This document shows positions 1 through 53,112 of a DNA stretch of 53,112 nucleotides, piece after piece. Origin of the DNA: a virus; IMG/VR virus record IMGVR_UViG_3300025816_000016, positions 1 to 53,112 of that record; one strand, 5' to 3'. Every line of letters starts with the position of its first letter. The stretch's first letter is position 1. Position numbers and translations under genes: made by a program. The notes under the pieces were generated by a model. The model was not told the DNA's origin and did not search any database. It saw only the letters and a program-made list of their open reading frames with translations.

Positions 1-987
1 CACGACTTTTTGTGCATGACCTAAATCTTTTGGGAGGATAAGGCTAAGATCGTCGCCCGTCTTCTCAGAGAAGTACGTAGCCCCAACAGCCAAAGCAATA
101 TCCTGCATAAGCTCGTGCTGCTTGTATCCGAAGTTTGGGGGAGGGACGTTACAGAACTTTAATCCGTTCTTCATAACATTGGCCGCTAAAGTGTTTATCA
201 TATTCACGCTACACGTTCCAATGATAAGTAGCTTCTCATTCTTCTGAACCACATCCTTCAAGACATTCTCGATCTGCATGATGTTATTTATCTCAGCATC
301 GCATACTAAAATCTTCACATCCTCAAGCACACACTCATCCTTCTTGTGGTTGTTGATGAACAAAGGGGAGCTATACCCACGGTCAACTTTAATACCCGTA
401 GTAATGTCAGCATAGGTGTCTGCCGTCTGAGAACGCTCCACCGTGACAATGCCATCCAACCCAACCTCGTTATAGGTATCCGTGATAAGCTTACCCAAAC
501 TCTTGTCGTTGTTTGCAGAGATAGTGGCTACATCCAAAAGCCTCTTGCCCGTAACCTTACGAGATCGCTTCTCTAACTTTTTAATTACCTCGTCAACCTT
601 CTCTCGGATGATACCAATGACCTCCGTAGCATTCACGTCGCCAGACATATGCTCTATGCCAGAACGAACCAAAGCTTCCGTAAGAACAATAGCCGTGGTG
701 GTTCCATCACCAGCAATGGAAGCTGTCTTGTTAGCAGCCTCCTTTACCATGCGTACAGCTATGTTCTCAACGGGATCGTATAGATCAATACTCTTAGCTA
801 CAGTGACCCCATCCTTCGTGACAGTTAATCCGCCAAGGTGGTTTGTAGATTCAATGATGACAGTCTTGCCTCGTGGGCCCAGCGTACTCTTAACTGCTTT
901 AGAGATAGCAGTGATCCCGCTGATAAGTTTTGCCCTGCCCTCTTCGTCGAAGGAAAGGTCTTTAGCAATATACCCTTGCTCTTGCAT
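1..987 (-). CDS. groEL: Phage-encoded chaperonin GroEL (Hsp60), partial
   Basis: Group I chaperonin subunit that would form an ATP-driven folding ring for phage or host proteins in the cytoplasm. The 329 visible residues are the N-terminal part; the gene runs off the left edge (family length about 540). The equatorial domain has the TLGPRGKTV region, the nucleotide-binding TKDGVTVAK segment and the ATPase motif GDGTTTA. The intermediate domain shows VATISANND, and apical-domain sequence follows. The start is ATG at 987. It lies downstream of a 36-aa gene on the same strand and probably shares its promoter. No frameshift or missing catalytic residue is visible. A host copy is unlikely because all neighbours are phage-like, although the left flank is not seen. 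Confidence 0.93.
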   Translation of the reverse strand, partial: MQEQGYIAKDLSFDEEGRAKLISGITAISKAVKSTLGPRGKTVIIESTNHLGGLTVTKDGVTVAKSIDLYDPVENIAVRMVKEAANKTASIAGDGTTTAIVLTEALVRSGIEHMSGDVNATEVIGIIREKVDEVIKKLEKRSRKVTGKRLLDVATISANNDKSLGKLITDTYNEVGLDGIVTVERSQTADTYADITTGIKVDRGYSSPLFINNHKKDECVLEDVKILVCDAEINNIMQIENVLKDVVQKNEKLLIIGTCSVNMINTLAANVMKNGLKFCNVPPPNFGYKQHELMQDIALAVGATYFSEKTGDDLSLILPKDLGHAQKVV

Positions 988-1032
988 TTGAAATAAAATT
1001 AAAGTTAGTGGAACAAATGTATAACAAAAATT

Positions 1033-1143
1033 CTATACTGAAATAAATAACAAGGAAAAAGTTAACAGGGTATAGGCGATAACTATTAGATTCAATTTGG
1101 AGTTCTCCTCCAAAGATCGATAGCGGTAAATAAGCTTCTTCAT
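1033..1143 (-). CDS. 36-aa single-pass membrane peptide upstream of groEL
   Basis: Start ATG at 1143, stop at 1033. The peptide opens with a basic/polar stretch (MKKLIYRYRSLEENSK) followed by one hydrophobic segment of about 19 residues (residues 17-36) running to the C-terminus, so it should sit in the inner membrane with its N-terminus inside. I do not recognise a family. A Bacteroidetes-type promoter core lies just upstream, and groEL starts 46 bases downstream, so the two are probably cotranscribed. It could be a small regulatory or leader peptide. Its reality rests on position, an intact frame and its membrane character only. Confidence 0.5.
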   Translation of the reverse strand: MKKLIYRYRSLEENSKLNLIVIAYTLLTFSLLFISV

Positions 1144-1161
1144 TTTAAATTAATTTGGGCG

Positions 1162-1169
1162 CAAAGATA
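1162..1169 (-). promoter_or_regulatory. Bacteroidetes-type promoter (TATCTTTG) for the groEL unit
   Basis: Reading the minus strand, TATCTTTG matches the Bacteroidetes -7 consensus TAnnTTTG and lies 18 bases before the 36-aa gene that precedes groEL. A T-rich stretch stands where the -33 TTTG should be, but that match is weak. Confidence 0.6.
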
Positions 1170-1362
1170 ATGTTAGTATGTTAAAGTTTATCTCCACTGA
1201 ACTACTATATATATTTACTACTTCTCTTTTCTTTTTTTTATTTATTTTATTGACTTTAATTTTAACATTTTAACATTAAAAGAAGTAAGAGATTAAGAAC
1301 CAATAACTTAAGAGAAAAAAGATTAACATGAGATTAACATTAGAATGACCTTAACTAACATT
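1169..1362. repeat. TAACATT repeat cluster (copy 1)
   Basis: This gene-free stretch carries TAACATT at 1263, 1271, 1335 and 1356, TAACATG at 1324, and inverted copies AATGTTA at 1169 and TATGTTA at 1177. A 24-base block (1262-1285) recurs exactly at 8770-8793 upstream of the primase-helicase. A pyrimidine-rich run precedes the block in both places. It could be a replication iteron cluster or the binding sites of a phage regulator shared by two transcription units. The rest of 1144-1422 is A/T-rich with no convincing ORF. Confidence 0.55.
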
Positions 1363-1369
1363 TTAAGGT

Positions 1370-1397
1370 AAAAAAAGGGAACCCGTTAAGATTCCCT
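1370..1397 (-). terminator. Intrinsic terminator after the 66-aa gene
   Basis: In minus-strand sense there is a hairpin of AGGGAA pairing with TTCCCT (1392-1397 with 1376-1381), followed by seven U residues. It lies 25 bases after the stop of the minus-strand 66-aa gene. Confidence 0.7.
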
Positions 1398-1422
1398 CGA
1401 TTAATGTGATGGGTATAGTGAA

Positions 1423-1623
1423 TTAAAAATTCAACTGTCTGAAGTTTTTCATGTTCTCAGCTACCTCGATTCCCTCAGCAATCTGATTAACCTTGCGGTC
1501 ATTATCTACCGCTCTTTTAATGCGAGCCGCTTTAGCGATTCCTGATTCTGATGGGTATCTGTCGTTGATCAGTCTACCATTCTTAACTCTTAATCCGTCT
1601 AAGTCTGTGAAATTTCTATCCAT
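1423..1623 (-). CDS. 66-aa basic hypothetical protein in its own transcription unit
   Basis: Start ATG at 1623. The protein is polar and rich in Arg, Lys, Asp and Asn (for example RVKNGRLINDRYPSESG and AARIKRAVDNDRK), with no membrane segment and probable short helices in the second half. I do not recognise the family. It has its own TAnnTTTG promoter (1641-1648) and its own terminator (1370-1397), so it is a monocistronic unit on the opposite strand to the early genes. That isolation suggests a small regulator or an early host-takeover peptide, but nothing in the sequence shows a DNA-binding fold. Confidence 0.65.
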   Translation of the reverse strand: MDRNFTDLDGLRVKNGRLINDRYPSESGIAKAARIKRAVDNDRKVNQIAEGIEVAENMKNFRQLNF

Positions 1624-1640
1624 AGTTTCTTTGTTTGAGA

Positions 1641-1648
1641 CAAAGGTA
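1641..1648 (-). promoter_or_regulatory. Promoter core TACCTTTG for the 66-aa gene
   Basis: The minus-strand sequence TACCTTTG matches TAnnTTTG and ends 18 bases before the ATG at 1623. Confidence 0.55.
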
Positions 1649-1788
1649 ATAAAAAAATATTAGATGTCCTGGGGTTGAGGGTTATTATAGGTCACACACG
1701 AGGTATGCGTCTGAGGAAAGTGATTTGTTTTCGAAGGGGGGGGTGATGTTTTCAAAAATTTCTTTGGAATGTTTCAGGTTTTCTGATT

Positions 1789-1818
1789 GGCTCGGCTCGG
1801 CTCGGCTCGGCTCGGCTC
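1789..1818. repeat. Six tandem copies of GGCTC
   Basis: A perfect pentanucleotide array (six units, 30 bases), with a further GGCTC close by at 1825-1829. It is G+C-rich in an A/T-rich genome. Both strands are open through it: a plus frame from 1725 to 1949 and a minus frame from 1942 to 1685 with an AEPSR-type peptide repeat. Neither frame is otherwise supported. Because the unit is not a multiple of three, gain or loss of a copy would shift either frame. The surrounding gene-poor region 1624-2131 also has a 6-base palindrome (GTTACC-T-GGTAAC, 1865-1877) and, to the right, promoter sequences. Confidence 0.8.
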
Positions 1819-2033
1819 TCATGCTCGGCTCGTTCCTTTCCTCGTTCCAGGAAAGCACCAATGTGTTACCTGGTAACCACATCTCCTCTCCTCCTTCCCC
1901 TATATTGAAGGTGAATAACCTTGTTGAGAGAGAGAGACACAAGGGCTAAAACACCAACGAACACTGACATCCACAAACGATTCACATATTTCTTAAACTT
2001 TTTTCCTCAGTGTTTGCGGGAGTTGTAGAGCAT

Positions 2034-2082
2034 TTATGCACATTTTATGCTATGTTTTGTCGAACCATAGAAGTTATGCTAT
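2034..2082. repeat. DnaA-box-like site plus TTATGCTAT repeats
   Basis: TTATGCACA at 2034-2042 matches the relaxed DnaA-box consensus TTATNCACA. TTATGCTAT follows twice, at 2045-2053 and 2074-2082, the second overlapping the promoter core. The phage encodes two proteins resembling DnaA domain IV, so these could be origin or operator sites. The match is short and could be chance in A/T-rich DNA. Confidence 0.35.
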
Positions 2083-2089
2083 ATCTTTG
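2056..2089 (+). promoter_or_regulatory. Promoter for the early gene cluster
   Basis: A -33-like TTTG (2056-2059) and a -7 core TATCTTTG (2082-2089), separated by 22 bases, precede the first early gene by 42 bases. Both elements match the Bacteroidetes promoter consensus. The following leader is A/T-rich and has no Shine-Dalgarno sequence, as is usual in this phylum. Confidence 0.7.
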
Positions 2090-2131
2090 CTTCAGAATTA
2101 AACATTTAATACTAATTTAATACACAATACC

Positions 2132-2473
2132 ATGAAAGAGTTAAACGAGTTTTTAGGCAAGTTAGATGCTTGTAAGGTCTTAGGAAGAATCGACAAGAAG
2201 ACCATCACTATCCTTTCTCCACAAGGAGATGAGTTGAGAGTCAGCTACTACATTAAGACTGACGAGAATGGTCTGATGAACGATGACCTTGTGTTCCAAG
2301 CAGTGATGACTATAGGTACGGACAAGAGATGTATGGCGCATTTCGGAGCGACAAATGGCGCGGAGAACCAAGCGATTGTGAGATGGGTACAATCTAAAGC
2401 AAGAGCGATTGAGGATGCGCGAGACGAGGAAGTGAGAGCGATAGATGATGCAGTCAGCCAATGGTTGAGATAG
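2132..2473 (+). CDS. Early protein of 113 aa, function unknown
   Basis: First gene after the early promoter; start ATG at 2132. The sequence alternates beta-strand-like segments (ITILSPQGDELRVSYYIKT) with a central GATNGAENQAIVRW stretch and ends in a highly charged helix (residues about 85-113). It has no membrane segment or Cys cluster and I do not recognise a family. Being first in the operon fits an early, abundantly made host-interaction protein. It is followed by structured RNA element copy 1. Confidence 0.75.
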   Translation: MKELNEFLGKLDACKVLGRIDKKTITILSPQGDELRVSYYIKTDENGLMNDDLVFQAVMTIGTDKRCMAHFGATNGAENQAIVRWVQSKARAIEDARDEEVRAIDDAVSQWLR

Positions 2474-2492
2474 TAACACTGATAGACCCACA

Positions 2493-2572
2493 AGCGGAGT
2501 CAGCGCGTGACTCGGAAACTCCGAGAGATGGATTCGCTCCCATCCTCCGCTCTAATTATTAACTAATCTAAT
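2493..2572 (+). ncRNA. tRNA-shaped structured intergenic element, copy 1
   Basis: A 7-bp closing stem AGCGGAG/CTCCGCT (2493-2499 with 2545-2551) encloses a small hairpin TCA-GCGCG-TGA (2500-2510), an extra hairpin CTCGGA-AAC-TCCGAG (2511-2525), and a 5-bp arm GATGG/CCATC with loop ATTCGCTC (2527-2544). This arm directly abuts the 3' strand of the closing stem, as a T-arm abuts the acceptor stem in tRNA. The closing stem and arm differ from copy 2 by compensatory changes while the loop is identical. A 21-base A/T-rich leader (2552-2572) identical in both copies then leads into the next gene. There is no anticodon arm, so it is not a normal tRNA. Confidence 0.6.
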
Positions 2573-2577
2573 TTAAG

Positions 2578-2793
2578 ATGACTTTACAAGACAAAATTTA
2601 CCACACGAACGAGATGGCTAATGCTATCCAACGCAGAGAGGAGTACTACGATATTGTAGAGACACCTATTACTACTTTCTCTAAAGTAAGACACATCGAG
2701 TTACCTACACCACAAGTTGCGGGTACGATGACACAACAACGTAGCTATGCGATGGGCAAGGCAATGGACATCCTTCAAAACTTATCACTATGA
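2578..2793 (+). CDS. 71-aa early hypothetical protein
   Basis: Start ATG at 2578, six bases after the conserved leader of the upstream RNA element. The protein is polar, with an N-terminal helix-like segment (NEMANAIQRREEYYDIVE) and a middle part rich in Pro and Thr. No motif was recognised. Its stop overlaps the start of the next gene (ATGA), indicating translational coupling. Confidence 0.65.
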   Translation: MTLQDKIYHTNEMANAIQRREEYYDIVETPITTFSKVRHIELPTPQVAGTMTQQRSYAMGKAMDILQNLSL

Positions 2794-3062
2794 ACAAAGC
2801 ACAAAACATAATGCGTCAGATATACGACACATACGCTACGTATGGAGTCTACGCAGTCGAAGGTCAAAGGACTGACACCTACCACGACCATATGCTCTAC
2901 TCATACGAACGTGCTAAGAGTCTATATGCAGAGGCTGAAGGATGTGTTGATGACGAGTATTCGATGGACGAACTATTGGACGCTTTAAACGATGAACTTA
3001 AATACATCAATCACTTCAAGAAGATTCACGTTCTCCTTGCAACAATACCTACAACAATATGA
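2790..3062 (+). CDS. 90-aa early protein, paralogue of the gene at 4783
   Basis: Start ATG at 2790, coupled by a 4-base overlap to the preceding gene. The mostly helical, acidic and aromatic-rich protein shares a pattern with the 84-aa product at 4783: Y-x-D-x-MLY-x-x-E, then EGxC, then a C-terminal HFKKIHVLLATIP resembling HIEKIRILQESIP. The shared order of motifs suggests duplication followed by divergence. The function is unknown; small acidic early proteins of phages often bind host enzymes, but nothing here shows it. Confidence 0.7.
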   Translation: MNKAQNIMRQIYDTYATYGVYAVEGQRTDTYHDHMLYSYERAKSLYAEAEGCVDDEYSMDELLDALNDELKYINHFKKIHVLLATIPTTI

Positions 3063-3079
3063 ATTTAGCATAACCAACA

Positions 3080-3147
3080 AGCAGAGTCAGTGCGTGACTC
3101 GGGGAGATTCGCTCCTCCCCTCTGCTCTAATTATTAACTAATCTAAT
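3080..3147 (+). ncRNA. tRNA-shaped structured intergenic element, copy 2
   Basis: A 7-bp closing stem AGCAGAG/CTCTGCT (3080-3086 with 3120-3126), hairpin TCA-GTGCG-TGA (3087-3097), and a 5-bp arm GGGAG/CTCCC with the same ATTCGCTC loop (3102-3119) that directly abuts the closing stem. It lacks the extra hairpin of copy 1. One pair in the closing stem and three in the arm differ from copy 1 by compensatory changes. The same 21-base leader follows at 3127-3147, before the gene at 3153. Confidence 0.6.
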
Positions 3148-3152
3148 ACACT

Positions 3153-3377
3153 ATGACAAAATCAGAATACAAACACCTTGCAAACCAACGCTCGTTTGAC
3201 TTAGAAAGAGCTATTGAACGGATAGAAAAGCAAGACGCCTTAATCAAAGACCTAAGAGAGACCATCCTTGCATATTCATCAAGAGTAAATATGTATGAAA
3301 AAAAGGTAGGTAAGCTACGCAAAAACTTAGGAGAAGAGATGGACACTATGTCTAAAATTAAAAACCTATTAAAATGA
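3153..3377 (+). CDS. 74-aa coiled-coil early protein
   Basis: Start ATG at 3153, six bases after the conserved leader. Nearly the whole protein is a charged heptad-like helix (residues 10-74; ERAIERIEKQDALIKDLRE and so on) ending in a Lys-rich tail, so a coiled coil is likely. No family was recognised. Its stop overlaps the next ATG (ATGA). Confidence 0.7.
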   Translation: MTKSEYKHLANQRSFDLERAIERIEKQDALIKDLRETILAYSSRVNMYEKKVGKLRKNLGEEMDTMSKIKNLLK

Positions 3378-3520
3378 TAACATACGACATATCAATCAAG
3401 CGTGGCAATCGCTACGTATACAAGACCAAGACGTTCAACAGCGACCTACACTTCTCAAGATGGTACGACAAGGTGAGCGCCTCAGGAGTAAAAATAATCG
3501 ACACATTTAAGAAAGCATGA
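3374..3520 (+). CDS. 48-aa basic hypothetical protein
   Basis: Start ATG at 3374 overlaps the previous stop, and the TGA overlaps the next start at 3517, so a frame is preserved exactly between two coupled genes. The product begins MITYDISIKRGNRYVYKTK, is rich in Lys and Tyr, and looks like a small beta-strand protein. No family was recognised. The double overlap is the main evidence that it is real. Confidence 0.65.
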   Translation: MITYDISIKRGNRYVYKTKTFNSDLHFSRWYDKVSASGVKIIDTFKKA

Positions 3521-3702
3521 ACACATATAAATTATTTGTAAACGGAGCGTTTCTAAACCAAACAAACAACTATACCTATGCGATGAATCGTGGATTAGGA
3601 ATAGCGATGCATCTTGGTCTTGATTTTATCAACACACAAAGCGACTCTATCATAGACAAATGGAGTGATGGAAAAAACCAAGTAATAATACAGAAATCAT
3701 GA
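3517..3702 (+). CDS. 61-aa hypothetical protein
   Basis: Start ATG at 3517, overlapping the previous stop; its own stop overlaps the next ATG at 3699. The sequence (MNTYKLFVNGAFLNQTNNYTYAMNRGLGIAMHLG) has beta strands followed by a glycine-containing helix and no membrane segment. No family was recognised. Gene coupling on both sides supports the call. Confidence 0.65.
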   Translation: MNTYKLFVNGAFLNQTNNYTYAMNRGLGIAMHLGLDFINTQSDSIIDKWSDGKNQVIIQKS

Positions 3703-4049
3703 AATACGCAAGACGATGCTCGATAACGAGCGAAGGAATGAACAAAGGTTGGGTGTGGGGAGATGGTGTCTTCTACACCAAGTATGAGAAGGATACCTTA
3801 GCTGAATGCAGAAGGGATAGGAAAGAAATTTTATCTGAGATAGATGAACTTATACCGAATAACGCACAAGACATAGAGATGTGGGATGAGTTAGAGGGAG
3901 CAATAAGTAGGGCAGAAGAGGGTAAGGAAACGGATGAAGATTTATTGCTTATAGCATATCAGCAAGACTACATATACTACACTGAATGGGAGGATGAGAG
4001 CGAATACCAATACGAAGAAGTTTACGGAGAACTAATTGAAATACAATGA
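3699..4049 (+). CDS. 116-aa acidic hypothetical protein
   Basis: Start ATG at 3699. The N-terminus is basic (MKYARRCSITSEGMNKGW). The rest is strongly acidic, with a Tyr/Glu-rich end (YYTEWEDESEYQYEEVYGEL). The central region RRDRKEILSEIDELI is probably helical. No catalytic motif was seen. The acidity could reflect DNA mimicry, but this is only a possibility. Confidence 0.65.
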   Translation: MKYARRCSITSEGMNKGWVWGDGVFYTKYEKDTLAECRRDRKEILSEIDELIPNNAQDIEMWDELEGAISRAEEGKETDEDLLLIAYQQDYIYYTEWEDESEYQYEEVYGELIEIQ

Positions 4050-4053
4050 CATT

Positions 4054-4476
4054 ATGAATAATAAAGAAAAGATACGACTCGCCTACGGCAGTACGTTAAT
4101 GGATGGAGGATACACTATATGGGATAGTCACGACGAGTGTTACAAGGGATATATCATTGGTGGAGTAGAACACGGCAGTTCGTGCGATAAGCACGGCTAC
4201 AACTCTTTCACCACACTATATGTCGAGTATGCCGTCCTGCTTACGGAAAATCTATTTAGGGAATCTCTCCTTAAATATAAGGAAGGTCTTCAAGGGGGAA
4301 CTCTAATAGAAAGAGTCTTTGCTTTTGGCACTTGGCTAAAAGGAGGGCGAATATACTTCGATGTAGTGGAGTGGGTTGAGACTAAAGGTGAGGCAGAGAA
4401 ACTTGCTATTAAACGTGGTCAGAAAGCCTACTACGATGTGTTAAACAAGAAGGATATACACCCAATAAAATTATGA
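4054..4476 (+). CDS. 140-aa hypothetical protein
   Basis: I choose the ATG at 4054; an in-frame TTG at 4036 would add six residues overlapping the previous gene and looks unlikely. The product has an aromatic/glycine-rich first half (GGYTIWDSHDECYKGYIIGGVEHG), two early Cys residues and a C-terminal helix (KGEAEKLAIKRGQKAYYDV). I cannot place it in a family. Its stop overlaps the next start. Confidence 0.65.
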   Translation: MNNKEKIRLAYGSTLMDGGYTIWDSHDECYKGYIIGGVEHGSSCDKHGYNSFTTLYVEYAVLLTENLFRESLLKYKEGLQGGTLIERVFAFGTWLKGGRIYFDVVEWVETKGEAEKLAIKRGQKAYYDVLNKKDIHPIKL

Positions 4477-4781
4477 ATATAACAAACAAAATTATAGCCT
4501 ACGAGATGGGTAAGTTAAACGATGTCGATAGCTTAGAGTTATTCTCTGAGTTAATCAGATCGGGCATGGCTTGGACATTACAAGGTCATTATGGAAGGAC
4601 TGCTACGTCTTATATAAACGAAGGATATATAGATGGAGATGGTGAAATAATCCACGACATAGTAGGTGATGACAAACCTATGTGTGCTAATTGTGGAGAG
4701 TACGAAGTAGAGGTTGAAGGTCAGCCTTGCTCTAAAGAATGTCGCGATGAGTACATCGCAGACTGGTTAACTGAAAGATAA
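4473..4781 (+). CDS. 102-aa protein with a C-terminal zinc-ribbon-like motif
   Basis: Start ATG at 4473. The first half has the pattern ELFSELIRSGMAWTLQGHYGRTA, which I recognise as a common small-phage-protein segment of unknown function. The second half carries CANCGEYEVEVEGQPCSKEC, a CxxC...CxxxC arrangement that could bind zinc (residues about 70-90). A nucleic-acid or protein-binding role is possible. It is followed after one base by the next gene. Confidence 0.7.
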   Translation: MNITNKIIAYEMGKLNDVDSLELFSELIRSGMAWTLQGHYGRTATSYINEGYIDGDGEIIHDIVGDDKPMCANCGEYEVEVEGQPCSKECRDEYIADWLTER

Positions 4782-4782
4782 A

Positions 4783-5037
4783 ATGAATATACACAAAAAA
4801 AGAGTGAACACGCTCAATAAAAAGTGTTGGGATATCTTCAATGAGTATGGAGGATATGACTACAACGATGAGATGCTATACCAACTTGAGGGATTAGCAG
4901 ACTCTGAAGGTGAATGTATGAACGAAGAAGACTGGGAGAATATGGTAAAGGAAACCGAGACTACCTACACATGGTTCAAGCACATAGAAAAGATCCGAAT
5001 CTTACAAGAGAGCATACCCGAATCTTTATACTGCTGA
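4783..5037 (+). CDS. 84-aa early protein, paralogue of the gene at 2790
   Basis: Start ATG at 4783. It shares with the 90-aa product at 2790 an internal YNDEMLYQLEG segment, an acidic EGEC-type middle and the terminal FKHIEKIRILQESIP, in the same order. It is acidic and helical with several Trp and Tyr residues. The function is unknown. The two copies sit 1.7 kb apart within one operon. Confidence 0.7.
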   Translation: MNIHKKRVNTLNKKCWDIFNEYGGYDYNDEMLYQLEGLADSEGECMNEEDWENMVKETETTYTWFKHIEKIRILQESIPESLYC

Positions 5038-5038
5038 T

Positions 5039-5170
5039 ATGAAAGAACAAATCAAAGGGTTAATTGAGTACGCCAAAAACCCAAAGTACTCAGAAGAGGG
5101 AGATAACTATTTATCTGATGGGCAGATGTTAGACATTATCCTCGAACAATTAGAAAAATTAGTAAAATGA
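5039..5170 (+). CDS. 43-aa hypothetical protein
   Basis: Start ATG at 5039, one base after the preceding stop; its TGA overlaps the next ATG at 5167. The product (MKEQIKGLIEYAKNPKYSEEG, then a helix ending ILEQLEKLVK) is a short two-helix peptide. It exactly fills the space between two coupled genes, which supports its reality. No family was recognised. Confidence 0.6.
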   Translation: MKEQIKGLIEYAKNPKYSEEGDNYLSDGQMLDIILEQLEKLVK

Positions 5171-5376
5171 AACACTACAATGGAAGCGAACTCCTATGGA
5201 GCATAGAGGATGTCCAAGCACAAGCAGACAACCTTGACATAGAGTTAAATGTAGAAGAGTCGGAGAACATCCTTACCTCTACGTTTAAGGACAATGAATA
5301 CCTAATGCAACTCATCAACGAGATGATTACCGATAGCATATTAACCTTTAACGCATTAAGAAATAATGAACAATAA
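5167..5376 (+). CDS. 69-aa acidic hypothetical protein
   Basis: Start ATG at 5167, overlapping the previous stop. The sequence contains an acidic VEESENILTSTFKDNEYL segment and is probably all helical. No motif was recognised. Its end overlaps the next gene by 11 bases. Confidence 0.6.
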   Translation: MKHYNGSELLWSIEDVQAQADNLDIELNVEESENILTSTFKDNEYLMQLINEMITDSILTFNALRNNEQ

Positions 5377-5632
5377 CAAACTAATAGCAGAATTTATGGG
5401 GTACGAAGTGAAGTATGACAAATGCTATTCGCCTAAGCATAATGATGGAACGATTGCACCAATGCAATTCGATAGCTCATGGGATTGGTTGATACCCGTA
5501 GTAAATAAGATTGAGATGGAGTGTGAAGGCGTACCACTTCAACTTATAGACATTAGTTTCTACGATGAGATACATGAAGTGTATTGGGCGGTAGTAGAAT
5601 TTATTAAAACATATAACGATGAAAAAAACTGA
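5366..5632 (+). CDS. 88-aa hypothetical protein with a widespread phage pattern
   Basis: Start ATG at 5366. The pattern NNKLIAEFMGYE ... SSWDWLIPVVNKIE ... YWAVVEFIKTYN is one I recognise from many small proteins of Bacteroidetes phages. It may be related to the phage ABA-sandwich type, with a single alpha-beta-alpha fold. The biochemical role is unknown. It overlaps its neighbours by 11 and 14 bases. Confidence 0.7.
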   Translation: MNNNKLIAEFMGYEVKYDKCYSPKHNDGTIAPMQFDSSWDWLIPVVNKIEMECEGVPLQLIDISFYDEIHEVYWAVVEFIKTYNDEKN

Positions 5633-5885
5633 AGAATTAATTAAGGAGGTGGCGCGAGAAATAGTCATGCTCTTGATAGAAAAGAACAAAGCGTATGGAG
5701 ATACCGCTAACGATCCGCCAAAGATATTTTCTAAGCTATCAGCTAAGGAAGGAATCTTAGCGAGGATAGACGATAAGTTAAGCAGAATAAAAACTGTTGG
5801 CTTGAATGATAAGACAGAGGATACTCTGTTAGATTTAATAGGATACCTAATTCTTTATAGAGTACAATGTAAAAAAGATGAGTAA
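5619..5885 (+). CDS. 88-aa protein resembling DUF1599/DUF6378 nucleotide-associated proteins
   Basis: Start ATG at 5619. The segment KNKAYGDTANDPPKIFSKLS followed by a basic helix and EDTLLDLIGYLILY resembles small phage proteins of the DUF1599/DUF6378 type, distantly like all-alpha NTP pyrophosphohydrolases (MazG-like), where acidic residues on two helices bind metal. If so, it would act on nucleotides during early metabolism. The E...D-L-I-G-Y pattern in the last helix is the clearest feature. The assignment to a named family is from memory and unsearched. Confidence 0.6.
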   Translation: MKKTEELIKEVAREIVMLLIEKNKAYGDTANDPPKIFSKLSAKEGILARIDDKLSRIKTVGLNDKTEDTLLDLIGYLILYRVQCKKDE

Positions 5886-6030
5886 AGAACAGACAATCAA
5901 GAACCAAGCTAAGGTTATCAAGGAACTTTGGGGTGAGTTACAAACCCTCAAGCGCATACTGATCGATGAGTACCCATTGCAATGGCGTGACATACAAACC
6001 AAACTACCTCCGTATGTCCAACAAGAGTAA
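5878..6030 (+). CDS. 50-aa hypothetical protein, last of the first early cluster
   Basis: Start ATG at 5878, overlapping the previous gene by 8 bases; stop TAA at 6028-6030. It is helical and basic (KEQTIKNQAKVIKELWGELQ) and ends LPPYVQQE. No family was recognised. A regulatory gap of about 170 bases follows. Confidence 0.6.
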   Translation: MSKEQTIKNQAKVIKELWGELQTLKRILIDEYPLQWRDIQTKLPPYVQQE

Positions 6031-6033
6031 ATA

Positions 6034-6091
6034 ACTGAACACCTTTGGTACAAAAAGTGAACACGACTGATACATTTGTACCAATAGTGAA
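6034..6091 (+). repeat. Imperfect direct repeat with a TTTGTACC inverted motif (operator-like)
   Basis: Two units of about 28 bases (from 6034 and from 6066) share ACTGA...TTTG(G)TAC...AGTGAA. Between them GGTACAAA (6047-6054) and TTTGTACC (6075-6082) form a perfect 8-base inverted repeat overlapping a promoter core at 6071-6078. TTTGTACC recurs at 6171-6178 within a second promoter core. This is the arrangement expected of operator sites over tandem promoters. Confidence 0.5.
6071..6078 (+). promoter_or_regulatory. Promoter core TACATTTG, first of two tandem promoters
   Basis: TACATTTG matches TAnnTTTG. A TTTG at 6044-6047 stands 23 bases upstream as the -33 element. The core overlaps one arm of the GGTACAAA/TTTGTACC inverted repeat. 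Confidence 0.55.
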
Positions 6092-6166
6092 TGAACTCAC
6101 CTAATAGCATAACTAAAAGTGAAAATAAAATGAAAATAGTATGCATAAAACTTGCGTGTTCTACAC

Positions 6167-6174
6167 TAAGTTTG
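6167..6174 (+). promoter_or_regulatory. Promoter core TAAGTTTG upstream of the DnaA-like gene
   Basis: TAAGTTTG matches TAnnTTTG and is followed, like the upstream core, by TACC. The ATG at 6203 lies 28 bases downstream through an A/T-rich leader. This would drive the recombination genes. Confidence 0.6.
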
Positions 6175-6202
6175 TACCTTGCATTACTTAAATTTAATAA
6201 AC

Positions 6203-6496
6203 ATGAAAAAAGAAATATTTAACAACTATGCTACGGCGGTAGCGAAAGAATTTAACATCAGCGTACCAGAGATGTTCGAGGGTTCGAGGGCGAGGGAGTG
6301 TGTAGACGCAAGGTTCCTGCTCTACTACCTATGTATGGAGAGACCTATCCGCACCTCATATATACAGAGGTATCTCAAAGAAAAGGGATTGGATATATGT
6401 CACTCTACTATCCTTCATGGATATAAAAAAGCTAAGGCTTTGGTAGAGTCTGATCCCGACTACAAAAATTTAGCTAAACAAATTTCTCGTGTATAG
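6203..6496 (+). CDS. 97-aa DnaA domain IV-like DNA-binding protein
   Basis: I use the ATG at 6203, since an upstream in-frame TTG at 6179 overlaps the promoter. Residues about 30-85 resemble the C-terminal DNA-binding domain of DnaA: an Arg-bearing helix (DARFLLYYLCMERPIR), then a helix-turn-helix with HSTILHGYKKA corresponding to the DnaA signature around DHTTVLHA. There is no AAA+ ATPase domain. It may recognise phage origin or operator repeats. A second protein with the same fold is at 13025. It heads the recombination operon. Confidence 0.65.
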   Translation: MKKEIFNNYATAVAKEFNISVPEMFEGSRARECVDARFLLYYLCMERPIRTSYIQRYLKEKGLDICHSTILHGYKKAKALVESDPDYKNLAKQISRV

Positions 6497-6893
6497 TTAC
6501 ACCGATCTTTATCATCAAGCTATAAGAGATAGAAGGTCGTGCTATAGGAGGGATAGCAACAAAGAGTCTATACTTTCTTACGGCATGATGCTACACAAGT
6601 ATAAAGACCTTATCACTATCCTCAACACTACGAAAGCTGGGGGCTACTATGCTGACGCTACGTCAGACGAGTTAGAATATCTCTTCACTCATGGGTGGCG
6701 CAAGGGTGTCCTTATGATAGCTATAGATAACTACACAAGGAAGTTAGATGTCATCGAGTTTAAGATACAGAACGAGATGAACACTCGCAAGAACGATAAG
6801 TTTATTCGGGGGTTAAAGAACTCACGAGATAAGCTACTACTAAAATATACTAAACGCAAATCAGAATTAAAATTAATTAAAAATGAAGAATAA
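6489..6893 (+). CDS. 134-aa basic hypothetical protein
   Basis: The frame opens with GTG at 6489, overlapping the previous gene by 8 bases; the first internal ATG is 33 codons in, so GTG is preferred. The protein is very basic and helical in its second half (RKLDVIEFKIQ ... KYTKRKSELKLIKNEE). A region with GGYYADATSDELEYLFTHGWRKG lies in the middle. No family was recognised. Position before the annealing protein suggests DNA metabolism. Confidence 0.65.
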   Translation: MYSYTDLYHQAIRDRRSCYRRDSNKESILSYGMMLHKYKDLITILNTTKAGGYYADATSDELEYLFTHGWRKGVLMIAIDNYTRKLDVIEFKIQNEMNTRKNDKFIRGLKNSRDKLLLKYTKRKSELKLIKNEE

Positions 6894-7482
6894 TATTTAC
6901 AAACAACTATCCTCTATCGATATCAAAGGAAAGGTAGAGAAGAAAGGTAAGCACGACTATATGTCTTGGGCTACCGCATGGCATCTAATCAAGAGTGAAT
7001 ACCCACAAGCACAACGTAAGGTATACGAGTGTGAAGAGACTGGGTTAAACTTCTTTACCGATGGAAGGACTGCTTATGTAAAGGTGGGAATAACTATCGA
7101 AGGCATAGAGCATGTAGACTACCTACCTGTTATGGACTTTAGAAACAAGTCTATCCTCTTGGATAAGGTTACCTCTATGGATATCAACACTACGATACAG
7201 AGGTCTACTGCTAAGGCTATAGCTATGCATGGATTAGGACTCAGTCTATGGATCGGTGAGGACTTAAACAAAGTTATCTCTGAGCCTACTCCTACCCCTA
7301 AGAAAGCCACCAAGAAAGAGGCTACCTCTTTAATTTTAGATATAGGTGATGAGAATTGGGCAAAAGTTCTTAAGTTTGTCGCCGCGAATAAAGAACTTGG
7401 GTTACCAAAAATCGTCAAGACTTTGGAGCAGAAGTATAGCATCAAGGCTATGGTAAAAAAGGAATTAAGTAAGCACGTATGA
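6883..7482 (+). CDS. Sak3/DUF1071-like single-strand annealing protein
   Basis: A 199-aa protein whose first 130 residues resemble the DUF1071 (Sak3-type) recombinase family: KHDYMSWATAWHLIK near the N-terminus and STAKAIAMHGLGLSLWIGED at about 105-125. These proteins coat ssDNA and anneal complementary strands in phage recombination. The C-terminal part is a Lys/Pro linker followed by a small helical domain. The adjacent downstream gene is a RecE-like exonuclease (4-base overlap), the standard partner in a two-component recombination system, and an SSB-like gene follows. Confidence 0.8.
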   Translation: MKNNIYKQLSSIDIKGKVEKKGKHDYMSWATAWHLIKSEYPQAQRKVYECEETGLNFFTDGRTAYVKVGITIEGIEHVDYLPVMDFRNKSILLDKVTSMDINTTIQRSTAKAIAMHGLGLSLWIGEDLNKVISEPTPTPKKATKKEATSLILDIGDENWAKVLKFVAANKELGLPKIVKTLEQKYSIKAMVKKELSKHV

Positions 7483-8219
7483 TGAAGGAGATCCTTGCAA
7501 AGCTACAGATAGATGAGCATTATTACGGAGAGTTCGGTCAGCAATGGCTATCCAACTCCAACATATATACTCTTCTCAACGAGCCACACCTCTTTGGTAA
7601 ATCTAAAGAGATGACTAAAGCTATGCTTATCGGGAGGTACTTCCATACCGCTATGCTTGAGCCTGAGAAGCTATCTTCTCCTGAGTTTAGTTCCATAGAC
7701 TCTGGCAGTCGCAACACTAAGATATATAAAGATGCTATCAACGAGCAAGGCGTAGCCTTACGTATGCTTACCAAAGAAAAGGAGGCTACGGACTGCGCTA
7801 TCTCTAAGATGAAAAGCAACTTAGATTTCTATGATGCCATCTACCAAGAGGAGAATACGTTTGAAGTTCCTGCGGTGACAGAGATTATGGGCTTGAAGTG
7901 GAAGGGTAAGGCAGATATAGTTACGCCTGATATCCTTATCGATCTCAAGACCACCTCCAATATCCGCGACTTCAAATACTCAGCGCGTAAATACAACTAC
8001 GATAGCCAAGCGTATATCTATCAGCAGTTGTTTGATAAACCTTTGGTGTTCTATGTGGTAGATAAACTCAGCCTTCAGTTAGGCGTCTTCTATCCTTCTG
8101 AGAACTTCCTTGCTAATGGTAGGGATAAGATTGAGAGGGCTATGGAGGTATACAACACCTACTTCGCTGAGGGTTCAACAATAAGTATCGATGATTACAT
8201 TCATAAAGAAACTCTTTAA
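7479..8219 (+). CDS. RecE/YqaJ-like PD-(D/E)XK exonuclease
   Basis: A 246-aa nuclease of the exodeoxyribonuclease VIII type (DUF3799-like). It has the helical IGRYFHTAMLEPEKL motif at about 51-65, then the catalytic GKADIVTPD (Asp146) and LIDLKTT (Asp155, Lys157), and a QAYIYQQL helix. All catalytic residues appear present. It would resect dsDNA ends to give ssDNA for the Sak3-like protein upstream. Start ATG overlaps the upstream stop by 4 bases. Confidence 0.85.
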   Translation: MMKEILAKLQIDEHYYGEFGQQWLSNSNIYTLLNEPHLFGKSKEMTKAMLIGRYFHTAMLEPEKLSSPEFSSIDSGSRNTKIYKDAINEQGVALRMLTKEKEATDCAISKMKSNLDFYDAIYQEENTFEVPAVTEIMGLKWKGKADIVTPDILIDLKTTSNIRDFKYSARKYNYDSQAYIYQQLFDKPLVFYVVDKLSLQLGVFYPSENFLANGRDKIERAMEVYNTYFAEGSTISIDDYIHKETL

Positions 8220-8343
8220 GAGTAAAAACAATAGTGTAGTGTGGTTGAAAGTTCCAACCAACCTTACTACACAAGCCGAAAGAGATCGACTCATGGAGGC
8301 TACAACAGATAAGTTGGAGCAAATAATTTATAAATCATTTTAA
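8191..8343 (+). CDS. 50-aa hypothetical protein overlapping the exonuclease end
   Basis: ATG at 8191 lies inside the last 29 bases of the exonuclease gene in another frame; TAA ends at 8343, two bases before the SSB-like gene. The product has a basic start (MITFIKKLFKSKNN) and an amphipathic C-terminal helix. No family was recognised. It fills an otherwise empty 127-base gap, which supports it. Confidence 0.55.
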   Translation: MITFIKKLFKSKNNSVVWLKVPTNLTTQAERDRLMEATTDKLEQIIYKSF

Positions 8344-8345
8344 TT

Positions 8346-8618
8346 ATGGCAGACGAAAAAATTTATGTCGGCAATGGTATCTCTAAGTTTGATGGAGACC
8401 AGGTAGAGTTCAGCTTAGATCTAAGCAACCCAGCAATCAAAGAACACATGTTCGAGTTTAATGGGAAGAACTATTTAAAGTTAATTGTGGGGGCTAAGAA
8501 GGATGGTGCTGATGAGTATGGAAAGACTCATTGGGTACGCATCAACACTTGGAAGCCTGACGAGAAGAAGGCTGCTCCTTCCAAAGCTAAAGCTGAGGAG
8601 GAGGAGATGCCATTCTAA
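8346..8618 (+). CDS. Small SSB-like protein with acidic tail
   Basis: A 90-aa protein with a beta-rich body (EFSLDLSNPAIKEHMFEFNGKNYLKLIVGAKK ... HWVRINTW) consistent with a short OB fold, and a C-terminal tail EEEEMPF like the acidic DDDIPF tip that SSB proteins use to recruit partners. Role: ssDNA protection during recombination and replication. It follows the recombinase and exonuclease and is followed by a strong terminator. It is half the usual SSB length (about 170). Confidence 0.75.
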   Translation: MADEKIYVGNGISKFDGDQVEFSLDLSNPAIKEHMFEFNGKNYLKLIVGAKKDGADEYGKTHWVRINTWKPDEKKAAPSKAKAEEEEMPF

Positions 8619-8639
8619 ACCACAGGTTGAGGAATAAGG

Positions 8640-8669
8640 AAGGGGACTTCGCGTCCCCTTTTCTTTCTC
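8640..8669 (+). terminator. Intrinsic terminator after the SSB-like gene
   Basis: Stem AAGGGGAC/GTCCCCTT (8640-8647 with 8653-8660), loop TTCGC, then a U-rich tract. It lies 21 bases after the stop and ends the recombination transcript. Confidence 0.9.
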
Positions 8670-8675
8670 CTTTCC

Positions 8676-8850
8676 AATGTTAAAATGGTAAACTACTACC
8701 CCTCTTCTACTTCTTATATAAAAAAATCAAATCCCTCTCTTCTCTTTTCTCTTTACCCTTACTTTTATATTAACATTTTAACATTAAAAGAAGATAAAGA
8801 ACTAATAGTAAGAGAGTTAAGTAAAATTAAATTAACATTAAATCAACATA
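8676..8850. repeat. TAACATT repeat cluster (copy 2) upstream of the primase-helicase
   Basis: TAACATT occurs at 8771, 8779 and 8833, AACAT at 8845, and inverted AATGTTA at 8676. The block 8770-8793 is identical to 1262-1285. A pyrimidine-rich run precedes it, as in copy 1. I see no TAnnTTTG promoter here, so expression of the downstream gene may use another promoter or a regulator binding these sites. I see no gene between 8619 and 8854. Confidence 0.55.
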
Positions 8851-8854
8851 GAGT

Positions 8855-11269
8855 ATGTCAAAAGTTACCATATTCAAAGACATTAAGGATACCGAGCAGC
8901 CTTTCTACCGGGAGGCGGTAGTTATCCTAAGCAGAATTAAAGAAGGATCAAGTAAGGACTTGGTTAAAAAGATCCGACAAGAGAAAGATAAGTCGGCAAG
9001 GAATTTATTAAAGCAGTCTCTTCCCGCTATATGTTTCAGTGGGATGTTCACCAAGAGAACGGACTCTGCTATATCAGAACATAGTGGTTTAATATGTCTT
9101 GACTTTGATGGGTACAAGACTAATAAAGATATGCTTCAAGAGAAGGAGAGGCTGTCTAAGGACAAGCACGTATACTCTGTGTTTATTTCTCCAAGCGGCA
9201 ATGGGTTAAAGGCGGTGGTAAAGATTCCAACAGAGGTTGATGACCATAAAAAATACTTTAACTCTTTAGAGGTTCATTTCAACAGCCCAAACTTTGATAA
9301 GACTTCAAAGAATATATCGAGGGTGTGTTATGAATCTTACGACCCACTTATTTATATCAACGAGCTATCCAGTGTATGGGAAAAGATTGAGGACGTTGAA
9401 TACCAGGAGGTAGTGAAGTATAAAGATCGCCCTACTATACCTATCACTAACGAGAATAAAATTGTAGAGATCCTTCTCAAGTGGTGGGATAAGAAGTATG
9501 GTATGACAGATGGAGAACGTAACAACAACGTATACGTATTGGCTTCGGCATTCAATGACTTCGGGGTGAATCAAAACTTAGCCGAGTATGTCATGGGTAA
9601 CTACGCTACTGAAGATTTCCCTTTGGATGAGATCCTTAGAACCATCTCCTCTGCCTACTCACATAAACAAAACTTCGGCACTAAGTATTACGAGGATGAG
9701 GATAAGGTCAACCATATAAAACAAAAGTTCCGTCAAGGTGTCAGCAAGAAAGAATTGAAGGAGCAGTTGGAGAAGGAAGATATATTGGTTGATGATCTCG
9801 AGGGCGTTCTTCTTAGGATAGAGGACGAGAACGCTAAGCAAAAGTTCTGGACCAAGTCAGAGAAGGGTGCTATAAAAATTATACATATAGATTTTAAAAA
9901 ATTCTTAGAGGAGAATGGGTTCTATAAATTCAACCCGGAGGGTAGTAAGAACTATGTCTTTGTAAAGGTTACCAACAACCTTATCGACCACACTTCAGAG
10001 AAAGAGATAAAAGATTTTATCCTCAGCTATCTCTTGGAAGAGGATGATACCAGTATATACAACCACTTCGCTGACCAGACCCGATACTTCCGAGAGGAGT
10101 TTCTCACACTGCTATCTTCTATAGACGTCTTCTTTATTGAGGACACCCTCGATGCTTCTTATCTTTACTACAGAAATTGCGCTGTTAAAATTACTAAAGA
10201 CGAGGTCACCCCTATAGACTATATAGATTTAGGGGGGTACGTATGGAAGGATCATGTCATAGACAGGAACTTTACCATATGCGATGTGATTGCTTGTGAT
10301 TTTCAAACCTTTGTGAGCAACGTCTCGGGAGGTGATGATAAGAGGACTCGTTCTTTTTTCTCTACCATAGGGTACTTGCTTCATGGATACAAGAATCTCT
10401 CCTACTGTCCAGCCGTTATACTAAACGATGAGGTTATCTCGGAGAACGGAGACCCAGAGGGGGGGACAGGTAAGGGATTGTTAATGAAGGGCATCTCGGA
10501 GATGAAGAAGCTGGTGGTGATAGATGGAAAGTCTTTTGATTTCTCTAAGTCTTTTGCCTACCAGTTGGTTTCTGCTGACACTCAGATACTGTGCTTCGAT
10601 GACGTCAAAAAGTTCTTTGATTTCGAGAGGTTGTTCAGTGTGGTTACAGAGGGTTTAACTTTAGAAAAGAAGAACAAGGACGCTATCAAGATTCCTTTCA
10701 GTAAATCCCCGAAGGTAGCTATCACTACCAACTATATAATTAAAGGCAGTGGAAACTCTTTTCAGCGCAGGAAGTGGGAGTTAGAACTCTCGCAGCACTA
10801 CACTAAAGAGTTCACCCCTTTGGTTGAGTTTGGGAAACATTTCTTTGGAGAGTGGGATGATAACGAGTGGTGCCAGTTCGATAACTTTATGATCAGCTGC
10901 CTTCAGTTATACTTAGAGAAAGGTTTACTAAGGAGTGAGTTTAAAAACAAGGATTATAAAACATTCTTGCATGCTACTTCAACTGATTTTGTAGAGTGGT
11001 GTGATATTAAAGACGACTCTAATAGTTTTCTTGTTGAGAATGAAATCGTTCACGTTAACACGTTATACTACAACTTCATAGAGGAGTACCCCGACTACGG
11101 TCCTCGATCCAAGATGGCTATCTCACGCCAGCATTTCTTCAAAAACTTAGTGGCTTACAATGTATATAAGTACAAGTGTAAACCCTTTAGCCCTGTTAGA
11201 GATTCAATAGGTAAAAGGATACAGTTTGTAAACGCAAGTTTCTATCTTGAACAAGGGAAACTACTATGA
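8855..11269 (+). CDS. VirE-N/BT4734-type primase-helicase
   Basis: An 804-aa replication protein. Residues about 1-175 resemble the VirE-N/BT4734-like domain of Bacteroidetes elements (SGLICLDFDGYKT, FISPSGNGLKAVVKIP), an archaeo-eukaryotic-type primase module. A helical PriCT-like middle follows. The C-terminal half is an SF3-like helicase with Walker A GDPEGGTGKG at 532-541 (Lys540), LCFDDV as Walker B about 45 residues later, and a KVAITTNY sensor segment near 620. It would unwind and prime phage DNA. Start ATG at 8855; its stop overlaps the SF2 helicase start by 4 bases. Confidence 0.85.
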   Translation: MSKVTIFKDIKDTEQPFYREAVVILSRIKEGSSKDLVKKIRQEKDKSARNLLKQSLPAICFSGMFTKRTDSAISEHSGLICLDFDGYKTNKDMLQEKERLSKDKHVYSVFISPSGNGLKAVVKIPTEVDDHKKYFNSLEVHFNSPNFDKTSKNISRVCYESYDPLIYINELSSVWEKIEDVEYQEVVKYKDRPTIPITNENKIVEILLKWWDKKYGMTDGERNNNVYVLASAFNDFGVNQNLAEYVMGNYATEDFPLDEILRTISSAYSHKQNFGTKYYEDEDKVNHIKQKFRQGVSKKELKEQLEKEDILVDDLEGVLLRIEDENAKQKFWTKSEKGAIKIIHIDFKKFLEENGFYKFNPEGSKNYVFVKVTNNLIDHTSEKEIKDFILSYLLEEDDTSIYNHFADQTRYFREEFLTLLSSIDVFFIEDTLDASYLYYRNCAVKITKDEVTPIDYIDLGGYVWKDHVIDRNFTICDVIACDFQTFVSNVSGGDDKRTRSFFSTIGYLLHGYKNLSYCPAVILNDEVISENGDPEGGTGKGLLMKGISEMKKLVVIDGKSFDFSKSFAYQLVSADTQILCFDDVKKFFDFERLFSVVTEGLTLEKKNKDAIKIPFSKSPKVAITTNYIIKGSGNSFQRRKWELELSQHYTKEFTPLVEFGKHFFGEWDDNEWCQFDNFMISCLQLYLEKGLLRSEFKNKDYKTFLHATSTDFVEWCDIKDDSNSFLVENEIVHVNTLYYNFIEEYPDYGPRSKMAISRQHFFKNLVAYNVYKYKCKPFSPVRDSIGKRIQFVNASFYLEQGKLL

Positions 11270-12498
11270 TAAAATTTAGAGACTATCAAACAGATATCAT
11301 AGAGAAAGCCTCTAAGATTATCTCACGCCATCGCTTTGTATACTTAGCTATGGAGGTGCGTACAGGTAAGACGCTTACGAGTTTAGGTATAGCTGAGAGG
11401 ATAGGCATGACTAAGGTTTTGTTTATCACAAAGAAGAAAGCTATCTCCAGTATCGAACATGACTATGAGCTATTAAACCCAGGCTTTCGGCTCACCGTAA
11501 TCAACTACGAGTCTTTACATAAACTTCCTACCAGGGGGTGGGATCTTATTGTTGCTGATGAGGCTCATGGCATGGGTGCTTTCCCTAAACCAAGTGGTAG
11601 AGCTAAGAGGTTTAAGGAGTTTATCTTTCACTCCAATCCTTATGTCATCTTACTGAGCGGGACACCCACTCCGGAGGCATACTCGCAGATGTACCACCAG
11701 GTATACTCTATCCCGAACAACCCCTTCCGTAGGCACAAAAGTTTCTATAAGTTTGCTCATGAGTATATCCATGTAACGAAGCTTAAGGTTGGCGGCATGT
11801 TTGTTAACGACTACTCTCGCGGATCGGAAAAGATTATCGAAGAGATGAAGCCATATACCATACGCTTCACTCAGAAGGATGCGGGGTTCGTGGTTGATAC
11901 CAAAGAACACATCCTTGAGGTTGATATGTCTGACACTATTAAGGGCGTTATAAAGACTCTTAAAAAAGATTTGGTAGTGCAGGGTAAGGATGAGGTTATC
12001 TTGGCTGATACAGCCGTTAAACTTATGACTAAGGTACATCAGCTATGCAGTGGCACTGTAAAGTTTGAGAGTGGAAACTCTAAAGTATTAGATCTTACCA
12101 AGGCTAAGTTTATAAAGAAGCATTTCAAGGGCAAGAAGATAGGGGTGTTCTATAAATTCAAGGAAGAGCTGAACGCTTTGAAGGAGGTCTTTGGTGATGA
12201 CCTATGCACAGAGCTGCCTGACTTTACGGACTCGGACAAACACATAGCCCTTCAGATTGTAAGTGGGCGCGAGGGTATCTCATTGCGTCAGGCTGATGCT
12301 TTGGTATACTATAACATAGACTTCTCAGCGACAAGCTATTGGCAGTCAAGAGATCGTATGACTACCAAGGATAGATTAAAGAATGATGTGTACTGGATCT
12401 TCAGTAAAACCGGTATAGAGCACGAGATCTATAAGGCTGTCATAAAGAAAAAGGACTACACTCTCAACCATTTCAAGAGAGATCTATTAACTTTGTAA
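11266..12498 (+). CDS. SF2 DEAH-box helicase
   Basis: A 410-aa SNF2/phage-type helicase. Motif I EVRTGKT is at 30-36, motif II DEAH at 98-101, motif III LLSGTPTPE near 127, and motif VI-like sequence (YWQSRDRM) near 365. The lengths of both RecA lobes are typical. It would remodel or unwind DNA in replication or recombination. It is translationally coupled to the primase-helicase and followed after two bases by a VRR-NUC nuclease, a partnership common in phages. Confidence 0.88.
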   Translation: MIKFRDYQTDIIEKASKIISRHRFVYLAMEVRTGKTLTSLGIAERIGMTKVLFITKKKAISSIEHDYELLNPGFRLTVINYESLHKLPTRGWDLIVADEAHGMGAFPKPSGRAKRFKEFIFHSNPYVILLSGTPTPEAYSQMYHQVYSIPNNPFRRHKSFYKFAHEYIHVTKLKVGGMFVNDYSRGSEKIIEEMKPYTIRFTQKDAGFVVDTKEHILEVDMSDTIKGVIKTLKKDLVVQGKDEVILADTAVKLMTKVHQLCSGTVKFESGNSKVLDLTKAKFIKKHFKGKKIGVFYKFKEELNALKEVFGDDLCTELPDFTDSDKHIALQIVSGREGISLRQADALVYYNIDFSATSYWQSRDRMTTKDRLKNDVYWIFSKTGIEHEIYKAVIKKKDYTLNHFKRDLLTL

Positions 12499-12500
12499 CA

Positions 12501-12740
12501 ATGACAGAGCAACAAATTCAATCTAAACGTATCAAGCAATTAGAATCTGAAGGGTACTACGTAATTAAATTAATTAAAACAAATAAGAATGGGATACCAG
12601 ATTTGATAGCCATCCCTCCCGACTGCGGAGTAATTTTCTCTGAGGTAAAAACATCTAAGGGAAAGCTGTCGAAGCTACAGGAATATAGACTACAAGAATT
12701 AGAAGCACATGGAGTTACCACAGAAGTATATAGAGGTTAA
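12501..12740 (+). CDS. VRR-NUC domain nuclease
   Basis: A 79-aa stand-alone VRR-NUC protein: an N-terminal helix, then GIPDLIAIPPD with the catalytic Asp, and FSEVKTSKGKLSKLQ with the E-x-K core of the PD-(D/E)XK fold, ending in a helix. Such phage proteins cleave branched DNA such as Holliday junctions as homodimers. Its start is two bases after the SF2 helicase stop. The next gene overlaps it by 32 bases. Confidence 0.87.
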   Translation: MTEQQIQSKRIKQLESEGYYVIKLIKTNKNGIPDLIAIPPDCGVIFSEVKTSKGKLSKLQEYRLQELEAHGVTTEVYRG

Positions 12741-13080
12741 AGAGTTCGATGTATCAGATGCTTTCTTTGATAAGCTTCAGGAGATCGGACTGGAAACGGC
12801 GGTAGCTATTTCTAAATCTATATCTCACAGTCAGATAGAACTCCCTGATGATGACCGCATCTCCCACACTATAGGGGGTGTTGCTTCTACTGATCATGAA
12901 GACGTTCCTTTCTCTATAAAATTTATTAAAATAGAATCCGAGGTTGTATTGCTTACCGATATAAATCTAATCAGTATGGATGAATACTTAGACCTCATTA
13001 ACTTAAATTTATATATCAAAAATTATGATGAACACACAACGAGTGGCGCTCCTGAAGGAGATAGTGAACCAAGCCTTTGA
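12709..13080 (+). CDS. 123-aa hypothetical protein
   Basis: Start ATG at 12709, inside the VRR-NUC gene; no later Met lies near the front, so the 32-base overlap is accepted. An N-terminal amphipathic segment (EFDVSDAFFDKLQEIGLETAVAISKS) is followed by beta strands and an acidic tail. No family was recognised. It overlaps the next gene by 56 bases, which is long, so the 3' end or the next start could be misassigned. Confidence 0.6.
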   Translation: MELPQKYIEVKEFDVSDAFFDKLQEIGLETAVAISKSISHSQIELPDDDRISHTIGGVASTDHEDVPFSIKFIKIESEVVLLTDINLISMDEYLDLINLNLYIKNYDEHTTSGAPEGDSEPSL

Positions 13081-13546
13081 ACTGAACGTAGACCACAGGT
13101 CACGCAAATCAGAATATATCATGGCTCGCGCTATCTGTTACAAGATCTTGAAAGAAGAGTGTCAGATGACTTCTGCCTTTATAGGTAGACAGTTTAATAA
13201 AAACCACGCAACGATCTTACACAGTATAGAAGAGTTCCCATGGATGCTTAAGGCTGATAAGGAAATGGAAAGAACCTACCGTAAAGTATTAGATAGATGG
13301 CTGAGTAAGTCTGCGGATCTGCCTGATGTTAACCCTGTTATGTTGAAAAAAGATTTACGAAAGTTGGAGGAGAGAAATAATCTGCTTAATTTAGCGTTGC
13401 TTGAGGTTAAAGAACAGGTAGATAAGTTAAGTAAAGACAACAAAAGATACTTTACTTTAGTTAAGAAGCTTGAGAAAAGTGTACCTGAAGATAGATTAAA
13501 AAGAATCGAGAAGAAAATATACGACATCATCAATGGTTTTATCTGA
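13025..13546 (+). CDS. DnaA domain IV-like protein with C-terminal coiled coil
   Basis: 173 aa. Residues about 22-65 (SEYIMARAICYKILKEE ... FIGRQFNKNHATILHSIEEF) match the DnaA domain IV layout: an Arg-bearing helix then the helix-turn-helix with an HATILHS signature. Residues 100-173 form a charged coiled coil, likely for dimerisation. There is no ATPase domain. It may bind origin or regulatory repeats. A shorter relative lies at 6203. ATG ATG at the start leaves a one-codon uncertainty. Confidence 0.68.
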   Translation: MMNTQRVALLKEIVNQAFELNVDHRSRKSEYIMARAICYKILKEECQMTSAFIGRQFNKNHATILHSIEEFPWMLKADKEMERTYRKVLDRWLSKSADLPDVNPVMLKKDLRKLEERNNLLNLALLEVKEQVDKLSKDNKRYFTLVKKLEKSVPEDRLKRIEKKIYDIINGFI

Positions 13547-13784
13547 TTGCAAATACACTATAGAAGATATAGATAAGGTAGTAGAGTTCTCCACTTGGAG
13601 TCTTAAGAAAAAGATAGACACCCTACTTCGTATTGACTGTATTATGTATACCAACTTAGGTATAGACTCTACTAAAAGCGAAAGGTTAGAGACTAAACGT
13701 CGCTCTCGATCTATATATAAAGCCATTAAAAAGTTAGACGAGGTGACAGGTCGAGCGCTTTTAATTTCTGAAGACAAACCCTAA
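13533..13784 (+). CDS. 83-aa basic helical protein
   Basis: Starts with ATG at 13533, overlapping the previous gene by 14 bases; the stop overlaps the next ATG by one base. It contains a polybasic region (KSERLETKRRSRSIYKAIKKLDE). No family was recognised. Coupled position in the replication operon is the only context. Confidence 0.6.
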   Translation: MVLSDCKYTIEDIDKVVEFSTWSLKKKIDTLLRIDCIMYTNLGIDSTKSERLETKRRSRSIYKAIKKLDEVTGRALLISEDKP

Positions 13785-13972
13785 TGCCTGTACACCCCGA
13801 CAATAAGGTTACTATACAGCATATAAACTATGTGTCCAATCTCATCCACGACTATGCCGACACCCTGTACGAGGGGTTGATGGACAGGGAGTATGATGAG
13901 GTGAAAGAAGAGGCACAAGAACTTATCAAGTTGTTAGCCGACCTTCTCGCATCCTTAGCTGAAGAAACCTAA
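13784..13972 (+). CDS. 62-aa acidic helical protein
   Basis: ATG at 13784. The protein is helical and acidic (DREYDEVKEEAQELIKLLADLLASLAEE). No family was recognised. A tRNA begins two bases after its stop codon, so the mRNA must be cut at the tRNA 5' end. Confidence 0.6.
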   Translation: MPVHPDNKVTIQHINYVSNLIHDYADTLYEGLMDREYDEVKEEAQELIKLLADLLASLAEET

Positions 13973-13973
13973 T

Positions 13974-14047
13974 GGTCTCGTAGCTCAACTGGATAGAGCA
14001 CCTCCCTTCTAAGGAGGCGGTTTGGGGTTCGAATCCCTGCGGGATCA
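13974..14047 (+). tRNA. tRNA-Arg (anticodon TCT)
   Basis: Acceptor stem GGTCTCG/CGGGATC (with G-U pairs), D-arm GCTC...GAGC, anticodon stem CCTCC/GGAGG with loop CTTCTAA, giving anticodon TCT at 14008-14010, and T-arm with TTCGAAT. The discriminator is A14047 and CCA is not encoded. It reads AGA/AGG, codons that are frequent in this phage's genes. Confidence 0.93.
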
Positions 14048-14060
14048 CAACTAATCACCC

Positions 14061-14429
14061 ATGGCTTACAAAAATAAAGAGGACCAGGCTGCGTGTTCTA
14101 AAAAGTTTTATGAAGAAAACAAAGACAAGATAAAGTCTAACGTAAAGAAAAGGAACGCAGCTCAGAATATAAGGAACCGTGCTTACATCAAAAAAATAAA
14201 GATGGCTTCGGGATGTATAGACTGCGGGGAATCTAATTATGTGGTGTTAGACTTTGATCATGTAAAGGGGAATAAGATTAAAAATATATCAGCTATGGTA
14301 CACCAGTCTTACTCTATTAAAACTATACAAAAAGAAATAGATAAGTGCGAGGTGAGATGTTCCAACTGTCACCGAGTAGCTACCCATAACCGACGAATAG
14401 AAAAACAAAATGAAGAAACCAATAGCTAA
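14061..14429 (+). CDS. HNH endonuclease
   Basis: 122 aa. A basic helical N-terminus is followed by a zinc-coordinating CIDCG, then VVLDFDHVKG and CSNCHRVATH, the H-N-H/beta-beta-alpha-metal core with two CxxC motifs. It resembles free-standing phage homing endonucleases. It sits immediately after the tRNA gene and overlaps the next gene by 20 bases. It could be a selfish insertion or a packaging or recombination nuclease. Confidence 0.85.
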   Translation: MAYKNKEDQAACSKKFYEENKDKIKSNVKKRNAAQNIRNRAYIKKIKMASGCIDCGESNYVVLDFDHVKGNKIKNISAMVHQSYSIKTIQKEIDKCEVRCSNCHRVATHNRRIEKQNEETNS

Positions 14430-14730
14430 AGAACTACATGCGTTTGCACAAGAGATAGCCAGGCGCTACTCACGTACAGATCGTGAGGGAAATGTGAACA
14501 AGGAGGCTTTTTATGTCCAGGACGTTATCCCTATGTCGGACCACACGGCTGTCATAAACTTTGTTAAGAGCACGGGCAAGATAGGAGTAGCCTTCTGCTA
14601 CTATATCAACAGGGGTGCATCCAAGGGATGGAAGTACTTCTTCCCCACCGACTCTCATGTCAGTGGGTTCCAAGCATTCTTTATATACAAGACCGAGGCT
14701 GAGCGTAAGAACTACGACAAGAACTTCTAA
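14410..14730 (+). CDS. 106-aa hypothetical protein, last plus-strand gene
   Basis: ATG at 14410. The product is compact (FYVQDVIPMSDHTAVINFVKSTGKI; YINRGASKGWKYFFPTDSH), aromatic and probably alpha/beta. I recognise the style from marine phages but no function. Its TAA (14728-14730) overlaps the stop codon of the giant minus-strand gene, so the early and late halves of the genome converge here. Confidence 0.65.
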   Translation: MKKPIAKELHAFAQEIARRYSRTDREGNVNKEAFYVQDVIPMSDHTAVINFVKSTGKIGVAFCYYINRGASKGWKYFFPTDSHVSGFQAFFIYKTEAERKNYDKNF

Positions 14731-17700
14731 CGTCTCCCGCGTTTATCCCTATCTTTTCTTCTTTTTTCCTCTTCCCTTTTCTTTCTACTGGTTTCAGTAT
14801 CTCTTTCAGCATCCCTTTCTTCTCGAGTTTTAGGGGCTGACTGTGTGTCCCTTTCATTACCTTCTATTACGTAATCACTGTAGTTAAGCAGTCTCAATAT
14901 AGCTTCTTGTGTGTCAGAAGCGTCTGCTGCTTTCTCAATATTTTTATAGAAGCGAGTGATATTATACAATGGTATTCTCCCTGCTAAAGCAAGCTCACCT
15001 ATACGAGTAGTCATGCGAATGAAAGCTTCTTCTTTTTTCTCCGGGTCTTTTAATCTATTCCACTTAAGGTACTGCTCATTGATCTCTCCAAATGCATCGA
15101 ACACAGGTAGAGTCCCTACATCTTTTCCATAAGTCCTTCCTGCTAACGTGTTAGATAGTCCTTGTAAGATATCTCCTACGAGGAAGAGAGAGTTGAAGTT
15201 ACCTAAGATAGCTGCCCTGGCTATATCTTTATTGTCTTCTTCATCCCATCCCGCGAGACCCATTCCTGCTGCTACAAACTGGAATCCTACAGGCATCATC
15301 ACATGATACATCAAGAATTTATTTAACCCACCCATAAACTGCTTAAGGTTTTTATCTCTAAACCCTCTACGCATATTGCGGAGCCCAGACATTTCTTTTC
15401 TAAGGTATTGCTTGGGAGAAGTCTTAAACATATTAAGCGCTCTGTTAAACGGAGAGCTTGTCTGGAAGTAATCCTTATCTGTCACATCCATAGACTGCTG
15501 AGTAGACTTTGTGTCTGACTCAAACTTACGCACCGCATAATCTATAGCCTCTTGGGGGGTAGCTTGCGGGTTCTCTCGCATAAACTCAGCCTTATAGTAG
15601 GAGTAGTTAGGCATACCTCCTAAGTATATAGCGGTTATATCACCCGCTTTTACAAACCCCATCATGAGATTAACAAAGAAACTCCCCGCTCCTTTAGTGA
15701 ACACTCCTGACGCTGGGTCACTGCCGTCTAATCCTTTAGCACTGTACGCTTCTATAGACTGACGTATATCTGTAGATAATCTATCTTGTAAGTATACAGA
15801 GTTCTCACGTATCTCGTTAAAGACTTTTAAAAACTCTGTCTTATTCTTAACTGCGTAGTAAAGGTAGTTACCTGCTCCAATATCTAAAGCGTATGTAGGT
15901 ATAGAAGTCAACTGCTTGATAGCAATGTTAGGAGATATACCTAACCTTGTCGTAGCAAACAAGTTGTTCATAGAGTTAACGAAATCATTACCCCTCTCTG
16001 TTTGAAGACCACGGTTAGCAATGTTCTTTATGGCATGGTCTATCATATCCATAGTCACCTCACCCTTGGCATTGGTGATAGCCTTACGCATGAGTGGATT
16101 GGTGAAGAGTTTATTTATATCCCTAATTGTAGGGCCCACGTTAGCAAACCACTGCATGTCTTGAGAGTAAGTTACTAAAGCGTTCATCATATCTACAGGC
16201 ATGATAGGCTTTGACCTTGCTTGTCTCATCTTAGTAGACGCTGCGGCTACTTGACTATTCGCTTGAGGCGACCTACCCTTCTCTCCTAAAAGATCTAATG
16301 GTTGGATAACCTCTCCCTCTCTATACATCCTCCCTCCATAGTTTTCATTCCAAGGTAAATCCGTGCGGTATATATTTTTATATGCCTCATTAATTTCAGG
16401 ATACATAGAAGGATAGAACTCATTCATCTGCCACTCAGCCATAGCTACCACATCTTTTCCTGCCCACTCTACCAACTCATCCATCGTTTTCTTATAGTCT
16501 TCCCCTAAGAGAGACTTCATATTTTCAAAGGCGGGGACGTTAGCTGGGTCTTTCATCTGCATATACAGATACCCCACTTGGTTCTTACTTAGAGTAATAG
16601 CTTTCTCGCCCTTTACTCTTTGTAAGTTTTTCTTATTTTTTCTTGTCGGGTTAGCATCATACTGATCCTGTGCTTTTTTTACAGCTTCAGGGTTAGTGTA
16701 TATTCCCTCTACTACTTGCTTAACAGAGTTATCTTTATTTATTTTACGCCACTTCTTCCCATAGATCTCCTTCATCTTCCCGCTCACCGCCTTCTTCGTC
16801 TCCATCATACGCTTCTTATATCCACGTATGCCTTCATTCAAACCTTCATACACCAGCTTACGGGCGTTCCCTCCAAGCAATACCCCTGGAGCTTCGGCTA
16901 TCCTTTCCATCAGCCCCTCTATCGTTTCTGACTTTACAAATATGTTCTTCGGGTTTAAGCTTTTAATAAACTTCACCACCTTATTGTCATTGGCTTTAGT
17001 CGCTTCAGCGCTACGCTTCAAGTCATCTGTAGCCTCGTTGATTTCGTTAACCACATCAGGATCATTAACATCTACATCCCTGCCCGTGACATCTTTAAAT
17101 ACTTTTGCAAACTGCTCATTGTATTTAGCGTGAGCGGCCTGCAGTTCCTCTTTAAACATCTCTCTACCCTCACCTATAATCCCGCCTAACATTTCTTCTG
17201 CCCTACTTAACGACTCCACCTTGATGACATTAGTGTCATCCATAAGCTTAGAGTTATTGATAGACATAACGATCATTAAGTCTACCATATCGTTCCTGTC
17301 TTGATCCGTCTGGTCTACCTTTTCCGCCAGCGCGTTAAACATTTCATTAAGAGATTCATTACTCTTTACTATATCATCCGCCGTAGCCGCTTCGTCTGTT
17401 ACCACTTCTTTTATAGCAGCCAGTCTCTTGCGTGTTTCGTTATCTATCTTCACCCCTTTCAAACGTCCCGACTGCACCACCTCATACTTCCCGTTGAGTA
17501 TAGATTCTATCTTAGAGTCTAAAGCTTTTACCTGACGCTTGGTCACTATATCTACCACCTCATCCATGAGGTTGGATATATTTTTCTTATCCGCTTTCGT
17601 TACCTTTCCTAATAGATTCATTAGCTCTGACTTAGAATAGGTCGACCCTTTAATCGTAGGTAAAGCCTGGCGTATAAAGTTTCTTAGGTCCCGCTTCACT

Positions 17701-20700
17701 GCTTGCAGATCCATCCCACCTCTCCTTCTCTCCATCATCTTCTGCCTCATCTCTCTTATTCGAGTGTTCATCCCCTTGGTAGGGTTCACCCCCAGAGCTT
17801 TTTGCATATCGATAATCATCTGAGTCTGCTGGTCTGTCTCCTGCTTCCTCTTCCCACTCTCGGCTATATACTCTGGCTGCTTCTCTAAAAACTCTATCGT
17901 CTGGTCCATTATCTCCCTCTCTGAGATCCTGTTACTTTCTTTCCTTTTATTATTTCTCGCGTTCAACTTATTCATAAACTTCTCTACCCGCGCAAAGAGT
18001 TTCACCCCTACCCTGGCACCACCTTCTATATTACCAAAACTTACAGGCATCTGACGGAACATATCCGCATCGATAGCCATCATCTTATTTACCTCCTTTA
18101 CCTTTTCTTTCTTTATCCTTACGAGGTAGTCTTTAATCATTGCGTCGGAGAAGTTATTCTCCCTTCCGAACTTAATGATATCTTCCACAGTCATATTCTT
18201 ATTGAATATCTGTGTCTTTATATCTCCATCGAAAACTTTAGGAACTTTATTAGCCTTCAAGTCTTTTGCTATCTGCCGGAACTGTGCGTCTGTAAAAGAT
18301 ATAGGGTTAGCTCCAGTAGCTCCTGTCTTTATATTCTCAAACGTATCAAGACTAAATAGCGACTCTTGACCAGCTAATCGACCAAACTCTAAAGCTGCCT
18401 TCTCGTTTTTTGCAGGCACTACAATGTTTAAATCTATAGACACCTGGTCACTTTTTGGGAACTTATATAACCCCACCTTTACTATCCCGTCTGTCCCTAT
18501 CTTTCCTTCGTTATCTTTAACAAACTTCTCAATCATTTGAGGGGTAAGCTCTGACTGAGTGGTGTTTTTAGTGGCTGCTGGAACCACTAACCCACCACCT
18601 GTATACTGTGTCCCGTCTATATTTAATGTAGCTCCGTCATCTGGTTTCTTATCTAACCCCTTCAACCTATTCACCTCCTCGGTAGTATTCTCTACTATAG
18701 CCTGTGTCTTTATAGCTGACTGATCTAAATCTTTAGCAGTAGCTTCCTCCTTTACAGAAATTATTTTCTTTCTGAGCTTGTTGACTTCTGAAGTTTGGAT
18801 ATAGTCTTTAGTAAGCTCGTTTGCTCTTTTTTCGATAGACTCTCTATTGGAGACATCTCGCTTAAGTTGTTTGTTTCTTCTTGCTTCATCTTGATTTATT
18901 TCTTTTTGAGTTATCCCTCTGGATAGTATTAGTTTTTTAGCCGCACTCTCGTAGTCTGGCTGTTCATTATCACTGGTTTCCACCTTACCACTCTTAGCGC
19001 TTTGATCAGCTTTAAATGTTTGATATAGTCCTTTCTCTGGATACCAGTTTACAGCTTGCAAATCAGCGATAGTAATATCTATATCGTAATCACTCTTAAG
19101 TTTTTCTTGTAGCTCAGTAAAGACTTCGTTAATAAACTTGCGTTGTGAACTGTTACGTGGTGCTTCAACTTCAGCGCTCAATTGCTTACTTAGGTTATTT
19201 CCTGCCCTGCGAACTTCATCCAATTTAGGGTTTGATTTAAACACAGCCCTTTTCTTTAAGTCCATACTCGCCTTCTGGATCTTGTTAGAAAATTCTCCTT
19301 CAGACATGCTTTCCCACCCTGGGATTATTTCCGAAAGCTTTGATAAGTTTCTCTTCCCTAAAGACTTTGTAGCTCGAGTCAACCTCTTATTCCCAGCATC
19401 CACTTTCTTTTGGCTGTAGTCCAGAAGGGTTCCCGTTAGTCTACCGAACTGCCTCATAAACCACCTATCCATTGTAAGTTGATTAAACTCACCGTACAGA
19501 TTCATAAAGAATCCATTACCTATCTTAGGTCCAAATATAGCAGCTCCGTACACCTCTTCGTCTACGGCAAACGATGGGAGTAGCGGTGTATTCTTACCAT
19601 CCTTTATATACTTTAAGTCTCCAGCCCTAAACTTCGTGGTTAAAAATGTAGTAAGCTCTGACATAGACATAACCTCAAGAGCTTTGTTTGTAAATGCTAA
19701 CGTAGACAAGATCCCAGCCCTCTGGTCTCCGATAGAATAACTGTCATCAAACTTACCATTCTCTTTAAAATACTCATACTGCCTATTCGCCTCTACAAAA
19801 TTGTCGTATACTTTGTTTCCATTTGAAGTTATAGCAAGTCCAATCTTGAATGTAGACTCTGCATTTTTATCCGTAGCAATTTCTGGATGAAGCTTTTCAA
19901 TCAACGACATCGCTCCTGTAATACGAGAGTCGTACCAACCTAACGCGTCAGGGTAAGCTTCAATAGCGGTTAGCGTCTCGTTAAGGTATGCATCAAGAAG
20001 ATATTCCTTAAGCCCCTGATCACTATTAGATCGGTTGTCTTTAACGCCATATTTTTCTTTAATAATAGGGTAAACTTCCTTATCAAACCTCTCCTGCAAA
20101 GCCTGCTTAAAGTTTAATTTATTTGGGATAGAACTTTCCGATGCAAATTTTAAAGACTTTTGTATTGATGAAGCGTACTTTGCTGATTCTTGTGCACCAG
20201 GTGATATTGCCTGTGTCTTTAATGCGCTGGCTGGTTCACTTACTTTCTGTCCTCCTTCTATCTCTGTAACAGCCTGTGTCTTTACACCGTCCGACTCCAC
20301 CAACTTAATAAGCATACCTGCGGGACCTGCATTTAAGTTAGTTAAAGCTTTCGAAGGGGCAAACGATTCCTTTCCTGTCCCAGGCTTCTTTCCATAATCA
20401 TAAAAATTAGGGTCATTTTTTTGCAAAGCGTTTATAGCAGACGCTATATTTTGTGGGATGATACCTCCCATTCCTGCATTAACAGTGTGGGCTTCATTAA
20501 GTTTTTTTATAAATCGAGAAAAATGCTCGTTATTACTAACGGACTTATAATCCCCTCCTAAATAATCTCCTTTAAGGACCGTAAATCCTACCCCCCATTT
20601 TGTTCCCGGGAGTTCTTGAACCATAACTTCCATAAACTTTTTTTCCCCCATGTCTTCTCTTAAGACCTCATGGCTTGGGGTAATTTCAAAAGTAAACTTC

Positions 20701-23700
20701 TGTCCAACCAAATCATTAATGTTTTTTCCCTGTAAACTCGGTGAAGTTCGTGCCGCCTGTTCAGCATCAGCAGCCCCTGGTTTATCATTACTATTATATT
20801 GAACTACATTCTTTGGGTCTATTGCTGTGTCTGACACAACCGGCTTGGACTCCACCTGCGGAGCTGGAGCAGACTCTCTTGCAGGCGTAGGCTTTCTTAC
20901 AGGTGCAGGTTTGTCTACAATCTTTCTGCCTGGCGCTCCATCAAACGTTTCAACAACCCCGTCATCTTCCAGTTGATCAAGGACTTGCCCCCCTTCTTTA
21001 TAGTTTAACCCAAACTTTTTTCGTATCTGTGATAAAGTTATTCTCTTTTCTTTAAGCTTGGAAACAAAGTCTTTTGCTTTTTGAAGTACGGCTTTAGCTT
21101 TAGGTTCAAGAATCTGCTCCTCTGTAAACTGTGCGTCACGCTCACCTTGAACCTTTTCTTCTGTCCCCAGCATAGCCACATCCGTCTCTGTAATCTCCTG
21201 ACCTTCAGACACTTTCTCAGCTATCGTGTTTAGTAAATCTACTACATCACGATCTGCCTGAGCCAACACCTCTTGTGGAGAGAAGCCAAAGATCTGAGCT
21301 ATCTTAGCTAACCATTGCTTAATAGCAGTTTGCTGAGGAACCTCTAATTTAGAATACGTCTCAGACAAGAACCCTACAAACTCAGCTAAGAACTCTTCGT
21401 CCTGTACGATAGCTTTATCTCCATCAAATATCTGAGCATACCTTTCTAATTCTAACACCTGCTCTGGCGTTAGGTTGGTGCTTTTATTTATACCTTCCCT
21501 TAGAGATTTAATTAAATCTTTTGTAGCGGCTTGTATGTTTACCTCGCTTCCAAACCTATCCTTTAAGATAGCGTGGAATACTTCGTGACCTATAGTTCTG
21601 CCCGTAGCTTTGGGCATATTTATATGTATGGTATTAGTGTTAGGATTAAAAGCCCCCCGAGAGTTTGTACTTACGTTATCTTTATACGAAGCTTCGCTCC
21701 TGTGCATCACTATCTTTAGCTTCGGGAACAACCTCTTCACAGACTTTAAAGCTTTATCCACTCTTTCCATCAACATCTCTTCATGTTGCTGAGGAGTTTC
21801 ATTAGGGTTCTCTCGCCTGAAATTTTCCGATCCATAATGCGAATCTGTTTCCGTCTGATCTACTACCGTAAGGTTTTCACTTACCTCTACACCAGGTTGC
21901 GCTGGAGCCATAACAGGGTCCCCTGCCTCATCAATATCTGATACCACTTCTACGGAAGTTTCTTCCGCAGCTTCCGTTACATTACGGCCACGAGTTCCGT
22001 CCCCTAAGTTTACAGGGCTATCGGTTAGCCCCGCTAAAAGATCCTCGAGGTCTCCCGCCCCTTGTTCTATTTCCTCCTGCGTTGCCTCTGGAGAAACTTC
22101 GGTTTCGCTTTCACTTTCAACGGTAACTCCCCCGGTGGTGTCTCCCTCTCCCACAGCTGCGCCATCTTGGGTTTGTTCTTGTACATCCACTTCCGTTGCG
22201 CTTGACTCTTGAATGGCATCTTGTTTTTCTTTTAGTAGTTGTTGTCTTACGGATTCTATTTCTTCTGATGTTGTAATATCTCCCGATCTTCCCTGCTCCT
22301 CAGCACGCCTGTTTATCTCGTTAAACACCTCCGCCTCCGTCACCTCTACAACAGCCTCTACAGCAGGGTCTTGTCTCCTACTGTATATATCATCGAGCTG
22401 AGATTCTATTTCTTTTTTTCTATTCTTCTTTGCTCGCGTTAAACCGCCGCTTACCTTATCTAACTCTGTCTCTAACTCAATAGCCGCTTCAGCATCTTCT
22501 GCTGAGAGACCATCTAAATCTTCACCAAGCTGTTCCATCTTGGCTTTCTTTTGCTTAAGCTTATCCTTCCTATCCTCCGCCATTCCCTTCAACACTTGGT
22601 CTCCTTTTATCTTTAACTTCATCCCAGCAAACGTAGCATCATCGGTCTCCTCGATAATCTTTACCATCTGCTCAAAAGTTACAGGAGCGTTATCGGGTCC
22701 CATAGTATACTTACCTCTTCCTGCCACATTACGTAGCATAGTAATGGCTGACCCAGGGGCCCCACCTACCATCTCAAATCCTATCTCTGCCGCATCCATC
22801 TCTTGCCCTACAAGCCCTCTTGCTGTGGCTTCTCCTACACCGCCACCCAAACCTTCTACCACGGTAGACGCACCTAAAGCTTCAAGGTTAGCTCTCTTCG
22901 CTGTCTTCCCCGCTTTAATAGCAGCCCCACCAACATTTTTAAAAATCTTACTTGCAATACCTCCCGTAAAAGCATCTATAATTCCTATCGTTGCACCTCG
23001 TCCTGCCGACCTGGTGCGTATATTAAACATAGCATCCTCATCCTGTAGTATTTTACCTACATTTTTTTCGTTAAATTCTAACCCCCTTTCAGAAAGTTCT
23101 TCTTGAAGAAACTCCGAGAAAGAAAGCCCCGCCTCTAACGTAGCTCCCGCACCCCCTAAAGCTCCCGCTATAGCACCACCTGCTGTAGTAAATACACCCA
23201 GTGGTCCAGCACTAAAACCCGTCGACCCTGCCAAACCTCCAGTTACTGCTCCTGTTCCAGCTCCCGCCGCTACCGCAGGGTTTACCATCTGAGCTACACT
23301 TGTTACAGCTATCTCTGTTATAGAAGTAGGCGCTGCCATAATTCCTTTTATAAAACCCCATGCTCCTCCCCCCGCTGCACTATAAGCTTTGTTAAAAGCT
23401 TTCATTTCGTCCGAAGGACCCGTTGCATTTAACTGCTCATTTACTCTTATAAAATCTGCTATATCTTGTTTAGAAGCCGACGCCCCTTTAAGGGATAATT
23501 CTAAAGCTTCGTCTACAGTATTACCTGTTTCAAACCCTTTCGCTCCTGCTCTCCATAGGTCTCCGAAGAAATCCGTTACCTCATTCTTTCCTAATGCCCT
23601 CTCCAGCATGGTGTCTTTTTCACCTGTAGCTATAGGTGGTAAGCCCTCATCGCGGCGCCTTCTATTTTCCGCAGCCATATCCCTGTCGGATTTATCTATT

Positions 23701-24098
23701 GCGCTTTGCTGCCCCCTACGTCTACGCCCTGCTTCGAACTGCGTTACATCTCCTCCTCCAAACTCATCTGGCACCTGACCTATTATGGTCTCCAGGTCTC
23801 CCTCTAACGCAGCGTCAACTTCTTCCTGAGAAATATCCGAAGATCCAGGATCTTGGACCATTGGAGTATCGGATTCCAACGGCTGATCTGGAGAAGTAAG
23901 TTGAGAATCGTCTTTTTTTTTTAATGACGGAGCAAACACTGCTACAAATTCTTCCTCCGTTTCAAACATACCTTCAGGCATAGAAGGATATAAAACCCCT
24001 ACACCTTCCTTATTAATTAATCCTAAGAACTCTTCTTCAGTCTCAAAGAAACCTTTATCTTTAAAGATATTAAATAGGGCTGTTAAATTTTCATCCAT
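14727..24098 (-). CDS. 3123-aa polyvalent internal/ejection protein with zincin domain
   Basis: One uninterrupted 9.4-kb frame. Residues 1-60 hold two FETEEEF repeats. Residues about 240-330 are glycine/alanine-rich and hydrophobic, a possible membrane-inserting segment. A zincin metallopeptidase motif HEVFH is at 838-842, after a MHRSEASYKDN/HINMP segment. Long charged helical regions follow. The last 450 residues hold a conserved-looking region (DKDYFQTSSPFNRALNMFK, then hydrophobic helices) seen in large polyvalent phage proteins. It likely enters the cell with the DNA, as T7 gp16 does, and may open the peptidoglycan or cleave host proteins. It is the last late gene, after two smaller ejection-protein candidates. 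Confidence 0.8.
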   Translation of the reverse strand: MDENLTALFNIFKDKGFFETEEEFLGLINKEGVGVLYPSMPEGMFETEEEFVAVFAPSLKKKDDSQLTSPDQPLESDTPMVQDPGSSDISQEEVDAALEGDLETIIGQVPDEFGGGDVTQFEAGRRRRGQQSAIDKSDRDMAAENRRRRDEGLPPIATGEKDTMLERALGKNEVTDFFGDLWRAGAKGFETGNTVDEALELSLKGASASKQDIADFIRVNEQLNATGPSDEMKAFNKAYSAAGGGAWGFIKGIMAAPTSITEIAVTSVAQMVNPAVAAGAGTGAVTGGLAGSTGFSAGPLGVFTTAGGAIAGALGGAGATLEAGLSFSEFLQEELSERGLEFNEKNVGKILQDEDAMFNIRTRSAGRGATIGIIDAFTGGIASKIFKNVGGAAIKAGKTAKRANLEALGASTVVEGLGGGVGEATARGLVGQEMDAAEIGFEMVGGAPGSAITMLRNVAGRGKYTMGPDNAPVTFEQMVKIIEETDDATFAGMKLKIKGDQVLKGMAEDRKDKLKQKKAKMEQLGEDLDGLSAEDAEAAIELETELDKVSGGLTRAKKNRKKEIESQLDDIYSRRQDPAVEAVVEVTEAEVFNEINRRAEEQGRSGDITTSEEIESVRQQLLKEKQDAIQESSATEVDVQEQTQDGAAVGEGDTTGGVTVESESETEVSPEATQEEIEQGAGDLEDLLAGLTDSPVNLGDGTRGRNVTEAAEETSVEVVSDIDEAGDPVMAPAQPGVEVSENLTVVDQTETDSHYGSENFRRENPNETPQQHEEMLMERVDKALKSVKRLFPKLKIVMHRSEASYKDNVSTNSRGAFNPNTNTIHINMPKATGRTIGHEVFHAILKDRFGSEVNIQAATKDLIKSLREGINKSTNLTPEQVLELERYAQIFDGDKAIVQDEEFLAEFVGFLSETYSKLEVPQQTAIKQWLAKIAQIFGFSPQEVLAQADRDVVDLLNTIAEKVSEGQEITETDVAMLGTEEKVQGERDAQFTEEQILEPKAKAVLQKAKDFVSKLKEKRITLSQIRKKFGLNYKEGGQVLDQLEDDGVVETFDGAPGRKIVDKPAPVRKPTPARESAPAPQVESKPVVSDTAIDPKNVVQYNSNDKPGAADAEQAARTSPSLQGKNINDLVGQKFTFEITPSHEVLREDMGEKKFMEVMVQELPGTKWGVGFTVLKGDYLGGDYKSVSNNEHFSRFIKKLNEAHTVNAGMGGIIPQNIASAINALQKNDPNFYDYGKKPGTGKESFAPSKALTNLNAGPAGMLIKLVESDGVKTQAVTEIEGGQKVSEPASALKTQAISPGAQESAKYASSIQKSLKFASESSIPNKLNFKQALQERFDKEVYPIIKEKYGVKDNRSNSDQGLKEYLLDAYLNETLTAIEAYPDALGWYDSRITGAMSLIEKLHPEIATDKNAESTFKIGLAITSNGNKVYDNFVEANRQYEYFKENGKFDDSYSIGDQRAGILSTLAFTNKALEVMSMSELTTFLTTKFRAGDLKYIKDGKNTPLLPSFAVDEEVYGAAIFGPKIGNGFFMNLYGEFNQLTMDRWFMRQFGRLTGTLLDYSQKKVDAGNKRLTRATKSLGKRNLSKLSEIIPGWESMSEGEFSNKIQKASMDLKKRAVFKSNPKLDEVRRAGNNLSKQLSAEVEAPRNSSQRKFINEVFTELQEKLKSDYDIDITIADLQAVNWYPEKGLYQTFKADQSAKSGKVETSDNEQPDYESAAKKLILSRGITQKEINQDEARRNKQLKRDVSNRESIEKRANELTKDYIQTSEVNKLRKKIISVKEEATAKDLDQSAIKTQAIVENTTEEVNRLKGLDKKPDDGATLNIDGTQYTGGGLVVPAATKNTTQSELTPQMIEKFVKDNEGKIGTDGIVKVGLYKFPKSDQVSIDLNIVVPAKNEKAALEFGRLAGQESLFSLDTFENIKTGATGANPISFTDAQFRQIAKDLKANKVPKVFDGDIKTQIFNKNMTVEDIIKFGRENNFSDAMIKDYLVRIKKEKVKEVNKMMAIDADMFRQMPVSFGNIEGGARVGVKLFARVEKFMNKLNARNNKRKESNRISEREIMDQTIEFLEKQPEYIAESGKRKQETDQQTQMIIDMQKALGVNPTKGMNTRIREMRQKMMERRRGGMDLQAVKRDLRNFIRQALPTIKGSTYSKSELMNLLGKVTKADKKNISNLMDEVVDIVTKRQVKALDSKIESILNGKYEVVQSGRLKGVKIDNETRKRLAAIKEVVTDEAATADDIVKSNESLNEMFNALAEKVDQTDQDRNDMVDLMIVMSINNSKLMDDTNVIKVESLSRAEEMLGGIIGEGREMFKEELQAAHAKYNEQFAKVFKDVTGRDVDVNDPDVVNEINEATDDLKRSAEATKANDNKVVKFIKSLNPKNIFVKSETIEGLMERIAEAPGVLLGGNARKLVYEGLNEGIRGYKKRMMETKKAVSGKMKEIYGKKWRKINKDNSVKQVVEGIYTNPEAVKKAQDQYDANPTRKNKKNLQRVKGEKAITLSKNQVGYLYMQMKDPANVPAFENMKSLLGEDYKKTMDELVEWAGKDVVAMAEWQMNEFYPSMYPEINEAYKNIYRTDLPWNENYGGRMYREGEVIQPLDLLGEKGRSPQANSQVAAASTKMRQARSKPIMPVDMMNALVTYSQDMQWFANVGPTIRDINKLFTNPLMRKAITNAKGEVTMDMIDHAIKNIANRGLQTERGNDFVNSMNNLFATTRLGISPNIAIKQLTSIPTYALDIGAGNYLYYAVKNKTEFLKVFNEIRENSVYLQDRLSTDIRQSIEAYSAKGLDGSDPASGVFTKGAGSFFVNLMMGFVKAGDITAIYLGGMPNYSYYKAEFMRENPQATPQEAIDYAVRKFESDTKSTQQSMDVTDKDYFQTSSPFNRALNMFKTSPKQYLRKEMSGLRNMRRGFRDKNLKQFMGGLNKFLMYHVMMPVGFQFVAAGMGLAGWDEEDNKDIARAAILGNFNSLFLVGDILQGLSNTLAGRTYGKDVGTLPVFDAFGEINEQYLKWNRLKDPEKKEEAFIRMTTRIGELALAGRIPLYNITRFYKNIEKAADASDTQEAILRLLNYSDYVIEGNERDTQSAPKTREERDAERDTETSRKKREEEKRRKDRDKRGRR

Positions 24099-24099
24099 A

Positions 24100-26091
24100 T
24101 TATAGAGAATTTACGTAATCTTGATATTGTTGGAACGTGCCGCCTGGATTTTGTACGAGCCACTGCGGATATGTCATTGGTGGTGGCGTTCCACCTCCAC
24201 CACCACCGCCGGTTCTACCCGCTCTCTTATCCTTTAATCTTTGGTGTTCTGTACCAATAAGATCCTCTATCATCTGCAGTTGGTTGATGGTGTAGTTTTC
24301 ATCCTCCTGTCCAGACCATCCATCACCCCATGCATCTTCAATTTTAGTTGTACTTTCTCCCACTCGAATTAGAACATCGCTACCTTCCACCGTTACTTGA
24401 ATACCTTTACTACCTCCGACATCATCGAACATCTGCGAAGGGAGAGCGGCGTTAATAACATTTTCGTACACTTCTTTCACCTGCACTGCCGGATCAATTC
24501 CTCCCCTTCCTAATGTTCCTCCCAACTCTTTCTGAATATACTGAAGTGGAGTCTTACCTCCGAGACTTTCTGATGTACTACTTATATCAACTACGCCGTA
24601 CTCATCGAGCTGTCCCTGTCCTGAAGCTTCTCCAGTACCGTACTCTTCTGGGAAGTTGTTAAGGATAGTTGGGTCTTCACGTAGTAAAGTCTCCCACTTC
24701 ATTGCACCAGTTGGTGTTGCCGCAGCCCATAGCTCTCTCATAGCGTCTACAGTACTAAGCCCTTCTACATTTACTGGTAAAGGCTCACCATCTTCTCGCG
24801 TAAGCTCGAATGATATTATATTTCCATCAGCATCAACAACCCTCTTAACCTGCTGGTAAGGCTTCTCTCCTTCCTTAAGCCCCTTATTAAACTCATTAAC
24901 CAAGTTCTGAGCACCTGAGTTAGCCGTAGTACCTTCCGCTGTAATAAAGTCTCTAAGAGAGTTAAAGTATCCCCTACCTTCATCGAGGTTAATTTCTTGT
25001 GCCGCTTCAATAGATGATTGCTTCTGCTCAGCGAATCCTTTAACCGTCTTTATTTTTTGGTCTATCTGAGACTCTAAAGATAACCTTGCCGCCTCTTCAA
25101 CTCGAGCTATCTGCTCGGGGCTATAGTCAGGTATTAAATCGCCCGACCCACTTGGGTCAGGGATTAATCTTACTCTATCAGGATCTTCAGCTAACTCTTT
25201 GTCTGTCCAATCTTGCTTATATGCTTCAGCCGTAAACCCAAGTTTATCTTGAGCTATGCTGGCAATCTTAGCCCTCGTAGAGGTAAGAGTTTTTACCAGC
25301 CCCGTCATCATTTCTTCGCTCTCATCTAAATCTCTCCAATCTTCTATAGTACGTACAGCTTGGTTATTCAATAAAGTAGAGTTGATAACTTCACCTAAAG
25401 CTTCTACTTCTACCTGAGCCATTTCAGTTGTACTGGTGTAGTCGCTTCTATTTGTAGCCCTTACACCTATAGTTCCTAAACTGGTTTGGTTAGCTGGGTT
25501 GTTAGGATCGTAAGGCTTTCCTGTCGCAGGGTCATTACCTGTCCTTACATACGCAAGCTCTCCCGTAGCAGCATTGCCAGAAAGCTTCCAATTTTTTAAA
25601 ACACCGAGCCCTGCTACACTTCCGTTAACCGCTTGCTCATATGTATTGGATTCATTCTCCTCCGCTCTCCTGTTATTCTCATTAAAATCTGCCTCAAAAC
25701 TACTCAAGTTCTTTTTAAGAAAAGTAAAGCTATCGCTTACTCTCTGCTGATACCTTTGGTTTTCCCCTGGAGTAACAAGCCCTCTACGTACCAGATCCAT
25801 CTGCACAGACAGGGCGTTCTTAGCCCACTCACTGCCCTCTAATACAGACTCGTTCAGAGTTTTATTATTGTACTGATCGAACTCTCCCGCGCGGTTCATC
25901 TCCTCAGTATTCGCCTTCTCTATCTCCGCCTTCTGAGTTTCCCTGTCGTCACGTACAGTGTTAATCGTGTCCGTTAAGTTCTTACTTATCGTCCCCCAAT
26001 CGACCTGCGTTTTCGCCAGGTCTCTCTCTTCTCTATATACGTACTTGTCGGTATCTAATACCTTACTCGATATACTAAAATCTTTTGCCAT
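24100..26091 (-). CDS. 663-aa putative internal virion (ejection) protein
   Basis: A long, mostly helical, charged protein without membrane segments, ending in a seven-Gly linker, Pro run and a short YPQWLVQNPGGTFQQYQDYV tail. By order (260-aa protein, this one, giant protein) it occupies the place of T7 gp15 between gp14 and gp16 homologues. It probably lines the DNA-ejection channel. Start ATG at 26091 shares a base with the upstream stop. Confidence 0.6.
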   Translation of the reverse strand: MAKDFSISSKVLDTDKYVYREERDLAKTQVDWGTISKNLTDTINTVRDDRETQKAEIEKANTEEMNRAGEFDQYNNKTLNESVLEGSEWAKNALSVQMDLVRRGLVTPGENQRYQQRVSDSFTFLKKNLSSFEADFNENNRRAEENESNTYEQAVNGSVAGLGVLKNWKLSGNAATGELAYVRTGNDPATGKPYDPNNPANQTSLGTIGVRATNRSDYTSTTEMAQVEVEALGEVINSTLLNNQAVRTIEDWRDLDESEEMMTGLVKTLTSTRAKIASIAQDKLGFTAEAYKQDWTDKELAEDPDRVRLIPDPSGSGDLIPDYSPEQIARVEEAARLSLESQIDQKIKTVKGFAEQKQSSIEAAQEINLDEGRGYFNSLRDFITAEGTTANSGAQNLVNEFNKGLKEGEKPYQQVKRVVDADGNIISFELTREDGEPLPVNVEGLSTVDAMRELWAAATPTGAMKWETLLREDPTILNNFPEEYGTGEASGQGQLDEYGVVDISSTSESLGGKTPLQYIQKELGGTLGRGGIDPAVQVKEVYENVINAALPSQMFDDVGGSKGIQVTVEGSDVLIRVGESTTKIEDAWGDGWSGQEDENYTINQLQMIEDLIGTEHQRLKDKRAGRTGGGGGGGTPPPMTYPQWLVQNPGGTFQQYQDYVNSL

Positions 26092-26873
26092 TATTGATTG
26101 AATATACTATAATCAAAGTACCCTGTCTGCGAGGTGTCATAAGGAGCTAAGAATTCCGTTCTTCTACCTTGTCTGTAATTTTTCCCTGAAATATCCTGCG
26201 AAGAAACTAACTCAAGCAACTCTAATCTTTGAGCTTCCGTCATGTTTTTTGGGTCATATCCCATTTGAGAAACAAAGTTATCGTCTCCTATCATAGCCAT
26301 CGCCCTCTTATCGTTCATGCTCCTGCCATATAGTGGGGCCATATCGCCTACCCCTTGAGCTACTTGACCTATACCTTGGAAGCCAGCCTCTATACCCCTG
26401 CGCCTTGCTTCTGCTGCCTCACGAGCTTTCTGGTCCTGCATCTTAGCCTCACCCACATCCATAGCAATAAGCTGCTGCTTCTGCTGCTCTTTTGCGTCAG
26501 CCTTCATCTTCTCTAAACCAAACATTTCGTCACCCATAGTTTGACGAGTCTGTGATGATTCAGCTGTCTGTTGTGCTCCCACTCTACCTACACCAGCAGC
26601 TAATGCCCTTGAGTCACCCTCTTGTAAAGCCTCTATAGCCTGCCTGTCTGCCGCTAAGTTCGCTTCAAACTCTGCTTCGAAAGCTTCTAAAGGTAGGCTT
26701 AACTCTCCGTATTCATTCTGTTCCGCTCTCTTCCGAGCGTTCATCATCATACGCTTCGCCTCGTTGTCAGCATTTTGCTGAGCTGTGCGGGCTTTAGATG
26801 CAGAGGTAAAGCCTTGAATAGAGGTGGCTATACCAGATCCGATTCCTATTACTGCCGATGTTGTTACTGCCAT
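26091..26873 (-). CDS. 260-aa internal virion protein, T7 gp14-like
   Basis: It starts with a hydrophobic Ala/Gly/Ser segment (residues 4-28), then a long coiled, Ala/Gln/Glu-rich helix (AQQNADNEAKRMMMNARKRAEQNE) and more glutamine-rich helix. This is the layout of podovirus gp14-type ejection proteins, which insert into the outer membrane. It is first of three putative ejection genes, and its C-terminus is aromatic (GYFDYSIFNQ). Confidence 0.65.
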   Translation of the reverse strand: MAVTTSAVIGIGSGIATSIQGFTSASKARTAQQNADNEAKRMMMNARKRAEQNEYGELSLPLEAFEAEFEANLAADRQAIEALQEGDSRALAAGVGRVGAQQTAESSQTRQTMGDEMFGLEKMKADAKEQQKQQLIAMDVGEAKMQDQKAREAAEARRRGIEAGFQGIGQVAQGVGDMAPLYGRSMNDKRAMAMIGDDNFVSQMGYDPKNMTEAQRLELLELVSSQDISGKNYRQGRRTEFLAPYDTSQTGYFDYSIFNQ

Positions 26874-26874
26874 A

Positions 26875-27285
26875 TCAAATATGTTTAATCATTTCCGTAG
26901 AGTAAGAGGAAGCTTCAGTAAATCCCATCTTTACGTATGTGTTTATTAGTGGTTTATTCTTTATTAACGCGTATATAAATTTATTACCTAAATCTTTAGC
27001 CAACCTTTCCACTGTTTGGACCAGAAGTTCGAGAGCTCTCTTCCTTCCTTCCCTATTTTTGTAGTGGATGTTAGATATTATCCAGTCACACCATACAGCT
27101 TTAGAGTTAGTTCTATACATAAAGCCAGCACAAACAGGAACTCCGTCATCATAGACGATAAAACCTCCCACCCCGTCATCAGGTAAAAAGTCTTTAGCAG
27201 GTGGTGTCCACCTCCAATCTTTCCACCATTGGCATAAGATGTTTTCATAATCCCCTTCTTGTAATGGCTCTATACTTAATTGCAT
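26875..27285 (-). CDS. GNAT family acetyltransferase
   Basis: 136 aa with an alpha/beta GNAT layout: N-terminal EPLQEGDYENILCQWWKDW, central beta strands (GGFIVYDDGVPVCAGFMYR), an acetyl-CoA-binding region around RKRALELLVQTVERLAKD and a terminal NTYVKMGFTE. The family transfers acetyl groups to amines on proteins or small molecules. It is embedded in the virion gene cluster and has its own promoter almost touching the start. The substrate is unknown. Confidence 0.82.
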   Translation of the reverse strand: MQLSIEPLQEGDYENILCQWWKDWRWTPPAKDFLPDDGVGGFIVYDDGVPVCAGFMYRTNSKAVWCDWIISNIHYKNREGRKRALELLVQTVERLAKDLGNKFIYALIKNKPLINTYVKMGFTEASSYSTEMIKHI

Positions 27286-27290
27286 TCATG

Positions 27291-27298
27291 CAAAGATA
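27291..27298 (-). promoter_or_regulatory. Promoter core TATCTTTG very close to the GNAT start
   Basis: The minus-strand TATCTTTG lies only five bases before the ATG of the acetyltransferase gene (27285). With the usual spacing from the -7 core to the start site, the transcript would have almost no leader. Confidence 0.6.
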
Positions 27299-27305
27299 GC
27301 ACAAA

Positions 27306-28154
27306 TTATGGATAACTCTTCATGACACTGCTTCCTACTGCAAATAATTCTACAGCTGCGGTGTTTACATTTTCCAATTTAAACTGCATAAAGTATCCTC
27401 GAGCTCCGTGTGACTCTGCTACTACGTCTTTAAAGTAAAAGATAAAGTCTCCCTGTGCAGGAGAAACTCCTGTCGTTCCCGTCCCTGGCTCAGGCACAGT
27501 AGGGTCTATACTTAAAGTATTGGCGTTAAACGTACCGCTTATAGCGTTAATTTCAGTTACCTGACCTACATATATAGGAGCCCCTGTAGCTACAGGAGGT
27601 GTTCCAGTTAAAGGGGTAGAGTATATATAGTCTCCTACACTAACAATAGACCCTACGTTAACTGTAAATGTAATAATCGTTACAGCAGGAGTTCCAAATA
27701 CTTGGCCTGCGCTACCGATACCATTCACACTTCTATCGCGATAGTCTCTTGTCCCTTCTGTTTCTCTTAGGAAGGTAAACCACTCTCCTTCTTTTTGCTC
27801 AAAATATGTCGCCAACATAGAGCCAGACCCTAAGTCCGTAATCAAACTTGTGCAAGCCCACCTATCATCGCTTTCGTATGACATAGTCTTAAAGAGCTTA
27901 ATAGTCTTAGGCTCAATGTTTAACACTCCCGTAATGGTAGAGTCATATTGAACTCCGTAGTAGTTGTTTCTGGTTTCGTTTACATTATGTCGATATAGAT
28001 TCGCTCCACTGACGCTCCCGTCATCATTGGTAGTGGGGCCAAAGCTATAGAAATATCCATTCATCCCGATCATATAATCAGGTAGGTAAGAGTAGAAAGA
28101 CGGCCATCCTTTGGAATCTTCCGAGTACGATAGTGTAGCTGCTTTATCTGCCAT
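27306..28154 (-). CDS. 282-aa tail-associated virion protein
   Basis: The sequence begins SEDSKGWPSFYSYLPDYMIGMNGYFYSF and continues with YRHNVNETRNNYYGVQYDST and FKTMSYESDD, segments I recognise from tail nozzle/stabilisation proteins of crAss-like and flavobacterial podoviruses. A beta-rich insert (about 150-240) carries the VGDYIYSTPLTG motif that recurs in other virion proteins here. It probably sits on the tail with the 1643-aa nozzle protein encoded upstream. Confidence 0.6.
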   Translation of the reverse strand: MADKAATLSYSEDSKGWPSFYSYLPDYMIGMNGYFYSFGPTTNDDGSVSGANLYRHNVNETRNNYYGVQYDSTITGVLNIEPKTIKLFKTMSYESDDRWACTSLITDLGSGSMLATYFEQKEGEWFTFLRETEGTRDYRDRSVNGIGSAGQVFGTPAVTIITFTVNVGSIVSVGDYIYSTPLTGTPPVATGAPIYVGQVTEINAISGTFNANTLSIDPTVPEPGTGTTGVSPAQGDFIFYFKDVVAESHGARGYFMQFKLENVNTAAVELFAVGSSVMKSYP

Positions 28155-28165
28155 AGTGTTTTATA

Positions 28166-29137
28166 TTAACAATTTGTTGTACATGGCCCAGTGGTAATAT
28201 TGGTGATAGTTCCATTAGCATCAACGGTAACACATTTTGTTACACCGTCTCCATCCTCAACAGGGTACACCCCCGCAGGCATAGCGTTCACCCCTGCATA
28301 ATCTGTAAAAACAAAATCATTAATCCCCAACATAGTATTCGTTCCATTACCACATCCACTTGCAACCGAACATGTGTAAAGTGTTTTTCCTAAAGGATCA
28401 GTGCAGCTTCCTCCAGATGTAAAGTCACACGGAAAAGGATTAAGAGATTTAGGACAAAATACTGTTACCTGCCATGAAGTCGAAGAAGTGGGAGCGTAAA
28501 CCAAGCACTCTACGATATTGACCGATGGGTCTGTTTTAGGGACTACGGCATATGCGCAGCCTAAGGATGAATCATAACCTGTGGTTGTTAAAGAAACATC
28601 ACTGGCGGGAACTTGAGGAATAGCTTCAGGGCCACTCACCACAAAAGCTCCAGCGCTCACGTTATACACATAACTGTCGCCAGAAGGGTAAGGCCCTCCT
28701 GGAGCTCCGTTTACCAAAGGCGGGCTGGCTAAGGCTCCAGAAGATATTCGCCCCATATACCCTTCTTTATAACCATGAACCAACGATGAAAACTCCGAAG
28801 AGGACACGCCGTCATAAGTTAAAGTTAACATATCAGGCACGTTGAATGGGTTCCATCTTACGACGACAGCCCCCACCGTGCTCCCTGCATCAAAGTTTAT
28901 GCGGTAAACCCCTTGTCCACCAGCGCCAAATAAAGGAGTGTCACACGGTAAAATACCCGTACCACACGAAGGGCAAGCTTGACAGGGTCCTAAGACGCCG
29001 CTAAGCTTCTGGCGATACACACCGCCTACCTGATACCACCCATTAGCTGATGGTGTAGACAAAGCACTATCGTTCCATATATCTGTTGCGTCACAGAATA
29101 CTGTACTGTCGTAATAAAAAGTTGAAGGAGTTGGCAT
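28166..29137 (-). CDS. 323-aa Cys-rich virion protein
   Basis: Beta-rich, Gly/Ser/Thr/Pro-rich secreted-style sequence with many Cys residues (CQACPSCGTGILPC at about 54-67) and a C-terminal TNITTGPCTTNC. Its Cys-ended C-terminal module resembles the end of the 1643-aa protein encoded upstream (C-terminal TNSGTC). Such Cys content suggests disulfide-stabilised or metal-bound surface domains on the tail. There is no recognised enzymatic motif. Confidence 0.6.
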   Translation of the reverse strand: MPTPSTFYYDSTVFCDATDIWNDSALSTPSANGWYQVGGVYRQKLSGVLGPCQACPSCGTGILPCDTPLFGAGGQGVYRINFDAGSTVGAVVVRWNPFNVPDMLTLTYDGVSSSEFSSLVHGYKEGYMGRISSGALASPPLVNGAPGGPYPSGDSYVYNVSAGAFVVSGPEAIPQVPASDVSLTTTGYDSSLGCAYAVVPKTDPSVNIVECLVYAPTSSTSWQVTVFCPKSLNPFPCDFTSGGSCTDPLGKTLYTCSVASGCGNGTNTMLGINDFVFTDYAGVNAMPAGVYPVEDGDGVTKCVTVDANGTITNITTGPCTTNC

Positions 29138-29148
29138 AATTTAATTTT

Positions 29149-32100
29149 TTAACATGTTCCTGAATTTGTAACTACACCTCCTGGCCCTACCTGGATCCAG
29201 TTCTTAGGGCTGGCTGCGGAAGGTTGAGAGGGATCTACTATATAAAACCCTGGAGTTCCAAGACCCACTGAAGGCTGACAAGAAACGTTACCTGCTGCAT
29301 ACACAATATCTCCTATAACAGGTATCGGTCCCGCTCCCGTAAATGATATCTGGTTGCTTCCAAAACTATTTGTATCTACCGCACACGCTTGTATTTGCGT
29401 CTGTTGTCCAGGGCTAAACCAACATCTATTGCAAGCTGTCGTGCAATTACAACACGCGTCATCAGCGCTTACAGCGCTATAACACAACTGGTCTTCTGTA
29501 GCGTTTCTGAAATCCCAAACAAGGTACAGATAATCGTTAGCTCCAGACATAGCAAAAGCTGTCTCTGTAGCTTGGAAGATAGCAGTTGAAGGGTTTGTTA
29601 TAGGAACTATCTCACTTGCCGCAGCCAGTAAAGCCGTCATATCTGCTACGGTATTGGCATACAAAGTGTTGCTTGACAGTATTCTAAACTTATGCAGAGT
29701 AGGGTTAAAGTCAAAGGTGTCAGGTGAAATCTTGTTTGTTCTAAGGGTAATATTAGACCCATCGTATGGGAATATCCCTTGTGACATAGGCCCCGTTTGC
29801 TGTTGATATAAAGAAGTAGCAATGCCTCCTTGCATAATTACAGGCACCTGTGAGACAGGGCTTGTTGTAACCCCGTCAGTCCACTCATACTCAACATGAA
29901 TACCTTGGTTTACATAATTGTTACCGTTTACTACAACTTGAATTAACGTCACCTCATCTTGAGGAGGGCATCCAGGAGTTAAGCTATAAGAAGCGGGCAC
30001 ATTTCCTGGCAAACCAGCGCTATAAGGCACTATACTAAACGTTGCTGTTGTTGGGTTAGAAGACGTTTTATTAAAAGACAAAGTTCCGTTAGTGCTTACC
30101 ACCCCTGTGCTGGTAGTAACCCCGTTCCAAGTGACGCTTATAATAATAGACCCCTGAGTTATACTGTATGGGATATCTATTTGACCAATTAAAGAACCAA
30201 AGTTAATGGTATAGTTTAACGTTTGGTTGGTAGCATTTTGACTTGCCTCTTGCCCGCACGGAAACTCTACCAATGGCATAGGTATCTGAAGACTGTTCAT
30301 CCCCAGTACATACTCATTCATATAAGGGTCGTACCCTCCCAACTTTTGAGTGGTAATTTGAGCGGTAAATTGATTCCTAAAATAAGACCGCATCCCCATT
30401 TGAGAAATTACCTGCAGTTGATCAGATCCTCTACTGGCTCCCGTTAAAGACAGAACTGCACTTCTCTTAGCGTCAGTGAAGTACATACTGTGTCCCCACT
30501 GAACAAAACTTTCTGGGTTGAAACTTATACCATACTCTTCTATGCGAGCTATCTGCGTTCCTAAAACTTCAGGCACAGAAGCTATAGCCCCTCCTCCTGT
30601 AGAGTCTGTAATAACATTCTTGCTTGATAGGACATATGAAATCCTGTCTTCTTGCAGTACCAGTATATCTGTCTCACGAGAATGTAAAACCTGTATGGGA
30701 CCGAAATTGGTTTCTAAGTCTTTATAGTTTACCAGCCCTAAATTAAACTCGTTTAAATTATTAAAGTTTGATCCATTGCTAAAGACCCCGCTGTATGTCA
30801 TCCCCGCGAACCTATCCGCCTCGCTAAAGGTTTGGTTAGACTCCGCCATAACCCTATCTCCCAACCTAAAAAATCTACCCTCTATACGGTCTTCTATTCT
30901 AAAACTCTCTACCCCATTACCAAACGTGTAGCAATTTATAAAATCTAAGGTTGTTTCTAAAGGCTGGTTAAAAGTTTGGTTTTGCCCACCAGGCTCTAAT
31001 GTATAAAACTGTGTCTGTGGACTCCAAATTTGTGCAGCTTCGTGATAAAAATTATCGTCCCCTGGTGTAATACTTTTTTTCACTCGCATCATTTGCGAAG
31101 CGTCGTAGAATAAATTCGGGTCTACGGCGGCAGGTTCTGTTTCAAAACAAAAGGTTCCAGAAGAGTAGTTTATACTTACTTCTAACTGGGTTTGAGAATC
31201 TGTTTGAAAATCAAATGCTCCTTCACCGTTGCCAAAAAGTTCCGTGCATGTAGGGATCATGGACTTGCTTTTTATAAAGTAGTCGGTTCCCGATTGAGTG
31301 ACGTAAATTTTAGAAGTAAAACAGGTGCCTCCCACAGTATCTGGACCTGCCCCAAAGGTGTAAAGAACTGGGTCAAATTCAATCTCTTGATCTCCTAAAA
31401 CAGGAGGTATAATGTTTGTAGAGTTTGGTTGAACCAAGGTCTCAAAACCTAAACCTATAAGGCACGCGTGAATATTAGCATAGTTTTGATCTACCAACAT
31501 GTCTCCGCTATCCCAAATAATTTGTTGTGTGGGACAGGCGCTATCATTTGTAAGCCTTTGATTTGTAGAGGCCACCCGCACCGTGCTACCCGCAGGGATA
31601 GACCCTACAATAGCAGGGGAAGAAGCAGGAGGGATAAGAGCGATCTGAGAACAATCACCTATTTCAGAGTTATTTGAGGTTACGTCAGAGTTTATGTTCG
31701 GCGTAGTGTTGTCGCCTATAGCGTTCCATCCACTTGACTTCAACCTCATATATATACCTGCAGGGTTGGTGTCATTAATTTGGCCCGAATATAAACCCTC
31801 TTTATCCAACACCTCTGCCGTAGCATGCTGTAGAACAGGGCCATTGGCATCGCGCTTTACAGTAAGAACATCTCCTACAGACACTATGTTTTGGCTATCT
31901 CCCTCGAGTCTAAACCAAAAGCTTTCTAAATCAGGTTTAAAAGGAGTAGGGCCTTCATCAGTAGCGGCTCCAGTTTGTTGGAAAACTAAACTACTCCATA
32001 TAGTTTCATAATTACCCTGGCTTGGCTTTACCACAAACTTATAGTACTTCGCCCAATAAGGAGCAACATTTTGTAGGTTTACCTTTATTTTGTTTTTTAA

Positions 32101-34080
32101 TACCGATGTGCTGGCAGGGAAAAATACATTGTTGTTTGGACTGGTAAGAACGGTAGAAGATCTGGCATACTCATCCATATATACCACCCCCACCTCGTAG
32201 TCTCTGTAGCTGTGTAAACTTCCGCGCTCTGCAGTCGTTTGAACAACACCACCTGTTGCTGCTAAATTAAAAGCAAAGTATTCATACTGAATAGTTTCAG
32301 GGGTAGAGTTAAAATAGTATGTGGCCGCAGGAGCTGTAAGAGTAAAGGAAGATACTCCTACGTTTAAAGTAAAGCTCTGTTGTGTACACACAGGGGCTGT
32401 AGGGGGGAACGGAGACATACCCGCTACAGTACATGCACTGGTAACAGCGGTGTCGACGAGTAATAGATAGTTGCTTGTAGTAGCGTTCTGCCATGCGTAT
32501 GGCAAAGCTGCATTAAACAAGTCTGTTAAAGTACCCCCATTTCCTGCAGGGTTTTCCGTTGGAGGATAGGATGGTGGTGTAGGAGTAGTATAAGGGATAA
32601 GCTGCTGGAAGCTATTATCCGCCCCCACAGCCGAAGCAAACTCTTGCGAGGTAAGCATCTCATTCACCGTACTATATTGTACCGGAGCAATGAAGTTTAA
32701 TGTTATAGTAAAATCAGGAACCACCACAGAGGCTGGTTGAGCATCGGCTCCGCTTCGCGTACTCTGAACGTTTTGCATAGCCAAGAAGAAACGAAAATAC
32801 GTTCCTGGTAGAATAGGCGTAGTAATAGAAGAGAGATCAAACCCTGCTGTAGCGTCTGCAACTACTGTCGATGGAGCTGCTGGGTCTATACTGTAGGTCC
32901 CATTAGATCCTGTGGTAGAAGGTAATGGGGTTACGTCTATACTCTCCGTGCTGGGAGATAGCTGGTACTGCATCTGTATAGAGTCCCCACCCTCTCTGTT
33001 GACCACATCATATTGGTCGATATAGTTTCCATACATCAATCTATTGCCCTGAATCGTTTGAGCTTTAGCTCTTCGTGGGACATTATCGTACAACCTAAGA
33101 AGCTCATCCGATCCTAATAGTGTAAGGATTTTACTGTTGCTAAACTCTTCCTGCTCAAAAGAGTCATTAGGTAAACCCAGCTCAGCTTTATTATAGTTCT
33201 TAATAATAAAAATATTGTTACTGGTGGTGTCTTTATATAAGAGCTGTATCTCTTTTACCCTTTCAGATCCTGTAGAAAACCAAACGTTAGCAGCATTAAA
33301 CCTATTTATCATGCCGACGTTTTTAAACGTCTCTTGGCTAAAAGCAAAGTCTTTAGGCTCAAAGGCTGGGTTCGTAAACAAAGAGGTAGCGCTGTACCCT
33401 CCATCTAAATATCTATAGCGGTAAGCAAAACGTAAGAACCGCATCTCCATGTAGTCTCCCTGACCGGTATTCACAAGTTCTACGTGTGGAGCTCTAAGAG
33501 GTTGAGTACCCGTAGTAGGGTTTACATCCTCAAACCCAGGGGGCTTAACAATAACACTGATGTCTTCCTCTTCAATACCGTCAGTTAGACCTGTTGGTAC
33601 AGGGTAGTTTCTGGTTACGTTAATATATCTCGGAGGGTTAAGGTCATCGGTAAAGAATAAGAGATTCTCAATTTTATTTACCGCGTTGATAAGGTATGTC
33701 GGGTTGAAGTTAAGGACCTCTGTACTGACAACATGATACAATAATGTATTGGTGTTAGTGTTATATGATAGTATCATATCTACCTCCACTTGCCCTGTTG
33801 CAGGGTCACCTGGATCGTAAACAAACCAATAGATAGTTTCCGCCATACCATCTTCAAAAGCGCCTATACACCGCGCGTTAGCCGACAGAGGATTTCCGTT
33901 GTACTCAATGTTTGGGGTAAGGTTGGTGTTACCCTTAGAGTTTTCTACCGCCCCGATCTCTGTCGTTTCAGTAGAACCCAAGCGTACATTTAATGCATCT
34001 ACATATTCGCCTACAGGAACTAAGCGTTCGTCGACGCTTTTGTTCATCTTACCAGCAATAAAGTTAGTTTGTATCAGCAT
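29149..34080 (-). CDS. 1643-aa tail nozzle/stabilisation protein
   Basis: The N-terminus FIAGKMNKSVDERLVPVGEY and DALNVRLGSTET resembles tail tubular/stabilisation proteins of podoviruses and crAss-like phages. A long beta-rich body follows, with a RETDILVLQEDRISYVL region near 1150 typical of nozzle proteins. The C-terminal module contains CCNCTTACNRCWF near 1545 and ends in Cys, like the next gene. It would form the distal tail and carry receptor-facing modules. It is preceded by two adaptor candidates. Confidence 0.72.
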   Translation of the reverse strand: MLIQTNFIAGKMNKSVDERLVPVGEYVDALNVRLGSTETTEIGAVENSKGNTNLTPNIEYNGNPLSANARCIGAFEDGMAETIYWFVYDPGDPATGQVEVDMILSYNTNTNTLLYHVVSTEVLNFNPTYLINAVNKIENLLFFTDDLNPPRYINVTRNYPVPTGLTDGIEEEDISVIVKPPGFEDVNPTTGTQPLRAPHVELVNTGQGDYMEMRFLRFAYRYRYLDGGYSATSLFTNPAFEPKDFAFSQETFKNVGMINRFNAANVWFSTGSERVKEIQLLYKDTTSNNIFIIKNYNKAELGLPNDSFEQEEFSNSKILTLLGSDELLRLYDNVPRRAKAQTIQGNRLMYGNYIDQYDVVNREGGDSIQMQYQLSPSTESIDVTPLPSTTGSNGTYSIDPAAPSTVVADATAGFDLSSITTPILPGTYFRFFLAMQNVQSTRSGADAQPASVVVPDFTITLNFIAPVQYSTVNEMLTSQEFASAVGADNSFQQLIPYTTPTPPSYPPTENPAGNGGTLTDLFNAALPYAWQNATTSNYLLLVDTAVTSACTVAGMSPFPPTAPVCTQQSFTLNVGVSSFTLTAPAATYYFNSTPETIQYEYFAFNLAATGGVVQTTAERGSLHSYRDYEVGVVYMDEYARSSTVLTSPNNNVFFPASTSVLKNKIKVNLQNVAPYWAKYYKFVVKPSQGNYETIWSSLVFQQTGAATDEGPTPFKPDLESFWFRLEGDSQNIVSVGDVLTVKRDANGPVLQHATAEVLDKEGLYSGQINDTNPAGIYMRLKSSGWNAIGDNTTPNINSDVTSNNSEIGDCSQIALIPPASSPAIVGSIPAGSTVRVASTNQRLTNDSACPTQQIIWDSGDMLVDQNYANIHACLIGLGFETLVQPNSTNIIPPVLGDQEIEFDPVLYTFGAGPDTVGGTCFTSKIYVTQSGTDYFIKSKSMIPTCTELFGNGEGAFDFQTDSQTQLEVSINYSSGTFCFETEPAAVDPNLFYDASQMMRVKKSITPGDDNFYHEAAQIWSPQTQFYTLEPGGQNQTFNQPLETTLDFINCYTFGNGVESFRIEDRIEGRFFRLGDRVMAESNQTFSEADRFAGMTYSGVFSNGSNFNNLNEFNLGLVNYKDLETNFGPIQVLHSRETDILVLQEDRISYVLSSKNVITDSTGGGAIASVPEVLGTQIARIEEYGISFNPESFVQWGHSMYFTDAKRSAVLSLTGASRGSDQLQVISQMGMRSYFRNQFTAQITTQKLGGYDPYMNEYVLGMNSLQIPMPLVEFPCGQEASQNATNQTLNYTINFGSLIGQIDIPYSITQGSIIISVTWNGVTTSTGVVSTNGTLSFNKTSSNPTTATFSIVPYSAGLPGNVPASYSLTPGCPPQDEVTLIQVVVNGNNYVNQGIHVEYEWTDGVTTSPVSQVPVIMQGGIATSLYQQQTGPMSQGIFPYDGSNITLRTNKISPDTFDFNPTLHKFRILSSNTLYANTVADMTALLAAASEIVPITNPSTAIFQATETAFAMSGANDYLYLVWDFRNATEDQLCYSAVSADDACCNCTTACNRCWFSPGQQTQIQACAVDTNSFGSNQISFTGAGPIPVIGDIVYAAGNVSCQPSVGLGTPGFYIVDPSQPSAASPKNWIQVGPGGVVTNSGTC

Positions 34081-34081
34081 A

Positions 34082-35005
34082 TTACTTTATCCATTTAGCC
34101 TGTCCCCTCATATTCATAAGGAGTCTACCAGGGTGCATGTTACTTAATCTAAGTTTAGCATTACGAAGTAAAGACGATTTGTCTTTCCGCGCTCTATTAA
34201 TAATGTACTCCTGCGCCGACAGTCTATTGTTTAAAATAGAATACTTAATGGCTGCATAGATATAATCTTCAAATAATTTATTCACACTTACCTTAGAGTC
34301 TTTCCCCTTCTCCATCCCATCAGAGATATATTCTAATACCACTGACTCCGCGGCCATGCCTGAGCTAAAGTTTATTACTCCCGCTCTTTTATTAATATTA
34401 AAAGTAGGATTGCTATTAGCCGTCTCAGTATTTAAACCAAACCTTGCTCCTATCTGATAATCGAAATACCAAGCACCCTCATATAGATAACCCATAGCCC
34501 CATTGTATGGACTGCCTGCGTTTAAGTATATGCTTTTCTTCTGCCCTGTAATTCTATCTAAGTCTAACTGAGAGTCATTGGGTTTAAGAACGTCTCCATA
34601 CGCATCGAATAAAACCCTGTACTCATTATCTTGAAGGTAAGCTCCACTCCAGTTGGTTTGGATATTTTCCGTGAGAGGCATAAGGACGCCGTTCTTGTAC
34701 AAAGAAATCCTTACCCAGTTGACATAGTCAGGAGGTAAAACAAAACGCAACTGATCGTTTACTTGTAGCTGAAGGATTTTTATTTCCTTCATAGCGTCAT
34801 AGTTTAATTCCTGTATAGCTCTCTTAGCAAAGAATAGAACTTGATACCTATTGATATTATTTATAAGCTCATTGTTCCCCTGATACATCAACATAAAGTT
34901 GTTGACAATATCGTCTAATGTGACATATTGATACGACCCCCAGTTCTCATCTTGTGGAGAGACTTGGTTGTTTTCGTAGTATTCGTAATCTGTTATATAC
35001 GCCAT
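34082..35005 (-). CDS. 307-aa putative head-tail adaptor/ring protein
   Basis: An alpha/beta protein starting MAYITDYEYYENN, with a helical section (NRYQVLFFAKRAIQELNYDAM) and a LPPDYVNWVRISLYKNGVL region resembling tail tubular A/ring proteins. It lies between another adaptor candidate and the nozzle gene, fitting a connector under the portal. No decisive motif was seen. Confidence 0.55.
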   Translation of the reverse strand: MAYITDYEYYENNQVSPQDENWGSYQYVTLDDIVNNFMLMYQGNNELINNINRYQVLFFAKRAIQELNYDAMKEIKILQLQVNDQLRFVLPPDYVNWVRISLYKNGVLMPLTENIQTNWSGAYLQDNEYRVLFDAYGDVLKPNDSQLDLDRITGQKKSIYLNAGSPYNGAMGYLYEGAWYFDYQIGARFGLNTETANSNPTFNINKRAGVINFSSGMAAESVVLEYISDGMEKGKDSKVSVNKLFEDYIYAAIKYSILNNRLSAQEYIINRARKDKSSLLRNAKLRLSNMHPGRLLMNMRGQAKWIK

Positions 35006-35010
35006 AATCT

Positions 35011-36090
35011 TTAGCTTGTTTCTTGAGTATCTACCTGTTCTTCAGTTTGACCAAACTGTACTACTTCCGCTTCCCTTATCTCTATACCCACATACTGGCA
35101 TATCTTAGCTACCAAAGCAGGCTCGTCAGAAGACGGTAATTCAAAATCTTGGAAGTCCACTTGCGACTGATCAAATAGAGGTTCTCCACCTACCAATGAA
35201 GCGAAAGTCCAATTAGGATTACGAGGGTATCGGATGTATTGAGCCTTAACATCGCACGGGCCCATCCCATCTCCTATAGTAAAAGGATCATTAAGACCAT
35301 CCCATATGGTAGGGTATACAGATATTAAATTCCCATCCAAAACATAGCATGGGTACTGTGGTGTAGGGTAAGTGAGGTTGCTGCTGGTAAGATTGAATAT
35401 CTTCCTTTGGCTTACCCTCTCTACCTCTACAATATTATTAGCGTCATATATAGCATATCCTTCTCCTCCTGCAACAGCGGGATCTACGAATAGAGCGGCT
35501 GAGCACACTATACTCGATCCAGCGGGCGACGCTGTGTTAGAAATATTCTGCACCCACCCCTGCAATCCAGGAACCCCTGTAGCGGGATATGGAGCAGCGC
35601 CTGTAGCGCTTGTGTTTATAACGATATCTCCTGGCTGTACACCTGTAGTAAAGAAATCTTGAGATGTGTCTATAAGAAGGGTGGAGTTAGGAATAGAATT
35701 GGAAGTAGTCCCACTTACTCTACGCGTGGGATATCTATATAGTTTATTTATAAGATAGTAATCGCTTGGTAATGAGTACACTGCCGATCCTGATAAACCA
35801 GAGGGGACATTAGGAACGGCTACAGGGTTTAGCTGAGCTAAGAAAGCTTGCACAGAGAAGGAGTCTATAACTTCTTCTAAACCTTTTATTATATCTGCAT
35901 ATCCCGTACCCGAAGATCGTGCGTTCTCTCTATTTATCCAGTTGTTGTACTGATAAAAGTAATCCTCAAACATATCCATCTGCGCCTGTTTAGCGTAGAG
36001 GTTGAAATCTTGGGGTGAGATATATCCGTAGTTATTTTTGTTAGCTATAGCCAACACCGTATTTCGCACCGCATTTATTGAAGCTGGCAT
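35011..36090 (-). CDS. 359-aa putative adaptor/ring virion protein
   Basis: The N-terminal helix bundle (RNTVLAIANKNNYGYISPQDFNLYAKQAQMD), then YSLPSDYYLINKLY, resembles connector/ring proteins of flavophages. At about 125-215 there is a beta insert (LLIDTSQDFFTTGVQPGDIVINTS) like that in the 257-aa protein at 36808. A promoter core precedes it (36109-36116), so it begins a transcription unit. Confidence 0.55.
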   Translation of the reverse strand: MPASINAVRNTVLAIANKNNYGYISPQDFNLYAKQAQMDMFEDYFYQYNNWINRENARSSGTGYADIIKGLEEVIDSFSVQAFLAQLNPVAVPNVPSGLSGSAVYSLPSDYYLINKLYRYPTRRVSGTTSNSIPNSTLLIDTSQDFFTTGVQPGDIVINTSATGAAPYPATGVPGLQGWVQNISNTASPAGSSIVCSAALFVDPAVAGGEGYAIYDANNIVEVERVSQRKIFNLTSSNLTYPTPQYPCYVLDGNLISVYPTIWDGLNDPFTIGDGMGPCDVKAQYIRYPRNPNWTFASLVGGEPLFDQSQVDFQDFELPSSDEPALVAKICQYVGIEIREAEVVQFGQTEEQVDTQETS

Positions 36091-36108
36091 AGTGTAAAAT
36101 TATTTTCA

Positions 36109-36116
36109 CAAAGATA
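36109..36116 (-). promoter_or_regulatory. Promoter core TATCTTTG for the adaptor-tail genes
   Basis: The minus-strand TATCTTTG lies 18 bases before the ATG at 36090 and directly after a terminator hairpin, so it starts a new transcript for the tail and ejection genes. Confidence 0.7.
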
Positions 36117-36118
36117 AG

Positions 36119-36153
36119 CAAAAAAAAAGGGCCCCATTTTTTGGAGCCCCTTT
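36119..36153 (-). terminator. Intrinsic terminator after the small virion protein genes
   Basis: In minus-strand sense there is a G/C-rich hairpin (GGGGCTCC with GGGGCCC, one bulge) followed by eight U residues, 21 bases past the stop of the gene at 36174. Confidence 0.75.
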
Positions 36154-36173
36154 CTAATAGTGTGTGGATATAG

Positions 36174-36464
36174 TTATATACTATACGAGTTAATAGGTAC
36201 CGGAGGGATAAGCAGAGGCGCTACATCCGTTGCCGGAGTGCTCAATAGCTTACGCATCTCCTCCACCAAAAACGCCTGTATCTTTAAGGCAGAAGAACTA
36301 TCATCGTCGTGTGTTAGAATTACGACATCTCCAAGTGCAGAAGCATTATAATATATCTTTGTTTGAGTGTCGGAAGTATACTTTATTCCTAAAGCAAAAG
36401 TTGCAGAAAGTAAAAGTGGCGCGTCAGCTCCGCTGTTCATTTGAAGGTAAAAAAACTTTTTCAT
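36174..36464 (-). CDS. 96-aa small virion protein, paralogue 4 of 4
   Basis: It begins MKKFFYLQMNSG and shares with the three genes upstream the layout of an M-x-KF start, beta strands and a helix before a terminal segment (IQAFLVEEMRKLLSTP). It is the most divergent copy and lacks the Trp near the C-terminus seen in the others. Probably a minor capsid decoration or stabilisation protein. It overlaps the upstream gene by 4 bases. Confidence 0.6.
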   Translation of the reverse strand: MKKFFYLQMNSGADAPLLLSATFALGIKYTSDTQTKIYYNASALGDVVILTHDDDSSSALKIQAFLVEEMRKLLSTPATDVAPLLIPPVPINSYSI

Positions 36465-36796
36465 GATGATTTTGGTGTTACACTATCAATAGGAATTGGA
36501 ATACGGTTTGTTATATCAACAAACGGGTCAGACCATGTCCCTCTGGACAAAGCTTCTATAACTAATTGCTGTAAAATATCCACCATACTCCCCTTTTGTA
36601 TAGAAGACGCCGCCGCCCAGAGAGGGTCTGCAGCTGAAAGTGTTATCGTTATCACATCCAATGTAGCTGAATTTGACCCAGGAGATATTGCGATGTCTAT
36701 ATCCGTATCAGAGTTGCCTCTTATAGTAACGAAGTTATAGATAGGAATAATCTCTTTCCTTCCTGCTGTCGTGGTTACTGTTAAAAATTTTACCAT
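36461..36796 (-). CDS. 111-aa small virion protein, paralogue 3 of 4
   Basis: MVKFLTVTTTAG start, a beta-rich centre, then a helix ending in VIEALSRGTWSDPFVDI, matching the helix-plus-Trp end of its neighbours. A small beta-sandwich oligomer-forming virion protein is the likeliest role. It lies in a run of four similar genes between the capsid and tail genes. Confidence 0.62.
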   Translation of the reverse strand: MVKFLTVTTTAGRKEIIPIYNFVTIRGNSDTDIDIAISPGSNSATLDVITITLSAADPLWAAASSIQKGSMVDILQQLVIEALSRGTWSDPFVDITNRIPIPIDSVTPKSS

Positions 36797-36807
36797 GATT
36801 CAGGGGG

Positions 36808-37581
36808 TTAAGCTAAAGTTACTGCAGTAGCATAAAGGTATGCATTTTCGGAAGCTACTACAGGAGCAGTAACCATCGGCATCTCTTTAACCACATCTTG
36901 CCATGGAGATTCTAAAACCTCTACCATTAACTTTTCAAAAGCCAATTGCCAACTATAAGCACCTTGATCTTGTGAAACAGTAACCGATAAGAGGTCGTTT
37001 CCTGCAACCTTAGTTTTATATTGTAATTTTAAAGGAGTAGCTCCTGCGCCACCCGCTGTGGGGATACTCATAGCCACATTTTCTAAGCTCACTAATCTTC
37101 CTCCAAACCCACTTTGAGAAATAATTACAACAGCGTCAGTAGCATTGTCTGTAAAAAGTATAGAATCTACAAGAGCAGAGGTGGTTGATAACACTTTAGT
37201 CACCTTTCCATTGATCCCCGCTGTAGAATTTATTACTAAATCGCCTACTTTCACAGTGGTGTTTGCAGAGTATTCTACCGTATGTGCATCCGCATCAGTA
37301 AAAATAGTATACACTGTCGGCGAAGCCTCTAAGAGAGTATTCCCAGTTCCTGAAATCGTTAATGTTTCATCATCTACTATTGCAACAACGGTAGAATATA
37401 TGTCTGGTGTTTGTCCAGCTGGAAAAATTATATCTCCAACTGTTACAGTAGTTAAAAAACTTTGTCCCGCATCAGTTAACGTATCTGCTACTGCAGCGGT
37501 TGTTGTCCCTGAATCTGCTGCAGCAGGCATGGCCGCTGTAGCGCTTACAAGAGGGAGGGGGATGTTTATAAACTTTCCCAT
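36808..37581 (-). CDS. 257-aa small-virion-protein paralogue with tandem beta inserts
   Basis: MGKFINIPLPL start and LMVEVLESPWQDVVKEMP end match the family core. Between them two extra units (FLTTVTVGDIIFPAG and TVKVGDLVINSTAG, each a G-D-I/V strand) more than double the length. The inserts resemble segments in other virion proteins of this phage. Probably a decorated capsid or tail-surface protein. Confidence 0.62.
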   Translation of the reverse strand: MGKFINIPLPLVSATAAMPAAADSGTTTAAVADTLTDAGQSFLTTVTVGDIIFPAGQTPDIYSTVVAIVDDETLTISGTGNTLLEASPTVYTIFTDADAHTVEYSANTTVKVGDLVINSTAGINGKVTKVLSTTSALVDSILFTDNATDAVVIISQSGFGGRLVSLENVAMSIPTAGGAGATPLKLQYKTKVAGNDLLSVTVSQDQGAYSWQLAFEKLMVEVLESPWQDVVKEMPMVTAPVVASENAYLYATAVTLA

Positions 37582-37585
37582 GGCC

Positions 37586-37864
37586 CTATGCTATTACAAT
37601 TCCAGAGACAGCCTGTGGAGGCACTACATCATACGTAACACGAGTCCAAGAAGTTTGCAAAGCCGCTACCATAGCGTCTTGGATTGCTTTTCTCATACTG
37701 TAATCTACTTGAGCAGCCGCAGTAACCGTTGCAGTATTCCCGTTAAGGTAAGTTATTACTGTGGCTACATTAGTTGAAGTAGCAGCTGTTACTGACAGGA
37801 CTTCATTTACATTCAAAAGAACGTCCCCAGAGCCTGTGACTGGGATAGATAAAAACTTTTCCAT
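37586..37864 (-). CDS. 92-aa small virion protein, paralogue 1 of 4
   Basis: I place the start at ATG 37864 because its paralogues begin M-x-KF and the promoter core lies between this ATG and the upstream in-frame start at 37909. The core is MEKFLSIPVTG, strands with TYLNGNTATVTA, and a helix to AALQTSWTRVTYDV. It is first in the four-gene family run. Confidence 0.68.
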   Translation of the reverse strand: MEKFLSIPVTGSGDVLLNVNEVLSVTAATSTNVATVITYLNGNTATVTAAAQVDYSMRKAIQDAMVAALQTSWTRVTYDVVPPQAVSGIVIA

Positions 37865-37895
37865 TTTACAAAAAATTAAATGGGTGAATAAAAAA

Positions 37896-37903
37896 CAAAG
37901 ATA
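37896..37903 (-). promoter_or_regulatory. Promoter core TATCTTTG for the four-paralogue run
   Basis: The minus-strand TATCTTTG sits 31 bases before the ATG at 37864 and directly behind an upstream terminator. Confidence 0.65.
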
Positions 37904-37906
37904 CAA

Positions 37907-37933
37907 CAAAAAAGGGAGCCCGTTTGGGCCCCC
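37907..37933 (-). terminator. Intrinsic terminator after the 53-aa membrane gene
   Basis: Hairpin of GGGGGCCC with GGGCTCCC around a four-base loop (seven of eight pairs), then seven U-forming bases in minus-strand sense, just after the stop at 37946. Confidence 0.8.
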
Positions 37934-37945
37934 TCTTAAAGTCGT

Positions 37946-38107
37946 TTACTTCTTCCTTCTATCTGGAATGAAGTAGCTTATAAGGTTATCAATCCAACCG
38001 AATATCTGGTTGTCTTTTTCTGTAGGAGTAAGATTTACTACTACTTTACAAAGGGCCGCAACAGCGATTAGCAATTCTGCCCAGTTTTCTACGATAAAAT
38101 CTATCAT
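37946..38107 (-). CDS. 53-aa single-pass membrane protein
   Basis: ATG at 38107, stop at 37946. A hydrophobic helix (residues about 10-26: AELLIAVAALCKVVVNL) is followed by a polar tail ending PDRRKK. Small membrane proteins of this type occur near structural genes of marine phages; a holin or spanin role is possible, but lysis candidates lie elsewhere (50784-51809). It is flanked by a terminator and a 249-aa gene. Confidence 0.65.
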   Translation of the reverse strand: MIDFIVENWAELLIAVAALCKVVVNLTPTEKDNQIFGWIDNLISYFIPDRRKK

Positions 38108-38115
38108 GGTTTTGT

Positions 38116-38865
38116 TTATTTATTTAGTAACTTAGAAAGTCCTTGGTATATTTCTATGCCATCATCCGTCTTTAAGTAAGACCCCACTACGTGGTAAGGG
38201 TCTTCTCCGAAAGGTACGGTAAGCATTTTCTTTTTATTTCCTTTAAGGTTGAAGTATACATCCTTATTGTTATTGCGTAAAGATAAGAGCTTCTCTTCGA
38301 AGAACTGTCTTACCTCATCGCCAAATTCTAAATCAGGATCGTTTACTACCTCCATAAAGTCTTGAGGGTTGTGTTTAGCAAACAAAAGAATATCCCTCTT
38401 AAGCTCCGCGGAACTATAGCTATCTATATTTCCTCCTATAAGGATTCTACTTACAGAAAGTAATTTTTCAAAAGAAAGATCTTTAGCCACAATCTGTGCT
38501 TCGAGTTCCATCTCTAAAATGCTTACATCTTCTGAAGCGTCCTTCTCATTATTCACCTCTTCAAAGACGCTATCTCTTCCAGGGTGATAGTAGAGGAACT
38601 GTTGTAATACTTGGTTGGCTTTTTCTACCATCAACATACCGTCCTCAAAGACGATAGGTTCTAAGATAGCATTTCCATCTTGCTCATCTACGAAGGGAGA
38701 CTTTTGATTCCTTGCATAACGAAGGGGGCGGTTAACGCCTGTGTCTTCGTCGAAATAAAGTAAGGGAGATCTGCTTGTGTTGTGTGAAGCCAGCATATAG
38801 TTTAATGGTGCTGACTGATTTTTTAATCTGTACGCCTTAGACGTAAAAACTGTTTTCTTTTTCAT
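38116..38865 (-). CDS. 249-aa virion-region protein, function unknown
   Basis: Located directly after the major capsid gene. It has a basic N-terminus (MKKKTVFTSKAYRLKNQ), an acidic helical middle and a C-terminal segment (FGEDPYHVVGSYLKTDDGIEIYQGL). No family was recognised. A capsid accessory protein is a reasonable guess from position only. Confidence 0.65.
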   Translation of the reverse strand: MKKKTVFTSKAYRLKNQSAPLNYMLASHNTSRSPLLYFDEDTGVNRPLRYARNQKSPFVDEQDGNAILEPIVFEDGMLMVEKANQVLQQFLYYHPGRDSVFEEVNNEKDASEDVSILEMELEAQIVAKDLSFEKLLSVSRILIGGNIDSYSSAELKRDILLFAKHNPQDFMEVVNDPDLEFGDEVRQFFEEKLLSLRNNNKDVYFNLKGNKKKMLTVPFGEDPYHVVGSYLKTDDGIEIYQGLSKLLNK

Positions 38866-38888
38866 TTTATTAAATATTAAATTAAAGT

Positions 38889-38921
38889 TAAAAAAATAGG
38901 GGAGGAGAAATTTCCTCCCCC
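38889..38921 (-). terminator. Intrinsic terminator after the major capsid gene
   Basis: A perfect 8-bp stem (38899-38906 with 38913-38920) followed in minus-strand sense by UAUUUUUUU, 18 bases past the capsid stop. It probably attenuates rather than fully blocks readthrough, since no clear promoter precedes the next gene. Confidence 0.9.
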
Positions 38922-38938
38922 ATTTCCATCATTTTATG

Positions 38939-40399
38939 TTATGCGTTCTGGAATAAGAAGAAGTTGTTTGCACCTAAAGTACATACACATCTCTCACTCA
39001 AGAAGTTAACCTCCATAGCATCTAAAGAAGATGTTCTCGCTCCACCAGCAGAACCAGTGATCCAAGTCTTGTATCTTCTATCTTCAGTTTCTGAAGCTCT
39101 GTATCTAACGTGTAGGAATGGACGCTTAGCGTTCTTACCTAAGATTTGGTCATATACAGTAGTAGAACCAGCAGGGACTAATAGTCCGTTGATAGCGCCA
39201 CCCACTAAACCACCTCTCATAGTAGCATCGTTAAGGTATTTCCAGTCAGACTTGTAGAAGTCATATCCTCTACGGAAGCCAGTGAAACCTAAGTTTAGAG
39301 CCATCTCCTCGTCGTTATCGAAGAGTCCGTATGAAGTACCACCCGCTCCGTAAGAGTTTTGAGCAGCCAACATATCGTCCATATCGAAAGAGAACTGACG
39401 GTTTACAAAGAGAACATTCTCCTCAATAGAACCTTGCTTGTCCAATCTCTGGATAACAGCATCAAAGTCAGCTAACGCAACTGGGTTACCCCCGCCGTAT
39501 ACGTTTCCACGAGTTCCTACTGAGTAGAATACTCCGTCAGAACCAGCGTTAACTATACCTGCTCCACCAGCTGCAGTAGAAAGCGCAGCCTCAGCACCAG
39601 AACCGTTTGCCGCTGGCACAGCTTCTACCATAGCAGTCTCTAAGTAATCTTCGAAACGAAGTCTTGTGTCGTGCTCTGACTTTAGGTACCATAGGTATCC
39701 GTTAGCTCCGTCTTCAGAAGTAATCTCGATCCATCCAATCTGAGCCATATCAGAACCAGATACTTCGTACTTGTCCTTAATAATAATAGGCTTGTTTTGG
39801 AAGATAAAGTCATCAGACTCTAAAGAATCAAGCATTCCAGAAGTTCCTTTAGCAAACTCAGATCCGTAGATAAAGATAGTTACCTTTGAATTATTTGCAA
39901 AAGCTGCTTGTGTTGCTTCGTAGTAAGCTATCGTTACAGTATTTGCAGTTGGTACCGCAGTAACAACAGCTTTGTTGCTTAGGTTAGACCCAGCAGTATT
40001 GTCCGACAACATAATTGTTTGACCAATTCTAATAGCGGCGTTACCACCTGCTGAGATAGTCGAGCCCCCACCAGGAATAGCTGGGTTAAGAGCGTCGTTA
40101 ATAGTTAACGTCTGTACAGTCTCAGCTCCTGTGTAGGTTCCTAAGTCTACATCAGTGTATTTAATATGAAGTCTTCCTTGCTCTGCCCACTTAATCATGT
40201 CAGAGTTAGAAGGCATTTCCGCTCCCACCATTCTTAGGAATGAAGAGATCGATCTATTACCGTAACGCTCAAATTCCTTCTCGTAAGTATCAGGAAGATA
40301 CTGATTGAGGAAATCGAAGTTAGTAATATAATTTGTTGGCAGGGCTACTCGTTCCGCTGAAGGAATTAAGTTAAACCCTGGCGTTGCATTTACAGCCAT
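38939..40399 (-). CDS. Major capsid protein
   Basis: 486 aa. N-terminal region (FDFLNQYLPDTYEKEFERYGNRSISSFLRMVGAE), a beta insert at about 80-165, and a C-terminal MEVNFLSERCVCTLGANNFFLFQ segment that I recognise from crAss-like and flavophage capsid proteins. No catalytic motifs. It follows the probable scaffold and portal genes and is followed by a strong terminator, as for a highly expressed capsid gene. Confidence 0.8.
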   Translation of the reverse strand: MAVNATPGFNLIPSAERVALPTNYITNFDFLNQYLPDTYEKEFERYGNRSISSFLRMVGAEMPSNSDMIKWAEQGRLHIKYTDVDLGTYTGAETVQTLTINDALNPAIPGGGSTISAGGNAAIRIGQTIMLSDNTAGSNLSNKAVVTAVPTANTVTIAYYEATQAAFANNSKVTIFIYGSEFAKGTSGMLDSLESDDFIFQNKPIIIKDKYEVSGSDMAQIGWIEITSEDGANGYLWYLKSEHDTRLRFEDYLETAMVEAVPAANGSGAEAALSTAAGGAGIVNAGSDGVFYSVGTRGNVYGGGNPVALADFDAVIQRLDKQGSIEENVLFVNRQFSFDMDDMLAAQNSYGAGGTSYGLFDNDEEMALNLGFTGFRRGYDFYKSDWKYLNDATMRGGLVGGAINGLLVPAGSTTVYDQILGKNAKRPFLHVRYRASETEDRRYKTWITGSAGGARTSSLDAMEVNFLSERCVCTLGANNFFLFQNA

Positions 40400-40418
40400 T
40401 TTTTCTTGTTTTTAATTT

Positions 40419-41549
40419 TTAAACTTTTTTTATACTTTTAATTCTGAGTCCTTTTCCACTCGAAGTATCGCCAACCTGTCTGATCTTAAGACCGTTCTTG
40501 TTAAACGATTGAGGGGCTTGGCGAACCATATCGATGTTCTTTGATTTTTTAGATACATCATCTATAGCTTCCGCTTTACCTTGCTCATAAAAAAACTGGG
40601 CGAACTTATCAGGATTCATAGCTATAGACATAGCTCTGTGGTATCCCTCTGCGTCTTTCATCATCCCGCTGTCAGCATCTAAATAAGGTTTTACAAAATT
40701 ATTTACATCCTTCTGCTTATTGAACAACTCTTTACCATCGCCTGGTTTAAAGGTATACTGCTTCTCGTTGACGTTGAAATTAAAACCTTTAAAATCATCG
40801 TTGAGCACCTCATTGCTCTTGTCGACAAACCAGTCGTACCTCTTTTTCATTTGCTCCTCTCGAGTAGTTGATTCCTCAACATAACTCTTATAGCGATTAA
40901 ACTCTTCCGTTTGCTCCTCCGAACTGAAACCCCCACTTGACTCAAGAGGGATCTTGTACTGTTCTTGTTGCTCCTTGAAAAATTTCTTCGCTTTTACAAG
41001 TTCTCTTTTATGCGCTAACTTTTTCTTCTTAATATCCTTCTCCTCATCCAGGTCTTCGTCGTATCCAAACTTATCTTCTATGATATCTTGAATATCGATT
41101 TCATCCAACCCTTCCTCGGTTTGAGAATAGTAGTTAGCTATTACGGTATCTCCATCCATGTCTTCGTAATTCTTTTGCAGTTTTACGTAGTCATCGAATC
41201 CTCTACCGGTTTCTTTTTTATACTTAAAGAACGCTGAAACATCCTCTGGCAATTCCTCGTTTGCTTCTGTCTGGGCAAACAACTCATCTACAGAGTTTAT
41301 TTCTTTATCGTATCTGCTCTTGATATACTCAAGAACGTCTTCGTCTTTTAATCCAACTCCTTCCTGTGTCTCTGGCTCTGGCTGCGCACCTTCTGCCTCT
41401 GCAGTGGTGTCCACCTTTTCCACACCTTCAACACTTTCAGTAGCGGTAAATTGCTCCTCATGTTTTTGAAGTAGTTCCTCTTCAACTTGTGCTTTAGACT
41501 TTTGTTCTACTTCCGAAACTTCTTTAACAACAAATTTTTCGTTATCCAT
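40419..41549 (-). CDS. Probable scaffold protein
   Basis: 376 aa, strongly acidic at the N-terminus (TAEAEGAQPEPETQEG), then charged helical segments (KKKKLAHKRELVKAKKFFKEQQEQY) and a basic C-terminus (SGKGLRIKSIKKV). The acidic, coiled, disordered character and position between portal and capsid genes fit a scaffold that drives capsid assembly. No protease motif was seen. It has its own promoter core upstream (41565-41572). Confidence 0.68.
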   Translation of the reverse strand: MDNEKFVVKEVSEVEQKSKAQVEEELLQKHEEQFTATESVEGVEKVDTTAEAEGAQPEPETQEGVGLKDEDVLEYIKSRYDKEINSVDELFAQTEANEELPEDVSAFFKYKKETGRGFDDYVKLQKNYEDMDGDTVIANYYSQTEEGLDEIDIQDIIEDKFGYDEDLDEEKDIKKKKLAHKRELVKAKKFFKEQQEQYKIPLESSGGFSSEEQTEEFNRYKSYVEESTTREEQMKKRYDWFVDKSNEVLNDDFKGFNFNVNEKQYTFKPGDGKELFNKQKDVNNFVKPYLDADSGMMKDAEGYHRAMSIAMNPDKFAQFFYEQGKAEAIDDVSKKSKNIDMVRQAPQSFNKNGLKIRQVGDTSSGKGLRIKSIKKV

Positions 41550-41564
41550 TTGATTTAATTTTTA

Positions 41565-41572
41565 CAAAGTTA
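41565..41572 (-). promoter_or_regulatory. Promoter core TAACTTTG for scaffold and capsid genes
   Basis: The minus-strand TAACTTTG matches TAnnTTTG, 15 bases before the ATG at 41549, in the gap after the portal stop. Confidence 0.55.
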
Positions 41573-41593
41573 GTGTATATATTCCTAATAACT

Positions 41594-44029
41594 TTAGCGT
41601 GGGTTGAACTCCGAAAAGTCAAAACCATCTAAGCTATCTTCATTCGATTCAAAGTTGATAGGCGCAGTATTATTCTTGCGCTGCTGTATCAATTTAGACT
41701 GCTCCGTATTCGCCTGGCTTATACGCTCAGACTTACCTACCTCACGAGATTCCTCTCGCGCGTCTATCTGCGACTGCTCCACACCTTTAAGCTGCATCTG
41801 ATACTGGAACTCTACCGCCATCAGCTGTTGCTTAAGGGCCGCTTCATTCTTCATCTTCTCTATAGACATAGCCGCTTCCGCTTGTTGTAGCTGCATCTTA
41901 GCTTGCGTCTCCATCTGCTGCTTTTGCATCGCAGCCTGTGCCGCCATCTGTTGTGACTGCTGGTTAACTTGAGCTTGCATCTGTTGCTTCTGAGCTTCCA
42001 TCTGCTGCATCTGCTCTTGCTTCTGCTTACGCTTAACTTTAAGTAATTGGTTAGCGAGCTTTAAATTTCTTATCTGCCTAATATCTATAGCGTCTTCTAA
42101 GCTTATATCTTTTTGAGCAAGAGCCATCTGTATGTTAGCTTCAAGCTGTGCCTTCTGCTCTTCGTCAGGAGACATCTCAATAAAGATTCCGAAGTCATAG
42201 ATGTATAAGTTCTTAATCTCCTCTAAGATACCAAGGTTGTATTTTCCTATCTGCATAGCAAACTCGTCACGGAACTCCGCATACTCTAAAACGTCTGCCG
42301 CACGAAGAGATAAAGCCTCCGCTAAAGTCTTTGTAATAAATAGGCTGGCTTGGAGGATATGGCGCGTAGCGGTATTGGAATTTAAAGCCGCTAATTTCTG
42401 TACCCCCACTAAAGAGTTAGGGTCAGGTGTGCTTCCATCTCTCGCTTCGTTAAGTCCCGTTACCGCGCGGATCATATCTAAATAGTGGTTATAGTTTCCT
42501 ATAAGCATCTGCATCTTAGAAGCTCCGCTATTAGAGGTTAGTTGAGTAATAGGAACCTTAGCGTTGTTAAACTCTCCATCCTGAGTATAGCTTCTACCTA
42601 TTACACTACCCGTTTGGAAGTAAAGGCGTAAAGCATCTTCAGGGTTATAAGCATTTCCCGTTCCTAAGTCCACCTCGTTCAAACCATCCGCGTCTATAAA
42701 TACTCCGTCAGGAACTACGCGGGCTACTACCTGCTGGATTTTAAGGTGACTCATTTGAATAAGGTCGGCGAAAGGAATCATCCTACGGACCAAAGATTCT
42801 AATACACCTTTGTACATACGTGGAGCGCAGGCTACATAGTTAGACATAGCAAACTGATTTGCTGAGTTAGGTCTAACCATATTCTTCATCATATCCCACT
42901 TAAGGATAATGTTAGTTCCCATAACCATAACGCCCTCATACCATACATCAATACGCTTCTCTACCCTTTGAAACTTCCCGTCTTCCATCATCTCATCGGG
43001 AGGATTAAACTGATCGTCTTTCTCTACAGTTTTAAAACTACCGTCACTCATCTCCTTCTTCTTATATACAAAACTATTTGTAGTCTTGTAATTAAAGTAT
43101 AGGAGGGTGCATGTGTCTCTTGCGAACATACTGTTCTCATACATAGCGGCTACGTTATAGTAGTCGTACCACGATTGGCTGTACTGAGATATCTCTTCTA
43201 AATCTTTTTCAGTAAGATCAGGGTTGATCTTTAAAACCTCTGTAATAGGAATTGTCTTAAGCTCTCCCCAATAGAAGCAATCTTTAAAGTACGGATCTTC
43301 GGTGTAGCTATACACCACATTGGCTGGGTCTACATACTCCACCCTTACTCCATCTCCCTCCTGGAAAACATGCTTGGCTATACCGAGCCCTAAAGTAGTT
43401 ATATCATAGTCTACTCTTTTACGGGTGTCATTATAATGACTCTCTTCAAGCATAGTGTTTATAGCAACTTCATTAGCTATCTCTACGGAAGGCTTGTAGT
43501 TAAGTTGCATATATAGCTCCATCTCTTGGTCGTTCTCAGGAAGCTGTCCCGGATCTACCGTAAAGGGATCTACATCGAAATCTTTTCTTATCTGCATAAA
43601 TAGCTTCTTAGCGATCATATCGCCTTGAACTAAATTTTGAAACTCGTTACGCTTCTCTGCAGACAGAGCGTCTTGAGCATAGCACTTCACATCGAATAGC
43701 CTATCGGACATACCGTTTACTACGATGTCTACAAACTTAGGTATAATAGGTACAGGGGTCCAGTCTAAATTAAGGTAAGATAAATCTCCATCTATAGCCA
43801 ACTCATTTTTATACTTAGCCACAGATTGTTCTCCGCGTGCATAAAGTCTTAGCTTATGAAACTCTTGAAACTGACTATAAAACCTACAGGATAATCCATC
43901 CCTCCTGAACCATTCATATTGAATAGCTTGTCCGACCTGCAACCCAAATTCTTTTGTTGCTTTCTCAGAGTCAGAAACAAACTGGTTCGGGAAGGTAGCA
44001 GACTTAATATCTATCTGGAGTCCCTTCAT
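41594..44029 (-). CDS. Portal protein
   Basis: 811 aa. It has a long alpha/beta portal body with segments such as RMIPFADLIQMSHLKIQQV and NLVQGDMIAKKLFMQIRKD, resembling crAss-like and flavophage portal proteins. The C-terminal 150 residues are a Gln/Met-rich repetitive helix (QQMEAQKQQMQAQVNQQ), probably a coiled crown or barrel. It follows TerL with a 4-base overlap. A dodecameric DNA channel is the family role. Confidence 0.82.
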   Translation of the reverse strand: MKGLQIDIKSATFPNQFVSDSEKATKEFGLQVGQAIQYEWFRRDGLSCRFYSQFQEFHKLRLYARGEQSVAKYKNELAIDGDLSYLNLDWTPVPIIPKFVDIVVNGMSDRLFDVKCYAQDALSAEKRNEFQNLVQGDMIAKKLFMQIRKDFDVDPFTVDPGQLPENDQEMELYMQLNYKPSVEIANEVAINTMLEESHYNDTRKRVDYDITTLGLGIAKHVFQEGDGVRVEYVDPANVVYSYTEDPYFKDCFYWGELKTIPITEVLKINPDLTEKDLEEISQYSQSWYDYYNVAAMYENSMFARDTCTLLYFNYKTTNSFVYKKKEMSDGSFKTVEKDDQFNPPDEMMEDGKFQRVEKRIDVWYEGVMVMGTNIILKWDMMKNMVRPNSANQFAMSNYVACAPRMYKGVLESLVRRMIPFADLIQMSHLKIQQVVARVVPDGVFIDADGLNEVDLGTGNAYNPEDALRLYFQTGSVIGRSYTQDGEFNNAKVPITQLTSNSGASKMQMLIGNYNHYLDMIRAVTGLNEARDGSTPDPNSLVGVQKLAALNSNTATRHILQASLFITKTLAEALSLRAADVLEYAEFRDEFAMQIGKYNLGILEEIKNLYIYDFGIFIEMSPDEEQKAQLEANIQMALAQKDISLEDAIDIRQIRNLKLANQLLKVKRKQKQEQMQQMEAQKQQMQAQVNQQSQQMAAQAAMQKQQMETQAKMQLQQAEAAMSIEKMKNEAALKQQLMAVEFQYQMQLKGVEQSQIDAREESREVGKSERISQANTEQSKLIQQRKNNTAPINFESNEDSLDGFDFSEFNPR

Positions 44030-46272
44030 CTAATTAATTGACTTGTTGTACTACTATTATTATACTTTGCAAAGTTAATGCTTATTTTTGATTTCTTTGT
44101 AGCAGGGGTGTATAAATGCTTTTGGTTAGCCATAATAGATAAACCACTACTTATAGAGGCGTCAAACTTAGTTCTATTGGTTATATCGAACTTCGCCCAA
44201 TCCTCTAAGGTACGACGAAAATACATAGTTCCCATGTCCTCTTTAGTTCGGTATTCTCCCGCCATATCCATCCCCACATGCTTTTCTATATAGGACTCTA
44301 TAGCGGCTGCATGCGATTGCTTTACGTCCTCGGAGGTGTTAGGTATGCCGCCAAGTTCTTTCTCTGTACGCGAAAGCTTGGTATATATTTTATCAGGTCT
44401 GTTTAAAGAAAACCCTCTGTACCCTCTGTTTTTCAAATGATATAAGAGGCGCGGCTTGTTATTCTCACACAGGATAGGCATACCGTAAAAGACTAAAGCC
44501 ATAAGCACTTCCTCAAAAAATATCTCTGCCGTTTGTGGACGAGCTATATATTCCAAGAAGAACTCATTGCTTGGAGCTTCATCCATATTAAACTTCGTAA
44601 GTCCATGTAAAGATCCATTCGATCCCTTTCCTACTACGACCCCAGATATATCATAAGAGTCACATCCGAAAGATCCTAAGTGTTCGTTCCCTGGATATTT
44701 TCTCCCATTACGTACCTCCACCCTGTTTTGCATATGAGGAGGCGGAGTCCATCCCACTAAAAATCTACCGCGCTTATCAGGAGACCATATCACCGTGGAG
44801 TCTTTTATACCATCCTTCCAACGGAAAGAGCCCTGCGTAAGGTGATGGTCCATAATTAAGGAGTCGTTGTAATCTATCTGCTGATATATTTTAGTTAGAT
44901 TAAAAATAGACTGCTTACTTTCATCTCGGAAAGCGTGAGACTCGCTACGTGGGAACTGTCTGTAGAACTCATTGAGAGCGTCGGCGTCTTGAGAAAGTGA
45001 CGCTACCTCGTTCTCCCAGTAGTCTATAGCCCCTATATTTATATCTTCTCCGTCAATCCCCCCTATAGGTTTAGGCGGAGTGCGCAATACAGGCATACCA
45101 TACATATCTATAAACCCTTCCATATTCCATTCCATAGGAACGAATAAGCAATACATCCCGCTTTTCGTCTGACCGTTGGAGTTGCGCTTGGAAGGGAAAG
45201 AGTCTTCATATAAAGCTTTAAAGTTTCTACCACCTTTATCTAAAGCGTTAGAGGTAGAGCCCATCATACACTTCCCTATAACCTTACTTCCCAAACGAAG
45301 ACACGTTTTTGTTACACGCCAGTTGTTCAGGATGTTATCGGGCTTATCCCACTTACCACTCTCATCATGCAGGAGCAGCTGTAGCTTCTCTCCATCATAA
45401 CTATTGTCTCCCGTATTCTTCCAGTCTATAGTAGTATCCAGTCCCTCCAACTCTTCCTCTTCGACCTCATACATGTTTTTCTTTGTAATCTTCGAAGCAG
45501 GAACACGATAAGCAAGTTCTGTCTTAGGCTTATCCATTCCATCCTGTATCGGTTTAAAGAAGAAGGGATAGTTGTTAGATATAGGTACCACCTTATCGGT
45601 AAACATTTTTTTCGCATCTGATCCTGTTTTGGAAAGTATTCCTATCCGTGAGTCTTTAGTTATAGTGGCTTGGTTTACGCCTTCGCTGGAGCTCATAAAA
45701 GAAAATCCCGAACGACGTATCTTCAAATAACACATCCCAAAGCTACGCTTATCAGCTTTACATGCTTCCCAAAAGATATAAAAAATTCTATTGGCCTCCC
45801 GGAAGTCAGGATGCCCCACATCTATCTTCGTCCATTGGAGATACATATAATGCGTTCCCGTTATATATGTAGGGGTTCCGTTGTTTAAAAACCAGAAACC
45901 TTCCTCACGCCTATCGAACTCCGACTCTATATATTCCACCCACTTAGACTTAAAAGTATTTGGGGTAGAGTGCCATTGAAAGATAGATTTAATACGCTTC
46001 AAGTCTTTGCTATATTCAAAAGGCTCCCAGTATTGCTCTTCTTTTTTCTTAGAACGAGAATAAACTTCTTTGGGAACTTTAGGCAAAGCCACTCTTAGAC
46101 CATTTATTTCATACACCTCTCCTATCTGGCCCGTCTTAGATATAACCACGAGGTCATATTTTGGGTCATAGCCATAGGCCCATGTGCGGGCACGGTTTTT
46201 ATTTACCACCACATGTTTAGGTATAGCTTTTTCTACTACCCTATATAAACTATTTTGATCTTGACTCGGCAA
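44026..46272 (-). CDS. terL: Terminase large subunit
   Basis: 748 aa packaging motor. The ATPase region has KIRRSGFSF near 187 in the place of Walker A (no classical GKS/T), Walker B LLLHDESGKWD near 300, and MGSTSNALDKGG as a coupling-type motif near 340. The C-terminal nuclease half has GSFGCDSYDISGVV with acidic residues for the RNase H-like site. The gene overlaps the portal gene by 4 bases and the upstream 92-aa gene by 23. It translocates DNA into procapsids. Confidence 0.85.
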   Translation of the reverse strand: MPSQDQNSLYRVVEKAIPKHVVVNKNRARTWAYGYDPKYDLVVISKTGQIGEVYEINGLRVALPKVPKEVYSRSKKKEEQYWEPFEYSKDLKRIKSIFQWHSTPNTFKSKWVEYIESEFDRREEGFWFLNNGTPTYITGTHYMYLQWTKIDVGHPDFREANRIFYIFWEACKADKRSFGMCYLKIRRSGFSFMSSSEGVNQATITKDSRIGILSKTGSDAKKMFTDKVVPISNNYPFFFKPIQDGMDKPKTELAYRVPASKITKKNMYEVEEEELEGLDTTIDWKNTGDNSYDGEKLQLLLHDESGKWDKPDNILNNWRVTKTCLRLGSKVIGKCMMGSTSNALDKGGRNFKALYEDSFPSKRNSNGQTKSGMYCLFVPMEWNMEGFIDMYGMPVLRTPPKPIGGIDGEDINIGAIDYWENEVASLSQDADALNEFYRQFPRSESHAFRDESKQSIFNLTKIYQQIDYNDSLIMDHHLTQGSFRWKDGIKDSTVIWSPDKRGRFLVGWTPPPHMQNRVEVRNGRKYPGNEHLGSFGCDSYDISGVVVGKGSNGSLHGLTKFNMDEAPSNEFFLEYIARPQTAEIFFEEVLMALVFYGMPILCENNKPRLLYHLKNRGYRGFSLNRPDKIYTKLSRTEKELGGIPNTSEDVKQSHAAAIESYIEKHVGMDMAGEYRTKEDMGTMYFRRTLEDWAKFDITNRTKFDASISSGLSIMANQKHLYTPATKKSKISINFAKYNNSSTTSQLIR
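44070..44077 (-). promoter_or_regulatory. Possible internal promoter core TAACTTTG before the portal gene
   Basis: It lies within the last codons of the terminase gene, 40 bases before the portal ATG. The match to TAnnTTTG is complete, but placement inside a coding sequence lowers confidence. Confidence 0.35.
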
Positions 46273-46528
46273 ATCCTTTCGGGGTGTGTGTTTTATTTTC
46301 TAAAGGAGCCCCATCTAAAAGGGCTTTCTCTTCTTCTATTCTTTTTAATATCTCAAAAGCATCCATGATGCAAAGCTTCTTGGTAGCCGCTGCATTCTTT
46401 AATCTATCCGCAGCCAACTCATCGTCTTTATCAAACTTTATGATATCTTCTTTAGCTACCTTAACTAACTGTCGCACAGCCTTTTCGCCCGCCTCTATGA
46501 TTTGTAATTTAATCTCCTTGGTGTCCAT
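46250..46528 (-). CDS. 92-aa helical protein upstream of TerL (possible small terminase)
   Basis: ATG at 46528; overlaps TerL by 23 bases. It is all-helical, Lys/Glu/Ala-rich (EAGEKAVRQLVKVAKEDIIKFD; LKNAAATKKLCIMDAFEILKRIEEEK) and ends GFAESRSK. Position directly before TerL fits a small terminase subunit, but there is no clear helix-turn-helix, so this is inference from order. Confidence 0.5.
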   Translation of the reverse strand: MDTKEIKLQIIEAGEKAVRQLVKVAKEDIIKFDKDDELAADRLKNAAATKKLCIMDAFEILKRIEEEKALLDGAPLENKTHTPKGFAESRSK

Positions 46529-46712
46529 CTTCTTCGGCGCTTTTTTTCATTTCCGCTAAAGCCTCTTCATACCCAGGCATTAGTTTTAAAAGGTTTAAGG
46601 TACCCACAGCCAACTCCCTGGTTTGCTGCTCCTCTAAGATAAGCTTTTTTAAATTCTCTGTTAGCGCCTCTGTATTTACTTTTAGTGAGGCTATATTTTT
46701 CTGTACTCCCAT
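46509..46712 (-). CDS. 67-aa coiled-coil protein
   Basis: ATG at 46712. A heptad-like helix (ASLKVNTEALTENLKKLILEEQQTRELAVGTL region) is followed by an acidic tail. No family was recognised. It overlaps the next gene by 20 bases and follows the oxygenase-like gene after one base. Confidence 0.6.
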   Translation of the reverse strand: MGVQKNIASLKVNTEALTENLKKLILEEQQTRELAVGTLNLLKLMPGYEEALAEMKKSAEEDGHQGD

Positions 46713-46713
46713 A

Positions 46714-47286
46714 TTAATTAAATTTATAAAACATTACAAAAACTTTGCGCCCCTCTTTCCAGGAGACGTTAGGATACTTGCTGTGAAAGTATGAAGAAGG
46801 ATAAGATATCAGTCTGTTTTTTTCATACCCTACTACTGAGCTCAACCTCCACTTATCTAAATCTTCCGCGTCTACTCTAATCATACTATTGTATTCTTCG
46901 TCGGAGATATCGTGGGGCAACTCCTTACCATACCTATGGTGCTCCCATAAAGCGGTGCCATGCAGATCTTCCCTCTCTCGGGGAGAGAGATATAAAACTA
47001 TAGCCCTGTCTGGCTTCTGCCCATTAATATTCAAATCGGAATGTATGCGCCAGGAGATATCGAGCTTATCGGTAGCCTCTCTAAAGAAGGACAATATATT
47101 CACCAAAGGGCGCTTCTCTATATCCGCTAACTTTTCTATTACGTAGTCGGCAAAACCTACAGGAGATTCTTTTACATAGAAATCTTTTTCTCCCACCACC
47201 TGCTTTTTAAAACGCCCGTCAGATAAATATCTATCTACTATATCTAATATAGGTCTCTCAATAAAATCGTCCACGATATATATCAT
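46714..47286 (-). CDS. 2-oxoglutarate/Fe(II) oxygenase-like protein
   Basis: 190 aa with the iron-binding triad layout of the family: H82-S-D84 (WRIHSDLNI), H168 (YFHSKYP) and Arg180 (EGRKVFVMFY) for 2-oxoglutarate. The intervening strands fit a double-stranded beta helix. It resembles small phage DUF6445-type oxygenases. The substrate is unknown; virion protein hydroxylation is one possibility. It overlaps the GroES-like gene by 4 bases. Confidence 0.72.
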   Translation of the reverse strand: MIYIVDDFIERPILDIVDRYLSDGRFKKQVVGEKDFYVKESPVGFADYVIEKLADIEKRPLVNILSFFREATDKLDISWRIHSDLNINGQKPDRAIVLYLSPREREDLHGTALWEHHRYGKELPHDISDEEYNSMIRVDAEDLDKWRLSSVVGYEKNRLISYPSSYFHSKYPNVSWKEGRKVFVMFYKFN

Positions 47287-47843
47287 AGTATCAACATTAT
47301 GTTATTAGTAAACATCCTATATAGCTTCTCCCCATCTACATAAAAGGGGTACTCGCTTTCAGGTTCAAAAGATATCTCGTCCCCCTCCTTTACTCCTAAA
47401 GCTTTTAACTCTGCGTTTCCATGCTTAAGTATCCCTACGAGAGGTTCTTCTCCACGCTTATATATAGAAGACTCCTTTGCGGGGATAGGTTTTACAAAGC
47501 AATACTTATCGTGAGCGTTCCACCGTGTACCGTTATGGTACATAAAGAACTGATCCATCTCTACGAAGAACATATCGTCACGGAAATAACTCTTCCCACT
47601 TTTCTCCCTCCCCCTCATATCGTTATAATACTTAAATACATTGTGGTGCACGAGAAGCCTGTCCCCCTTTTTTATGGGGCCAGAATATTTTAGTGGTGTT
47701 TCCACTACGGTAGCAAAACGATTTGATGCGGTGTGGTCTTCTTTAGACACACTGGTAATAAAATCTACCCCCCCTATCTCCTTAATATTGTCGTACCTCC
47801 TTTCGTTGTATGCCTTTACTATAAAGCTAAAAGGAGATTGCAT
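47283..47843 (-). CDS. GroES-like co-chaperonin
   Basis: 186 aa, about twice a bacterial GroES. Two GroES-like half motifs are visible: residues 44-70 (VVETPLKYSGPIKKGDRLLVHHN) resembling the first strands, and residues 150-186 (GVKEGDEISF, VDGEKLYRMFTNNIMLIL) resembling the GroES C-terminus with its G-V-x-x-G-D and D-G-E-x-Y/L elements. Phage co-chaperonins such as T4 gp31 bind GroEL and enlarge the folding chamber. A phage GroEL is encoded at 1-987. The assignment is by motif and is not certain. Confidence 0.6.
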   Translation of the reverse strand: MQSPFSFIVKAYNERRYDNIKEIGGVDFITSVSKEDHTASNRFATVVETPLKYSGPIKKGDRLLVHHNVFKYYNDMRGREKSGKSYFRDDMFFVEMDQFFMYHNGTRWNAHDKYCFVKPIPAKESSIYKRGEEPLVGILKHGNAELKALGVKEGDEISFEPESEYPFYVDGEKLYRMFTNNIMLIL

Positions 47844-48061
47844 TAAAAATTGATATTAAATTCTAAAGAAATGGGTAGAGTTTTTCTAAACTCTTTCCAC
47901 AAATATACCTCTTCAGATTTCTGTATCCAAATTTTATACCCTTCGTTATGGTCCTGTATAAGATGTATTTTATGGCTTCCGCCTAAGACGTCTTGACCTA
48001 CGATATAATGCATGGCGCCAGACTTATAGTCTGCGCCGATTGATATTTTCCTGATGTCCAT
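47843..48061 (-). CDS. 72-aa conserved-type phage protein, function unknown
   Basis: Starts MDIRKISIGADYKSGAMHYIVGQ and ends FRKTLPISLEFNINF. I recognise this compact beta-rich pattern from marine phage genomes, where it has no established function. It shares a base with the GroES-like gene downstream. Confidence 0.68.
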   Translation of the reverse strand: MDIRKISIGADYKSGAMHYIVGQDVLGGSHKIHLIQDHNEGYKIWIQKSEEVYLWKEFRKTLPISLEFNINF

Positions 48062-48076
48062 TTCATTTTATTTAAG

Positions 48077-49969
48077 TTATACCGATCCGCTAAATTTAAG
48101 AACTATCCTCGCCACAAAAGAACCATTTACGCCACCAGTAGTAGCCCTTACCGTAGCGAAAAAACCATAACCCGGCTCAAGTATTTCGGTGCCAGTAGTG
48201 CTTATTGTCATGTTTTGAGTACTGTTTAAAGTCCCCGCTGTAATAACCTCCGTCCATGTAGCAGCTGGGACCGCTTCATAAATGCTATGACCACTAAGGG
48301 GACTCTTCCAGAGAGTAACAAAAAACGTGTCCGAGTATCCGGAACTGAACATAATTGCGGCGTCACATAGGGTGTGGTTAGGATAAGATGTTGCACACCC
48401 TGAAAGAGAGCTATTTGCATAAACCATACTCATAGCGTGTTGATCATCCGAAGGACCTGTTGAGGAAGGAGCAGTCGCTCCAAAATTATAACCCCAATTT
48501 GAGGTGTTAGGTTCAACCCCCGCACTACCCGCAGCACTGGACATATAATAATTACCCGCCGTCATGACTATTTTTGTGCTTCCTACACCTATAGTCTGAA
48601 CCCACTCTGGCGCTCCTCCCGCGGCGGCCCATGTTCCGTCACCCTTTAAAAAATTAGCAGTATTTCCAGTGGCATCCGGAACGTGACCGACAGCGGGCCC
48701 GCCTCCAAAAGCATTAGACTGAACCTGAACCGCTCCCGTAGTTGGTGATATTTTTATAGCGTCTGTTAGCCCTGCAGAGGTTCCTGAAGCGAGCACACTC
48801 ACGGAGCTTACTGCTCCCGTAGGCGTTACCCACGTTCCGTCTCCACGCAAGAAGGTGCTGGCTGTACCTCCCGCGGGCACACACCCTATAAGAGAGGCTC
48901 CGTTATAGATATTCTGTCTTACAATAACACCCCCCACACCAGGGGCAATAGTAATAGGGTCTGCAGGAAATGCTGCAACAATAGGTGGTGTTGTACTAAC
49001 ACTCGACACCCCAATCGTTGAAAGGTCTGCCCAAGAAACCCCTGTAGCTGTAGAGGTAAGGACTTGTCCTGATGTACCTGTACCTGAGCCATCGCTTAGA
49101 CTACCTGGAAGATTAATTCCTGATGTTGCAGGAGTACCCCCGTTACCACTAAACTCATTTGTTCCAGACCACACGTTATTGGCCAAAGATTGTATTGTAG
49201 AGCTGGCTGAAAAAGTAGTGAGAGAGCTTCCTATAAACTGAATCCCTATTGCTGTCGCAGTATTACCTGCTGTAAGAACTTCTTGCAGTGTAGGCATAGA
49301 AGCTGTTGGGATTCCTGTAGACCACTCTACTCCTGTCCCTGCTGCATCAACAGTAAGAATGGATCCTATAGCTCCAGTAGAGCCAGTGGAGTCATTTATT
49401 TCAGCTGTTGTCCCGAAGTTTAAAACCGAACTTCCTCCAGAAAGGTTTATGTTTCCGGACGTTGTAATATCACAACCTGCCGCTAAAGTCATATCGGTAT
49501 TGGTGCTTAAAGCTAACACCTGCGCCGCACCAGACATATTAATACTTCCCGTAGTATCAATATCACAGTTGTCCATTACAAAGCCCAGTGTTGTATTAGA
49601 GTCAACCGTTATCACATCCTGTAGGCCTTGAGCTCCTGCAGCAGCGATCCATTGGATACCTGTTCCTGTAGAGCTAAGTATCTGCCCTGCAGAACCTGGA
49701 GCCCCTCCAGCAAGAATCTGTGTTGGATAGATATATCCGTTTACCGTAATGTTTCCTGTAAGGCTTATATCGCCAGCAGCGGTTCCTCCCGTGTTAGTTG
49801 TTGGCGTGTCTAAAACAGACTGAAGATCTTGTAAGCCTCCAGATGCAGTGATATCAGATATTTTAAACGATACCGTGCGGTTGTCATCGCTGGTATCTGT
49901 ACCAATAACAAAGTCAGACGCGTTAGGCGTAACTAAAGGATAGACGGTAGTGTTTTCAATTTTAGCCAT
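48077..49969 (-). CDS. 630-aa tail fibre protein
   Basis: The N-terminus MAKIENTTVYPLVTPNASDF is shared with the next upstream gene and probably attaches to the tail. The body is a run of Gly/Thr/Ser/Ala-rich beta repeats with GDGTW motifs near 373 and 438 (FLRGDGTWV, FLKGDGTWA) typical of phage fibre shafts. The C-terminal 170 residues form a distinct beta domain, perhaps the receptor-binding tip. Recognises the host surface. Confidence 0.75.
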   Translation of the reverse strand: MAKIENTTVYPLVTPNASDFVIGTDTSDDNRTVSFKISDITASGGLQDLQSVLDTPTTNTGGTAAGDISLTGNITVNGYIYPTQILAGGAPGSAGQILSSTGTGIQWIAAAGAQGLQDVITVDSNTTLGFVMDNCDIDTTGSINMSGAAQVLALSTNTDMTLAAGCDITTSGNINLSGGSSVLNFGTTAEINDSTGSTGAIGSILTVDAAGTGVEWSTGIPTASMPTLQEVLTAGNTATAIGIQFIGSSLTTFSASSTIQSLANNVWSGTNEFSGNGGTPATSGINLPGSLSDGSGTGTSGQVLTSTATGVSWADLSTIGVSSVSTTPPIVAAFPADPITIAPGVGGVIVRQNIYNGASLIGCVPAGGTASTFLRGDGTWVTPTGAVSSVSVLASGTSAGLTDAIKISPTTGAVQVQSNAFGGGPAVGHVPDATGNTANFLKGDGTWAAAGGAPEWVQTIGVGSTKIVMTAGNYYMSSAAGSAGVEPNTSNWGYNFGATAPSSTGPSDDQHAMSMVYANSSLSGCATSYPNHTLCDAAIMFSSGYSDTFFVTLWKSPLSGHSIYEAVPAATWTEVITAGTLNSTQNMTISTTGTEILEPGYGFFATVRATTGGVNGSFVARIVLKFSGSV

Positions 49970-49972
49970 GGC

Positions 49973-50518
49973 TTAAGCGTTTACAAGTCTGTACATAATA
50001 TCAAAAGTGAGGGTACCATTACCAAGGGTGGGGTTTGCAGTTTCACACGCAAACAATAAATTGTCTCCACCCACGGCTGTAGTATACGTATTCCCGTAAC
50101 TGGTGGCATAGTTGGTAGGTAAAGAAAAAGCGTAGTCAGCAGCTTTAGCATTCATATACCCCCTTGGTATACCGCTAAACAAATTCGGATTAGCCACACC
50201 TCCCAGACCTAAGACAAAATCATTGGGTGCATCATAACCCGTGGTATTAAATGTGTATTTTACCAGCACCGATATAGGCTGGATATGTTTAGTAGCAACT
50301 CCTTGGATAAGAACGACAGGCATGGAGAAAGAGTTTAATATCTCCGTTGAAGTAACCATAACACTGGTAGTATACGTATTGGCGTTGAGATAAGACTTTA
50401 CCCCGCTCATCAATACCGTCTTCGTTTTATTCGAATCGGTAGCGTCGGTTAATATAAGAAGGTCGTTATCTTCAGGTGTTACTGTAGGGTATACTGTAGT
50501 GTTACTTATCTTCGCCAT
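49973..50518 (-). CDS. 181-aa short fibre or tail-tip protein
   Basis: MAKISNTTVYPTVTPEDNDLLI start is clearly related to the 630-aa fibre. The rest (beta-rich, YTTSVMVTSTEILNSF, then TLTFDIMYRLVNA) lacks the GDGTW shaft. Probably a duplicated fibre base with another head domain. It overlaps the upstream gene by 17 bases. Confidence 0.66.
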   Translation of the reverse strand: MAKISNTTVYPTVTPEDNDLLILTDATDSNKTKTVLMSGVKSYLNANTYTTSVMVTSTEILNSFSMPVVLIQGVATKHIQPISVLVKYTFNTTGYDAPNDFVLGLGGVANPNLFSGIPRGYMNAKAADYAFSLPTNYATSYGNTYTTAVGGDNLLFACETANPTLGNGTLTFDIMYRLVNA

Positions 50519-50744
50519 TTTCTTTTTGCTTCACCTCCCCGGTTTCCAAGTTGATGACGGCATCCTTTCCATAGGTTTGCATCAAGCCCTCTTCCGCGGT
50601 TTGGAACTCGCCCTTTAGCTCTTGCACTCTTAACACAAGACCATGCTTCTGTAGAGTTAAATCGCCCAGTTGAGTTTTAATTGTGTTGAACTCAGAGTTG
50701 AGATCGTTTAACCTCTTTAACTCTGCATCTGTAATCTTTTCCAT
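50502..50744 (-). CDS. 80-aa coiled-coil protein
   Basis: It is a helical protein (LKRLNDLNSEFNTIKTQLGD, then QTYGKDAVINLETGEVKQK). I recognise the terminal YGKDAVINLETGEV pattern from flavobacterial phage proteins of unknown function. It may be a fibre chaperone. A promoter core lies 28 bases upstream of its start. Confidence 0.65.
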   Translation of the reverse strand: MEKITDAELKRLNDLNSEFNTIKTQLGDLTLQKHGLVLRVQELKGEFQTAEEGLMQTYGKDAVINLETGEVKQKENGEDK

Positions 50745-50771
50745 TGTAATAGATTTAAGTAAATATTACAG

Positions 50772-50779
50772 CAAAGATA
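50772..50779 (-). promoter_or_regulatory. Promoter core TATCTTTG for the fibre genes
   Basis: The minus-strand TATCTTTG is followed by an A/T-rich leader to the ATG at 50744. It would also drive the fibre, GroES-like and oxygenase genes. Confidence 0.65.
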
Positions 50780-50783
50780 AGGT

Positions 50784-51191
50784 TTATTTATTTTCTTTTG
50801 AACTGCCCCCAAAGAAAAAGTCTACTATGGTATTTACCTTGGCACTCATAGCTCCAAATATCGTAGAGATAAATCCTATCTCATACTCCGAAAGCACGAC
50901 GTCGTGGAAGACAAAGTATTTAAACATAATATATGAGAGAGTAAAATATGCTATAGTAAATAAAGCGGCTAAGATTTTTTGTATCAAAGCGTCGTCTTTA
51001 TATAACGACCTGGCATCCTTACGGTCCTCCACCTCTTTAGCAAAAGCTTCACGCTCCGCCTCCAAGAGGATCTTCTTGAGCTCTAACTTCAGAGTCTCCT
51101 TCTCCTCTTTGGTGGTGATAATCTCATCGAGGATACATTCGGCATTCTCTACCACCTTTCCAAAAATACCGCCTAAGAAATTATTCATCAT
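50784..51191 (-). CDS. 135-aa holin-like membrane protein
   Basis: A charged helical N-terminus of about 70 residues precedes two hydrophobic segments (about 73-94, KILAALFTIAYFTLSYIMF; and about 102-125, IGFISTIFGAMSA) and a short polar tail. It overlaps the DUF5675-like gene by 11 bases. Layout and adjacency to a wall-active candidate fit a holin that forms holes in the inner membrane. The long N-terminal helix is unusual for a simple holin. Confidence 0.6.
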   Translation of the reverse strand: MMNNFLGGIFGKVVENAECILDEIITTKEEKETLKLELKKILLEAEREAFAKEVEDRKDARSLYKDDALIQKILAALFTIAYFTLSYIMFKYFVFHDVVLSEYEIGFISTIFGAMSAKVNTIVDFFFGGSSKENK

Positions 51192-51651
51192 AGTCTGTAT
51201 ATTTTATCATAACCTTCTCTCCCCTCTCCAAAGCTTTCGCCACCAGAGGATAAATCCTTTTATAAGCATTACGACTCTTCCCAACCCAACCGTTTTCAGT
51301 GACGATATTATTTTCTTGAGAATCCCCCACGATGAGACAGCCCGCAGTATGTTCATCAGTATTACCGGTATGTATAAGAATATACTCAAAATTAGGAACA
51401 TCAGTGATATGAAGCATGCCACGATGAATATCAGGATATTTTTTATTGTACTTCGCATGCAACCCACCTTTCTTTCTAAATTTTATTTCATATACCCCAG
51501 CTGGGATACGCGTTTCTCCTTTTACTTTTAAAGCCTGGTACTCATCCTCCAAGGTGTAGCACAAGAAAGATCTCCCTACAGGCGTCGTTTCAAAAAGGAG
51601 TCCGGAGGTAGAGTCGGCTTGGGAGCTGAATCGTATTACCTCGAGCTTCAT
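51181..51651 (-). CDS. DUF5675-like lysis-region protein (possible wall hydrolase)
   Basis: 156 aa. LCYTLEDEYQ, IPAGVYEI and YILIHTGNTDEHTAGCLIVG match the DUF5675 pattern. The last motif, H-x-G-x(n)-T-x-GC-x-x-V-G, resembles the catalytic His/Cys of L,D-transpeptidase-fold enzymes. With a holin-like gene next to it, an endolysin role is plausible but unproven for this family. It overlaps the upstream 53-aa gene in an AATGA junction. Confidence 0.72.
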   Translation of the reverse strand: MKLEVIRFSSQADSTSGLLFETTPVGRSFLCYTLEDEYQALKVKGETRIPAGVYEIKFRKKGGLHAKYNKKYPDIHRGMLHITDVPNFEYILIHTGNTDEHTAGCLIVGDSQENNIVTENGWVGKSRNAYKRIYPLVAKALERGEKVMIKYTDYDE

Positions 51652-51809
51652 TTTTTTTCGAAGATCTTAGATATCTTATATCCCGTATAGGCTATAGCCA
51701 GAAGTAAAGATATAAATTGTAAAAACTCATTACACTGGGTTAGAGTAATCCCCAACGCTCCTCCGTTAGCCGCGATAACGCTTACCGTATCTCTCACTTC
51801 TTGTCCCAT
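51648..51809 (-). CDS. 53-aa membrane protein in the lysis region
   Basis: ATG at 51809, TGA overlapping the next ATG. A hydrophobic segment (residues about 29-45, FLQFISLLLAIAYTGY) and basic C-terminus (KISKIFEKK) suggest a single-pass inner-membrane protein, for example an antiholin or accessory lysis protein. No family was recognised. Confidence 0.6.
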   Translation of the reverse strand: MGQEVRDTVSVIAANGGALGITLTQCNEFLQFISLLLAIAYTGYKISKIFEKK

Positions 51810-51872
51810 TTATTTTGTGTAAGTATAAAAAAAATCTTCCGGTCCCGTAGTTGTTGTTGTCCAGTAGTTCAT
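51810..51872 (-). CDS. 20-aa peptide or frameshift extension
   Basis: An ATG at 51872 opens a 20-codon frame (starts MNYWTTTTTGPEDFFY) whose stop abuts the next start. The frame stays open upstream to the end of the 92-aa gene, where it is offset by one base, so it could instead be the tail of that protein reached by a +1 shift. Too short for an independent call. Confidence 0.3.
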   Translation of the reverse strand: MNYWTTTTTGPEDFFYTYTK

Positions 51873-51877
51873 AGGAT

Positions 51878-51885
51878 CAAAGATA
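51878..51885 (-). promoter_or_regulatory. Promoter core TATCTTTG for the lysis genes
   Basis: The minus-strand TATCTTTG is five bases before the ATG of the 20-aa frame and 68 bases before the 53-aa membrane protein. It overlaps the open frame described for the 20-aa peptide. Confidence 0.5.
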
Positions 51886-51891
51886 ATACAA

Positions 51892-52170
51892 TTATCTCCC
51901 CCTTTTCTTAGGAGGGATAACTCCTTTTGATCGAAATTTATTTCCAGGGATCTTAATCTCATCACAGAGATTTTTATGAGATTTAGTTGTCATCCCCTTA
52001 ATAGCCGCTATAGTACGTGGAGTGTCTCCAATCCAAGAGACTATACACACCGTACCGTCGTCGTTCCACGAAGCAGTATCCCAACTATCCTGACGTACCT
52101 GGCTCCAATCGATGAGCCTGGCGTTAGCTACACTAAGCTCCGTATAAACAATGTCTTCTATTCCTATCAT
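51892..52170 (-). CDS. 92-aa hypothetical protein
   Basis: ATG at 52170 overlaps the adhesin stop (ATGA). The N-terminus MIGIEDIVYTELSVANARL is followed by Trp/Asp-rich strands (DSWDTASWNDDGTVCIVSWIGDTP) and a basic C-terminus KKRGR. No family was recognised. Coupled to the tail adhesin gene, so probably late. Confidence 0.62.
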   Translation of the reverse strand: MIGIEDIVYTELSVANARLIDWSQVRQDSWDTASWNDDGTVCIVSWIGDTPRTIAAIKGMTTKSHKNLCDEIKIPGNKFRSKGVIPPKKRGR

Positions 52171-53112
52171 GGCGTGTCAAGTTGTATTATAGGGACGTTT
52201 CGAGGAATAAGGTCGTTTACCGTTCCATTCGGAGCTACGTTAGGTAGCGTTATTAATGAAGGCTCCAACCCATTCATCCTCCACCAACGCTCTAAGTTCC
52301 CACCGCCCACTTGCGTTACGGTGACGTTAGTTATTACGCAGTCTACGTTAGTGTCATTCCTCTTGATAGAGAAATAATCTGATCCGGTAGCCGTTAGAGT
52401 CACAGTATTAAATCCTTCGTCTAAACTTGAGGACTCGTCCCCTCCAACATAAACCTTTATCTTACCACTCCCCGGAGCGTAAGCTACATTACATGTTACA
52501 GTATAAGATTTCCCAGGCGTTATAATCCCTAACTGCTGTAATTCCAAAACAGGGCTTAAAGTATCCGCTACAAATCTTGCACCTCCAACACCACCATAAA
52601 ATTCAACATAGTGAGTAGCATCAGTATTTTCAACAGTCCAATCTTGTCCGACCTCCTTAACTGAGATACTGCTTATAGTTACAAAGTCGGTTGTTGAGCC
52701 GTTATAAGTTCCTATTCTGAAATTCCAATAACCACTCGAAGAAGAACTTGTAAAGTAGAAAGTTTGTGGTGTTCCAGTTATAGCAGTTGGTATTGTAACA
52801 TAAGCCGTACCATTATAGTATTGTAATACGTTTGAATCAGTTAAAGTTGCTGAATATATTGTGTAAGTTACTTTGTATGACTTACTATCATGCGCAACAT
52901 CTATTTGACTTACACGATTATCATTCCCAGTTCCATTGACTGTTGTGATTGTTAATCCGTTTGCATCAAATTTAGCTGCTTTTAGTGGTGTACCATCATC
53001 AATCCAATCCTCTCCGAGTTCTTGGATGGAGATATTGTCTAAGGTAATATCTGAATTTAGAGTGTTATTCCTAAAGATAGATATTTGATTTGAAGCTTGA
53101 GTGAAGTAATAA
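52167..53112 (-). CDS. Adhesin/tail fibre with tandem beta-sandwich repeats, partial
   Basis: The frame is open from the right edge to the stop at 52167 (315 visible codons). Three similar modules end ITLDNISIQELGEDW, VTISSISVKEVGQDW and CVITNVTVTQVGGG, each preceded by a strand like YFTQASNQISIFR, YFTSSSSGYWNFR or YFSIKRND. The pattern resembles carbohydrate-binding beta-sandwich repeats of tail fibres and adhesins. The distal tail probably binds surface glycans. The N-terminus is outside the window. Confidence 0.7.
   Translation of the reverse strand, partial: YYFTQASNQISIFRNNTLNSDITLDNISIQELGEDWIDDGTPLKAAKFDANGLTITTVNGTGNDNRVSQIDVAHDSKSYKVTYTIYSATLTDSNVLQYYNGTAYVTIPTAITGTPQTFYFTSSSSSGYWNFRIGTYNGSTTDFVTISSISVKEVGQDWTVENTDATHYVEFYGGVGGARFVADTLSPVLELQQLGIITPGKSYTVTCNVAYAPGSGKIKVYVGGDESSSLDEGFNTVTLTATGSDYFSIKRNDTNVDCVITNVTVTQVGGGNLERWWRMNGLEPSLITLPNVAPNGTVNDLIPRNVPIIQLDTP

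Follow-up and report, generated by a model that had tools for sequence, protein, structure and literature searches.

What is the same small folded RNA doing twice among the first genes of a phage operon, each time shortly before a start codon? The question is raised by a virus record of 53,112 bases, which was analysed over its whole length (the window). The large terminase encoded in it shows 74% identity to the MW202828 protein (Podoviridae sp. from Manatee Spring) and 45% identity to the terminases of Flavobacterium elemo phages, and the minus-strand gene at 1-1000 is taken to be groEL from reading and from synteny with the groEL annotated in those phages. Both copies of the element sit where the rightward early operon begins, an operon whose small genes belong to no known family. 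Tandem GGCTC repeats (ggctcggctcggctcgg...) at 1790-1830 lie in the gap that separates the leftward from the rightward gene block. The features that concern us, in window coordinates, are:

2082-2089, plus strand: TATCTTTG, putative Bacteroidota-type -7 box upstream of the operon, called on the consensus TAnnTTTG
2132-2473, plus strand: early gene 1, 113 aa, no known family, upstream of copy 1
2472-2488, plus strand: probable hammerhead 5' remnant directly upstream of copy 1, AGTAACACTGAT, 12 nt exact
2493-2551, plus strand: element copy 1 (covariance model R1, 75.4 bits)
2493-2499/2545-2551: copy 1 P1, 7 bp
2500-2501/2509-2510: copy 1 P2, TC/GA
2502-2508: copy 1 loop 2, AGCGCGT
2511-2526: copy 1 P2-P3 linker
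2511-2525, plus strand: extra hairpin in the copy 1 linker, CTCGGA-AAC-TCCGAG
2527-2531/2540-2544: copy 1 P3, GATGG/CCATC
2532-2539: copy 1 loop 3, ATTCGCTC
2551-2572, plus strand: A/T-rich leader 3' of copy 1, TCTAATTATTAACTAATCTAAT, with the start codon at 2578
2578-2793, plus strand: early gene after copy 1, 71 aa, MTLQDKI...
2790-3062, plus strand: early gene upstream of copy 2, 90 aa
3080-3126, plus strand: element copy 2 (covariance model R1, 88 bits)
3080-3086/3120-3126: copy 2 P1, 7 bp
3087-3088/3096-3097: copy 2 P2
3089-3095: copy 2 loop 2, AGTGCGT
3098-3101: copy 2 linker, CTCG
3102-3106/3115-3119: copy 2 P3, GGGAG/CTCCC
3107-3114: copy 2 loop 3, ATTCGCTC
3126-3147, plus strand: A/T-rich leader 3' of copy 2, TCTAATTATTAACTAATCTAAT, with the start codon at 3153
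3153-3377, plus strand: early gene after copy 2, 74 aa, MTKSEYK...

The two copies share a 7-bp closing stem (P1), a small hairpin (P2) and a 5-bp arm (P3) with an 8-base loop, just as a preliminary description of this DNA had reported, and they differ by the four paired substitutions given there, a G-C to A-U change in P1 and three changes in P3. The leader common to both copies is identical over 22 bases, one more than the 21 originally given, where 0.01 matches are expected by chance. Each copy folds 2.9-3.0 SD better than its dinucleotide shuffles. The extra hairpin reported for copy 1 was found within the P2-P3 linker and is absent from the remaining 12 of the 13 copies now known.

Pattern scans of IMG/VR located the element in seven further contigs besides the window, among them three pairs of near duplicates at the element (G002/G004, G003/G005 and G006/G007), and a covariance model built from 12 copies recovered one additional copy in G002 at 65.7 bits. 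The family thus comprises 13 copies (11 distinct cores) from six non-redundant IMG/VR phages, all of them derived from assembled virus contigs of one group of Bacteroidota phages. About 50 loci returned by loose patterns contained the full fold only on contigs already known, and a pattern match in a Prevotellaceae genome contig (L010) was rejected as a chance hit in apparently coding sequence. Model R1 found no match in 395 Bacteroidota genomes, a set that holds no positive control, and no near-identical DNA was found in named phages or plasmids.

The common fold consists of P1 and P3, constant in length at 7 and 5 bp, and a short P2. Standard pairs fill 182 of 182 cells of P1, P2 and P3 in the 13 copies, and 8 of the 14 pairs show changes on both sides; these counts come from a hand-checked table verified against the DNA, the MAFFT alignment having misplaced P3 of copy 1. 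In the 12-row alignment, 168 of 168 pair cells are intact and both-side changes again occur in 8 of 14 pairs, against a shuffle mean of 4.9; the covariation score of these 12 copies is 0.551, compared with 0.150 +/- 0.031 after shuffling and at most 0.115 with slid partners. The suggestion that the structure is under selection is borne out by this covarying family in related phages, in which the pairing is conserved. Loop 2 (AGYGCGY) and loop 3 (ATTCGCYY) are found in every copy and stay near-invariant while P3 varies between copies at 49% of pairs. At the foot of P1 (AAGC/GCTC), the outer three pairs and the flanking bases are unchanged in 13 of 13 copies. The linker begins with CTCG in 11 of 13 copies (the insert follows in copy 1), with CCTCG in copy G006b and with CGAG in copy G002c. 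Loops 2 and 3 can form three G-C pairs, GCG with CGC; as these positions do not vary, a contact between the loops stays an inference. The GAG of P1 could alternatively pair with the CTC of the P2-P3 linker. The resulting fold (longer P2, 4-bp P1), about equally paired in most copies and weakened in two, was set aside; G002c and G006b, where this pairing is weakened, retain the 7-bp P1 through a compensated A-U to U-A change.

We compared the element with known RNA classes. No Rfam family, ribozyme models included, matched it at gathering or permissive thresholds (E 5 across 2440-3200), and ARAGORN called a tRNA-Arg at 13974 as the only tRNA in the window, with nothing at the element. Where an intrinsic terminator has a GC hairpin and then a T run, the element has P1 and then CTAATTATT. 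Together with reading of the sequence, these searches uphold the earlier exclusion of standard tRNAs, terminators and known riboswitches, and extend it to the known Rfam families. The label "tRNA-shaped" held in part. All 13 copies have the tRNA-type 7-bp acceptor and 5-bp T arm with no linker on the 3' strand, which would give a 12-bp (7+5) stack if P1 stacks on P3, and they have a side arm and a possible loop-loop contact, as tRNAs and tRNA-like substrates of RNase P or RNase Z do. Unlike tRNA, however, they lack the GG of a D-loop and the canonical 7-nt T-loop TTCRANY (8-nt ATTCGCYY in all copies), and 12 of 13 have no anticodon arm. The element is a small, strongly conserved three-armed RNA that fits none of the families searched and may have been described elsewhere.

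Its position in the phage genomes bears on its role. All copies lie on the coding strand, and almost all fall between genes of the early operon next to groEL, with five early junctions occupied in G001. Junctions ahead of orthologous genes in the sister phages G002-G005 are occupied instead by type I hammerheads with a perfect core. The best six match RF00163 at 27-31 bits, against an Rfam curated cut-off of 34, with E values of 6.6e-8 to 3e-6 per contig; stems II and III show compensated pair changes, and one hammerhead each in G002 and G004 scores 13.9 bits in Rfam and has a full core by inspection. Two orthologous gene families have the element upstream in some phages and a hammerhead in others. 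The gene MNDF(R/K)VVNCGQRD follows the element in G001, whereas its G003/G005 orthologues (66/73 identical) and its G002/G004 homologues (48/73) follow a hammerhead; the gene MTLQD... follows a hammerhead in G002/G004 (48/69 identical to the window), but in the window, G001 and G003 it comes after the element. All but two of the elements end 25-28 nt before the ATG and the hammerheads end 23-27 nt before it, and the leaders after both are similar in sequence. Along the G002 operon, the order at successive junctions is hammerhead, hammerhead, element, hammerhead, element, tRNA-like fold, element, tRNA-like fold.

Short matches upstream of three copies suggest that elements replaced hammerheads in place. 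In the probable remnant before copy 1, AGTAACACTGAT is followed by AGACC with one base missing, its counterpart being the 5' part of a hammerhead in L006; copies G001a and G001b each have a 9-nt hammerhead 5' match upstream. Matches of these lengths (12, 9 and 9 nt) occur at 0.14-0.4% of control positions, the 0.4% for matches of at least 9 nt including the hammerheads themselves, and the remnants of copy 1 and G001a are not independent, both following homologous genes.

Hammerheads in phages are known to border single genes, and a proposed function is the cutting of long transcripts into mRNAs the length of a gene; cleavage of phage hammerhead clusters has been demonstrated in vitro (PMC3088659). 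Since the element takes the hammerheads' place at hammerhead spacing, the same cut is most likely here, and by this analogy we consider it probable that the element is a cis-acting device for cutting mRNA between cistrons and has taken over this task from the hammerhead. After cleavage, a type I hammerhead remains on the upstream fragment, so an equivalent cut would be placed 3' of the element, and the 5' cut of RNase P would not be equivalent. The polycistronic early transcript would be cut at or near the element, which would provide the downstream gene with its own mRNA and a short unstructured A/U-rich leader of ~25-28 nt and leave the upstream fragment ending in a folded structure. In the compact fold that we envisage, P1 would stack on P3, P2 would fold back and loop 2 would contact loop 3 via GCG/CGC, holding the conserved loop nucleotides in place. 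Among the roles first offered, the hammerheads at the equivalent junctions of sister phages favour mRNA processing over translation or stability alone.

For a cleavage device we count the exchange, the ATG spacing, the 5' remnants, the single orientation, the intergenic placement and the near-invariant loops. Against it stand the lack of similarity to any known ribozyme, the invariant outer P1 pairs, which are unexpected in a ribozyme whose core is centred on the junction, the junctions of MW202828 (the closest terminase), which carry neither element nor hammerhead, and the placement of two copies. G002c lies 89 nt from its ATG with a promoter-like TATCTTTA in between, and G006b lies 46 nt from its ATG and directly follows a promoter-like box, TATATTTG. 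Because G006b follows a promoter and G002c precedes one, not every copy separates two cistrons; given its upstream box, G006b is probably at the very 5' end of its transcript. A GTTCACCAAGTGAAC inverted repeat is present between that element and the ATG (L011:10190-10300).

If the transcript is cut, our leading guess for the catalyst, a tentative one placed ahead of host tRNA enzymes, is the element itself. It may be a new class of small self-cleaving ribozyme, a three-way junction of ~48 nt with kissing loops and internal phosphoester transfer, which Bacteroidota phages would use interchangeably with hammerheads, and perhaps also with tRNA-like processing sites, to dissect the early transcript gene by gene. 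Such a ribozyme would account for a device that replaces hammerheads before orthologous genes at equal spacing, carries two near-invariant loops on freely varying stems and has no Rfam match. The route of discovery has precedent: sites common to several ribozyme classes are an accepted hunting ground for new classes, and pistol, hatchet and twister-sister came from sites shared with known ribozymes, by the same logic of seeking conserved RNA where ribozymes occur (PMC10085705). With the type I hammerheads of phage operons (RF00163) the element shares junctions, strand, ATG spacing and a three-way junction; unlike them it has no CUGANGA (absent from 13 of 13 copies), GAA or UH cleavage site, and unlike the known classes it is matched by no Rfam ribozyme model. 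The theta (HDV-like) ribozymes of gut phages are likewise small phage ribozymes in RNA processing (PMC10879173), but they have an HDV-like fold and lie beside tRNAs, whereas the element differs in fold and place. The invariant outer P1 pairs, the lengths of P1 and P3 fixed at 7 and 5 and a linker CTCG that is not fully conserved (CGAG in G002c) argue against self-cleavage. If the element does cut itself, it adds one class to the few natural self-cleaving ribozymes, of which nine are well studied and one is proposed (PMC10085705).

Cleavage by host enzymes is the other sub-case, which we regard as possible but doubtful. Here P1 and P3 would copy the 12-bp acceptor/T stack of a tRNA, and the host would cut 3' of P1 with RNase Z or 5' of it with RNase P. 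The constant 7+5 bp stack with no 3'-strand linker, the side arm with its possible loop-loop contact, the conserved end of P1, the UUCG in loop 3 and the absence of CCA after P1 are all consistent with such a mimic, as are the larger tRNA-like structures, with canonical T-loops, that occupy other junctions in the same operons. The details fit less well: the A58 of the T-loop consensus is missing from loop 3, which is 8 nt long (ATTCGCYY), loop 2 contains no GG, P1 and P2 adjoin with no spacer, and ARAGORN and the Rfam tRNA models give no match even at E 5. Should host tRNA enzymes cut, tRNA mimics and ribozymes would be interchangeable tools of these phages for one and the same step. Our confidence in cleavage is made up of these two sub-cases, the larger share going to self-cutting; what is left, less than that for cleavage, goes to uncut, protein-binding and other readings.

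That the RNA stays uncut, and shields the downstream leader from the sequence before it, stops ribosomes from reading through or guards the ends of mRNAs, seems unlikely to us. The fixed distance to the ATG, the copy with which a promoter-driven transcript probably begins and the short palindromes 16-23 nt before several ATGs in another related phage would suit such a role, but a mere insulator needs no invariant loops on freely varying stems, and the exchange with a perfect hammerhead core is left unexplained. The element might instead be bound by a phage or host protein, as the site of a translation repressor or antiterminator or as a packaging signal, and invariant loops and many copies per operon would suit this; it is improbable in our view, as it gives no reason for the hammerhead exchange, and element and hammerhead occur next to each other within one operon. 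A feature of the DNA itself, be it a mobile repeat, a recombination site or an operator, which copies repeated within one genome might suggest, is very improbable given compensatory pair changes with the loops kept, one orientation relative to transcription and positions tied to start codons.

With hammerheads, the element and tRNA-like folds at successive junctions, the purpose of phage hammerheads becomes directly testable, and the question these operons pose is which feature is common to all junctions. The tRNA-like folds of G002 lie at L090:5653-5739, 7396-7508 and 10526-10620, with homologues in L091 (G001) and, for the second, also in L092 (G003). They have canonical T-loops (GGTTCGACTCC/GGTTCGATTCC) and no normal anticodon arm, and none was called in the fetched loci scanned with ARAGORN. 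The next ATG lies 18-29 nt beyond the end of each of the first two, and the first gives a weak tRNA-Sec match (31.8 bits against a cut-off of 47). A different junction structure, at L090:9011-9097 and on the reverse complement of L091 at 8985-9076, has a covarying outer stem, a conserved core (CGTGTTTACGGCAAAACCT...CGTTAA.CAGCGAGGTTTGG) and no Rfam match; it may be one more processing device, or else a terminator. In MW202828.1 (43745-55154; L096, L097), the early region contains 14 identical copies of a perfect palindrome, GTGTCGTTAACGACAC, several of them 16-23 nt before a start codon and others within genes, which looks like a DNA operator or hairpin signal. Other phages also carry two or more junction hammerheads (L065 and L066, also L064, L067, L068 and L069), and in L065 a permuted type II-like hammerhead (GCGAAACGCC...GGCGTC...CTGATGAGC) lies between two type I copies.
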